Shown here in pieces: positions 1-39,097 of a DNA stretch of 39,097 bases. The DNA comes from Candidatus Methylomirabilota bacterium. GTDB taxonomy: Bacteria; Methylomirabilota; Methylomirabilia; Methylomirabilales; Methylomirabilaceae. The stretch is from NCBI GenBank assembly GCA_028870115.1, contig JAGWQH010000053.1, forward strand, positions 1 through 39,097, in the 5' to 3' direction. The notes beneath the pieces were generated by a model. That model saw nothing but the letters and a program-made list of their open reading frames with translations. It had not been told where the DNA came from and made no database searches. Numbering within the stretch: position 1 is the stretch's first letter; the number at the start of each line of letters is the position of its first letter. The translations under genes and the position numbers were made by a program.

Positions 1-60
1 CCGACTCGCGGGTCTGAGTGGTCGGGGAAGGAGTGGCTCCAGGCCGATGTGGCCATCAGG

Positions 61-92
61 AGCAGCCCTGCTGCGAGAGCAGCAGGGCTGCT
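61..92 (-). terminator. Perfect 14-bp hairpin after the metal-efflux operon
   Basis: Positions 61-74 and 79-92 are perfectly complementary (14-bp stem, loop GAGA). The hairpin lies 19 bp beyond the stop of the minus-strand gene ending at 112, so it probably ends or protects that transcript. No clear U tract follows on the minus strand, so it may not be a classical intrinsic terminator. Confidence 0.6.
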
Positions 93-111
93 CCAGCGCC
101 CCGGCAACCGG

Positions 112-1068
112 TTATCGTGGCAGCGTTTGGGGGCCCAAGACGCCATGGAACGGTGTCCAGGTAAAAATGTCAGGAGCGATATCGTCGAGGAAGATGTGGA
201 GCATCACTAGGGCTCCCGTATGGCGCCCGACCGTATCGTTGAGGGGTATTTGCGCCGAGGCTGCGAGCTCGAAGTACTTCCCGGCCCAGACCAGCCCGGG
301 GTTGGCAAAGGCGGTGTGTGTTCCATTGTTAGGCCCGCTGATCTTGGTTTCTCCATTGAACTCCACGACGGGGAACAGACGGTTGAACGGCCAGGCAATG
401 CCCACATCTTTTACATACGATTGTAGATACGGGATGCTGTACATTACGGCAACTCCCCAAGTGAAGGTATGCTGGGCGTCGTCTTCCCGCTCATTGCGGT
501 TGGCGCGCAGGTCGAAGCCGAGCGACGTGGTGACCGCAACCGGCTTGATCCAGTCGGCCCAGTCCGGGAGATCGCCGAACCCTTTGCCGATCTGAAGGGC
601 CGGGCTGACGGTCGTGCCCGAGAGTCGGCCGATTCGCCTCTGCCCGACGCCGCCAGGCGAAACCTTCACAGCAGCGGTGGCTGCCACCTCATGAAGAGCA
701 TTCCGAATGAACTGATAGCGGAGGCCGAACTCCGGATTATCGAAGCCAGAGGTAGCACCCTCCTCTTCCGCAGCGTCGCCACGAGGCCTAATAATGTGAT
801 ACGAACCGCCGAGCGTGATCGCCAGATCTGGGGTCAATCGTTTTGAGATCTCTGCGTCGAAATCAGTTGTAAGCGCCTCCGGCTCTCTGCGGTGGCCGGC
901 CGTAATGGCAGCCTCGTCAGAGACGAACGAGTCCTCGACAACAATCGTCGATGGGAACCACCGCTTTCCCACGACGCCATGAGCCCAACCGGATGCCGGC
1001 AACGCGATCACAACAGCAATGCCCAACACCAACGAACATACACTACGCCATCTGGTCTCGCGATGCAC
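112..1068 (-). CDS. Secreted or outer-membrane protein of the metal-efflux locus
   Basis: This 318-aa protein has a clear N-terminal signal peptide (hydrophobic run about residues 10-28, ending ...GWA before HGVVGKRWFP). The rest alternates polar and hydrophobic residues with many aromatic, glycine-rich strands, such as FGLRYQF and a terminal-region strand ending in LHIFL, as in outer-membrane beta-barrels. The start is GTG, preceded by AGGAGGGAGAGATC, a strong ribosome binding site. It is the last gene of the minus-strand series that includes czcCBA, 203 bp after the small membrane protein, and is followed by a strong hairpin. I recall similar uncharacterised proteins starting HGxVGKRFFPxT beside RND efflux genes. 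A role in metal handling at the outer membrane is inferred only from this position. Confidence 0.8.
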   Translation of the reverse strand: MHRETRWRSVCSLVLGIAVVIALPASGWAHGVVGKRWFPSTIVVEDSFVSDEAAITAGHRREPEALTTDFDAEISKRLTPDLAITLGGSYHIIRPRGDAAEEEGATSGFDNPEFGLRYQFIRNALHEVAATAAVKVSPGGVGQRRIGRLSGTTVSPALQIGKGFGDLPDWADWIKPVAVTTSLGFDLRANRNEREDDAQHTFTWGVAVMYSIPYLQSYVKDVGIAWPFNRLFPVVEFNGETKISGPNNGTHTAFANPGLVWAGKYFELAASAQIPLNDTVGRHTGALVMLHIFLDDIAPDIFTWTPFHGVLGPQTLPR

Positions 1069-1271
1069 GATCTCTCCCTCCTGAACGCAAATCGGACGCT
1101 GATAGAAATAAGCCGTTGACTTGTGACGCTCTCGGAATCCTGGCCGGCGGCCGATGGTCGCGTTGATGAAACCAATACTGTAATGAGACGCGGACTCGGC
1201 AGTTAGGGCAATTTCTGGAAATTCTGCCGGAAGCAGGTTCGCTGAGCGTCAGAAACGTCGATTGGGGCGAG

Positions 1272-1604
1272 TCACGCGAGGGAAAACAGGGGCGGAGATC
1301 GACCGGTACGCTTGATGATCTGAAACTGGGACAAACGCGGGAGAAGCGGCACCAGGATAAACAGAGTCGACGCAACTACAGGCAGAATCACCCCTGTTGA
1401 CGGCGCATGAGGCGCAACGGTCTTGTGAACCCAGATGCAGATCGAAGCGAGACGACTATTGGCCTGACTTTGCAGGTGCCCGTTGTGGGGCTGGACGAGG
1501 CAGTGAGTGAGGAAGGCATTGAGTAGCAGGTAAAAGCCCAAGGATGCAACCGCAAGTGATTTGAGGCGCAGGCGAACCATGGACCGTTGATGTAGTCTGT
1601 GCAT
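1272..1604 (-). CDS. Small membrane protein of unknown function
   Basis: This 110-aa protein has two hydrophobic segments (about residues 18-36 and 70-90) separated by a polar loop rich in His and Cys (HCLVQPHNGH... and HKTVAPH). The layout resembles small proteins of unknown function found in metal-efflux operons. It lies on the same strand as czcA, 350 bp downstream, separated by a palindromic repeat element. No strong ribosome binding site is visible at the annotated ATG, so the start is uncertain; an internal ATG at codon 9 is an alternative. The histidines and cysteines could bind metal, but that is a guess. Confidence 0.5.
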   Translation of the reverse strand: MHRLHQRSMVRLRLKSLAVASLGFYLLLNAFLTHCLVQPHNGHLQSQANSRLASICIWVHKTVAPHAPSTGVILPVVASTLFILVPLLPRLSQFQIIKRTGRSPPLFSLA

Positions 1605-1750
1605 TGAAGTTATGCAATCCTGCTTCCTGGGCTGACCTTAGCATACTCCTCAACTATTTGTAGGCTATCGAAGCCGGATTACTGCTGTCAAGCGAAAAAG
1701 AATGAACTGCCCCGCAGCAAGCTACGGGGTATCGTCTTCTGTTCCGGCCC

Positions 1751-1894
1751 GTCATTCCGCCTGCCTGTGCGTCTCCGCACCTGTCTGCGTCGCACACGCG
1801 ACAGGCAGGCGCAGACAGGTGCTTGACACGGAATCCAGTCGGACCCTTGTATCTTGACTGTAGCGCTCTGGATACCGGCTTCCGCCGGTATGAC
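1751..1894. repeat. Compound palindromic repeat between czcA and the small membrane gene
   Basis: The 350-bp gap 1605-1954 has no convincing gene but holds a structured element. It begins GTCATTCCG and ends CCGGTATGAC. GCCTGCCTGT (1759-1768) is perfectly complementary to 1801-1810. GCACCTGTCTGCG (1777-1789) is perfectly complementary to 1810-1822. ATACCGGC (1872-1879) pairs with 1884-1891 over a 4-nt loop. The GTCATTCC...GGAATCCAG...CTGGAT...ATGAC layout matches a widespread class of dispersed intergenic palindromes in bacteria. It may act as a transcript-processing site or terminator after czcA. Confidence 0.7.
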
Positions 1895-1954
1895 GCACTC
1901 GCGGCAAGCCGCGGGGAATTAACCCCCAGTGGATTCAACAAATATCTCGGAGGA

Positions 1955-4900
1955 TTAGGCAGAGTCTGCGGCGTCGCGCTCAAACCAGCGGTAGAGGCTC
2001 GGCAGCACGAAGAGTGTCAGCAGTGTGGATGTCACCAGGCCGCCGATGACGACGGTAGCCAGCGGGCGCTGGACCTCGGCGCCCACGCCATGGGACAGCG
2101 CCATCGGGATGAATCCGAGACCGGCGACCAACGCCGTCATCAAGACCGGCCGTAGACGGATCTCGGCGGCCTTCAACGCGGCATCACGCGCCGACAACCC
2201 TTCCTCGCGAAGGTGCAGGATATAGCTCATCAGGACCACGCCATTCAGGACAGCCACCCCGAACAGCGCAATGAAGCCTACGCCTGCCGAAATACTGAAC
2301 GGTAATCCGCGCGTGGCCAGGGCAAGAACCCCACCGGTCACCGCCAGCGGGACGTTCAGGAAGATCAGCAGCGCAGGTCGGACTGCATTAAAGGTGGTGT
2401 ACAGCAGGACAAAGATCAGGCACAGCGAGAGAGGAACCACGATGGCCAGGCGACTGGTTGCCCGCGCCAGGTTTTCAAACTGCCCGCCCCATTTGAGATG
2501 ATAGCCCGAAGGCAGTGTGAGTTCTTTGGCAATTCGGTCCTGCGCCTCGCGCACAAATGAGCTTAGGTCACGACCTCTCACATTCGCTTCCACAACGATC
2601 CGCCGGCTGATATCTTCACGACTCACCTGGGCCGGGCCCTCTTCGATACTGACAGAGGCCAGTTGGGCTAAGGGGATAAGGGCGCCGTTTGGCGCCGCCA
2701 CCGGCAAGTCCTGGAAGGAAGGCAGATCAGTACGGCTGCTGCCGGCCGCTCGGACAACCAGGGGGAATCGCCGCTGCCCTTCAAAGACCGTTCCTACTAC
2801 TCTCCCGGCGCCGGCAGCCTCCACAGCAGCCAGGACATCCGCGGCGTTGATACCATACCTGGCGATCCGCCGCCGGTCCACCTGAATCCGCAGGGCCGGG
2901 AGGCCGGTCACCTGCTCGACCCGGACATCCTGGCCACCAGGGATCTGTCGCAGGATGTGGGCTGCCTGGTCGCCCTTTCCTTTTAAGACGTTGAGATCGT
3001 CCCCGAAAATCTTCAGCCCGACATCGGACCGGACGCCGGCGATCATTTCGTTGAAACGCATCTCGATCGGCTGGGTAAAGCTCATGCCTACGCCAGGAAC
3101 CTCTGACGAGAGGGCCGCAGCGAGCTGATCGATCAACTTCTCTTTTGTCATGCCAGGCTTCCACTCGCTATGCGGTCGGAGAGCCACGAAGACATCGGAT
3201 GCCTCCATCCCCATCACGTCGGTCGCCACTTCGGGAGACCCGATTCTCGACACCACCTGCCGCACCTCCGGAAAACGCAGGAGGGTACGCTCAATCTCAT
3301 GAGAGTCCTTGATTGATTGATCTAACGCGGTGCTCGGGAGACGCCAGGTCTGCAACACAATATCACCCTCGTCGAGTTGCGGAATAAACTCTCCGCCGAG
3401 AAACGGCACAAACGCGAGGCTGATGACAAAGGCCGATGCCGCCACAAGGGCCGTCATTTTCGGGTGGTGAACACACCACGCGAGTCGCGGCAGGTACAGA
3501 ATCTTCACGCGGCGGAGGAGCCATGAATCGCCCTCGCTGATCGACCCCTGCAGAAAGAGAGACGCCAGAACCGGCATCAGCGTAAACGATAGGATCAGCG
3601 ATCCAATGAGGGCGAAGATGACCGTGAACGCCATCGGCTTGAACATCTTCCCCTCGACGCCCTGTAACGTGAGGATCGGCAGGTAGACGATGACGATAAT
3701 GCTGACGGCGAAGAAGATGGGCCGCAGGACCTCGCGCCCGGCTCGGAGGATAATGAGGGGACGTTCCTCTCGTCGTACGCTGCGCTCTTCCGCCAGATGC
3801 CGAATGATATTTTCAATCATCACCACCGCGCCGTCCACGATCAGCCCGAAATCGATCGCGCCTAGGCTCATCAGATTGCCGGAGATTCCCGTCTGCACCA
3901 TTCCCGTGAAGGCGACCAGCATGGAGAGGGGGATCGCTGCGGCGACGATCAGGCCGCCTCGGAGGTTGCCGAGGAGCAAGAGCAGAACGGCAACGACCAG
4001 CAGCGCTCCCTCGATCAGATTGTTGGTGACGGTTCGGATGACCTTGTTGACGAGATCTGATCGGTCATAGTACGGCTCAATGGAGACCCCGGATGGCAGA
4101 GTCGATTTCATCCGCTCCACCTCGTCTTTAATCCGCTCAGCCACGACGCGACCGTTGCCGCCGCGAAGCATCAGCGTCATGGCGACCACCGTCTCTCCTT
4201 CAGCATTTCGGGTCGCCGCCCCGATCCGGGGCATCGAGTCGATTCTCACCTGACCCAGTTGAGCCACCGTAATCGGCGTGCCGCCCGGTCCGGTGCCTAT
4301 CATGATCCGGGACAGGTCGTCCTGGTTTTCGACCAGCCCCTCGCCTCGAATCACATACGCCTCGCCGTTGTGCTCAATATAGCCGCCGCCGGCGATGGCG
4401 TTATTCTTTTCAAGTTCCTCAAACACCCGCCCGATAGGAATTCGGTACGAGACGAGTTTTCTCTGGTCTACGATGACGTGGTACTGCTTCGTGTACCCGC
4501 CCCATTGCGATACTTCCACGACCCCTGGGACCGTACGCAGCCTGTACGCGATCTGCCAATCGAGGATCTCGCGCAATTGCATTGGCGTAAAACTATCGCC
4601 CTTCACCACGAACTGGTAGACCTCGCCCAGCCCTGTGGAGATCGGCGCGAGGTCGGGCGTCCCGAACCCTGCGGGAATCTGCTCTTTGGCTGTAGCCATC
4701 CGTTCGGCCACCAGTTGTCGAGCAAAGTAGGCGTTGACGTGATCCTTGAACACGATGGTGACAGCCGATAGACCGAATCGGCTCACCGAGCGAAGCTCTT
4801 GCAGGTCCGGTAGACCGCTCATGGCCGCTTCGATCGGGAAGGTGACATATCGCTCTACTTCCACTGGGCCCATGGGCGCTGTTTTGGTAAGAACCTGTAC

Positions 4901-5038
4901 CTGGACCGTCGTGATGTCCGGGACAGCATCAATCGGCAGGTCGCGCAAGGCCATAATTCCTCCGAGGACGAGCAGAGCGGTCAGGATCAAGACAAGAAAT
5001 CGATTCTCCAAAGAAAGCTCAAAAATGCGCTGGAGCAT
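1955..5038 (-). CDS. czcA: Heavy-metal RND efflux pump, inner-membrane transporter
   Basis: This 1027-aa protein has the full length of an RND transporter: twelve membrane segments and two large periplasmic loops. It is the proton-driven pump of a tripartite CBA complex that exports divalent metal ions. Fourth-helix residues D396, D402 and E409 fall in the motif DFGLIVDGAVVMIEN. They match the Asp-Asp-Glu proton relay of Cupriavidus CzcA, which is diagnostic for the Zn/Co/Cd/Ni branch; the Cu/Ag pump CusA has a different motif here. ATG is preceded by GGAGG at a good distance, 18 bp after czcB. The exact metal is not certain from sequence, and no metal-sensing regulator is visible nearby. Confidence 0.95.
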   Translation of the reverse strand: MLQRIFELSLENRFLVLILTALLVLGGIMALRDLPIDAVPDITTVQVQVLTKTAPMGPVEVERYVTFPIEAAMSGLPDLQELRSVSRFGLSAVTIVFKDHVNAYFARQLVAERMATAKEQIPAGFGTPDLAPISTGLGEVYQFVVKGDSFTPMQLREILDWQIAYRLRTVPGVVEVSQWGGYTKQYHVIVDQRKLVSYRIPIGRVFEELEKNNAIAGGGYIEHNGEAYVIRGEGLVENQDDLSRIMIGTGPGGTPITVAQLGQVRIDSMPRIGAATRNAEGETVVAMTLMLRGGNGRVVAERIKDEVERMKSTLPSGVSIEPYYDRSDLVNKVIRTVTNNLIEGALLVVAVLLLLLGNLRGGLIVAAAIPLSMLVAFTGMVQTGISGNLMSLGAIDFGLIVDGAVVMIENIIRHLAEERSVRREERPLIILRAGREVLRPIFFAVSIIVIVYLPILTLQGVEGKMFKPMAFTVIFALIGSLILSFTLMPVLASLFLQGSISEGDSWLLRRVKILYLPRLAWCVHHPKMTALVAASAFVISLAFVPFLGGEFIPQLDEGDIVLQTWRLPSTALDQSIKDSHEIERTLLRFPEVRQVVSRIGSPEVATDVMGMEASDVFVALRPHSEWKPGMTKEKLIDQLAAALSSEVPGVGMSFTQPIEMRFNEMIAGVRSDVGLKIFGDDLNVLKGKGDQAAHILRQIPGGQDVRVEQVTGLPALRIQVDRRRIARYGINAADVLAAVEAAGAGRVVGTVFEGQRRFPLVVRAAGSSRTDLPSFQDLPVAAPNGALIPLAQLASVSIEEGPAQVSREDISRRIVVEANVRGRDLSSFVREAQDRIAKELTLPSGYHLKWGGQFENLARATSRLAIVVPLSLCLIFVLLYTTFNAVRPALLIFLNVPLAVTGGVLALATRGLPFSISAGVGFIALFGVAVLNGVVLMSYILHLREEGLSARDAALKAAEIRLRPVLMTALVAGLGFIPMALSHGVGAEVQRPLATVVIGGLVTSTLLTLFVLPSLYRWFERDAADSA

Positions 5039-5056
5039 GGAAGATTCCTCCGGAGG

Positions 5057-6355
5057 TTATTGCCCCTGCCCCTGGGTGATTTGTTCCTTGAGGAACTCAG
5101 ACTTGAGCGTAAAACTGCCGGTGGTCACAAGTTCTTCGTCGCCTCTGAGACCTTCGGCGACCTCAACGAGGTCTCCTGATGCGGGTCCAAGCTTTACCTT
5201 CCGCCGCGCAAACGTCACCGGATCGAGTTTGACGAACACAGATGGCTGCCCATCGATCTTCTGAATGGCCGATGAAGGAATCGCCGTAACCGTGGCAGAT
5301 CCGTCGGCAGTCTTGGCTCGAAGCCGGACGGTTGCGAACATCCCGAGCTTTAATTTCCGTTGAGGATTCTGAATCTCCACTCGCGCCTTGGCTGTCCGTG
5401 TTTGTGGATCGAGCAGATCGGCGACATAGCCGATGGTGCCGTAGAAGGTTTCACCCGGGTAGGCCTCAACGTTGATTTCAGCGGTTGTCCCACGTCGAAC
5501 CTGGCCCAGATCCTTCTCGTAGATATCTACCAGCGTCCACACATGGGAGAGGTCGGCGATCGACAGAAGTTCTTTTTCAGGACCGACCACCTCGCCTGGT
5601 GCCCCCTCCTGCTTAATGATCACGCCACTGATCGGCGCCTTGACGATGGTGTACGAGGCCTCACGACGGAGCGACTTCTCGTAGCTGGTCGACAGCGCGT
5701 CGATCTGCTCCTCGGTCATCCCGAAGCGATACAGCTTCTCCTTCACCCGCGCGATTCGCGCATGCCGACTCGCGACCGCCGCTTCGGCGACTCGGCGCTC
5801 CGCCTCACGGACATGGACCTCTTTTTCAGCGATGGCTTCTTTTTTGAGCAGCAATTGGGCGCGGTCCAACGACTGCTGCGCATGATACAGGTTGGCCAGG
5901 TCTCGTCGGAGATCAGCAAACTCTGCCATATAGTCTCCGATAGCCTCTCCCAACTCGATATTGTCATACTCGAAGAGCGGGGCGCCCTGGTTTACTGAAT
6001 CGCCAACCTGCACATGGACTCTTTCGATCCGCCCTTTGGCGATAGGGGCGATGTGGCTCACGCGCGCCGGATCCGGTGCGATCGCGGCTGTGGCTTCAAT
6101 GACCCGGATTGGAGCAACCCGCTGCGGTCGAGCAGTGGCAAATCCGAACTTGCCCTGAACCTCGGCTGAAATCGTAATCTTGCCGTCTCTCTGCTCGACT
6201 TTGGATTCAACTTTTTTTTCTTCGGGGGCGCGGCTGCAGGCCGCTAGCGTTAGGGCTACCGCTATGATGACCGTTGGCAATAAGGGGGCCCGAAGCGCGA
6301 AGCTCCAAGCACGAAGTGCAGATCTAACGAACGGATGTCCAATCATCGTCATCAT
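5057..6355 (-). CDS. czcB: RND efflux periplasmic adaptor (membrane fusion lipoprotein)
   Basis: This 432-aa adaptor links the inner-membrane pump to the outer-membrane channel. It has an N-terminal hydrophobic segment ending in a lipobox-like LTLAAC (Cys about residue 40), so it is probably lipid-anchored. Then come a split biotinyl-lipoyl-like domain (IAPIAKGRIERVHVQVGDSV... and ...IVKAPISGVIIKQEGAPGE), an alpha-helical hairpin between the halves (about residues 145-225), and beta-barrel and membrane-proximal domains toward the C terminus. The gene starts 9 bp after czcC and is followed 18 bp later by czcA. There is no obvious metal-binding N-terminal extension rich in His or Met. Confidence 0.93.
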   Translation of the reverse strand: MMTMIGHPFVRSALRAWSFALRAPLLPTVIIAVALTLAACSRAPEEKKVESKVEQRDGKITISAEVQGKFGFATARPQRVAPIRVIEATAAIAPDPARVSHIAPIAKGRIERVHVQVGDSVNQGAPLFEYDNIELGEAIGDYMAEFADLRRDLANLYHAQQSLDRAQLLLKKEAIAEKEVHVREAERRVAEAAVASRHARIARVKEKLYRFGMTEEQIDALSTSYEKSLRREASYTIVKAPISGVIIKQEGAPGEVVGPEKELLSIADLSHVWTLVDIYEKDLGQVRRGTTAEINVEAYPGETFYGTIGYVADLLDPQTRTAKARVEIQNPQRKLKLGMFATVRLRAKTADGSATVTAIPSSAIQKIDGQPSVFVKLDPVTFARRKVKLGPASGDLVEVAEGLRGDEELVTTGSFTLKSEFLKEQITQGQGQ

Positions 6356-6364
6356 CGTGTACCC

Positions 6365-7609
6365 CTACCGGCCGACGGCCGCTTCCACTTGAAACCTGGC
6401 AATGCTCAGTTCGTACAGGGAGCGGTTGTAGAGCCGCTGGACCTCTCGAAAGGCCCGCTGCGCGTCCAGAAACGCTGTGAGATCGATGGCTCCCAGCTTG
6501 TGTGCGGCCTCGGCAATCTCCCGCGATTCGCGGGCCTTGGGCAGGTATTGGGTCTCCAATCCTTCGAGGCGCCGGCGTTCACTCTCAAACCTGTTAAAGG
6601 CCTGATCCACCTCCAAGAGCGCCTGAGTTTCCAGTCGCTTGTATTGGAATGCTTCTCGCTCCTCTTCTGCCTTGGCCCGAACGATGCCCCCCTGGTTTCG
6701 ATTGAAGAGGGGCAGAGGAGCCGCGATGCCAAATAAGACGGTATCTTCGCTGAAGTCCCGCTTATAGCCCACGAAGGGAAACAGATTCGGGAAGCGCCGC
6801 GCCTGCTCAAGCCCGAGCTGTTCGCGAGATCGGATGACTCGTTGGCGCTGGGCTTTAAGGTCCGGGCGGGTCTGCAGAGCCTCGGCATGCAACGGTGTCA
6901 GGCTGTCGATCGGTTCGCCCTTGCCAAGCTCTTCAGTGACATCGAATTCGACTGTCGAGTCCGAGACGCCAAACAGCGCCAGGAGCGTGGCCTTGGCCTG
7001 CTTGAGGTTCAGTTCGCCCGCGACTACGTCGTCAAACACTCTGAAGCGCTCAACCTGCACACGCCTCAACTCCACCCCCGAGATCTCTCCGAGGCGGAAC
7101 TGCTCTTCCTTGGAGCGAATGGTCCGATCAAAGTCGGCCAGCAGCTCGCGGGCTACAGCAAGATCAGTCTTGGCCAGCACGATCTGGTAATACGCCTGCT
7201 TGACCGCGAATCGGAGTAGACGGGCCGTATTGTCGACGTCGGCCTCAGTCGCGCGGAGATTCGCCCCTGCGACGGCAATTTGCTGGGAACGCTTGCCGGC
7301 TGTCTGAATCTCCTGGCTGACTTCAAAGAAGAGCTCCTGTCGATCTATGAACGATCCCCCATGAAACCCTTCTGATCTGAGCGAAAGCTGTGGGTTCGGT
7401 AGCATCGCGGCGGTGGTCGCGTCGCCACGCGCGATCTGTTTGGCCGTCGTCTCTGTCTGCAGACCAGGGTTGCGACTCGCCGCGATTTGCAACGCATCGG
7501 CCAGCGAAAGCATTCGCGGGAGCTCATGGAGTTGGGCGTCGGCGGAAAGAGGTGTACTGCACCAGATCAGGAGAGAGATCACAAAGCCGCCAAGATACCT
7601 GCGTCTCAT
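6365..7609 (-). CDS. czcC: RND efflux outer-membrane channel (TolC family)
   Basis: This 414-aa protein has a signal peptide (about residues 1-26, ending ADA) followed by two long alpha-helical repeats typical of outer-membrane efflux proteins: LSLADALQIAASRNPGL near the N terminus and the related LTPLHAEALQTRPDLKAQ in the second half. It forms the outer-membrane duct of the CBA complex. It is the first pump gene of the operon and the length is normal for CzcC. A 138-bp space separates it from the upstream small secreted protein gene, with no clear promoter seen there. Confidence 0.93.
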   Translation of the reverse strand: MRRRYLGGFVISLLIWCSTPLSADAQLHELPRMLSLADALQIAASRNPGLQTETTAKQIARGDATTAAMLPNPQLSLRSEGFHGGSFIDRQELFFEVSQEIQTAGKRSQQIAVAGANLRATEADVDNTARLLRFAVKQAYYQIVLAKTDLAVARELLADFDRTIRSKEEQFRLGEISGVELRRVQVERFRVFDDVVAGELNLKQAKATLLALFGVSDSTVEFDVTEELGKGEPIDSLTPLHAEALQTRPDLKAQRQRVIRSREQLGLEQARRFPNLFPFVGYKRDFSEDTVLFGIAAPLPLFNRNQGGIVRAKAEEEREAFQYKRLETQALLEVDQAFNRFESERRRLEGLETQYLPKARESREIAEAAHKLGAIDLTAFLDAQRAFREVQRLYNRSLYELSIARFQVEAAVGR

Positions 7610-7747
7610 TTGTCTACCATCCCTCGCATAACGTCACGTTGGACATATCCCAACGCCTTACGGCTTACGTCGTTGGATGAAGGAGAACGGGGCAACGCCT
7701 CTCACGACTATGAGGCATACTCACAATCGTGAGAACTGAAAGGAAGA

Positions 7748-8116
7748 TTACGTCTGACGAGGCGGTGGGGAGGCTATATCGATTGTGAAAGAGAGAGGGG
7801 ATGTGGGACGTTGATCGTTGCGTGCCCTGACGGATCCCGGAGGAGCAAAGAGACAGGGGGGTGGCTGATCGATCGGGCTGACTTCAAAATCGCAGTGCGG
7901 GATCAATGGCGTTGTTGAGGCCGGCCGGCCATCAGGCGTTCCTTGCGACTCGGAGACTCTGGAGTACAAGTCGAGTTGCCGGTTGCTGGTGGAGGATGAG
8001 ATCCCGATGGTACTCAACAGAGGGTAGCTATCAGAACCGATTGCCTCGCCGTGCAGAAGTGGAAGGCCGACGTACACTAAAAGGAGAACACGGGTAACAA
8101 TTTGCCGGATCTTCAC
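7748..8116 (-). CDS. Small secreted protein at the head of the metal-efflux operon
   Basis: I prefer the internal GTG at 8116, because GGAGG lies 9 nt upstream; an earlier GTG at 8143 in the same frame lacks a ribosome binding site. From 8116 the product is 122 aa. It opens MKIRQIVTRVLLLVYVGLPLLHG, a signal-peptide-like segment, followed by a low-complexity Ser/Pro-rich region with two cysteines (CDF and PCLF) and a proline-rich end. I recognise no domain. The position immediately downstream of the operon promoter and before czcC suggests a periplasmic accessory role in metal efflux, as for other small proteins in such operons. Confidence 0.6.
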   Translation of the reverse strand: MKIRQIVTRVLLLVYVGLPLLHGEAIGSDSYPLLSTIGISSSTSNRQLDLYSRVSESQGTPDGRPASTTPLIPHCDFEVSPIDQPPPCLFAPPGSVRARNDQRPTSPLSFTIDIASPPPRQT

Positions 8117-8190
8117 AGCGTGTAACCTCCACGGCCTGGTCACTTCCGGAGGCAGCTTTTAATAGCCTTGGGCACCCCTCGATCGCCATC

Positions 8191-8220
8191 AGTCTATCAG
8201 TCGATCCGCTGTCGTGTCAA
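8191..8220 (-). promoter_or_regulatory. Probable promoter of the metal-efflux operon
   Basis: On the minus strand TTGACA (8215-8220) and TAGACT (8191-8196) are separated by 18 bp, matching a sigma-70 promoter. The tandem repeat ATCAGTC-T-ATCAGTC (8188-8202, plus-strand reading) overlaps the -10 element and could be a regulator site. The first gene starts about 75 bp downstream. Confidence 0.6.
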
Positions 8221-8233
8221 GCGGCTCACAGAT

Positions 8234-8764
8234 TTACGGCATGTTATCGAGCTGACCCAGGCTGAGTAGAACCGCAACCGGGCTTCCCCTTCGAACAAGG
8301 GCGCCGGCCTCAGGATCCTGGGCAATTACTGCTCCCTTGGGATATTCCGACGAATGGACCTGTGCCACCCGGCCAAGCGTGATACCGGGTGCTTGCAGGA
8401 GCGCTTTAGCCTCCGAGAGGGGTAGTCCGGCCAGACTGGGGAGTGCGACCGCGTCGCTGCCTTGGCTGACCACCAGGCGGATCTCGCTGTTTTTCCTAAC
8501 CCACGAGCCACTGGCAGGTCGTTGGAACAAGATGGCATCTTGCGGAACCTCTTCACTGTACTCCCGACCGCTCACTTTTGGCTGAAGGCCCTGCCCGCGC
8601 AGCAGTTCGAGAGCAGCCGTAGAGTCCATCCCGATGACCCGCGAAAGCTGTACCTTGTCCTTATCGGCCGCAAGCCAGATTGTGATTGCGCCGCTCACGA
8701 CAGCCACAGCAGTGAGGATCAGAGTTGCCGCGAGCCCCTTGCGCAACAGCCGGAGGAATCTCAT
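8234..8764 (-). CDS. PASTA-domain membrane protein
   Basis: This 176-aa protein has one N-terminal membrane segment (about residues 10-32) and two extracytoplasmic PASTA repeats: about residues 40-105 (VIGMDSTAALELLRGQGL...) and 106-172 (LAGLPLSEAKALLQAPGI...). PASTA repeats bind peptidoglycan precursors in kinases and penicillin-binding proteins, but there is no kinase or transpeptidase domain here. The gene overlaps the end of rsmB by 4 bp. The fmt-rsmB-PASTA order is familiar from other bacteria, though the function of the stand-alone PASTA protein is unknown. Confidence 0.85.
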   Translation of the reverse strand: MRFLRLLRKGLAATLILTAVAVVSGAITIWLAADKDKVQLSRVIGMDSTAALELLRGQGLQPKVSGREYSEEVPQDAILFQRPASGSWVRKNSEIRLVVSQGSDAVALPSLAGLPLSEAKALLQAPGITLGRVAQVHSSEYPKGAVIAQDPEAGALVRRGSPVAVLLSLGQLDNMP

Positions 8765-10161
8765 CTGTCTCCCCGGCGAAGTCGGATGGCGTAGAAGCCG
8801 TCGAGACCGTGCCGGTGCGGCCAGGTGCGAAGGGCGCCGTTGGAATCGATCAGCTCCCCGATCGTTGCAGGAAGGCCACCAGGGGCGTCGACAGTAAACT
8901 CCGGGAAATCACGCAGGAACGTCCCAATCACGGCGTCGGTCTCCTCCGGTTCGAGCGAACAGGTGCTGTAGACCAGGAATCCTCCAGGCATGAGCACCGG
9001 CGCCATACCATGAAGCAGCTCTAGTTGCAGGCGCGCCAGGGCTGCCAACCCTGTCTCTTGCTGCTGCCACTTTCGCTCCGGATGGCGTCTGAGAGTGCCG
9101 AGTCCGCTGCATGGTGCGTCTACCAAAACCCTGTCCATCTGGCGCGTGAATAATCGCGTTGCCTGCCTGGCATCGGCTTGGACCGGGAAGACTCGATCAA
9201 GACCCAGGCGCGCCCTGGCCTCCCGGAGGCGTCGGTTGGCGCGGGCGCTCGGGTCGAGCGCGATCACTCGCCCGCTTCCCATGAGCTGTCCCAGAATCAG
9301 GGCCGTCTTCCCGCCGCCGCCGGCGCAGGCATCCAACACCACTTCGCCGGGTTGGGGATCCAGCAGGAGGACCGGCAAGGTCGCCGCCTCGTCCATCGGG
9401 AAGTACCAGCCATTCGCGAATGCCGGGTCATGCAGCGCCTCGGCGCCGTCGATCAGGTGAAAGACGCCCGGGACGAATCGGCCCGGCGTGACTGAACGCG
9501 TGATCTCGGTAAGGCGAGCCTGCACCTCTTCGGGCCGACGCTTCAGATGGTTGACCACGACGGACAACGTAGGGATACCGTTGTTGGCCTTGAGCAAAGC
9601 CTCGGTCTCGGCCGGTCCTAGACGCGCGAGCCAGCGTGCAACCAGCCAGGACGGGTGCGACCAGCGTGTCGCGAGGGCGCCAACCGGATCGTCGGAGGGA
9701 TCGGGAAAGCGGATTGTGCCCTGCCGCTCCAGCAATCGGCGCAAGATCGCATTAACGAAGGCTTTAGCGCCAGGCTTGAGTTGGCTGCGCATGACCTCTT
9801 GAGTCAGGGTGACGGTCTCGTTAACGGCGGCATAGGCGGGGATGCGTGTGAGAAAGAGGAGTTGATACGCGCCGAGGCGCAGCAGGCGGCGCAGTATCGG
9901 GTCGACCCGCTCCCAGGGTCGGTCGGTCACGGCGGCCAGCAGGTAATCTAATCGACCCTGCCAGCGGAGGATGCCATACGTCAGCTCAGTGGCGAGTGCC
10001 CGGTCCTGTTGCGAAAGGCGAGCCCTCTGGAGTCTGGCGTCCAGTAGTAGGCTGGCGTAGGCCTGCTGCTCTTCGACCTGGGTTAACACATCGAGCGTAA
10101 GACGCCGCGCGTTGATTGGCGCAGCGCTAGGACGATCCAAAGACGTCACCAGTGCGGACAC
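8761..10161 (-). CDS. rsmB: 16S rRNA cytosine-967 methyltransferase RsmB
   Basis: This 466-aa enzyme transfers a methyl group from S-adenosylmethionine to C5 of cytosine 967 in 16S rRNA. An N-terminal NusB-like RNA-binding domain (about residues 15-150) precedes the Rossmann-fold methyltransferase. The S-adenosylmethionine loop is VLDACAGGGGKTALI. The two essential cysteines are C351 (DAPCSGLGT) and C401 (YSTCSLEPEE), 50 residues apart as in E. coli RsmB. The start lies 35 bp inside fmt and the end overlaps the PASTA gene by 4 bp, so the genes are probably translationally coupled. Confidence 0.95.
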   Translation of the reverse strand: MSALVTSLDRPSAAPINARRLTLDVLTQVEEQQAYASLLLDARLQRARLSQQDRALATELTYGILRWQGRLDYLLAAVTDRPWERVDPILRRLLRLGAYQLLFLTRIPAYAAVNETVTLTQEVMRSQLKPGAKAFVNAILRRLLERQGTIRFPDPSDDPVGALATRWSHPSWLVARWLARLGPAETEALLKANNGIPTLSVVVNHLKRRPEEVQARLTEITRSVTPGRFVPGVFHLIDGAEALHDPAFANGWYFPMDEAATLPVLLLDPQPGEVVLDACAGGGGKTALILGQLMGSGRVIALDPSARANRRLREARARLGLDRVFPVQADARQATRLFTRQMDRVLVDAPCSGLGTLRRHPERKWQQQETGLAALARLQLELLHGMAPVLMPGGFLVYSTCSLEPEETDAVIGTFLRDFPEFTVDAPGGLPATIGELIDSNGALRTWPHRHGLDGFYAIRLRRGDR

Positions 10162-11062
10162 GGTATCCCCTCGCGAAGTCGACGGCCGCCATAGCGCGGC
10201 GATCCTCAGGCTGTACGTGTGTAAGCCACAGCCCCCCCTGTCCGGCGGCGATCAATACCCCCCTCTCGCGATCGACCGCACACACGGTGCCGGGAGGAGA
10301 GTCGGCTGCTGTCTCCACTGTCGCTTCCAGCACCTTGACGCGCCGCCCGCCGAAGCTGGTGATCGCTCCTGGTGCCGGACACAAGCCCCGAATCAGGCAA
10401 TCAAGTGTCCGCGCATCACGAGGCCACTCCAGATGCGTATCGACGGGGAGAAGCTTCGGCGCATAGGTCGCCATACGCTCGTCCTGCGGGACCGGGTAGA
10501 CTGTCTCACGTCCTACCTGATTAAGGACCTGGCATAACTGCTCCGCCCCCAGAACGGCCAGTCGTTCGGAGAGCGTTACAGCCGTATCGTGCGGTTGAAT
10601 CGGCTCGGCTCGTTGCCGCAGGATGGGTCCGGCATCCATTCGAGCCTCCATCTGCATGATGGTGACTCCTGTCAGGGTGTCGCCGCGAATGATGGCCCAT
10701 GGGATCGGTGCTGCGCCGCGATACCTGGGCAGGAGCGAGGCATGGAGATTCAGGCAGCCGTGCGGCGGCAAGTCGAGGATCCGTTTCGGCAGGAGCTGGC
10801 CATAGGCGACGACGACGATGGCATCCGGCTGAGCCGCCTGCAGCGCCTCAACCGCCGCAGGCTCGCCCACCTTTTCCGGCTGCAGCAATGGTAACTCGAG
10901 CTCCTGGACCGCGAGTTTCACTGGTGGCGGGGTGGTGACGCGGCCGCGTCCGGCCGGCCGATCCGGTTGGGTCACAACCAGGCAGATATCATGGCCGGCA
11001 GCAATGAGCGCCTTGAGCGACGGTAGCGCGAACATTGGCGTACCCATGAAGCTTACGCGCAT
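10127..11062 (-). CDS. fmt: Methionyl-tRNA formyltransferase
   Basis: This 311-aa enzyme formylates the initiator Met-tRNA with 10-formyl-tetrahydrofolate. The formyltransferase fold has the catalytic triad N105, H107 (CLNLHASLLPRYRG) and D143 (RMDAGP), followed by the C-terminal OB-fold tRNA-binding domain (about residues 205-300). The start ATG lies 10 bp inside the Mut7-C gene and the 3' end overlaps rsmB. No deformylase gene (def) is adjacent in this window. Confidence 0.96.
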   Translation of the reverse strand: MRVSFMGTPMFALPSLKALIAAGHDICLVVTQPDRPAGRGRVTTPPPVKLAVQELELPLLQPEKVGEPAAVEALQAAQPDAIVVVAYGQLLPKRILDLPPHGCLNLHASLLPRYRGAAPIPWAIIRGDTLTGVTIMQMEARMDAGPILRQRAEPIQPHDTAVTLSERLAVLGAEQLCQVLNQVGRETVYPVPQDERMATYAPKLLPVDTHLEWPRDARTLDCLIRGLCPAPGAITSFGGRRVKVLEATVETAADSPPGTVCAVDRERGVLIAAGQGGLWLTHVQPEDRRAMAAVDFARGYRVRTGDVFGSS

Positions 11063-11523
11063 CGGCCATTCCCTTTCTTTGCGGCAGAGACCCTCTCAAT
11101 GGTTTCCATCATTCGAGCGTAATGCGTCCCTTCCCAATAGATCCGAAGGCAACCCGGGCAGCGGGCGAACCGTTCCTGTGTCCGCCAGACGAACTCGGGA
11201 ATCTCACCCTGCAGCCCCACCTTGTCGGCAGGCTCAAGGGGAAGATTACAGCGCATGCACAAGCAGCCGATCCCGGGCGACAACCCAAGGCGAGTAATCA
11301 CTTGGTCAAGCTGCTTATCGTAGTGGTCGCTGGTGATGAAGAGGGTCAGATGGGGCGGTAGCCGGGGCGGCAGGTGGGTGTCGCGGGTGAGCAGCACCCG
11401 GTTCTCTGCCAACACCAGGCGCACCAGCCTGGCATCGTCGCCCCGCCAGTAGAGCGTATCGTAGCCTAACAGGCGAAGCCACTTAGCCAACCGACCCAAC
11501 ATCGCATCGGCCACAAACCGCAT
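11053..11523 (-). CDS. Mut7-C (DUF82) PIN-like RNase-domain protein with zinc ribbon
   Basis: The N terminus MRFVADAMLGRLAKWLRLLGYDT and later LLTRDTHL are typical of the Mut7-C family, a PIN-like nuclease fold with acidic residues (first D in VADAM). The C-terminal half carries two CxxC-type knuckles (CLCMRC and CPGC), a likely zinc ribbon. From the chosen ATG at 11523 the protein is 156 aa. An ATG at 11541 with AAGGA upstream would add six residues (MKNGTT), and an even earlier start at 11583 is less likely. It heads the fmt-rsmB chain, overlapping fmt by 10 bp. RNase activity is predicted for the family but the substrate is unknown. Confidence 0.85.
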   Translation of the reverse strand: MRFVADAMLGRLAKWLRLLGYDTLYWRGDDARLVRLVLAENRVLLTRDTHLPPRLPPHLTLFITSDHYDKQLDQVITRLGLSPGIGCLCMRCNLPLEPADKVGLQGEIPEFVWRTQERFARCPGCLRIYWEGTHYARMMETIERVSAAKKGNGRCA

Positions 11524-11588
11524 CGTTGTTCCATTCTTCATTGATCGTCTGTATCCTTGGTATGCTGAAGATACCCCGCGCACCAGTG

Positions 11589-11597
11589 ACTATAGCA
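11589..11597 (-). promoter_or_regulatory. Extended -10 promoter for the Mut7-C/fmt/rsmB transcript
   Basis: The minus strand reads TGCTATAGT, an extended -10 element, about 50 bp before the first ATG of the Mut7-C gene. The -35 region is weak. The leader contains an 8-bp inverted repeat (GGTATGCT at 11559-11566 and AGCATACC at 11594-11601). Confidence 0.4.
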
Positions 11598-11608
11598 TAC
11601 CAATAGGT

Positions 11609-11649
11609 CGAACCTTGACAAGTCCTCAGAAAGGCAGGAGAATCGGCGC
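11609..11649 (+). repeat. Left copy of an island-bracketing direct repeat
   Basis: This 41-bp sequence is about 80% identical to 23131-23170 in the same orientation, with one 1-bp gap and seven substitutions by eye. It contains TTGACA (11615-11620), a 17-bp spacer and GAGAAT, a promoter-like layout pointing to the downstream PIN toxin. The remainder of the gap 11524-11749 shows no gene. Confidence 0.65.
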
Positions 11650-11749
11650 GATACAACGCTGTGAGTCGGGAACTTCTCTGCGGAAAGCCCCGTTTTGGTA
11701 ATCGATACTGTGCGATGCGGCGAACTGTACCCACGTCACTGAGTGAACA

Positions 11750-12226
11750 ATGAGTGCGAGAGCCAAGGTCTACCTGGAGACAACCGTCGTGAGCCACCTC
11801 ACTGCGCGGCAGACCCGCGATCCGATCGTTGTTGCACACCAGACCGTAACGCGCCGATGGTGGAGGCACCGTAAGCGATTTGATCTCTATTGCTCGCATA
11901 TCGTCGTAAGGGAAGCGGGCGAGGGCGATCCCGACGCGGTCAAACGCCGATTTGCTGTGCTCAGGGGCGTGCCCGCTCTGGAGACCAACGACGCCGTCAA
12001 AGCGCTTGCGGCCGCAGTTGCGAAGGCAGCAGCCCTACCGAAGAAGGCTACCGAGGATGCGCTCCATATCGCGTTGGCGACGGTTCACGGCATGGACTAC
12101 CTGCTTACATGGAACTGCAAGCACATCGCGAATGCTGAGATTCGTAACGTGGTGGCCGCCGTGGCCTACAATCATGGGTACGGCGTCCCGGTCATCTGTA
12201 CCCCAGAAGAGCTTATGGGAGAGTAA
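11750..12226 (+). CDS. PIN-domain toxin of a type II toxin-antitoxin pair
   Basis: This 158-aa protein opens ARAKVYLETTVVSHLTAR, with the first acidic position of the PIN fold occupied by Glu (YLET). It continues with KKATEDALHIALATVHGMDYLLTWNCKHIANAE, which carries the conserved acidic residues and the TWNCKHIAN strand of this VapC-like subfamily. PIN toxins are metal-dependent RNases. Its partner follows after 3 bp, so the toxin comes first, the reverse of the usual vapBC order. The pair lies just inside the left island-bracketing repeat and ahead of the restriction-modification operon. Confidence 0.85.
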   Translation: MSARAKVYLETTVVSHLTARQTRDPIVVAHQTVTRRWWRHRKRFDLYCSHIVVREAGEGDPDAVKRRFAVLRGVPALETNDAVKALAAAVAKAAALPKKATEDALHIALATVHGMDYLLTWNCKHIANAEIRNVVAAVAYNHGYGVPVICTPEELMGE

Positions 12227-12229
12227 CCG

Positions 12230-12406
12230 ATGTGGAAAGATCCGATTGTCGAAGAAGTGCGACGTGTGCGCGAACGCCACGCCGCCAAGTACCGCTACGA
12301 CCTCGACGCCATCTGTCAGGCCCTCAAGGAGGAAGAACGGCGGAGCAGACGAAAGCTCGTTTCGCTGCCGCCGAAGAAGCCGCAGCCCTGGGCGAAGGCC
12401 GGCTGA
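12230..12406 (+). CDS. 58-aa antitoxin partner of the PIN toxin
   Basis: An ATG 3 bp after the toxin stop opens a 58-codon frame beginning MWKDPIVEEVRRVRERHA. It continues through a helical Lys/Arg/Glu-rich middle (DLDAICQALKEEERR) to a basic, proline-rich tail (VSLPPKKPQPWAKAG). This MWxDPIVxEVRRxR start followed by YDLDAIC is one I recognise from small proteins encoded directly after PIN toxins of this subfamily. The frame is shorter than usual gene-calling cutoffs and easily missed. It probably binds and silences the toxin and may regulate the pair. Confidence 0.8.
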   Translation: MWKDPIVEEVRRVRERHAAKYRYDLDAICQALKEEERRSRRKLVSLPPKKPQPWAKAG

Positions 12407-12550
12407 GTTGCGGTGGGGACGCCGACCTTGGCGCTCCAGGCGACAGTAAAATGAAGTGCTGTATCATCCGGCTGTGACTTGCCCTCGCAACCCCGTTAGG
12501 GGCCTCTCAGTCGCTCGCCGACGTACAACATCGCTGACAAGGACCAGACT

Positions 12551-14122
12551 ATGATTACCGGTGACATCAAGAGCCAGGTCGATCGTATCTGGGATTCGTT
12601 CTGGTCGGGCGGCATCTCCAATCCGCTGGAGGTGATCGAGCAGATTACCTACCTGCTGTTCATCCGCAGGCTCGACGACCTGCACACGCTGGAGGAGAAC
12701 AAGTCCGCCCGGCTCAAAAAGCCGATGGAGCGGCGAGTGTTCCCGGAAGGCAAGGGCCCCAGGGGCCGCGCGTACGAGGACTTTCGCTGGTCCCGCTTCA
12801 AGCACTTCGCGCCAGCCGAGATGTACACCGTGGTCAGTGAGCATGTCTTCCCCTGGCTCCGCACCCTCGGCGGCAACGGGTCCACGTATTCCCACCACAT
12901 GAAGGATGCGCGTTTCACCATCCCCACGCCCGCGCTCCTGGCCAGGGTGGTGGACATGCTCGACCACGTCCCGATGGAGGAGCGCGACACTAAGGGCGAC
13001 GTCTACGAGTACATGCTCGGTAAGATCGCCGCCGCCGGGCAGAACGGCCAGTTCCGGACGCCGCGCCACATCATCCGACTGATGGTTGAGCTGACGGCGC
13101 CGCAGCCCACCGACGTGATCTGCGACCCGGCCTGCGGGACGGCGGGCTTCCTTGTCGCGACAGGCGAGTACCTGCGCGAGCGCCACCCGAACCTTCTGCA
13201 CAACGCGACGCTCAGGGAGCACTTCCACCATCGTATGTTTCACGGCTTTGACTTCGATAACACGATGCTGCGCATCGGCAGCATGAACATGCTGCTGCAC
13301 GGCGTGGAGAACCCGGACATCCGCTACCGCGACTCGCTGGCGCAGGACCACGCGGGTGAGGAGGAGAAGTACACGCTGGTTCTGGCCAATCCGCCCTTCG
13401 CCGGCAGCCTCGACTACGAGAACACCGCCAAGGACCTGCTGCAGATCGTCAAGACCAAGCAGACGGAGTTGCTCTTCGTCGCGCTGTTCCTGCGGCTCTT
13501 GAAGCCGGGCGGCCGCGCCGCGGTGATCGTGCCCGACGGCGTGCTCTTCGGCTCCAGCAAGGCGCACAAGGAGCTGCGCCGCATTCTGGTGGAAGAGCAG
13601 AAGCTCGATGCCGTGGTGTCGTTGCCCGGCGGCGTCTTCAAGCCGTACGCGGGCGTCTCCACCGCGATCCTTATCTTCACTAAGACCAACTCCGGCGGTA
13701 CCGACTACGTCTGGTTCTACGACGTCGAGGCCGATGGTTGGAGCCTCGACGACAAGCGCACGCCGCTCCTACCCGAGGAGAAACTCGGCCCTGTACCGCG
13801 CACGCCGCTCAGCGAAGAAGAATACAGCAAGAACAACCTGCCCGATGTGCTGACGCGCTGGCGCACTCTTCATCCCCTCGCCCCCGTGGAGGGAGAGGGT
13901 CAGGGTGAGGGGGAATTGAAACGCCCCCGTACCGCACAGAGCTTCTGCGTACCCAAGGCTGACATCATTGCGTACGGCTACGACCTTTCGCTCAACCGCT
14001 ACAAGGAGGTGGTGCATGAGGAGGTCGAGCATCGCGCACCAAAGGCGATCCTGGCCGACCTCGCGAAGCTGGAGGAAGAGATTCAGCGGGGGATGAAGGA
14101 GTTGGAGGGGATGGTGGGATGA
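12551..14122 (+). CDS. hsdM: Type I restriction-modification DNA methyltransferase subunit
   Basis: This 523-aa protein is the adenine-N6 methylase subunit. It has an N-terminal HsdM helical domain (about residues 1-140, LEVIEQITYLLFIRRLDD), the S-adenosylmethionine motif DPACGTAGF (192-200) and the catalytic NPPF (280-283). AAGGA precedes the ATG by 8 nt. It overlaps hsdS by 4 bp, so M and S are probably translated together. A run of EGEGQGEGE near residues 445-455 is encoded by a palindromic GC-rich element inserted in frame. The 144-bp gap before it (12407-12550) shows no gene. Confidence 0.95.
   Translation: MITGDIKSQVDRIWDSFWSGGISNPLEVIEQITYLLFIRRLDDLHTLEENKSARLKKPMERRVFPEGKGPRGRAYEDFRWSRFKHFAPAEMYTVVSEHVFPWLRTLGGNGSTYSHHMKDARFTIPTPALLARVVDMLDHVPMEERDTKGDVYEYMLGKIAAAGQNGQFRTPRHIIRLMVELTAPQPTDVICDPACGTAGFLVATGEYLRERHPNLLHNATLREHFHHRMFHGFDFDNTMLRIGSMNMLLHGVENPDIRYRDSLAQDHAGEEEKYTLVLANPPFAGSLDYENTAKDLLQIVKTKQTELLFVALFLRLLKPGGRAAVIVPDGVLFGSSKAHKELRRILVEEQKLDAVVSLPGGVFKPYAGVSTAILIFTKTNSGGTDYVWFYDVEADGWSLDDKRTPLLPEEKLGPVPRTPLSEEEYSKNNLPDVLTRWRTLHPLAPVEGEGQGEGELKRPRTAQSFCVPKADIIAYGYDLSLNRYKEVVHEEVEHRAPKAILADLAKLEEEIQRGMKELEGMVG
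13874..13912. repeat. Palindromic repeat embedded in frame in hsdM
   Basis: CCCCTCGCCC (13874-13883) faces GGGTGAGGGG (13903-13912), nearly complementary around a 19-nt loop that contains GGGAGAGGGTCAGG. It resembles the dispersed CCCTCACCCT...AGGGTGAGGG palindromes that are common between genes in many bacteria, but here it is read as protein (LAPVEGEGQGEGEL). Confidence 0.6.
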
Positions 14123-15300
14123 TCACGCCAGCGTCGGTTGCAGTTGGCGATATGGTGGCACCTGTTTCATCTTGGACTCCTGAGCGAGATAATCCTGATG
14201 GGTCCTTTACCTATATTGACCTTAGTGCCGTTGATCAGGACAGTAAGGTGATCACCAGTGCACGTGAACTTCTGGGCCGACAAGCTCCGAGCAGAGCGCG
14301 GCAAATCGTGAGGTCTGGCGACGTCCTCGTATCCACTGTACGACCGAACTTGAATGGAGTTGCGCGTGTCCCACCGGAGCTTGACGGTGCAACAGCTTCA
14401 ACCGGATTTTGCGTTCTTCGCCCGCATGCCGAGAAGTTGGACGGTGGGTATTTGTTTCACTGGGTTAGGTCTCCACGCTTCATCGGCGATATGGTCAGGA
14501 GAGCGACGGGTGCCAGCTACCCCGCTATTAGCGATCGAATCATCCTTGATTCGAAGCTGCCGGCATTACCCCTCCACGAGCAGCGGCGGATTGCGGAGAT
14601 CCTGGACAAGGCGGACGCGCTGCGGGCCAAGCGCCGCGCCGCCCTCGCCCAACTCGACACCCTCACCCAATCCATCTTTCTCGACATGTTCGGCGACCCC
14701 GCCACGAACCCAAAGGGGTGGCCTGTTCGGAGGATTGGTGCCCTTCTTGAATCGGCATGCTATGGAACAAGCGAAAGGGCGGAGGCGAATGGCGAGTTCC
14801 CGGTGCTGAGGATGAACAATATCACGCGCACCGGCGAGATAGATTTCACGGACATGAAGTACATGGACTTGAAGGAGAGCCAACGTGAGCGCTACCTGGT
14901 ACGAACTGGTGACGTACTGTTCAATCGGACCAATAGTGCCGAACTGGTAGGTAAGACCGCGATCTTCCGCGCGACACAACCGATGGCCTACGCAGGCTAC
15001 CTGATCCGCTTGCGGATGAACCGCGACAACGATCCCGAGTACCTCTCTGCCTTTCTCAACACTGGATACACCAAGCGTGTGCTTCGCGGGATGTGCAAGA
15101 GCATCATTGGCATGGCGAATATCAACGCGACGGAGCTTCAGGCGATCACGATTCCCGAGCCGCCCTTCGTAAGCCAACGCGAGTTCGCACGTCGAGTGTT
15201 AGCCGTCGAGTCGCTGAAACGCACCCATCGAGCTTCGCTGACTGAACTTAATTTCCTCTTCGCCTCCCTCCAACACCGCGCCTTCCAGGGGGAGTTGTAG
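14119..15300 (+). CDS. hsdS: Type I restriction-modification specificity subunit
   Basis: This 393-aa protein sets the DNA target of the M and R subunits. It has two target-recognition domains (about residues 10-150 and 200-360), each followed by a conserved helix: LHEQRRIAEILDKADALRAKRRAALAQ... links them, and a second helix closes the protein. VRSGDVLVSTVRPN and VRTGDVLFNRTNS are the repeated strands of the two domains. It overlaps hsdM by 4 bp. The recognition sequence cannot be read from the protein. It ends 3 bp before fic. Confidence 0.93.
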   Translation: MITPASVAVGDMVAPVSSWTPERDNPDGSFTYIDLSAVDQDSKVITSARELLGRQAPSRARQIVRSGDVLVSTVRPNLNGVARVPPELDGATASTGFCVLRPHAEKLDGGYLFHWVRSPRFIGDMVRRATGASYPAISDRIILDSKLPALPLHEQRRIAEILDKADALRAKRRAALAQLDTLTQSIFLDMFGDPATNPKGWPVRRIGALLESACYGTSERAEANGEFPVLRMNNITRTGEIDFTDMKYMDLKESQRERYLVRTGDVLFNRTNSAELVGKTAIFRATQPMAYAGYLIRLRMNRDNDPEYLSAFLNTGYTKRVLRGMCKSIIGMANINATELQAITIPEPPFVSQREFARRVLAVESLKRTHRASLTELNFLFASLQHRAFQGEL

Positions 15301-15303
15301 CCC

Positions 15304-16353
15304 ATGCTCTTCGCTCCCCGCTTCACGATCACGAACCCGATCACGGCCTCGCTCACGGCCATTGAGCGGGCGCGCGGTTTTCTGGAGGCGGCGACGCTCT
15401 CGGAAGCGTGGATCGCGCGCATGAGCCAGCGCGCTCTGCTGCTGGAAGCGCATCATACGACACATATCGAGGGCACCCAACTCACGCTCGAACAGGCGGA
15501 GCGATTGTGGGCCGGCCAAGCGGTGAAGGAGGCGAGCAGGGACGATGTCCGCGAGCTGCTCAACTACCGCGAGGCATTCAACTTGGTCTCGGACTACCTG
15601 GGGAGCGGCGAGCCGATGACAGAAGGCTTGATCCGCGAGATTCACAAGCGGCTGGTCAAGGGCGTCCGCGGCGGCGCGGCCGATCCCGGCCGCTACCGCG
15701 CTACCCAGAACTACGTCGTCAACAGCCGGACGCGCGAGGTGATCTACACGCCGCCTCCCCCGGAGCAGGTGCCGCCGCTGATGCGCGAGCTTGTGGAATG
15801 GTTGCGCGCGGATACCGGTGTGCACCCGGTACTGGTGTCCGGCATCGCGCAGTTCCAGCTTGTGCACATCCATCCGTTCGTGGACGGCAACGGCCGGACG
15901 TCGCGGCTGCTCTCTACGCTCTGCCTGTACCGCACGGGCTACGACTTCAAGCGTCTGTTCACGTTGAGCGAGTTCTACGACCGCGATCGGAGCCCGTTCT
16001 ACGCTGCGCTGCAGTTGGTGCGCGAGCAGGATATGGATCTTACCGGCTGGCTGGAGTATTTCGTCGAAGGTCTCGCCACACAAATGAGCGAGGTTAAGCA
16101 GCGCGGCGTACTGGCGATCCGCCGCGACGTCCTCGTTCGTGAGCATGGCCTGAACGAGCGGCAGGCCGTGGCCGTGGAGGTGATGCTGGAGCATGGCGAC
16201 CTCGGGATTGAGGAGTTCGAGGCGCTCACTCCAGGAGTCCACCGCCGCACGCTTCAGCGCGATCTGAAGGGTCTGGTCGAGACAGGCATTGCGACCACTT
16301 ACGGCGCAGCGCGGGCGGTCCGTTATCACCTCAAAAAGAGATACTTACGATGA
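15304..16353 (+). CDS. fic: Fic-domain protein (probable AMP transferase) inside the hsd operon
   Basis: This 349-aa protein carries the intact Fic motif HPFVDGNGR at residues 190-198, including the catalytic His190, so it should transfer AMP (or a related group) from a nucleotide to target proteins. An N-terminal inhibitory helix motif TTHIEG (T52 to G57) fits (S/T)xxxE(G/N) of class II Fic proteins, which are self-inhibited. The C-terminal part (about 270-345) looks like a winged-helix DNA-binding domain. It starts 3 bp after hsdS and ends ahead of hsdR, so it is part of the operon. Its target is unknown; whether it regulates the restriction system is inference. Confidence 0.92.
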
Positions 16354-16363
16354 ATCGTGGCAG

Positions 16364-16407
16364 TATCGCGACACGGATTGCGACAGTATCGCGACGGCTA
16401 TCGCGAC
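16364..16407 (+). repeat. Three TATCGCGAC repeats between fic and hsdR
   Basis: TATCGCGAC occurs exactly at 16364-16372, 16387-16395 and 16399-16407 in the short space between fic and hsdR. Each contains the palindrome TCGCGA. The first two are embedded in longer matching CAGTATCGCGAC units. The copies could be an operator, perhaps for the winged-helix part of the Fic protein, or a repeat remnant. Confidence 0.7.
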
Positions 16408-16447
16408 AGGCGTAAGGCTTTTCAAGGTACAAATCGGCAGGAGCGGG

Positions 16448-19400
16448 ATGACGGTGACCATGAGCCAGTTCGCCTTTATCGAGCGCGAATGGTCGGCGGT
16501 CTTTGACGCGGCGGCGAGGGCCGAGGCCGCCGTCGATGCCGACCCGCGCACGGCGTGCTTCTATGCCCGTCGGGCACTCGAACTGGCCGTGAGCTGGGCC
16601 TACAAGCACGATGCGGCACTCAAGCTGCCCTATCAGGACAACCTCGCCGCACTGATCCACGAACCGAGCTTCAAGCAGACGGCGGGCGAGGCGGTGTTCA
16701 GCAAGGCGCGGGTGATCAACACGCTCGGCAACCGCGCCGTGCACAGCCATCGCGCCATCCCCACGGAAGACGCGCTGGCCGCGTTGCGCGAGCTGTTCCA
16801 CGTGGCCTATTGGTTCGCCCGCACCTACGGAAGGATAGGGCGTCCCGCGCCAGGACTCGCCTTCGATGCGGCAGCACTGCCCAAAGTCCCGCCGTCACCG
16901 CAGCAGACCCCCGAGCAGTTGCGGACGCTGGAGGCGAGCCTACGCGAGCGGGACGAAAAGCTTGCGGCGATACTCGCGGACAGGGGCGCCCTCGACGAGG
17001 AACTGAAGCGCCTCCGCGCCGAGGTGGCCAAGATCAAGCTGGTTGCCACCGCCCAGGCGGATACCCACGACTACTCCGAGGCCGAGACCCGCGACTACTT
17101 CATCAACCTGCTGCTCAAGGAGGCGGGCTGGCCGCTCAGCCAGCCGCGCGACCGCGAGTTCGAAGTCAGCGGCATGCCCAATACAGAGGGCAAGGGCTTT
17201 GTAGACTACGTGCTGTGGGGTGACGACGGCAAGCCGCTGGGCCTCGTCGAAGCCAAGCGAACGCGACGCGACGCGCGCGTCGGCCAGCAGCAAGCCAAGC
17301 TCTACGCGGACTGCCTGGAGCAACAGTTCGGTCAGCGGCCGCTTATCTTTTACTCCAACGGTTACGAGCACTGGCTCTGGGATGATACCCGGTACCCGCC
17401 GCGCCAGGTGCAGGGCTTCTACAAGAAGGCGGAGCTGGAGCTCCTGGTCCAGCGTCGCGGGACGCGCCGGCTGCTGGCAGAGGCTGCCATCGACCCGGCC
17501 ATCGTCGAGCGCCACTATCAGACCCGTGGTATTCGCCGCATCGCGGAAAGCTTCGAGCGCGACCATGACCGCAAGGCGCTGCTTGTGATGGCTACCGGCG
17601 CGGGCAAGACGCGCACAGTGATTGCCCTGTGTGACCTCCTGATGCGCTGCAACTGGGTCAAGCGCGTGCTGTTCCTCGCCGACCGCGTGGCGCTTGTCAA
17701 TCAGGCGGTGAATGCCTTCAAGCGCCACCTGCCGGACGCCTCGCCGGTCAATCTCGTCACCGAGAAGGACGGCGAGGGACGGGTGTTCGTGTCGACCTAC
17801 CCGACGATGATGGGCCTTGTCGACGAGACCCGTGACGGTCAGCGGCGCTTCGGCGTCGGTCATTTCGATCTCGTCATCATCGACGAGGCGCACCGCTCGG
17901 TGTTCCAGAAGTACCGCGCTATCTTCGACTACTTCGACTCACTGCTGGTGGGCCTGACGGCCACGCCCAAGGACGAGGTGGACCGCAACACGTATCGGCT
18001 ATTCGACCTTGAGGATGGGGTACCGACTGACGCCTACTCGCTGGAGGAGGCGGTGCGCGACGGTTTTCTGGTTCCGCCAAAGGCCGTGTCGGTGCCGCTC
18101 AAGTTCCAGCGCGAAGGGATTAAGTACGACGACCTGTCCGAGGAGGACAAAGACCAGTGGGATGCCCTGGAGTGGGATGAAGGCGGTAACGTGCCCGACC
18201 GAGTCGAGGCCGAGGCGGTCAACAAGTGGCTGTTCAACAAAGACACTGTGGACAAGGTGCTGGCGCACCTGATGACCCAGGGTCTTGCCGTGGCGGGTGG
18301 CGATCGGCTCGGCAAGACGATCATCTTCGCCAAGAACCAGGATCACGCCGAGTTCATCGGTGAGCGCTTCAACGCCAACTACCCGCACTTCAAGGGGGAG
18401 TTCGCCCGAGTCATCACCTTCAAGACCGAGTATGCGCAGAACCTGATTGACAACTTCTCAGCCAAGGACAAGGTACCGCATGTCGCCATCTCGGTGGATA
18501 TGCTCGATACCGGCATCGACATCCCCGAGGTCGTGAATCTGGTGTTCTTCAAGTTGGTGCGCTCGAAGACCAAGTTCTGGCAGATGGTGGGCCGTGGCAC
18601 GCGACTATGCCCGGACCTGTTCGGGCCGGGTCAGGACAAGCAGTTCTTCTATCTCTTCGACTACTGTCAAAACCTCGAGTACTTCAGTCAGGACGTTCCG
18701 ACGACGGAGGGCGCACTGGTCGAATCCCTTGGCAAGCGGCTGTTCAATGCGCGCCTTGAGTTGATCGCGGAACTCGACAAGCGCCCTGACGACGTCGAAC
18801 GAGATCTGGCCCAGGATCTCTCGGCCTTATACCGTACCACGGGGACCAGCCGCGAGGTGCGGCAGGCCACCGCCGACCTGCTCCACGGCGAGGTTGCGGC
18901 GATGAACCTCGACAACTTTGTGGTCCGCCCGCGGCGGCGCCTGGTCGAGAAGTACGCCAGGCCGGACGCCTGGACGTCGCTGCCGCCGGAGGCGGTGGCC
19001 GAGCTGTCGCGTGAGGTCGCCGGGCTTCCCTCGGAACTCGACCCGGAGAATGAAGAGGCGAAACGCTTCGACCTGTTGCTCCTGAGCCTCCAGCTCGTGC
19101 TGCTGCGCTCCGAACCCGGCTTTCAACGGCTACGTGACCGGGTCAAGGAAATCGCTGGGCTGCTGGAGGAGAAATCGGCCATCCCGATGGTGCGGGAGCA
19201 GATGGCATTCATCCAGGACGTGCAAAGCGACGAGTGGTGGCAGGACGTCACCGTCCCGGTGCTCGAAGTCGTACGCCGCCGGTTACGGAATCTGGTACAA
19301 CTGATCGAGAAGCAACAACGTAAACTTATTTATACGGACTTCGAGGACGTCATGGGCAGCGAGATCAACATCGACCTGCCCGGTGTCGCAGTAGGCACGG

Positions 19401-19873
19401 ACTACGCCAGGTTCCTCGCCAAGGCGCGGGCTTTCCTGCGGGGGCACCTCGACCACGTCGCCATCTACAAGCTGCGCATGAATAAGCCGCTCACCGCGAC
19501 CGATCTTGGTGAACTCGAACGCATGCTCGCTGAAAGCGGGCTGGGCGAAGCCGAGGATATTCGCCGCGCCGCGGTAGAGTCGCAGGGACTCGGCCTGTTC
19601 GTGCGTTCACTCATCGGGCTGGATCGCGGAGCAGCCAAAGATGCCATGGCGAGCTTCATCAGCGGCAAAACGCTCTCAGCGAACCAGATCGAGTTCATCA
19701 ACCTGGTCGTGGATCACTTGACGGAGCACGGTATCGTTGAACCTAGCGCGCTGTACGAGTCGCCGTTCACCGATCTGACGCCGCGAGGTCCGGATGGACT
19801 GTTCAGCCCGGTTCACCTCGACGAACTGATGCGTGTACTGGAGGCCGTTCGAGCAACAGCAAAGGCGGCGTGA
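16448..19873 (+). CDS. hsdR: Type I restriction endonuclease, motor and nuclease subunit
   Basis: This 1141-aa subunit translocates and cleaves unmethylated DNA. In order it has a DUF4145-like N-terminal domain (about 15-115), a PD-(D/E)xK nuclease with D253 and E268-A-K270 (GFVDYVL... GLVEAKRT), a helicase with Walker A ATGAGKT (382-388) and DEAH (479-482), a second RecA domain (VGRGTR near 715), and an EcoEI-type C terminus. The frame is open upstream to 16289, but that overlaps fic and runs through the repeats. The ATG at 16448 has AGGAG four nt before it; the ATG at 16460 is an alternative. No break is seen, so the nuclease looks intact. Confidence 0.95.
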   Translation: MTVTMSQFAFIEREWSAVFDAAARAEAAVDADPRTACFYARRALELAVSWAYKHDAALKLPYQDNLAALIHEPSFKQTAGEAVFSKARVINTLGNRAVHSHRAIPTEDALAALRELFHVAYWFARTYGRIGRPAPGLAFDAAALPKVPPSPQQTPEQLRTLEASLRERDEKLAAILADRGALDEELKRLRAEVAKIKLVATAQADTHDYSEAETRDYFINLLLKEAGWPLSQPRDREFEVSGMPNTEGKGFVDYVLWGDDGKPLGLVEAKRTRRDARVGQQQAKLYADCLEQQFGQRPLIFYSNGYEHWLWDDTRYPPRQVQGFYKKAELELLVQRRGTRRLLAEAAIDPAIVERHYQTRGIRRIAESFERDHDRKALLVMATGAGKTRTVIALCDLLMRCNWVKRVLFLADRVALVNQAVNAFKRHLPDASPVNLVTEKDGEGRVFVSTYPTMMGLVDETRDGQRRFGVGHFDLVIIDEAHRSVFQKYRAIFDYFDSLLVGLTATPKDEVDRNTYRLFDLEDGVPTDAYSLEEAVRDGFLVPPKAVSVPLKFQREGIKYDDLSEEDKDQWDALEWDEGGNVPDRVEAEAVNKWLFNKDTVDKVLAHLMTQGLAVAGGDRLGKTIIFAKNQDHAEFIGERFNANYPHFKGEFARVITFKTEYAQNLIDNFSAKDKVPHVAISVDMLDTGIDIPEVVNLVFFKLVRSKTKFWQMVGRGTRLCPDLFGPGQDKQFFYLFDYCQNLEYFSQDVPTTEGALVESLGKRLFNARLELIAELDKRPDDVERDLAQDLSALYRTTGTSREVRQATADLLHGEVAAMNLDNFVVRPRRRLVEKYARPDAWTSLPPEAVAELSREVAGLPSELDPENEEAKRFDLLLLSLQLVLLRSEPGFQRLRDRVKEIAGLLEEKSAIPMVREQMAFIQDVQSDEWWQDVTVPVLEVVRRRLRNLVQLIEKQQRKLIYTDFEDVMGSEINIDLPGVAVGTDYARFLAKARAFLRGHLDHVAIYKLRMNKPLTATDLGELERMLAESGLGEAEDIRRAAVESQGLGLFVRSLIGLDRGAAKDAMASFISGKTLSANQIEFINLVVDHLTEHGIVEPSALYESPFTDLTPRGPDGLFSPVHLDELMRVLEAVRATAKAA

Positions 19874-19904
19874 TGCGGGGAAGAGAGATGCCCAATAAGC
19901 GGCC

Positions 19905-19958
19905 GCAGCAGACGGTCGTCTACGGGAGCACGCTCGTGCATCCGCCCGCTGCTGACCC
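19905..19958 (+). repeat. Left copy of a 54-bp repeat bracketing the CopG/PIN module
   Basis: This stretch matches 20776-20829 at 45 of 54 positions without gaps, in direct orientation. It lies 31 bp after hsdR. The gap 19874-20020 has no gene. Confidence 0.7.
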
Positions 19959-19984
19959 GCAGCCCCGTTGAGCCGATCCTCTCA

Positions 19985-20013
19985 TTGACACTACAGTCGA
20001 GTTGTCCTACAGT
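19985..20013 (+). promoter_or_regulatory. Promoter and likely operator of the CopG/PIN pair
   Basis: TTGACA (19985-19990) is followed after 17 bp by TACAGT (20008-20013). The antitoxin ATG is at 20021, so transcription would start at or next to it, giving a leaderless or nearly leaderless message. CTACAGT is repeated at 19991-19997 and 20007-20013, one copy overlapping the -10, as expected for a ribbon-helix-helix operator. Confidence 0.6.
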
Positions 20014-20020
20014 GTATGAC

Positions 20021-20242
20021 ATGAAGACAAGCAGCCTCACAATCAGACTCGACAAAGATCTGGACGACCTGTTAACCAAGGCGAGTCGTCGGTCAGGAAA
20101 AAATCGGAGCGAGGTCGCCCGAGAGGCCCTTCGTCGCCAGCTTCGGATCAGCCAGTTTGAAGCGCTGCGGCGCAAGATCATGCCTTTTGCGGAGGCGCGA
20201 GGCTACCTGACAGACGAAGACGTGTTCGCCGAGGTGTCGTGA
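20021..20242 (+). CDS. CopG-type ribbon-helix-helix antitoxin
   Basis: From ATG at 20021 the product is 73 aa. The N-terminal strand SSLTIRLDKDLDDLL and helices ASRRSGKNRSEVAREALRRQL make a ribbon-helix-helix DNA-binding domain (about residues 3-48). The C-terminal tail (YLTDEDVFAEVS) would bind the toxin. An upstream in-frame start at 19985 would begin inside the promoter and is unlikely. It overlaps the PIN toxin by 4 bp. It probably represses its own promoter together with the toxin. Confidence 0.9.
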   Translation: MKTSSLTIRLDKDLDDLLTKASRRSGKNRSEVAREALRRQLRISQFEALRRKIMPFAEARGYLTDEDVFAEVS

Positions 20243-20682
20243 GGGTTTTCCTCGATACCAATGTTCTGGCCAGCGCAGCGGCAACTCGCGGACTGTGCGC
20301 AGACGTACTACGCGAGGTACTGACGTCGCATGAACTCCTGACGTCCGCACGAGTACTGAGCGAACTGAGGCGTGTCTTGCGGATCAAGTTCGGTATCGCG
20401 CAGGATTTGATTGCTGATTTTATCGGACTGTTGCGGCAAGACACCGTGCTTGGACAGCCCGGCAGGCTCCCGACGGTTGACATCGAAGATCAGGATGATC
20501 TGCTCATTCTATCGGCTGCGATATCGGCTGGAGCAGATCTGTTCGTGACAGATGATCAGGAGCTTCTGGATATCGGCCACATCGAGGATCTGACGATTCT
20601 CTCTCCAAGGCAGTTCTGGGAGAAACTGAAGGCCCCATTACAGCGTGGAGCCGGACGCGGCAAAGTACGCCGACTACGTTAA
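20239..20682 (+). CDS. PIN-family toxin
   Basis: This 147-aa PIN-domain RNase starts at GTG within the antitoxin stop (4-bp overlap). The first acidic residue is in VFLDTNVLASA. The later acidic cluster is VDIEDQDDLLILSAAISAGADLFVTDDQELLDI, with DDLLILSAA and TDDQ as the conserved strands of the 'putative toxin-antitoxin system toxin component, PIN family'. The basic tail (RGAGRGKVRRLR) may bind RNA. It forms a module with the CopG antitoxin that is bracketed by similar 54-bp repeats. Confidence 0.9.
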   Translation: MRVFLDTNVLASAAATRGLCADVLREVLTSHELLTSARVLSELRRVLRIKFGIAQDLIADFIGLLRQDTVLGQPGRLPTVDIEDQDDLLILSAAISAGADLFVTDDQELLDIGHIEDLTILSPRQFWEKLKAPLQRGAGRGKVRRLR

Positions 20683-20775
20683 GCCGATAGCGCGGATGCT
20701 TTACGCCGCGCCATTGGTGTTGCGGATTACCACTTGCTTTTTGTCCGGCGCCTTCGCGACGGCCATCAACTGACT

Positions 20776-20829
20776 GCAGGAGGCGGTCGTCCACGTGAGC
20801 CCGCTCGTGCGTCTGCCTGCCGCTGACCC
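20776..20829 (+). repeat. Right copy of the 54-bp repeat bracketing the CopG/PIN module
   Basis: See 19905-19958 for the partner copy (83% identity by eye). It lies between the PIN toxin and the NO reductase gene. The surrounding gap 20683-20920 has no gene I can support, though minus-strand frames run through it. Confidence 0.7.
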
Positions 20830-20920
20830 ATTCGAAAGACGACTGCATTCGCGTGTTGATCCGACAGGGCGTCTTCTCTGGCCTTTCGGAAGGCCGCGAC
20901 ATGAGCCAAAGGAGCAATCA

Positions 20921-23113
20921 ATGAAAGCGAACCCCGATGGGCTTTCCCCTTGGTGGCGGTACGCGCTCGTTATCACGTTGATTGTTGGACTGAGTGTCTT
21001 GATCTGGCTGGCGGTACGTACCTATCAGTTCGCGCCGCCGATTCCGGACAAGGTGACCGGTCCTGGCGGCGTGATCGTCATGACGGGCGAAGACATCCGG
21101 GCCGGGCAGGAAGTGTTCTTGAGGTACGGCCTGATGGAAAACGGCTCCGTCTGGGGGCATGGGGCATACCTGGGGCCAGATTTTTCGGCGGAATATCTGC
21201 ACGCATTGGCGGTCGCAGCAGGGCCGGCGTTGAAGCGGAATCGCTATGACGCGCAGACCGGAACATTAACGTTTACGGAGGCGGAGGCGGCTACGTTCGA
21301 GAGCCAGGTGGCGAGGTGGACAGCGTACTTCGCCGAGCCGACAGGCAACGTAGGGCTGCCAGCCGGATACATCACCGACCCGGCGGAGTTGCGACAACTC
21401 ACTGCCTTCTTTGCGTGGACGGCGTGGGCGTCCGTTGCCAATCGGCCCAATAAGTCCTACTCGTACACAAACAACTTTCCGTACGAACCGCTGAGCGGGA
21501 ATACGCTGACAGCCGACGCAATTCTGTGGAGTGCGCTGAGCCTGATCGCATTGTTGGCAGGGATCGCGGGGGTGCTGTTTGCGTTCGGTAAGTTTGACTT
21601 CCTCGGTTGGAAGGGTGGGAGCGGGCACGTACATCCCACGATGTTGCCGGGTGTAGCTTCGGACAGTCAGCGGGCGACGATCAAGCTCTTTGCGATGGTC
21701 GCGCTCCTGTTTCTGGCGCAGGTGATCGTTGGCGCCGCGACCGCGCATTACCGGGCTGAGCCCGGTAAGTTCTACGGTATCGACCTGGCACAGGTTGCGC
21801 CGAGTCACATCATGCGGACATGGCATTTGCAGTTGGCGATCTTCTGGATTGCGACCGCCTACGTGGCGGGCGGACTGTTCCTGGCAGCGGCGCTAGGCAA
21901 CCGCGAGGTACGCGGGCAGGTGCCGGGCATCAATCTACTGTTTATCGCGCTGGTGGTGGTCGTAGCCGGCAGCTTGTTGGGCGAGTGGCTGGGGGTGAAG
22001 CAGGTGTTCGGCTCGCTGTGGTTTTGGTTTGGGCATCAAGGCTGGGAATATCTGGACCTGGGGCGGGCGTGGCAGATCATGCTGGTCATCGGGCTGGTGC
22101 TGTGGCTGGTGTTGTTGGTGCGCGCCATGGCCCCGGCGCGGCAGAACCCGAAACAGCGCCAGGTCGTATCGCTGTTTCAGTATGCCGCCCTCGCGATTCC
22201 GCTCTTTTACCTGCCGGCAATGTTCTTCGGCAGTACCACCCACTTATCGGTTGTGGACCACTGGCGGTTCTGGATCGTCCACCTCTGGGTCGAAGGATTC
22301 CTGGAGTTATTCGTGACGGTGATGGTGGCGCTGATCTTCTTGGAGTTGGGCGTCATGTCGCATGCGAACGTGGCGCGTGTCGTCTATCTTGACGCGATCC
22401 TGTACCTTGGCAGCGGCATCATCGGGACCGGACATCATTGGTACTGGACCGGTCAGACGACCATTACGATGGCCCTGTCGGCGGTGTTTTCGGCCATGGA
22501 GGTCGTTCCGCTGACGTTGCTGACACTGGACGCGTGGGACTTTATCAAGCTGACTCGGAGCCAGTGCGGCGTGTGTGAGCTGCCGGTGTCGTTGCCGCAT
22601 AAGTGGACGTTCTACTTCCTGATGGCGGTTGGCTTCTGGAATTTCGTCGGCGCCGGTGTATTTGGTTTCCTCATCAATCTGCCGGTCGTCAGTTTCTATG
22701 AGGTCGGCACGATCCTGACATCGAACCACGGGCATACGGCGATGATGGGAGTGTTCGGGATGCTGGGGTTAGCGCTGATGGTGATTGCGTTCCGGCAGGT
22801 GCTGGATGAGCAGCAGTGGCAACGCGTGGAGAAGTTCGTGCGCGTATCGTTCTGGGGTCTGAACATCGGCCTGGCGATGATGGTGATACTGAGCCTCTTC
22901 CCCGGTGGCGTCTTGCAACTATGGGATGTGTTGACCAACGGTTACTGGCATGCACGCGGTCCGGAGTTCATGAACCAACCGTTCGTACGCCTGCTCGAAT
23001 GGCTGCGCCTTCCTGGGGACGCCGTGTTTATCGTATTCGGCGCCGCGCCGATGGCGCTGGCGGCGGTCCTGACCTGGAGATTCACGCACGCGAACAGCAG
23101 ACGTCAGCCATGA
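20921..23113 (+). CDS. norZ: Quinol-dependent nitric oxide reductase (qNOR)
   Basis: This 730-aa membrane enzyme reduces 2 NO to N2O with electrons from quinol. It has an N-terminal helix, a periplasmic cytochrome-c-like fold without heme motif (about 40-200), then a NorB-like bundle of about 12 helices. Aligned to Geobacillus qNOR, the FeB ligands are H454, H505 and H506 (508, 559, 560) and the glutamates E458 and E527 (512, 581), with identical spacing. The quinol-site residues H276, E280 and F284 (328, 332, 336) are also kept. NO dismutases of NC10 bacteria lack several of these. ATG at 20921 follows AGGAG by 6 nt; the frame is open upstream but has no other good start. A CGVC pair (549-552) is unusual. 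Confidence 0.93.
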   Translation: MKANPDGLSPWWRYALVITLIVGLSVLIWLAVRTYQFAPPIPDKVTGPGGVIVMTGEDIRAGQEVFLRYGLMENGSVWGHGAYLGPDFSAEYLHALAVAAGPALKRNRYDAQTGTLTFTEAEAATFESQVARWTAYFAEPTGNVGLPAGYITDPAELRQLTAFFAWTAWASVANRPNKSYSYTNNFPYEPLSGNTLTADAILWSALSLIALLAGIAGVLFAFGKFDFLGWKGGSGHVHPTMLPGVASDSQRATIKLFAMVALLFLAQVIVGAATAHYRAEPGKFYGIDLAQVAPSHIMRTWHLQLAIFWIATAYVAGGLFLAAALGNREVRGQVPGINLLFIALVVVVAGSLLGEWLGVKQVFGSLWFWFGHQGWEYLDLGRAWQIMLVIGLVLWLVLLVRAMAPARQNPKQRQVVSLFQYAALAIPLFYLPAMFFGSTTHLSVVDHWRFWIVHLWVEGFLELFVTVMVALIFLELGVMSHANVARVVYLDAILYLGSGIIGTGHHWYWTGQTTITMALSAVFSAMEVVPLTLLTLDAWDFIKLTRSQCGVCELPVSLPHKWTFYFLMAVGFWNFVGAGVFGFLINLPVVSFYEVGTILTSNHGHTAMMGVFGMLGLALMVIAFRQVLDEQQWQRVEKFVRVSFWGLNIGLAMMVILSLFPGGVLQLWDVLTNGYWHARGPEFMNQPFVRLLEWLRLPGDAVFIVFGAAPMALAAVLTWRFTHANSRRQP

Positions 23114-23130
23114 AGTGAGTCGGCGCCGTG

Positions 23131-23170
23131 CGAACTTGACAAGTTTCCGGAAAGGCAAGAAAATCGCCGC
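23131..23170 (+). repeat. Right copy of the island-bracketing direct repeat
   Basis: This is the partner of 11609-11649. It contains TTGACA (23136-23141), a 17-bp spacer and GAAAAT, promoter-like and pointing to the secreted protein at 23311. It lies 17 bp after the NO reductase stop. The gap 23114-23310 also contains the tandem GTGTACGGTGTACG near 23238 and no gene. Confidence 0.65.
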
Positions 23171-23310
23171 AGTTGTCAAACGTTTCGGATAGTGATATGC
23201 GGGTCAGTATACTCAATAATTAGGCATCGGTTCCACGTGTACGGTGTACGCTTTGGATGCTATGACAAGATGTGTTACTGGACTGTGATTACTTCAACGA
23301 GGAGCGAACT

Positions 23311-23844
23311 ATGAGGCTGAAATACTTGACCGTGGGTGCTGTCGCCAGTCTTCTTCTGCTAGGCTCGTTTCAGGCGGCCTTAGCGACGGATATCGTTGAT
23401 TTACTTTTTGAAATCAATACCAAGGACGAAGATAAAGACAAAGGCGAACCGATCAATTTTCAGATCCTTAAGGACGATAAAATTGTCGTCTACGATTCCA
23501 ACTGGATCTTTGGCAACTGGACGTTGAAACCGAATTCGTACAACTATAAGAGGGCGCCTTGGGGGGGAGCCAAGATCATTGTTCCCATTACAACCGACGA
23601 CTGCTCTAAGCTGAAATTGCGCGTCGAAAAAATGGGCGACAACAGTTGGAAAGCCACCTTTCAGGTCCGGGCTAATGACAAACAGCTCACACTGTTGAGT
23701 GAGACGCCTATCGTTCAGTTTGGCAAGGGCCATCCGATCCTCGCTGAAAAGCCTGAGGGTGCGGGAGACGCAAAGGTTACGCACTGGAACGGTGGGAACG
23801 TCCATATCTTCGCATTTAACTGCCCACCACCGGAAAAGAAATGA
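23311..23844 (+). CDS. Secreted protein of unknown function
   Basis: From ATG at 23311 (AGGAG six nt upstream) the product is 177 aa. It begins with a clear signal peptide (MRLKYLTVGAVASLLLLGSFQAALA, shown here in full only because it is the cleavage landmark; cut after ALA). The mature part is rich in beta-strand residues and Lys/Asp, with a charged DEDKDKGEP stretch, two cysteines (DDCSKL and FNCPPP) and a short lysine tail. I recognise no domain. The codon use is more AT-rich than in the neighbours. It sits between the NO reductase and pheT, just outside the right repeat, so it may be part of the accessory region. Confidence 0.8.
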   Translation: MRLKYLTVGAVASLLLLGSFQAALATDIVDLLFEINTKDEDKDKGEPINFQILKDDKIVVYDSNWIFGNWTLKPNSYNYKRAPWGGAKIIVPITTDDCSKLKLRVEKMGDNSWKATFQVRANDKQLTLLSETPIVQFGKGHPILAEKPEGAGDAKVTHWNGGNVHIFAFNCPPPEKK

Positions 23845-23969
23845 CTCTACAGTCTTGACACGGTATAGACAATGGGCACGGGTCTAGCCTATAGGTAGCA
23901 GGCCGCCGGTGTAACGATCTTCGAGACGACTATCAACTCAGCCGGCGAGAGGCCACGCGGGCCCTCCTA

Positions 23970-23998
23970 TTGACACAGCACATTCCATCGCGTTATCG
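23970..23998 (+). promoter_or_regulatory. Probable promoter of pheT
   Basis: TTGACA (23970-23975), a 17-bp spacer and TTATCG (23993-23998) lie 64 bp before the pheT ATG. The gap 23845-24061 has no gene; another TTGACA occurs near 23853 without a convincing -10. Confidence 0.5.
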
Positions 23999-24002
23999 TC
24001 CT

Positions 24003-24018
24003 AGTCCGATCGCGGACT
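24003..24018 (+). other. Small hairpin in the pheT leader
   Basis: AGTCCG (24003-24008) pairs with CGGACT (24013-24018) over the loop ATCG and is followed by TTTATGA. It is too small to call an attenuator. Confidence 0.3.
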
Positions 24019-24061
24019 TTATGACGGATCACTTGATGTTGACGAGAGACTCAATCATCAC

Positions 24062-26479
24062 ATGAAGGTCTCACTGAAGTGGTTGGCCCAATATGTCGAT
24101 GTCGCGCTGCCGGCTAAGGAACTGGCCCATCGGCTGACCATGTCGGGAACCGAGGTGGGCGGGATTGAAGAGCGTGGCAACGGCTGGCCGGGCGTTGTTG
24201 TTGCGCAGATCGAATCGATTTCCCCACATCCGACGGCTGACTCTCTCGCCTTGGTATGCTTAAGAATATCTGGCGAGAGAGTTACGGTCGTGAGCGGCGC
24301 CACAAATCTCAAGGTCGGCGACAAGGTACCGCTGGCGCTGGTTGGGGCTCACCTTATTGACGCTCAGACAGGTCGAGCCACCGTGGTGGAGGTGGTCCAG
24401 ATTCAGGGGGTAGCCTCCGGAGGGGTGCTCTGTTCCGAGAAGGAACTGGGCCTGTCGGAGGCTCATGAAGGCGTTTTTATCCTTCCTGGTGAGGCCGAGG
24501 TCGGCATGCCGCTCAACGCCGTACTGGGGGATACCATTCTCGATCTCGAGGTCACGCCGAATAGACCGGATTGTCTGAGCATGCTTGGGGTTGCGCGCGA
24601 GGTGGCGGCCATTACGGAGGGATCACTCACACTGCCGGATCTGAGCTACCAAGAGGAAGGGTCCAGCGTCCGGGACGAGGTGCAGGTTGAGATTCTGGCG
24701 CCCGACCTGTGCCCGCGGTACAGCGCATCCGTCATTCATGGGATTACGGTTGGCCCATCGCCCTCGTGGGTTCAGAGGCGTCTTGTGGCTGCCGGCGTGC
24801 GCCCTATCAATAATGTTGTCGATATCACTAACTACGTCATGCTGGAGTACGGGCAGCCGTTGCATGCCTTTGACTACGAGACGATTCATGACGGGCGAAT
24901 TGTGGTGCGGCGCGCTGCGGCTGGAGAATCGCTGCGGACGCTGGACGGTCTCTTGCGGACGCTTTCATCTGACATGCTGGTGATTGCCGATGCGAAGCGT
25001 CCGGTCGCGCTTGCCGGGATTATGGGCGGCTTGGAGACAGAGGTGACGCAGTCGACGAAGAGCGTGTTGCTCGAGTCGGCCAACTTCAGCCCTGGCTCGA
25101 TCCGGCAGAGTTGCCGTGCGCTGCGGCTCAGGACCGAGGCATCGTTCCGCTTCGACAAGGGACTGCCGCCGGCCATTACCACCGTCGCGCTGAGACGGGC
25201 TACCAAGCTTCTTGTAGAGATCTGCGGTGGCAAGGCGTCACACGGACTGTGGGATGTATTCCCTGCTCCCAGAGAGCCGATGGAGTTCAGACTTACCCCG
25301 GTGGAGCTTCGTCGCGTCTTGGGCATTGATATCACATTGACTCAGATTCGGGACGTGCTGGCCGGCCGGCTTGGGTTTGACTGCCGGGAAGATGGGAACG
25401 ACCTGCGAGTGAGACCGCCGGTGCACAGGACCGACATTCAGATTCCCGTCGATCTGGTGGAAGAGGTGGCCCGTCTGGTTGGCTACGACCGGATTCCAAC
25501 CACAACACTGGCCGGCCATCTGCCCGATCACCCATCTCAGCCGATGCGTGGCTTTATCGAACGGCTCAGTGACCTGCTCGTTGGCTGCGGCCTGCAAGAG
25601 GTTATTACCTATTCGCTGGTCGGTCGACGTCTCCTGAACAAGATGGTTGCCGGGCCAGAAGTCGGGACATCGAACGGGCTGCGCCTGGCGAACCCGATGA
25701 CCCCCGATCAAGAGATACTTCGGATGTCGTTGCTTCCCAGCCTCCTGGAATGTCTGAATAATAATCTTCGTCAGGATGAGGCTGGTGCCCGTCTGTTCGA
25801 GATCGGGCGAGTCTATCTTCCACGCGACGCCGACTTGCCCCAGGAGCGGCAGATGCTGGTCATCGGTATGGCTGGGCCAAGATGGCACAGACAATGGAGC
25901 CGGGCGGCTGCGCAATTGGATTTTTACGATCTAAAGGGCGTTGTGGAGGAGTTGGTGAATCGCCTGAATCTTGGAGGGACGCGCTTCGTTCAGATCACGG
26001 ATCAATATCCGTTTCATCCCGGGCGGACGATGGCTGTCTACTCGAAGGATGTGCGGCTTGGAGTGATGGGAGAGCTTCACCCGGCGGTGGCGCATAACTT
26101 TGAGATTCGTGTCCCAGCCTGCCTGGCTGAGTTAGATCTGGAACCACTTCTGAGCGTAGTCGGAGAAGAGTCCTTGAGGATTGAGCAGTCGCCACGCTTT
26201 CCCGCGGTACGACGGGACTTGGCGCTTGTCGTTCCGGAGCGCGTTCCGGTCGCTGAGTTGTTCGAGGCCATCCGACAAGCCGGGGGACCGCTGCTCGGAC
26301 AGCTTGAGCTTTTCGATCTGTTCCATGGGGAAGAACTGCCACAAGGGCACAAATCGTGCGGCGTTGGACTGGTCTTTCGTTCCCCGGATCATACCCTGAC
26401 CGATACTGAAGTAGCCCCAGTCGAGGCCCGAATTATTCAGCAGTTACAACGGCTGACCGGGGCGTGGCTGCGGGGATAA
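24062..26479 (+). CDS. pheT: Phenylalanyl-tRNA synthetase beta subunit
   Basis: This 805-aa protein is the beta chain of the tetrameric enzyme that charges tRNA-Phe. It has the N-terminal OB-fold tRNA-binding domain (about 40-150), the B3/B4 editing domain (about 210-385), B5 (about 405-475), the synthetase-like core and the C-terminal FDX-ACB anticodon-binding domain (about 712-804, [17 protein letters not shown]). The length is normal. The alpha-subunit gene pheS, usually immediately upstream, is absent; the gene before it is an unrelated secreted protein. Its own promoter is likely at 23970-23998. No T-box or leader peptide rich in Phe is evident. Confidence 0.97.
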
Positions 26480-26550
26480 TTTTTGCTTTACAAGGATGCA
26501 TGGCTTTGGTAGGCTCTCAACCGGACAAGGGCTGCCACCGCGGAGACCTC

Positions 26551-26868
26551 ATGTTAGAGCACGCTTCAGACCAGGACCAGACGATGCTTGCCGAAAAACT
26601 TGAGGAACTGGAAGGTCGGGTGAGGTTGGTGGTTGCGCTTGTGGCGAAGCTTAAGGAAGAAAAGATGGCCCTGGAGCGGCGGGTAGAGGAGTTGCAGGCT
26701 GTGACTAAGGCGCGGGTAGAGCAGGTGGGAGCGCTCGAGACCGCACGAAAGAGGGATCAGGAGCAACTCATTCGAATGCAAGAGGAGCGTGAGGAGGTTC
26801 GACTGAAGATAGATCACATGCTGGAAGAGGTCGCGCGGATTGAGGCCTCGGTTGAGTCTGGCGTTTGA
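26551..26868 (+). CDS. Short coiled-coil protein, ZapB-like
   Basis: From ATG at 26551 (GGAG seven nt upstream) the product is 105 aa and almost entirely heptad-patterned (EKLEELEGRVRLVVALVAKLKEEKMALERRVEELQ...). That is a coiled coil like ZapB and other small divisome proteins. It starts 71 bp after pheT and ends 7 bp before zapA, and this order (pheT, coiled-coil, zapA) recurs in other bacteria. A cell-division role is inferred from the fold and from zapA. A longer frame from 26464 overlaps pheT and is less likely. Confidence 0.75.
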   Translation: MLEHASDQDQTMLAEKLEELEGRVRLVVALVAKLKEEKMALERRVEELQAVTKARVEQVGALETARKRDQEQLIRMQEEREEVRLKIDHMLEEVARIEASVESGV

Positions 26869-26875
26869 GGATCGT

Positions 26876-27211
26876 ATGGAGCAACTGGTCAGTGTCGTGA
26901 TCCGAGGGGAGCAGTACACGATCCGTGCCGTAGAAGATCCGTCGTATGTCCGAGGGGTTGCGGCGTACGTCGACGCCAAACTGGATGGGGTTGTGAAGGG
27001 ATCTCAGTCGCTCCCACCCACGAAGGCGATCGTGTTGGCCTCACTGAATATTGCAGATGAGCTTTTTAAAACAGAGGCCGAGCGGGAGCGGTCCGAGACA
27101 ATGGTTGCGGTGAAGCTGAGCACGCTATCAGAGCTGTTGAGAACCGCGCTCGAAGAAGGAGCAAGCGGTCCTCAAAGCGTTGATCAGAAGTTGGAAGTCG
27201 GTGGAGCATAG
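26876..27211 (+). CDS. zapA: Cell division protein ZapA
   Basis: From ATG at 26876 the product is 111 aa. ZapA binds FtsZ and promotes bundling of the division ring. The N-terminal domain VSVVIRGEQYTIRAVEDPSY followed by VRGVAAYVDAKL is the conserved family signature, and a C-terminal helix provides the coiled-coil (about residues 60-100). ATG follows TGAGGATCGT, a reasonable ribosome binding site. It lies directly upstream of the 6S RNA, the same neighbour as in gamma-proteobacteria. Confidence 0.88.
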   Translation: MEQLVSVVIRGEQYTIRAVEDPSYVRGVAAYVDAKLDGVVKGSQSLPPTKAIVLASLNIADELFKTEAERERSETMVAVKLSTLSELLRTALEEGASGPQSVDQKLEVGGA

Positions 27212-27262
27212 GTGGAGTAAGAGGGCTGCGGTGCATCATTCTACGCAGCATGAAATTATCGA

Positions 27263-27446
27263 GACCCCCTGCCGTGTTCGTGATGAGGGTACGTTTTTTG
27301 AACCAACAGTAAAAAACGGGGGCCCTCTTCGCAGCGTGGTGTGCATAACCTCACTTACGTGGGGAGAGCCTGAAGCGCTGCCCGGGCAGCCACCTGGTTA
27401 GCCAGGTTCAAACCTCATCCCTCAAACGGCACAAAGGTGGGGGGTC
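27263..27446 (+). ncRNA. ssrS: 6S RNA (RNA polymerase regulator)
   Basis: The 410-bp gap 27212-27621 holds a long imperfect hairpin. ACCCCC (27264) pairs with GGGGGT (27440-27445), TGCCGT with ACGGCA, GATGAGG with CCTCATC, and TTTGAACC with GGTTCAAA. Inside is a large bubble with the smaller stem GCAGCG/CGCTGC near the top. A long closing stem, central bubble, apical stem and total of about 184 nt are the 6S RNA architecture, which mimics an open promoter and binds sigma-70 RNA polymerase. The position after zapA also fits. Exact ends are estimates. The rest of the gap to RNase Y shows nothing I can name. Confidence 0.85.
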
Positions 27447-27604
27447 CTACCCTACTTCCCCTATTGCGCGCTCACCCGTTATCAGGACCGCTTAACCTTT
27501 GTACCCTTCTCGCCTCGCCGAGGGCTTCTTCCAATCCTCTACGTTGTGATCCTCTGGTTGTATTTCTGGCCATGTATTCAATGGCATTGGCATAGGAAGT
27601 TCGG

Positions 27605-27624
27605 AAGGAGGTGGGCCTCCGTTG
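27605..27624 (+). promoter_or_regulatory. Strong but hairpin-prone ribosome binding site of RNase Y
   Basis: AAGGAGGT (27605-27612) lies 9 nt before a TTG start. GGAGG (27607-27611) could pair with CCTCC (27616-27620) across TGGG, which would hide the site. Confidence 0.6.
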
Positions 27625-29187
27625 GCAATTGGAGTTGATCAGCTAGCAATTGTTCTGATCGTGGCGGTTGCAAGTGTCATAGTTGGGTACCTGCTAAGAA
27701 AACAGGTGGTCGAAAGCAAGGTCGCCGAGGCAGAGACTCTGGCCAAGCGTATCTTGAACGAGGCGCAGAAAGAGGCAGAAACCAAACTTCGGGAGGCTGA
27801 CCTCGAGGCCAAGGAACTCGCTATTCAGACGAAGACTGATCTGGAGCGAGAGACTAAGAGTCGTCGCCAGGAGGTCGAGAGCGCGCAACGTCACCTGAAT
27901 CAAAAGGAAGAAACCCTCGACCGAAGGCTGGAGCAGTTGGAACGACGAGACCGCGAAATGGACGCACTGGTCAAAAATCTGGGCAACAGAGAGCAGGCTG
28001 CCGCCGACAAAGAGGCCCAGTGCGCTCAGTTGATGGATGATGCGCAGCGACAACTGGAGCGCATCTCCGGCCTCACTGCCGAGGAGGCCAGGAAGATCCT
28101 GCTTCAGAATCTGGAGCAGGAGGCCAGAATCGAGTCGATAGCCTTGTTCAAACGGCTTGAGGATGAGGCGCGGGCGACGGCAGAGGCGAAGGCGAAAGAG
28201 ATCCTGACCGTTGCCGTGGATAAGTGCGCGTCGGAGTTCATTATGGAATCGACGGTCTCTGTGGTGGATTTGCCGAACGAGGAGATGAAGGGGCGGATCA
28301 TTGGTCGGGAGGGACGCAACATCCGGGCCTTCGAGCGGGCAACGGGGATTGATGTGATCGTGGACGATACCCCTGAAGCGGTGATCCTGTCCGGCTTCGA
28401 TCCTATTCGGCGAGCTATCGCCAAAGAGGCGCTACAACGCCTCATCACTGATGGGCGGATCCATCCGGCTCGCATCGAAGAAATGGTGGAGAAGGTGAAG
28501 GGGGAGATCGATGACGACATCAAGAAAACCGGTGAACGAACAGCCTTCGAAGTGGGGATTAGCAGTCTGCACCCCGAACTCGTGCGTTTGGTGGGGCGAC
28601 TCAAGTACCGGACCAGCTATTCGCAGAATCAGCTTCAGCATACGATAGAGGTGGCACAACTTGCCGGTGTCATGGCCGCTGAGTTGGGGCTCGATGTCAA
28701 GGTTGCCAAGCGAGCAGGTCTGCTTCACGATATCGGGAAGTCGGCCGACGTTAACATGGAAGGGACTCACGTTTCCATTTCGGCTGAGCTGGCTAAGAAG
28801 TACGGTGAGCACCCGAGGGTAGTGAACGCGATCGCCGCCCACCACGAAGACGTAGAGATTACCTGCCTGGAGGCCATAGTGCTCCAGATCGCTGACACGC
28901 TCTCGGCGGCCAGACCTGGGGCCAGACGTGAGCTGTTGGAAAGCTACGTGAAACGGCTCGAGGGATTGGAAAGGATCGCGAACTCCTTTGCGGGCGTGAG
29001 CAAGACATACGCTATCCAGGCCGGACGCGAGGTACGCATCATCGTTGAGAGCGCTGAGGTATCGGACGTACAGGCGTATCAGCTTTCGCGGGATGTCGCA
29101 AAGCGAATCGAAGAGGAGTTGCAGTACCCTGGCCATATCAAGGTGACCGTCATCCGCGAGACCAGGGCGGTGGAGTACGCCAAATAG
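27622..29187 (+). CDS. rny: Ribonuclease Y
   Basis: This 521-aa membrane-anchored endoribonuclease initiates mRNA decay. It has an N-terminal membrane helix (about 7-24), a long charged coiled coil (about 28-195), a KH domain around [15 protein letters not shown] (about 215-280) and an HD domain with the H369-D370 pair ([10 protein letters not shown]) in a broad region ending near 430. The TTG start is supported by the strong site just upstream. The length matches the family. The gene is followed by the YmdB-type phosphodiesterase, as in many bacteria. Confidence 0.96.
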
Positions 29188-29196
29188 CAATGTACG

Positions 29197-29279
29197 AGTT
29201 TCGAGTTCAGAGTGTCGGGTCAAAGCTTCCGTTTGGTCAGCATTGAACCCGAAACCTGAAACGCGCAACCCGAAACAGT
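29197..29279. repeat. Short repeats between rny and the phosphodiesterase gene
   Basis: AACCCGAAAC occurs at 29246-29255 and 29267-29276. On the left, GTTTCGAGTTC (29198 on) and GTCGGGT (29214 on) are partly complementary to them, making an imperfect inverted repeat. It may be a dispersed repeat element. Confidence 0.5.
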
Positions 29280-29284
29280 AAGCC

Positions 29285-30061
29285 ATGCGGATACTATTCA
29301 TCGGTGATATGATCGGCAAGCCGGGTCGTGAGATCGTGGCGTCTGTGTTGCCGCGCCTGGCCGAGGAGCAGAAGATCGACCTGGTCATTGCGAATGGTGA
29401 AAACCTGGCTGGTGGCTTCGGCATCACGGGCGCGGTGGCTGAAGAGATGTTCGCGCTCGGCGTCGATATCCTGACCTCCGGGAACCACCTCTGGGATAAG
29501 AAGGAGGTCGAAGAGTACATCGCGAAGAAGGAGCGGCTCCTGCGACCGGCTAACTACCCCGAACCGGCGCCGGGTAGTGGAAGCCTGGTGGTAGACCGCG
29601 GTGGCTGTATCGTAGGGGTGCTCAATCTGCAGGGGCGGGCGTTCATGCCCACACTTGATTGCCCGTTTCGAGTGGGTGACCGTGAAATCGGCCGGTTGCG
29701 CCGAGAAACGACACTGATCTTTGTCGATTTTCACGGTGAGGCGACGGCGGAGAAACAGGCTTTTGCCTGGTATGTCGACGGGCGGGTATCGGCGGTGATC
29801 GGCTCCCACACGCATGTCCAGACTGCTGACGAGCGGATCCTTCCTGGAGGGACGGCGTTCCTCACCGATGCAGGAATGACGGGTGGCTACGACTCCGTCA
29901 TAGGGATGGGCATTGAGGCGCCGATCGCCAAATTCCTATCCGGTCTTCCGAAGCAGTTCCGACCGGCCACCGGGGCGCCTCGACTGTGCGGAGTTGTGGT
30001 GGAGATCGACGAGCGGACCGGCCGCTCGACCTCAATCCTCCGGATCCAACGGGAGCCCTGA
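29285..30061 (+). CDS. YmdB-type metallophosphoesterase
   Basis: This 258-aa protein belongs to the TIGR00282 family (Bacillus YmdB), a dinuclear-metal phosphodiesterase that hydrolyses 2',3'-cyclic and possibly other nucleotides. The metal-site motifs are GDMIGKPGRE (D8), ANGENLAGG, GNHLWD, DFHGEAT and GSHTHVQTAD. It follows rny after 97 bp and precedes folD by 9 bp. The length is typical. A link with RNA turnover is supported by the frequent neighbourhood with RNase Y. Confidence 0.93.
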   Translation: MRILFIGDMIGKPGREIVASVLPRLAEEQKIDLVIANGENLAGGFGITGAVAEEMFALGVDILTSGNHLWDKKEVEEYIAKKERLLRPANYPEPAPGSGSLVVDRGGCIVGVLNLQGRAFMPTLDCPFRVGDREIGRLRRETTLIFVDFHGEATAEKQAFAWYVDGRVSAVIGSHTHVQTADERILPGGTAFLTDAGMTGGYDSVIGMGIEAPIAKFLSGLPKQFRPATGAPRLCGVVVEIDERTGRSTSILRIQREP

Positions 30062-30070
30062 AACGGTCGC

Positions 30071-30985
30071 ATGTCAGCGCGGATTATCGACGGCAGGTCT
30101 ATTGCAGCAGAGATTCGCAGGGAAGTCCAGATCGAAGTCGCGGCAATGGCTGCGCAGACCGGGGTGGTTCCGTGCCTGGCTGCGATCCTCGTCGGGAATG
30201 ACCCGGCCTCGGCGACCTATGTACAGAACAAGGCCAGGGCGTGTAAAGAAGTCGGAATTATCTCGTTACGGATCGACCTGCCGGCCGACCTTCCGGAAGC
30301 GTCACTTCTCCACGAGATTGGGCGCCTGAATAGCGACCCTGCCGTACACGCTATTCTCGTCCAGCTTCCGCTCCCGCCTCACATCAGCGAAAAGCGAGTC
30401 CTGGAGGCGATCCTCCCGGAAAAGGATGTGGACGGGTTTCACCCCGCCAACCTGGGCGGATTGCTCGTCGGGAACCCCCTTTTTGTCGCGTCTACGCCGC
30501 TTGGTATTCTTGAACTGCTCAATCGGTCACATGTGGTAATCGAGGGGAAGCATGCCGTCATCGTCGGCTGGAGTGTCGTAGTCGGCAAGCCGACGGCGTT
30601 CCTGCTGCTGCAGCATCACGCGACCGTCACCATCTGTCATATCAAGACCCGCGATCTTGCCTCTCATACCCGGCAGGCCGATATCCTGGTTGTGGCGGCA
30701 GGGAAGCCGGGTTTGGTGACCGACTCGATGGTCAAGGGGGGGGCCGTGGTCATTGATGTCGGCGTGAATCGGCTTACAGACGGCAGAGTGGTGGGGGATG
30801 TGGACTTTCCGAGGGTTGCGGAAAAGGCGTCGCTGATCACTCCGGTGCCAGGCGGGGTCGGCCCGATGACGGTAGCCATGCTGTTACGAAATACGGTGGA
30901 CGCCTGCCGACGCTTTTGCGATACTCGCCGGCCCTCAGGGGCTGCGCCGGCTGCATCGGGCAAAAGCGAGACAGCGCAATCCTGA
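30071..30985 (+). CDS. folD: Methylene-tetrahydrofolate dehydrogenase/cyclohydrolase with altered NADP site
   Basis: This 304-aa protein oxidises 5,10-methylene-tetrahydrofolate and hydrolyses the methenyl product. Catalytic residues are kept: Y50 and K54 (YVQNKA), Q98 (VQLPLP) and D119/D121 (KDVDGF). The cofactor loop is unusual: G-W167-S-V-V-V-G instead of GRSxxVG, and CH-I191-KT instead of CHSKT. The usual Arg and Ser there hold the 2'-phosphate of NADP (R173 and S197 in human MTHFD1). The conserved PCTP is ASTP (140-143). NAD preference or lost dehydrogenase activity is therefore possible. It also has a 20-residue Ala/Ser-rich tail. Confidence 0.95.
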   Translation: MSARIIDGRSIAAEIRREVQIEVAAMAAQTGVVPCLAAILVGNDPASATYVQNKARACKEVGIISLRIDLPADLPEASLLHEIGRLNSDPAVHAILVQLPLPPHISEKRVLEAILPEKDVDGFHPANLGGLLVGNPLFVASTPLGILELLNRSHVVIEGKHAVIVGWSVVVGKPTAFLLLQHHATVTICHIKTRDLASHTRQADILVVAAGKPGLVTDSMVKGGAVVIDVGVNRLTDGRVVGDVDFPRVAEKASLITPVPGGVGPMTVAMLLRNTVDACRRFCDTRRPSGAAPAASGKSETAQS

Positions 30986-31048
30986 GGCAGAGCGCGGCGC
31001 CCTGGCAGGGAGGTCATGGCGCCTATATATGGAAGTGCGGTGATCTAT

Positions 31049-31354
31049 ATGACGGATGAGTTGAATCGCCCCAACGGAGAGCCAATCGCACCGGATGCTG
31101 AAGAGGGTGAGCCTCCGCTATTGACGAAGGAGGAAGCCATCGCTGAGGTGAAGCGGTGGATCGAGCGGTATAAGATCGACCAGAACCAGATTTTCGCCAG
31201 GACAGGGGAGCGAGTCATCCGCTATGGTGACCTGATTCCTCACCTCGAACAAGAGACCGATGAAGGACGATTGCTCCTTCGGGCGATCTCTCGGGGTCGA
31301 GTAATCCGGCAACAGCGCCGATTTCCCGGTAGTCTGGACAGAGATCAGAAGTAG
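31049..31354 (+). CDS. Small acidic protein of unknown function
   Basis: The frame opens at ATG 31016, but GGAGG lies only 2 nt before it. The ATG at 31049 has GGTGA 7 nt upstream and starts MTDELNRPNGEP, so I prefer it (101 aa). The product has an acidic N-terminal region (DAEEGEPP) and then helices EEAIAEVKRWIERYKID and TDEGRLLLRAISRGRVI. No domain is recognised. It lies between folD and the DUF971 gene on the same strand, probably in one operon. Confidence 0.55.
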   Translation: MTDELNRPNGEPIAPDAEEGEPPLLTKEEAIAEVKRWIERYKIDQNQIFARTGERVIRYGDLIPHLEQETDEGRLLLRAISRGRVIRQQRRFPGSLDRDQK

Positions 31355-31364
31355 TGGGTGAACG

Positions 31365-31727
31365 ATGATACCGACACGATCGTCTGATCCGGCCGAGGTG
31401 ATCGTTGATCGGCAGGAGCGGAGCCTGATCATTACATGGCGCGACGGACATCGTAGCGTGTACCCATTTGATGATCTTCGACGCGATTGCCCGTGCGCCT
31501 CCTGTAACGATGCCAGGAGCAAGAAGCTGGAAACGAAGAATCTCCTGGTTCTCAGCGGTCCGGTCCTCAAGCCCGGTGAAGTGCAGGTTACCAACTATCG
31601 TCCTGTGGGATGGTACGCGCTGAACTTTACCTGGAGCGATGGGCACGACACCGGCATCTATACGTATGAATCTCTGCGGGCGAACTGCCCCTGTGAACAA
31701 TGCGCCGGCACCGAAGTAGCGCAGTGA
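31365..31727 (+). CDS. DUF971-family protein with two cysteine clusters
   Basis: This 120-aa protein matches the DUF971 family, the domain also found at the N terminus of gamma-butyrobetaine hydroxylase. VDRQERSLIITWRDGHRSVYPFDDLRRDCPCASC is the N-terminal half, and the matching second half ends LRANCPCEQC. The paired CPCxxC clusters suggest zinc or iron-sulfur binding. The family is often near iron-sulfur or MinD/Mrp-like genes, but here it is followed 4 bp later by a dehydrogenase. Function is unknown. Confidence 0.85.
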   Translation: MIPTRSSDPAEVIVDRQERSLIITWRDGHRSVYPFDDLRRDCPCASCNDARSKKLETKNLLVLSGPVLKPGEVQVTNYRPVGWYALNFTWSDGHDTGIYTYESLRANCPCEQCAGTEVAQ

Positions 31728-31731
31728 TCGG

Positions 31732-32772
31732 ATGAAAGCGATTCGTCTGCTGGAACCCGGGGTCGTTGAGCTGACGGAGCTGCCGGTTCCATTCCTCGGA
31801 CCGGGGGAACTGCTGCTGGAGATGCGGGCATGCGGCCTGTGCGGTTCTGACCTGGGGAAGATCTTTGGCGGAACGCCGCTGAAGCTGCCCGTTCCATTGG
31901 GCCACGAGCTGGTAGGTGTGGTCAAGGCGATCGGCGAAGGAGTGCAACGATTTGCCATTGGTGATCGTCTGGCCGTTGCGCACCATGTTCCGTGTGGCCG
32001 GTGCCGTTACTGTCGCCATGGCAACGACTCGATGTGTCCTCAGTTCAAAGCGACTAACATCGATCCGGGCGGTTTCGCCGAGTATGTCCGGATTCCAGCC
32101 TTTCAGGTCGCGCAGGCGTCCTTCACGCTTCCCGACTTGCTTCCGGACGATGTTGGCATCTTTATGGAGCCGTTGGCCTGCGCGTTGCGGGCGGTGAAGC
32201 GATCCAATGTGCAGGCCGGCGATCAGATCGTGGTGGTCGGTGCAGGATGTATGGGGTTGCTGGTCGCGCAGACCGTTGCCGTATTCGGCGCAAGACCGGT
32301 CTGTGTGGATATTCGTGAGGAGCGCCTGGAGTTAGCTCGAATGCTTGGTATTGAGACGACCCTGAATGTAGCCGGGTCGGATCCTCGAAGAGCACTTCGC
32401 TCGGTTAGGGAAGAGGACGGAATTGACGGGGCTATTCTGACTGCGGTCAGCGCGTCGATGGTGGAAGCCGCGTTGAGCGTCCTGCGCGCCGGCGGAATGA
32501 TCAACCTGTTTGCGGATGCGGGCGCGGCCGGACGTATGGCGATCGACCTGGGCGTCTTCTACCGACAGGAGCTGTCGCTTACGGCAACCTATTCGTCCAC
32601 GCCGGCGGACCTGAAAGAGGCGATTCGGCTCCTGGCCTCTGGACAGATCCGGACCGACCTATTTATCAGCCATCGCTTCGACTTGAGTCGGTTCGCGGAA
32701 GGCGCGCGTCTCCAGCGGGAAGGACAGGCCACCAAGGTCGTGTTTTACGCAAACGGAACGGGCGCGGCATGA
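31732..32772 (+). CDS. Zinc-dependent medium-chain dehydrogenase (first of a pair)
   Basis: This 346-aa protein belongs to the threonine/sorbitol dehydrogenase group of medium-chain dehydrogenases, which oxidise alcohols with NAD(P). Catalytic zinc ligands are C37 (GLCGSD), H58-E59 (GHE) and E146. Structural zinc ligands are C88, C91, C94 and C102. The nucleotide fold has VVGAGCMG. The substrate cannot be told from sequence. It ends by overlapping the next dehydrogenase by 4 bp, so the two are co-translated. Confidence 0.9.
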   Translation: MKAIRLLEPGVVELTELPVPFLGPGELLLEMRACGLCGSDLGKIFGGTPLKLPVPLGHELVGVVKAIGEGVQRFAIGDRLAVAHHVPCGRCRYCRHGNDSMCPQFKATNIDPGGFAEYVRIPAFQVAQASFTLPDLLPDDVGIFMEPLACALRAVKRSNVQAGDQIVVVGAGCMGLLVAQTVAVFGARPVCVDIREERLELARMLGIETTLNVAGSDPRRALRSVREEDGIDGAILTAVSASMVEAALSVLRAGGMINLFADAGAAGRMAIDLGVFYRQELSLTATYSSTPADLKEAIRLLASGQIRTDLFISHRFDLSRFAEGARLQREGQATKVVFYANGTGAA

Positions 32773-33866
32773 GTCCTGTGGAGATCCTCAACCGGACGAT
32801 GGTCGCGGCGGTGCTTCACGGTCCGCAAGATGTGCGGTTGGAGGAGGTGCCGATTCCTCCGATCGGCCCGAAGGAGCTCCTGGCCCGGGTCGAGGCCGCC
32901 TCGATCGATTTTACGGACCGCAAGGTCTATCTGCGTGGATCGCATCCGATGATTAAGATTCCCGGGCTCTTCGGGCATGAGTGGGCCGGGGTTGTGGTGG
33001 CGCGAGGGGAGCAGGCCGATGTTCGGTGGCAGCCGGGAATGCGGGTGGTTGCCGCGAACTCGGCCCCTTGCACCGATTCGGAGCCGTCGGCCCGTTGTCG
33101 CGCGTGCCGGTGCGCTCGTCAGGGTATGTGCGAACGACTGCTGTACAACAACGGCGCCTTCGCCCCCTACATTCGTATCCCTGGACGGATCACGGAGGTG
33201 AACCTGTATGAGCTACCCGCGCAGGTTCCCTTTGAGGAGGCGGCCCTGGCTGAGCCGCTCGCCTGCGTCATGCACGCCGTTCGCCGCGTGCAGATCTCCG
33301 ACGGCGATCGTGTCGCCATCGTGGGCGCCGGACCGATCGGCCTGATGTTCATCGCCGTCCTACGTAACCGTTACGGGCGATCGATTCGCCTCGTCAGCGT
33401 AGATCATCATGAGGATCGTCTGACGTTAGCGAAGAGCTTCGGCGCCGACGCGGCGTTGAACACCGCCGGAGGGTCGGAGAATGCGAGCCTGCTAGCGGCA
33501 TTGGGAGTCGATAAGGCCGATGTCGTCATTGAGGCGGTGGGAAGCGCGCAGGCGTATCAGGACGCGTTTGAGGGGGTGGGTCGGGGCGGCACGCTGGTGT
33601 CGTTCGGGGGAGCGGCCAAGGGCGCTGTCCTTCCTCTCGACCTACATCGATTACATTACGAGGAGATTCGGATCATCCCGATCTACCACCATACTCCGGC
33701 TGATTTCGCCAATGCCGTCCATGCCATCGCTCATCGCGAGGTTCCGGTAGGCAGCCTCATCACTGCCCGTCTCCCTCTCATGGAGTTACCGAGAGCGCTC
33801 GAAATGGTGCAGGAGCGGAGTACCCTGCGAACGATCCTGTTTCCGTGGGATCAACTTGGCGTCTGA
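32769..33866 (+). CDS. Medium-chain dehydrogenase with an altered catalytic zinc site
   Basis: This 365-aa protein is homologous to the preceding dehydrogenase, with the same fold and motifs (GHE at 69-71, E162, nucleotide fold VGAGPIG). At the position of the catalytic zinc Cys it has Asp (D47, ASIDFTD versus ACGLCGSD). The structural lobe keeps cysteines C101, C110, C113, C115 and C121 but with a longer spacing. Asp could still bind zinc. Tandem, overlapping genes suggest that the two enzymes act on related substrates or form a heteromer; both are inferred. The gene is followed by 164 bp without a gene. Confidence 0.88.
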   Translation: MSPVEILNRTMVAAVLHGPQDVRLEEVPIPPIGPKELLARVEAASIDFTDRKVYLRGSHPMIKIPGLFGHEWAGVVVARGEQADVRWQPGMRVVAANSAPCTDSEPSARCRACRCARQGMCERLLYNNGAFAPYIRIPGRITEVNLYELPAQVPFEEAALAEPLACVMHAVRRVQISDGDRVAIVGAGPIGLMFIAVLRNRYGRSIRLVSVDHHEDRLTLAKSFGADAALNTAGGSENASLLAALGVDKADVVIEAVGSAQAYQDAFEGVGRGGTLVSFGGAAKGAVLPLDLHRLHYEEIRIIPIYHHTPADFANAVHAIAHREVPVGSLITARLPLMELPRALEMVQERSTLRTILFPWDQLGV

Positions 33867-33941
33867 GAAGGGTCAGGGAAGTCCTGCGCTGTGTGACCCC
33901 ACACGTATAGAGCAAGATGGAAGAAAACGCATAAGAAAGTG

Positions 33942-33970
33942 TTGACAAGATCAGCCGACAGCGATAAGGA
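33942..33970 (+). promoter_or_regulatory. Possible promoter before the cysteine-containing unknown gene
   Basis: TTGACA (33942-33947) and TAAGGA (33965-33970) are separated by 17 bp. The -10 match is weak. The next gene starts at 34031. Confidence 0.35.
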
Positions 33971-34030
33971 TAGTGCGGATTCAGGCAGTCATGAGGCGGC
34001 GGCGCGCTTGCGGATAGCCTACTCGTCGGC

Positions 34031-34630
34031 ATGGTGAAGAAATTGGCAAATGAAACTGAGCAGATAACACTAATTCCGACGGCTTCGTTATCGGTCGTTG
34101 CGCACGAGAAACGATTAGTGATGCCGGCGCGTACGAGCCGGCACGAGCCGATCCGGGGTCGAGTAGAAACTGCTTCACCGAAGTTGCGTTTTCACCATTA
34201 TCGCGGTGTGCAGTGGATCCTGGCAGGTGGGCCGATGGCAGAGGCTTATGTCCCTGTCGTTGTTCATGACGACTGCCGGGGCTGTCTGGTGTGCGGTCGC
34301 ACCACCGAGTGGTTCATGGAGTTCGCGCGGTTGGCCTGTCGTCTCACGGGGATCAACCTTCGTGACTGCCTTCACTGGGGCCATCTGTTCGACAATCCAA
34401 AGCCGCTGATTGTCCCCACCTCAAACTTGCTCCGTTGTAACAAGAACGCGCTAGCGAGGCTGCGTGAGAGTTACTTCAGTCTCAGCGAGTGCTCCCGTCC
34501 TGCCCTGTGGAAACTCTGGCCATCGGATCAAGTCCTTTCACAAAGCGAGCGGTTTGAAGACCGGCTGACCATCGTGAGCCGGATGGTTGAGCTTTGGGAG
34601 GATGGACAGTACATCGGCTGGCCAAGCTAA
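34031..34630 (+). CDS. Unknown protein with a compact cysteine motif
   Basis: This 199-aa frame has no recognised domain. Its most notable feature is HDDCRGCLVCGRTTEWF (about 79-95), with three cysteines in a CxxCxxC pattern, and further Cys at CRLTG, RDCLHWG, LRCNKN and SECSRP. The pattern could bind metal. There is no convincing ribosome binding site at 34031, so the true start may be internal (for example ATG at 34121). It ends 13 bp before the stop of the convergent penicillin-binding protein gene. I cannot assign a function. Confidence 0.55.
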   Translation: MVKKLANETEQITLIPTASLSVVAHEKRLVMPARTSRHEPIRGRVETASPKLRFHHYRGVQWILAGGPMAEAYVPVVVHDDCRGCLVCGRTTEWFMEFARLACRLTGINLRDCLHWGHLFDNPKPLIVPTSNLLRCNKNALARLRESYFSLSECSRPALWKLWPSDQVLSQSERFEDRLTIVSRMVELWEDGQYIGWPS

Positions 34631-34643
34631 GCAGCCGCAATTC

Positions 34644-36863
34644 TCACTTGAAGAAAAACTCCTGGATGGCGCTTTTGTCGTCAGAGGTGGTGGGACGCCC
34701 GGATGGGTAGTTTACCCATATGGATGTCACGTTCTCCGGCACAGGGAACTCTTCTGATGGAGTATCCTTGAGGGCTCGTTGCATGAAACGGGTCCAGATG
34801 GGCACGGCGAGGGTAGCGCTCGATTCGTGCGGTCCAAGCGATCGCTTGGTGTCATAGCCAACCCAGACCCCCGCGACGAGATCGGGTGTATACCCGATGA
34901 ACCAGGCATCGGTCGCCGCCTGAGTGGTTCCCGTTTTACCCGCGACAGGTCTTCCCAGAACGCGCGCTCGTGACCCGGTCCCCCGCTCGACGACGCCTTT
35001 TAGGACGTTGGTTAAGATAAACGCCGTCTCCTCCCTCATCGTCTGCTGGCCTGCCGGAACGTGCTCTTCCAGAAGCGCCCCTTTGTTGTCTACCACCTTC
35101 CTGATGCCATAAGGTGGAAATCGGATTCCTGAATGCGCAAACACACCGAAGGCTGAGACCATCTCCGATAATGTAACCTCCGAGACACCGAGGGCCAAGG
35201 CATATTCCCTCCGTAGCGTACTCGCGATTCCGAGGTTATGGGCCAACTCGATGACCGGATCGACTCCGATCCGCTCGATGAGCTTCACCGCGACGACGTT
35301 GATGGAGTGCTCGAGTCCGTATCGTAATGTGGTCTGGCCGCGGAACTTCCGGTCATAGTTCTCCGGGCTCCACTCGGTTCGTTTGCCGTCCACGAGAAGC
35401 GGGTAGCGTACAGGCGCATCATTGATGATTGTAGAAGGGGTGAGGCCGCGATCGAAAGCAGCGGCGTAGACAAAGGGTTTGAAGGCGGAGCCGGGCTGTC
35501 GCCTAGCCTGGAGGGCGCGATTGAATTTGGATCGCTCGAAGTCGTACCCACCTATCATCGCCTTGATACCGCCATTCCTCGGATCGATGGCGAGAAAGGC
35601 GCCCTCAATCTCGGGATCTTGTTCGAGGTTCAGATCGAGAGTCTTTTTTTGTTTATTGACGCTCAAGACCTGAACCTTCACCTCCATACCGATCTGAAGC
35701 TGCTGGCGCGGTTGCGACGGATCCAACCAGGGTATCTTGTCAAGGACAATGTCGCTCTGATACCCACCGACCTGAACCGTAATCGCCTTTGGCAGAATCT
35801 TTGTGACTGTTGCACTGAGGATCTCACCTGCCTTCGGGATAAGGTACGAGGGAGAGCCTTTGCGGGACACTGTGGCGGTTGAGGATCGTGTATGAGGAGC
35901 GCGAAAGCCTCTGGCCTTGTCGATCTCACGGAGTCCTTCGATCAGAGCCGCCTCCGCGCTCCGCTGCGCGCCGATGTTCAGCGTCGTGTAGACCTTCAAG
36001 CCGCCATGGTATACGGCGTATGTGCCATATGTCTCTTCCAGTTGCTGGCGGATATACTCGACGAAGTAAGGGCCGAGGTTTCGAGTTTTCTCGAACGGGA
36101 ATTCGTCGAAGGTGACGGCGAAAGCGGAAGCGGCCTGCTGATTGGTGATGAACCCTTGCTGAGCCATTCGGGTCAACACATGGTCCCGGCGGCGTATCGC
36201 CCGTTCCTTGTCGGTGATGGGAGAGTAGTAGTTGGGAGCCCGCGGCAGTCCGGCGAGGGTTGCAGCCTCGGCGAGGTTAAGCTGATCCACCGACTTCTTG
36301 AAGTAGGTGCGGGCAGCAGACTCCACCCCATAAGCGCCGTGTCCGAAGTAGACCTGATTGAGATAGAGTTCAAGGATCTTCTCTTTAGAGTATCGTTTCT
36401 CGATTTCGATCGCGAGGACGGCCTCCTTGATTTTTCTGGAAAGATGTTTCTCAGGGGTCAGGAGCAGTAGCTTCGCCAACTGTTGCGTGATGGAACTTCC
36501 GCCCTCAACGGGGCGCAGGGCCCAGAGATTGACCAGCAGTGCTCGGGCGATGCCTCGAAAATTGATTCCGCGATGCTCGTAGAACTGGGCGTCCTCGACT
36601 GCGATAAGCCCATTGATCAGATGGCGAGGGATTTTGTCCAGCGAAACCCAGAAACGTTTCTGTTCGAAGAGGGCGGCAAAAGGTTCATCGTGATCCGAAT
36701 AGAGTGTGGTCACTAGGCTGGGCTGATATTCCTCAAGTGCCTCAAGTGTCGGCAGGTCCCGGAGGAACGTAACAAACAGGCCTCCGAGGACTCCTGATGA
36801 GATAGCCATCAGTAGCAGGAGGGACCAGATTATAGCTACGGTAGGTCGAGAGGGTTGTCGCAT
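34644..36863 (-). CDS. mrcA: Class A penicillin-binding protein 1A
   Basis: This 739-aa bifunctional enzyme polymerises and cross-links peptidoglycan. It has an N-terminal membrane helix (about 10-32), a GT51 glycosyltransferase with E90 in AVEDAQFYEHRG and GGSSITQQL (121-129), an OB-like insertion domain (about 345-415) and a transpeptidase with S459-AF-K462, S520-I-N522 and KTGT (643-646). All catalytic motifs are intact. The insertion domain is typical of the PBP1a (MrcA) branch. It converges on the unknown gene ending at 34630. On the minus strand TTGAGC-N18-CAATAT lies upstream as a weak promoter candidate. Confidence 0.95.
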   Translation of the reverse strand: MRQPSRPTVAIIWSLLLLMAISSGVLGGLFVTFLRDLPTLEALEEYQPSLVTTLYSDHDEPFAALFEQKRFWVSLDKIPRHLINGLIAVEDAQFYEHRGINFRGIARALLVNLWALRPVEGGSSITQQLAKLLLLTPEKHLSRKIKEAVLAIEIEKRYSKEKILELYLNQVYFGHGAYGVESAARTYFKKSVDQLNLAEAATLAGLPRAPNYYSPITDKERAIRRRDHVLTRMAQQGFITNQQAASAFAVTFDEFPFEKTRNLGPYFVEYIRQQLEETYGTYAVYHGGLKVYTTLNIGAQRSAEAALIEGLREIDKARGFRAPHTRSSTATVSRKGSPSYLIPKAGEILSATVTKILPKAITVQVGGYQSDIVLDKIPWLDPSQPRQQLQIGMEVKVQVLSVNKQKKTLDLNLEQDPEIEGAFLAIDPRNGGIKAMIGGYDFERSKFNRALQARRQPGSAFKPFVYAAAFDRGLTPSTIINDAPVRYPLLVDGKRTEWSPENYDRKFRGQTTLRYGLEHSINVVAVKLIERIGVDPVIELAHNLGIASTLRREYALALGVSEVTLSEMVSAFGVFAHSGIRFPPYGIRKVVDNKGALLEEHVPAGQQTMREETAFILTNVLKGVVERGTGSRARVLGRPVAGKTGTTQAATDAWFIGYTPDLVAGVWVGYDTKRSLGPHESSATLAVPIWTRFMQRALKDTPSEEFPVPENVTSIWVNYPSGRPTTSDDKSAIQEFFFK

Positions 36864-37086
36864 ATGCCACGTCTTTAAGTATTTGATATTGTGGGGCGAT
36901 TACTGCAACGCTCAATATACGAACGACGACAGGTACCACTATAACAGAGGGCTTACGCCCTCACAAGCATCGCCGCGCTCGCCTCTGCGCTGAGGTCAAA
37001 AGGATATGAGGAAGACGGGTTTGGAGTTGCGGTGAGACCGCTATTATGCTAGAAAGGCAATCACCAACTTCGCGGAGAAATCACAG

Positions 37087-38334
37087 ATGAATGATGCAAA
37101 AGCACAAGCCCATGAGCAACTTTGTGCCCTCCGGCGTGGTGCCGTGGAGATTGTTTCCGAAGCAGAGCTGCTTGAGAAACTCGAGCGCTCACTGCGGACT
37201 GGCGTCCCGCTCCGCATTAAGCTTGGCGCCGATCCCTCAGCGCCGGATCTGCACCTAGGCCACACAGTCGTCCTGAGGAAACTACGCCAGTTCCAGGATC
37301 TTGGCCATCAGGTGATATTTCTCATCGGTGATTTCACCGGAATGATCGGCGACCCGACGGGTAGATCAGAGACTCGTAAGCCACTGAGCGTCGGGGAGGT
37401 TCAGACTAACGCGGAAACATATAAGAGACAAATATTCCGAATCCTTGATCAAAGTCGGACCGAGATCCGTTTCAACAGTGAGTGGCTGAGTCAAATGAAC
37501 TTTGCCAACGTGATCCGTCTGGCGGCACAGTACACGGTGGCTCGGCTTCTAGAGCGAGACGATTTTCAAAAGCGATATCGGGAGGGACGCCCCATTGGTG
37601 TCCATGAGTTCCTCTACCCGCTGGCTCAAGGGTATGATTCGGTAGTGCTCCGGGCCGATGTCGAATTAGGCGGCACCGATCAGAAGTTTAACCTCCTTGT
37701 GGGACGGGATCTGCAGCGGGCTCATGGGCAGGAGCCACAAGTTGCGCTTATCACGCCTCTGCTTGAAGGAACCGATGGGGTTCAAAAGATGAGCAAAAGC
37801 CTCGGCAACTATATCGGGATTGATGAGCCTGCGAGGGAGGTGTTTGGGAAGGCTATGTCGATTCCGGACGAACTCATTGTGAAATATGCCGAACTGGTGG
37901 CCGGGATGTCGCCGGAGGCTGTAGAAGCGATGGAAAAGGGGCTAAAGCTCGGCACGCTTCATCCCAGGACCGCGAAAGTAGAATTGGCTAGGAAGCTGGT
38001 CGCGCTTTACCGTGGAGCGCAGGCCGCCGAAGAGGCGGCTATTGAGTTCGATCGGATCTTCCGGGAAAAGAAACTGCCGGATGAGATCAGTACGTTCACG
38101 ATTGTAGATGAGATAGTGGCCGTGGATCTCGTCTGGTTAATTAAGGAATCAGGGGGGACGATGAGCCTCTCGGAAGCTAGAAGGCTCCTCCGCCAGGGTG
38201 GCGTCAGTCTCGATGGAGAAGTCGTACGAGATGAACATGCCAAGGTGCCGATGGACCGGGAGCATGTGCTGAAGGTAGGAAAGCGTTTTTATCGAAGAGT
38301 AAAAAAGAGCGTCCTACCCCAAAAAAACACTTGA
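37087..38334 (+). CDS. tyrS: Tyrosyl-tRNA synthetase
   Basis: This 415-aa class I synthetase charges tRNA-Tyr. It has the HIGH-type motif HLGH (56-59), KMSKS (234-238) and a C-terminal S4 RNA-binding domain (about 345-410, [22 protein letters not shown]). The HLGHT start is of the TyrZ/TyrRS type found in many Gram-negatives. GGAG lies about 9 nt upstream. It is immediately upstream of the rRNA operon, whose first promoter overlaps the end of tyrS by a few bases. The upstream gap 36864-37086 contains the hairpin GAGGGC-TTAC-GCCCTC (36947-36962) and no gene. Confidence 0.97.
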
Positions 38335-38360
38335 CAGCCATAACACCATTGCTGTAGTGT
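38331..38360 (+). promoter_or_regulatory. rRNA operon promoter P1
   Basis: TTGACA (38331-38336), an 18-bp spacer and TAGTGT (38355-38360). The -35 overlaps the last bases of tyrS. Confidence 0.6.
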
Positions 38361-38370
38361 ACGGACTCTG

Positions 38371-38422
38371 CTATTCAATATTTGCCATTGACGCTTTATG
38401 CACGATGCTCTATATTGAATAG
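38371..38422 (+). promoter_or_regulatory. rRNA operon promoter P2 framed by an inverted repeat
   Basis: TTGACG (38388-38393), a 17-bp spacer and TATATT (38411-38416) form a near-consensus promoter. CTATTCAATAT (38371-38381) and its exact complement ATATTGAATAG (38412-38422) flank it; the right arm covers the -10. This could be a regulator site or, in P1 transcripts, a leader hairpin. Confidence 0.7.
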
Positions 38423-38460
38423 AGATGTGACACCCGTCAAAACTGCCGGGTTTTCATTGC

Positions 38461-38472
38461 TGCTCTTTGACA
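38461..38472 (+). promoter_or_regulatory. boxA antitermination site of the rRNA leader
   Basis: TGCTCTTTGACA differs from the E. coli rrn boxA TGCTCTTTAACA at one position. It would load NusB-NusE for antitermination. Confidence 0.8.
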
Positions 38473-38572
38473 ATAGAATATCGTTGCTACTGACTTGAGG
38501 GCGAATGAAGTCGGCCAGAGCGGGTGATCCGGAAACGGGAGCCCGCTTCGAGGCGAATACCTCGTACGTTTC

Positions 38573-39097
<525 letters not shown>

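What the first reader, a model, noticed from the sequence alone, without database searches (positions are those of the whole stretch)
20921..23113. NO reductase in an apparent NC10 genome keeps the full canonical site, so it is not a NO dismutase
In Candidatus Methylomirabilis, altered qNORs (Nod) are proposed to dismutate NO to N2 and O2; they lack some FeB and quinol-site residues, notably having Asn at the second of the paired histidines. Here H454, E458, H505, H506 and E527 keep the spacing of Geobacillus H508, E512, H559, H560 and E581, and H276, E280 and F284 match quinol residues 328, 332 and 336. The enzyme can therefore be read as a true N2O-forming qNOR. It sits in an accessory island beside restriction and toxin genes, and has the oddities GTGHHWYW and CGVC (549-552).
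Basis: partly seen in the sequence, partly recalled or inferred. Interest (0 to 1): 0.68.

Follow-up and report, generated by a model that had tools for sequence, protein, structure and literature searches.

The report
Ordinary NO reductase beside NO dismutases
This gene makes a normal nitric-oxide reductase (NO to N2O) in a Methylomirabilis bacterium that also carries the proposed oxygen-making NO dismutases elsewhere; the pairing is already known, but the reductase belongs to a branch with an apparently undescribed, co-conserved Cys-x-x-Cys / His-x-His motif that may bind a metal at the enzyme's cytoplasmic face.

Summary
The 730-aa qNOR at 20921-23113 keeps H454, E458, H505, H506 and E527 of the FeB site, and H276, E280, F284 and D700 of the quinol site, at the Geobacillus positions. 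A tree puts it with 11 same-genus qNORs (support 100), apart from the Nod clade. The genome itself also holds two Nod genes, cut by contig ends, with the H-to-N and E-to-Q signature, next to pmoA and nirS. It is the orthologue of the known M. oxyfera qNOR DAMO_1889, so the finding is correct but already described (PMC3413370, PMC6094997). Two side claims change: the qNOR is a core gene beside a variable restriction/toxin slot, not part of an island; and the 'oddities' are clade features. CxxC (549-552) is found in 62 of 90 clade members and co-varies with H236-x-H238: both 53, neither 28, CxxC only 9, HxH only 0, beyond phylogeny. The two loops are the same elements that bind inhibitory zinc in Neisseria qNOR. 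A built-in Cys2His2 metal site is a fair, untested hypothesis.

The parts
20910..20914 (+). ribosome-binding site AGGAG of the qNOR gene
   Evidence: within a block conserved directly upstream of the ATG in nearly all 12 genus members
20921..23113 (+). qNOR (NorB/NorZ-type quinol-dependent NO reductase), 730 aa
   Evidence: Pfam NorB_cytochrome_c-like + COX1; PDB 3ayf 1.7e-154; tree; fold search TM 0.9
21626..21634 (+). codons H236-V-H238: HxH motif in the loop after TMH II (putative metal ligands)
   Evidence: co-varies with CxxC, H236 ranks first of 489 variable columns
21746..21772 (+). codons H276, E280, F284: quinol-site residues (Geobacillus 328, 332, 336)
   Evidence: alignment to 3ayf
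22280..22294 (+). codons H454 (FeB ligand) and E458 (catalytic Glu)
   Evidence: alignment to 3ayf H508/E512
22433..22438 (+). codons H505-H506: paired FeB histidines (Nod has H-N)
   Evidence: own Nod piece reads SHNFYW
22499..22501 (+). codon E527 (Geobacillus E581; Nod has Q)
   Evidence: own Nod piece reads STMQVLPL
22565..22576 (+). codons C549-G-V-C552: CxxC in an insertion of the loop between TMH X and XI, absent from the Geobacillus and Alcaligenes qNOR sequences
23018..23020 (+). codon D700 (quinol-site Asp746 of Geobacillus)
23272..23844 (+). 190-aa protein of unknown family with an apparent signal peptide, near the qNOR gene in 7 of 11 relatives

Best explanation
The gene encodes a canonical quinol-dependent NO reductase, the vertically inherited Methylomirabilis orthologue of DAMO_1889. 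By homology it takes electrons from membrane quinol at the H276/E280/D700 site, passes them through haem b to the haem b3-FeB site (H454, H505, H506, with E458 and E527), and reduces 2 NO to N2O with protons from the cytoplasm. In this cell it most likely removes surplus NO made by NirS, while two separate Nod proteins carry the proposed NO dismutation that feeds O2 to methane monooxygenase. Shown here: sequence, phylogeny, gene content and context. Inferred from homology: activity, direction, physiological role.
For: All FeB, haem and quinol residues identical to Geobacillus qNOR. Tree: 12 Methylomirabilis qNORs form one clade (SH-aLRT 100) inside an 87-row qNOR clade (100); the 8 full-length Nods form another (100). 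Two Nod genes in the same genome: the N-terminal piece on C92 is nearest the first Nod of relatives, the C-terminal piece on C95 nearest the second. pmoA lies on the C92 contig and nirS on C95. The reported M. oxyfera situation is the same: one canonical qNOR, expressed in low amounts, plus two Nods (PMC3413370; PMC6094997).
Against: No activity data for this protein or any close relative. The nearest solved enzymes are only 38-39% identical. N2O reductase was not found, but the control was silent, so its absence is not shown.
Confidence: 0.93

Rival explanations
1. The protein is a NO dismutase, or an intermediate form with dismutase activity.
For: It comes from a genus in which Nod is found and shares the qNOR fold with Nod (33-34% identity).
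Against: None of the Nod substitutions is present: HH not HN, E not Q, quinol residues H/E/F/D instead of E/G/A-S-Y/G. The tree separates it from Nod with full support. Genuine Nod genes exist elsewhere in the genome.
Confidence: 0.02
2. The qNOR is a recent horizontal arrival in the restriction/toxin island.
For: It lies 0.24 kb downstream of a PIN/RHH toxin-antitoxin pair and a type I restriction operon.
Against: Orthologues at 85-91% identity occur in 11 of 14 other genus genomes. The qNOR clade of the genus is monophyletic. The Mut7-C/fmt/rsmB side is conserved in 8 of 11 relatives, with 0.27-9.3 kb of variable DNA between it and the qNOR.
Confidence: 0.04
3. The CxxC / HxH pair is a thiol redox or structural feature without metal, or the co-variation only reflects shared ancestry.
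For: AlphaFold gives low confidence in both loops (pLDDT about 55-70), even with an alignment of only CxxC+HxH sequences. Nine of 62 CxxC proteins lack HxH. The 90 sequences were gathered by pattern searches and are not an even sample.
Against: HxH never occurs without CxxC (0 of 28). Dependent evolution beats independent evolution (LR 36.5, 4 df, p about 2e-7), and 0 of 5000 simulations on the tree reach the observed phi of 0.80. Independent pairs: about 6 same way, 0 opposite (median p 0.03).
Confidence: 0.45

Closest known systems
qNOR DAMO_1889 of Ca. Methylomirabilis oxyfera (and mela_0936 of Ca. M. lanthanidiphila)
   Same: Same family and same genus-level clade; about 90% identity to the G025 copy, taken to be M. 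oxyfera; complete canonical site; coexists with two Nods.
   Different: Ordinary species-level divergence (CGVC here, CDAC in G025); different filling of the neighbouring variable slot.
Geobacillus stearothermophilus qNOR (3ayf)
   Same: All catalytic, haem and quinol residues; fold TM 0.9.
   Different: 38% identity; lacks the CxxC-bearing loop insertion and the HxH motif.
Alcaligenes xylosoxidans and Neisseria meningitidis qNORs (8bgw, 6l3h, 6l1x)
   Same: Fold and active site. Zn1 of the Neisseria crystal (His257, Glu573, Glu576, His577) joins the same two cytoplasmic elements that carry HxH and CxxC here (PMC7201271).
   Different: There zinc is an added inhibitor and the ligands are different residues; no CxxC or HxH in the Alcaligenes loops, and no Cys among the Neisseria ligands.
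Putative NO dismutase Nod (DAMO_2434, DAMO_2437)
   Same: Homologous fold; present in the same genome.
   Different: FeB His to Asn, Glu581 to Gln, quinol site lost; separate clade.

Membership tests
qNOR (quinol-dependent NO reductase) | three FeB histidines and the conserved glutamates (Gs H508, H559, H560, E512, E581) | tested here: met
   window H454, H505, H506, E458, E527
qNOR (quinol-dependent NO reductase) | haem b / b3 histidines | tested here: met
   H302, H603, H605 aligned with Geobacillus and Alcaligenes
qNOR (quinol-dependent NO reductase) | quinol-site residues (Gs H328, E332, F336, D746) | tested here: met
   H276, E280, F284, D700
qNOR (quinol-dependent NO reductase) | fused N-terminal cytochrome c-like domain without haem c | tested here: met
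   Pfam PF22085 hit; only cysteines are 549 and 552, so no CxxCH there
qNOR (quinol-dependent NO reductase) | NO to N2O activity with quinol | not testable with these tools
   needs the protein
Nod (putative NO dismutase) | second FeB histidine replaced by Asn | tested here: not met
   H506; genus Nods and own C95 piece have N
Nod (putative NO dismutase) | Glu581 replaced by Gln | tested here: not met
   E527; own C95 piece has Q
Nod (putative NO dismutase) | loss of the quinol site | tested here: not met
   H/E/F/D kept; genus Nods have E/G/A-S-Y/G
Nod (putative NO dismutase) | falls in the Nod clade | tested here: not met
Cys2His2 metal-binding subgroup of qNOR (hypothesis) | CxxC and HxH conserved together | tested here: met
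   53 both, 28 neither, 9 CxxC only, 0 HxH only; beyond phylogeny
Cys2His2 metal-binding subgroup of qNOR (hypothesis) | the four ligands within bonding distance | tested here: inconclusive
   low pLDDT in both loops, no coordinates returned
Cys2His2 metal-binding subgroup of qNOR (hypothesis) | bound metal | not testable with these tools
   needs metal analysis

The most novel reading that the evidence does not exclude
Many GTGHHWY[WF] qNORs, this one included, carry an undescribed Cys2His2 metal site (H236, H238, C549, C552) on the cytoplasmic face. It joins the TMH II-III loop to the TMH X-XI loop at the mouth of the proton channel and near the dimer interface, where added zinc inhibits Neisseria qNOR and contributes to breaking its dimer. 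It could be a structural clamp for the dimer or a metal or thiol switch on proton entry.
Probability: 0.45. Interest if true: 0.55.

Novelty: new member of a known kind. Interest (0 to 1): 0.36.

Why it matters
It confirms that Methylomirabilis genomes keep a true NO reductase beside the proposed NO dismutases, so NO-derived N2O and O2 can have separate sources in one cell, and annotation by 'qNOR-like' alone would mix them up. The added result, a co-conserved CxxC/HxH pair in a broad qNOR branch with no solved structure, gives a concrete, cheap test of whether some qNORs carry an extra metal at the proton entry or dimer contact. Proteins of this branch are also called cbb3-type oxidase subunits in plasmid records.

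Tried and rejected
NCBIfam gave no name for the protein even at E 10. N2O reductase search: nothing found, but the positive control was also silent, so no conclusion. Viral contigs hold no relative. Sampling more phyla by the genome search is not possible from a locus handle. Upstream alignment shows no shared regulator site beyond the ribosome-binding site. Two AlphaFold models (wide alignment; CxxC+HxH-only alignment) leave both loops at low confidence, so they neither support nor exclude the metal site. Considered and rejected: Nod membership, horizontal arrival with the island, frameshift or wrong start.

Full report
Observation. The ORF is at the stated place. The ATG at 20921 is the likely start: a ribosome-binding site directly upstream is conserved in nearly all 12 genus members, and the complete-genome relative has a stop codon right before it. 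The haem ligands are also in place. The only two cysteines are 549 and 552.

What it is. PDB sequence search gives qNOR 3ayf at 1.7e-154, and the AlphaFold model (pTM 0.89) matches all solved qNORs at TM 0.84-0.91. A 100-row tree places the protein with 11 same-genus orthologues (support 100). That group lies inside an 87-row clade of qNORs from Desulfobacterota, Acidobacteriota, Pseudomonadota and others (support 100). The eight full-length Methylomirabilis Nods form a different clade (support 100). The Geobacillus and Alcaligenes rows sit on long branches, so their exact places are unsure, but the Nod/qNOR split does not depend on them.

Nod in the same genome. The own genome (2.8 Mb, 122 contigs) has two more pieces of this superfamily, both cut by contig ends. 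C95 opens with SHNFYW...STMQVLPL, the Asn and Gln signature described for Nod by Ettwig et al. (PMC3413370). It is about 95% identical to the second Nod of relatives against about 86% to the first. The C92 piece is nearest the first Nod. So two Nod genes are likely, as in relatives, with the middle lost in assembly. pmoA is on C92 and nirS on C95, the same order as in the complete genome G025. The published account of M. oxyfera (DAMO_1889 a genuine qNOR expressed in low amounts; DAMO_2434 and 2437 as Nods, highly expressed) therefore covers this case.

Context. In 8 of 11 genus relatives the Mut7-C RNase gene (with fmt, rsmB and a PASTA-domain gene behind it) lies on the same side of the qNOR as here, with a slot of 0.27 to 9.3 kb in between. 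In the window the slot holds a type I restriction operon (hsdM, hsdS, Fic, hsdR) and an RHH/PIN toxin-antitoxin pair. In G025 the same slot holds the pair, a Fic gene and only short remnants of hsdR and hsdM. The qNOR is the core gene and the slot is the accessory part. A 190-aa protein with an apparent signal peptide (23272-23844) stays near the qNOR in 7 of 11 relatives.

The 'oddities'. GTGHHWY[WF] (G or A before the HH) is the clade's normal sequence; because one of the search patterns held HHWYWTGQ, the sample is enriched for it. CxxC lies in a loop insertion that Geobacillus and Alcaligenes qNORs lack. It is present in all 12 genus members and in 62 of 90 clade members. Scanning all 489 variable columns, the column most strongly linked to CxxC is H236 (phi 0.70), two residues before H238 in the loop after TMH II. 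Taken as motifs: both 53, neither 28, CxxC only 9, HxH only 0. With the two loops left out of the tree, a dependent model beats an independent one by LR 36.5 (4 df, p about 2e-7), none of 5000 independent simulations reaches the observed association, and independent pairs agree (about 6 to 0, median p 0.03).

Why this could be a metal site. Two Cys and two His on two cytoplasmic loops is a common zinc-binding set. In the Neisseria qNOR crystal an added zinc (Zn1) near the water-channel entry and the dimer-stabilising TMII is held by His257, Glu573, Glu576 and His577, and zinc abolishes activity (PMC7201271). By the constant offset of 36 at the FeB and Glu residues, 573, 576 and 577 correspond to window 537, 540 and 541, two to three helical turns before CxxC; His257 lies in the same loop as HxH (inferred, since the Neisseria sequence was not aligned here). 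So the two elements can come within metal-bridging distance in a qNOR. Neither AlphaFold model resolves the loops (pLDDT about 55-70), though both show a small bridge pair at 548/555 around CxxC. No paper found in the held library describes such a site; the library lacks most subscription journals. The site is a hypothesis at about 0.45.

Verdict. The extra value is the clade-wide CxxC/HxH pair.

Noticed in passing
window 11584-20920: Variable slot (0.27-9.3 kb in nine genomes) between a Mut7-C RNase gene and the qNOR, here filled by hsdM-hsdS-Fic-hsdR and an RHH/PIN pair; the complete genome G025 keeps only short remnants of hsdR (91 aa) and hsdM (43 aa) with Fic and the pair.
   Followed up: partly
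window 23272-23844: 190-aa protein of unknown family with an apparent signal peptide, near the qNOR gene in 7 of 11 relatives (71-86% identity).
   Followed up: partly
L140, L141, L142, L143 (plasmid records): RefSeq names qNORs of this type 'cbb3-type cytochrome c oxidase subunit I', and no NCBIfam model matches the window protein: a recurrent misannotation.
   Followed up: partly
G031:C12:39835-40323: Second, broken copy of the qNOR N-terminus (79% identity, two stops) in one relative.
   Followed up: no
L005 1-995 and L006 1-757: Two Nod genes of the own genome cut by contig ends, probably an assembly collapse of a tandem pair.
   Followed up: yes
window 15304-16353: Fic-domain gene inside the type I restriction operon, between hsdS and hsdR.
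   Followed up: no
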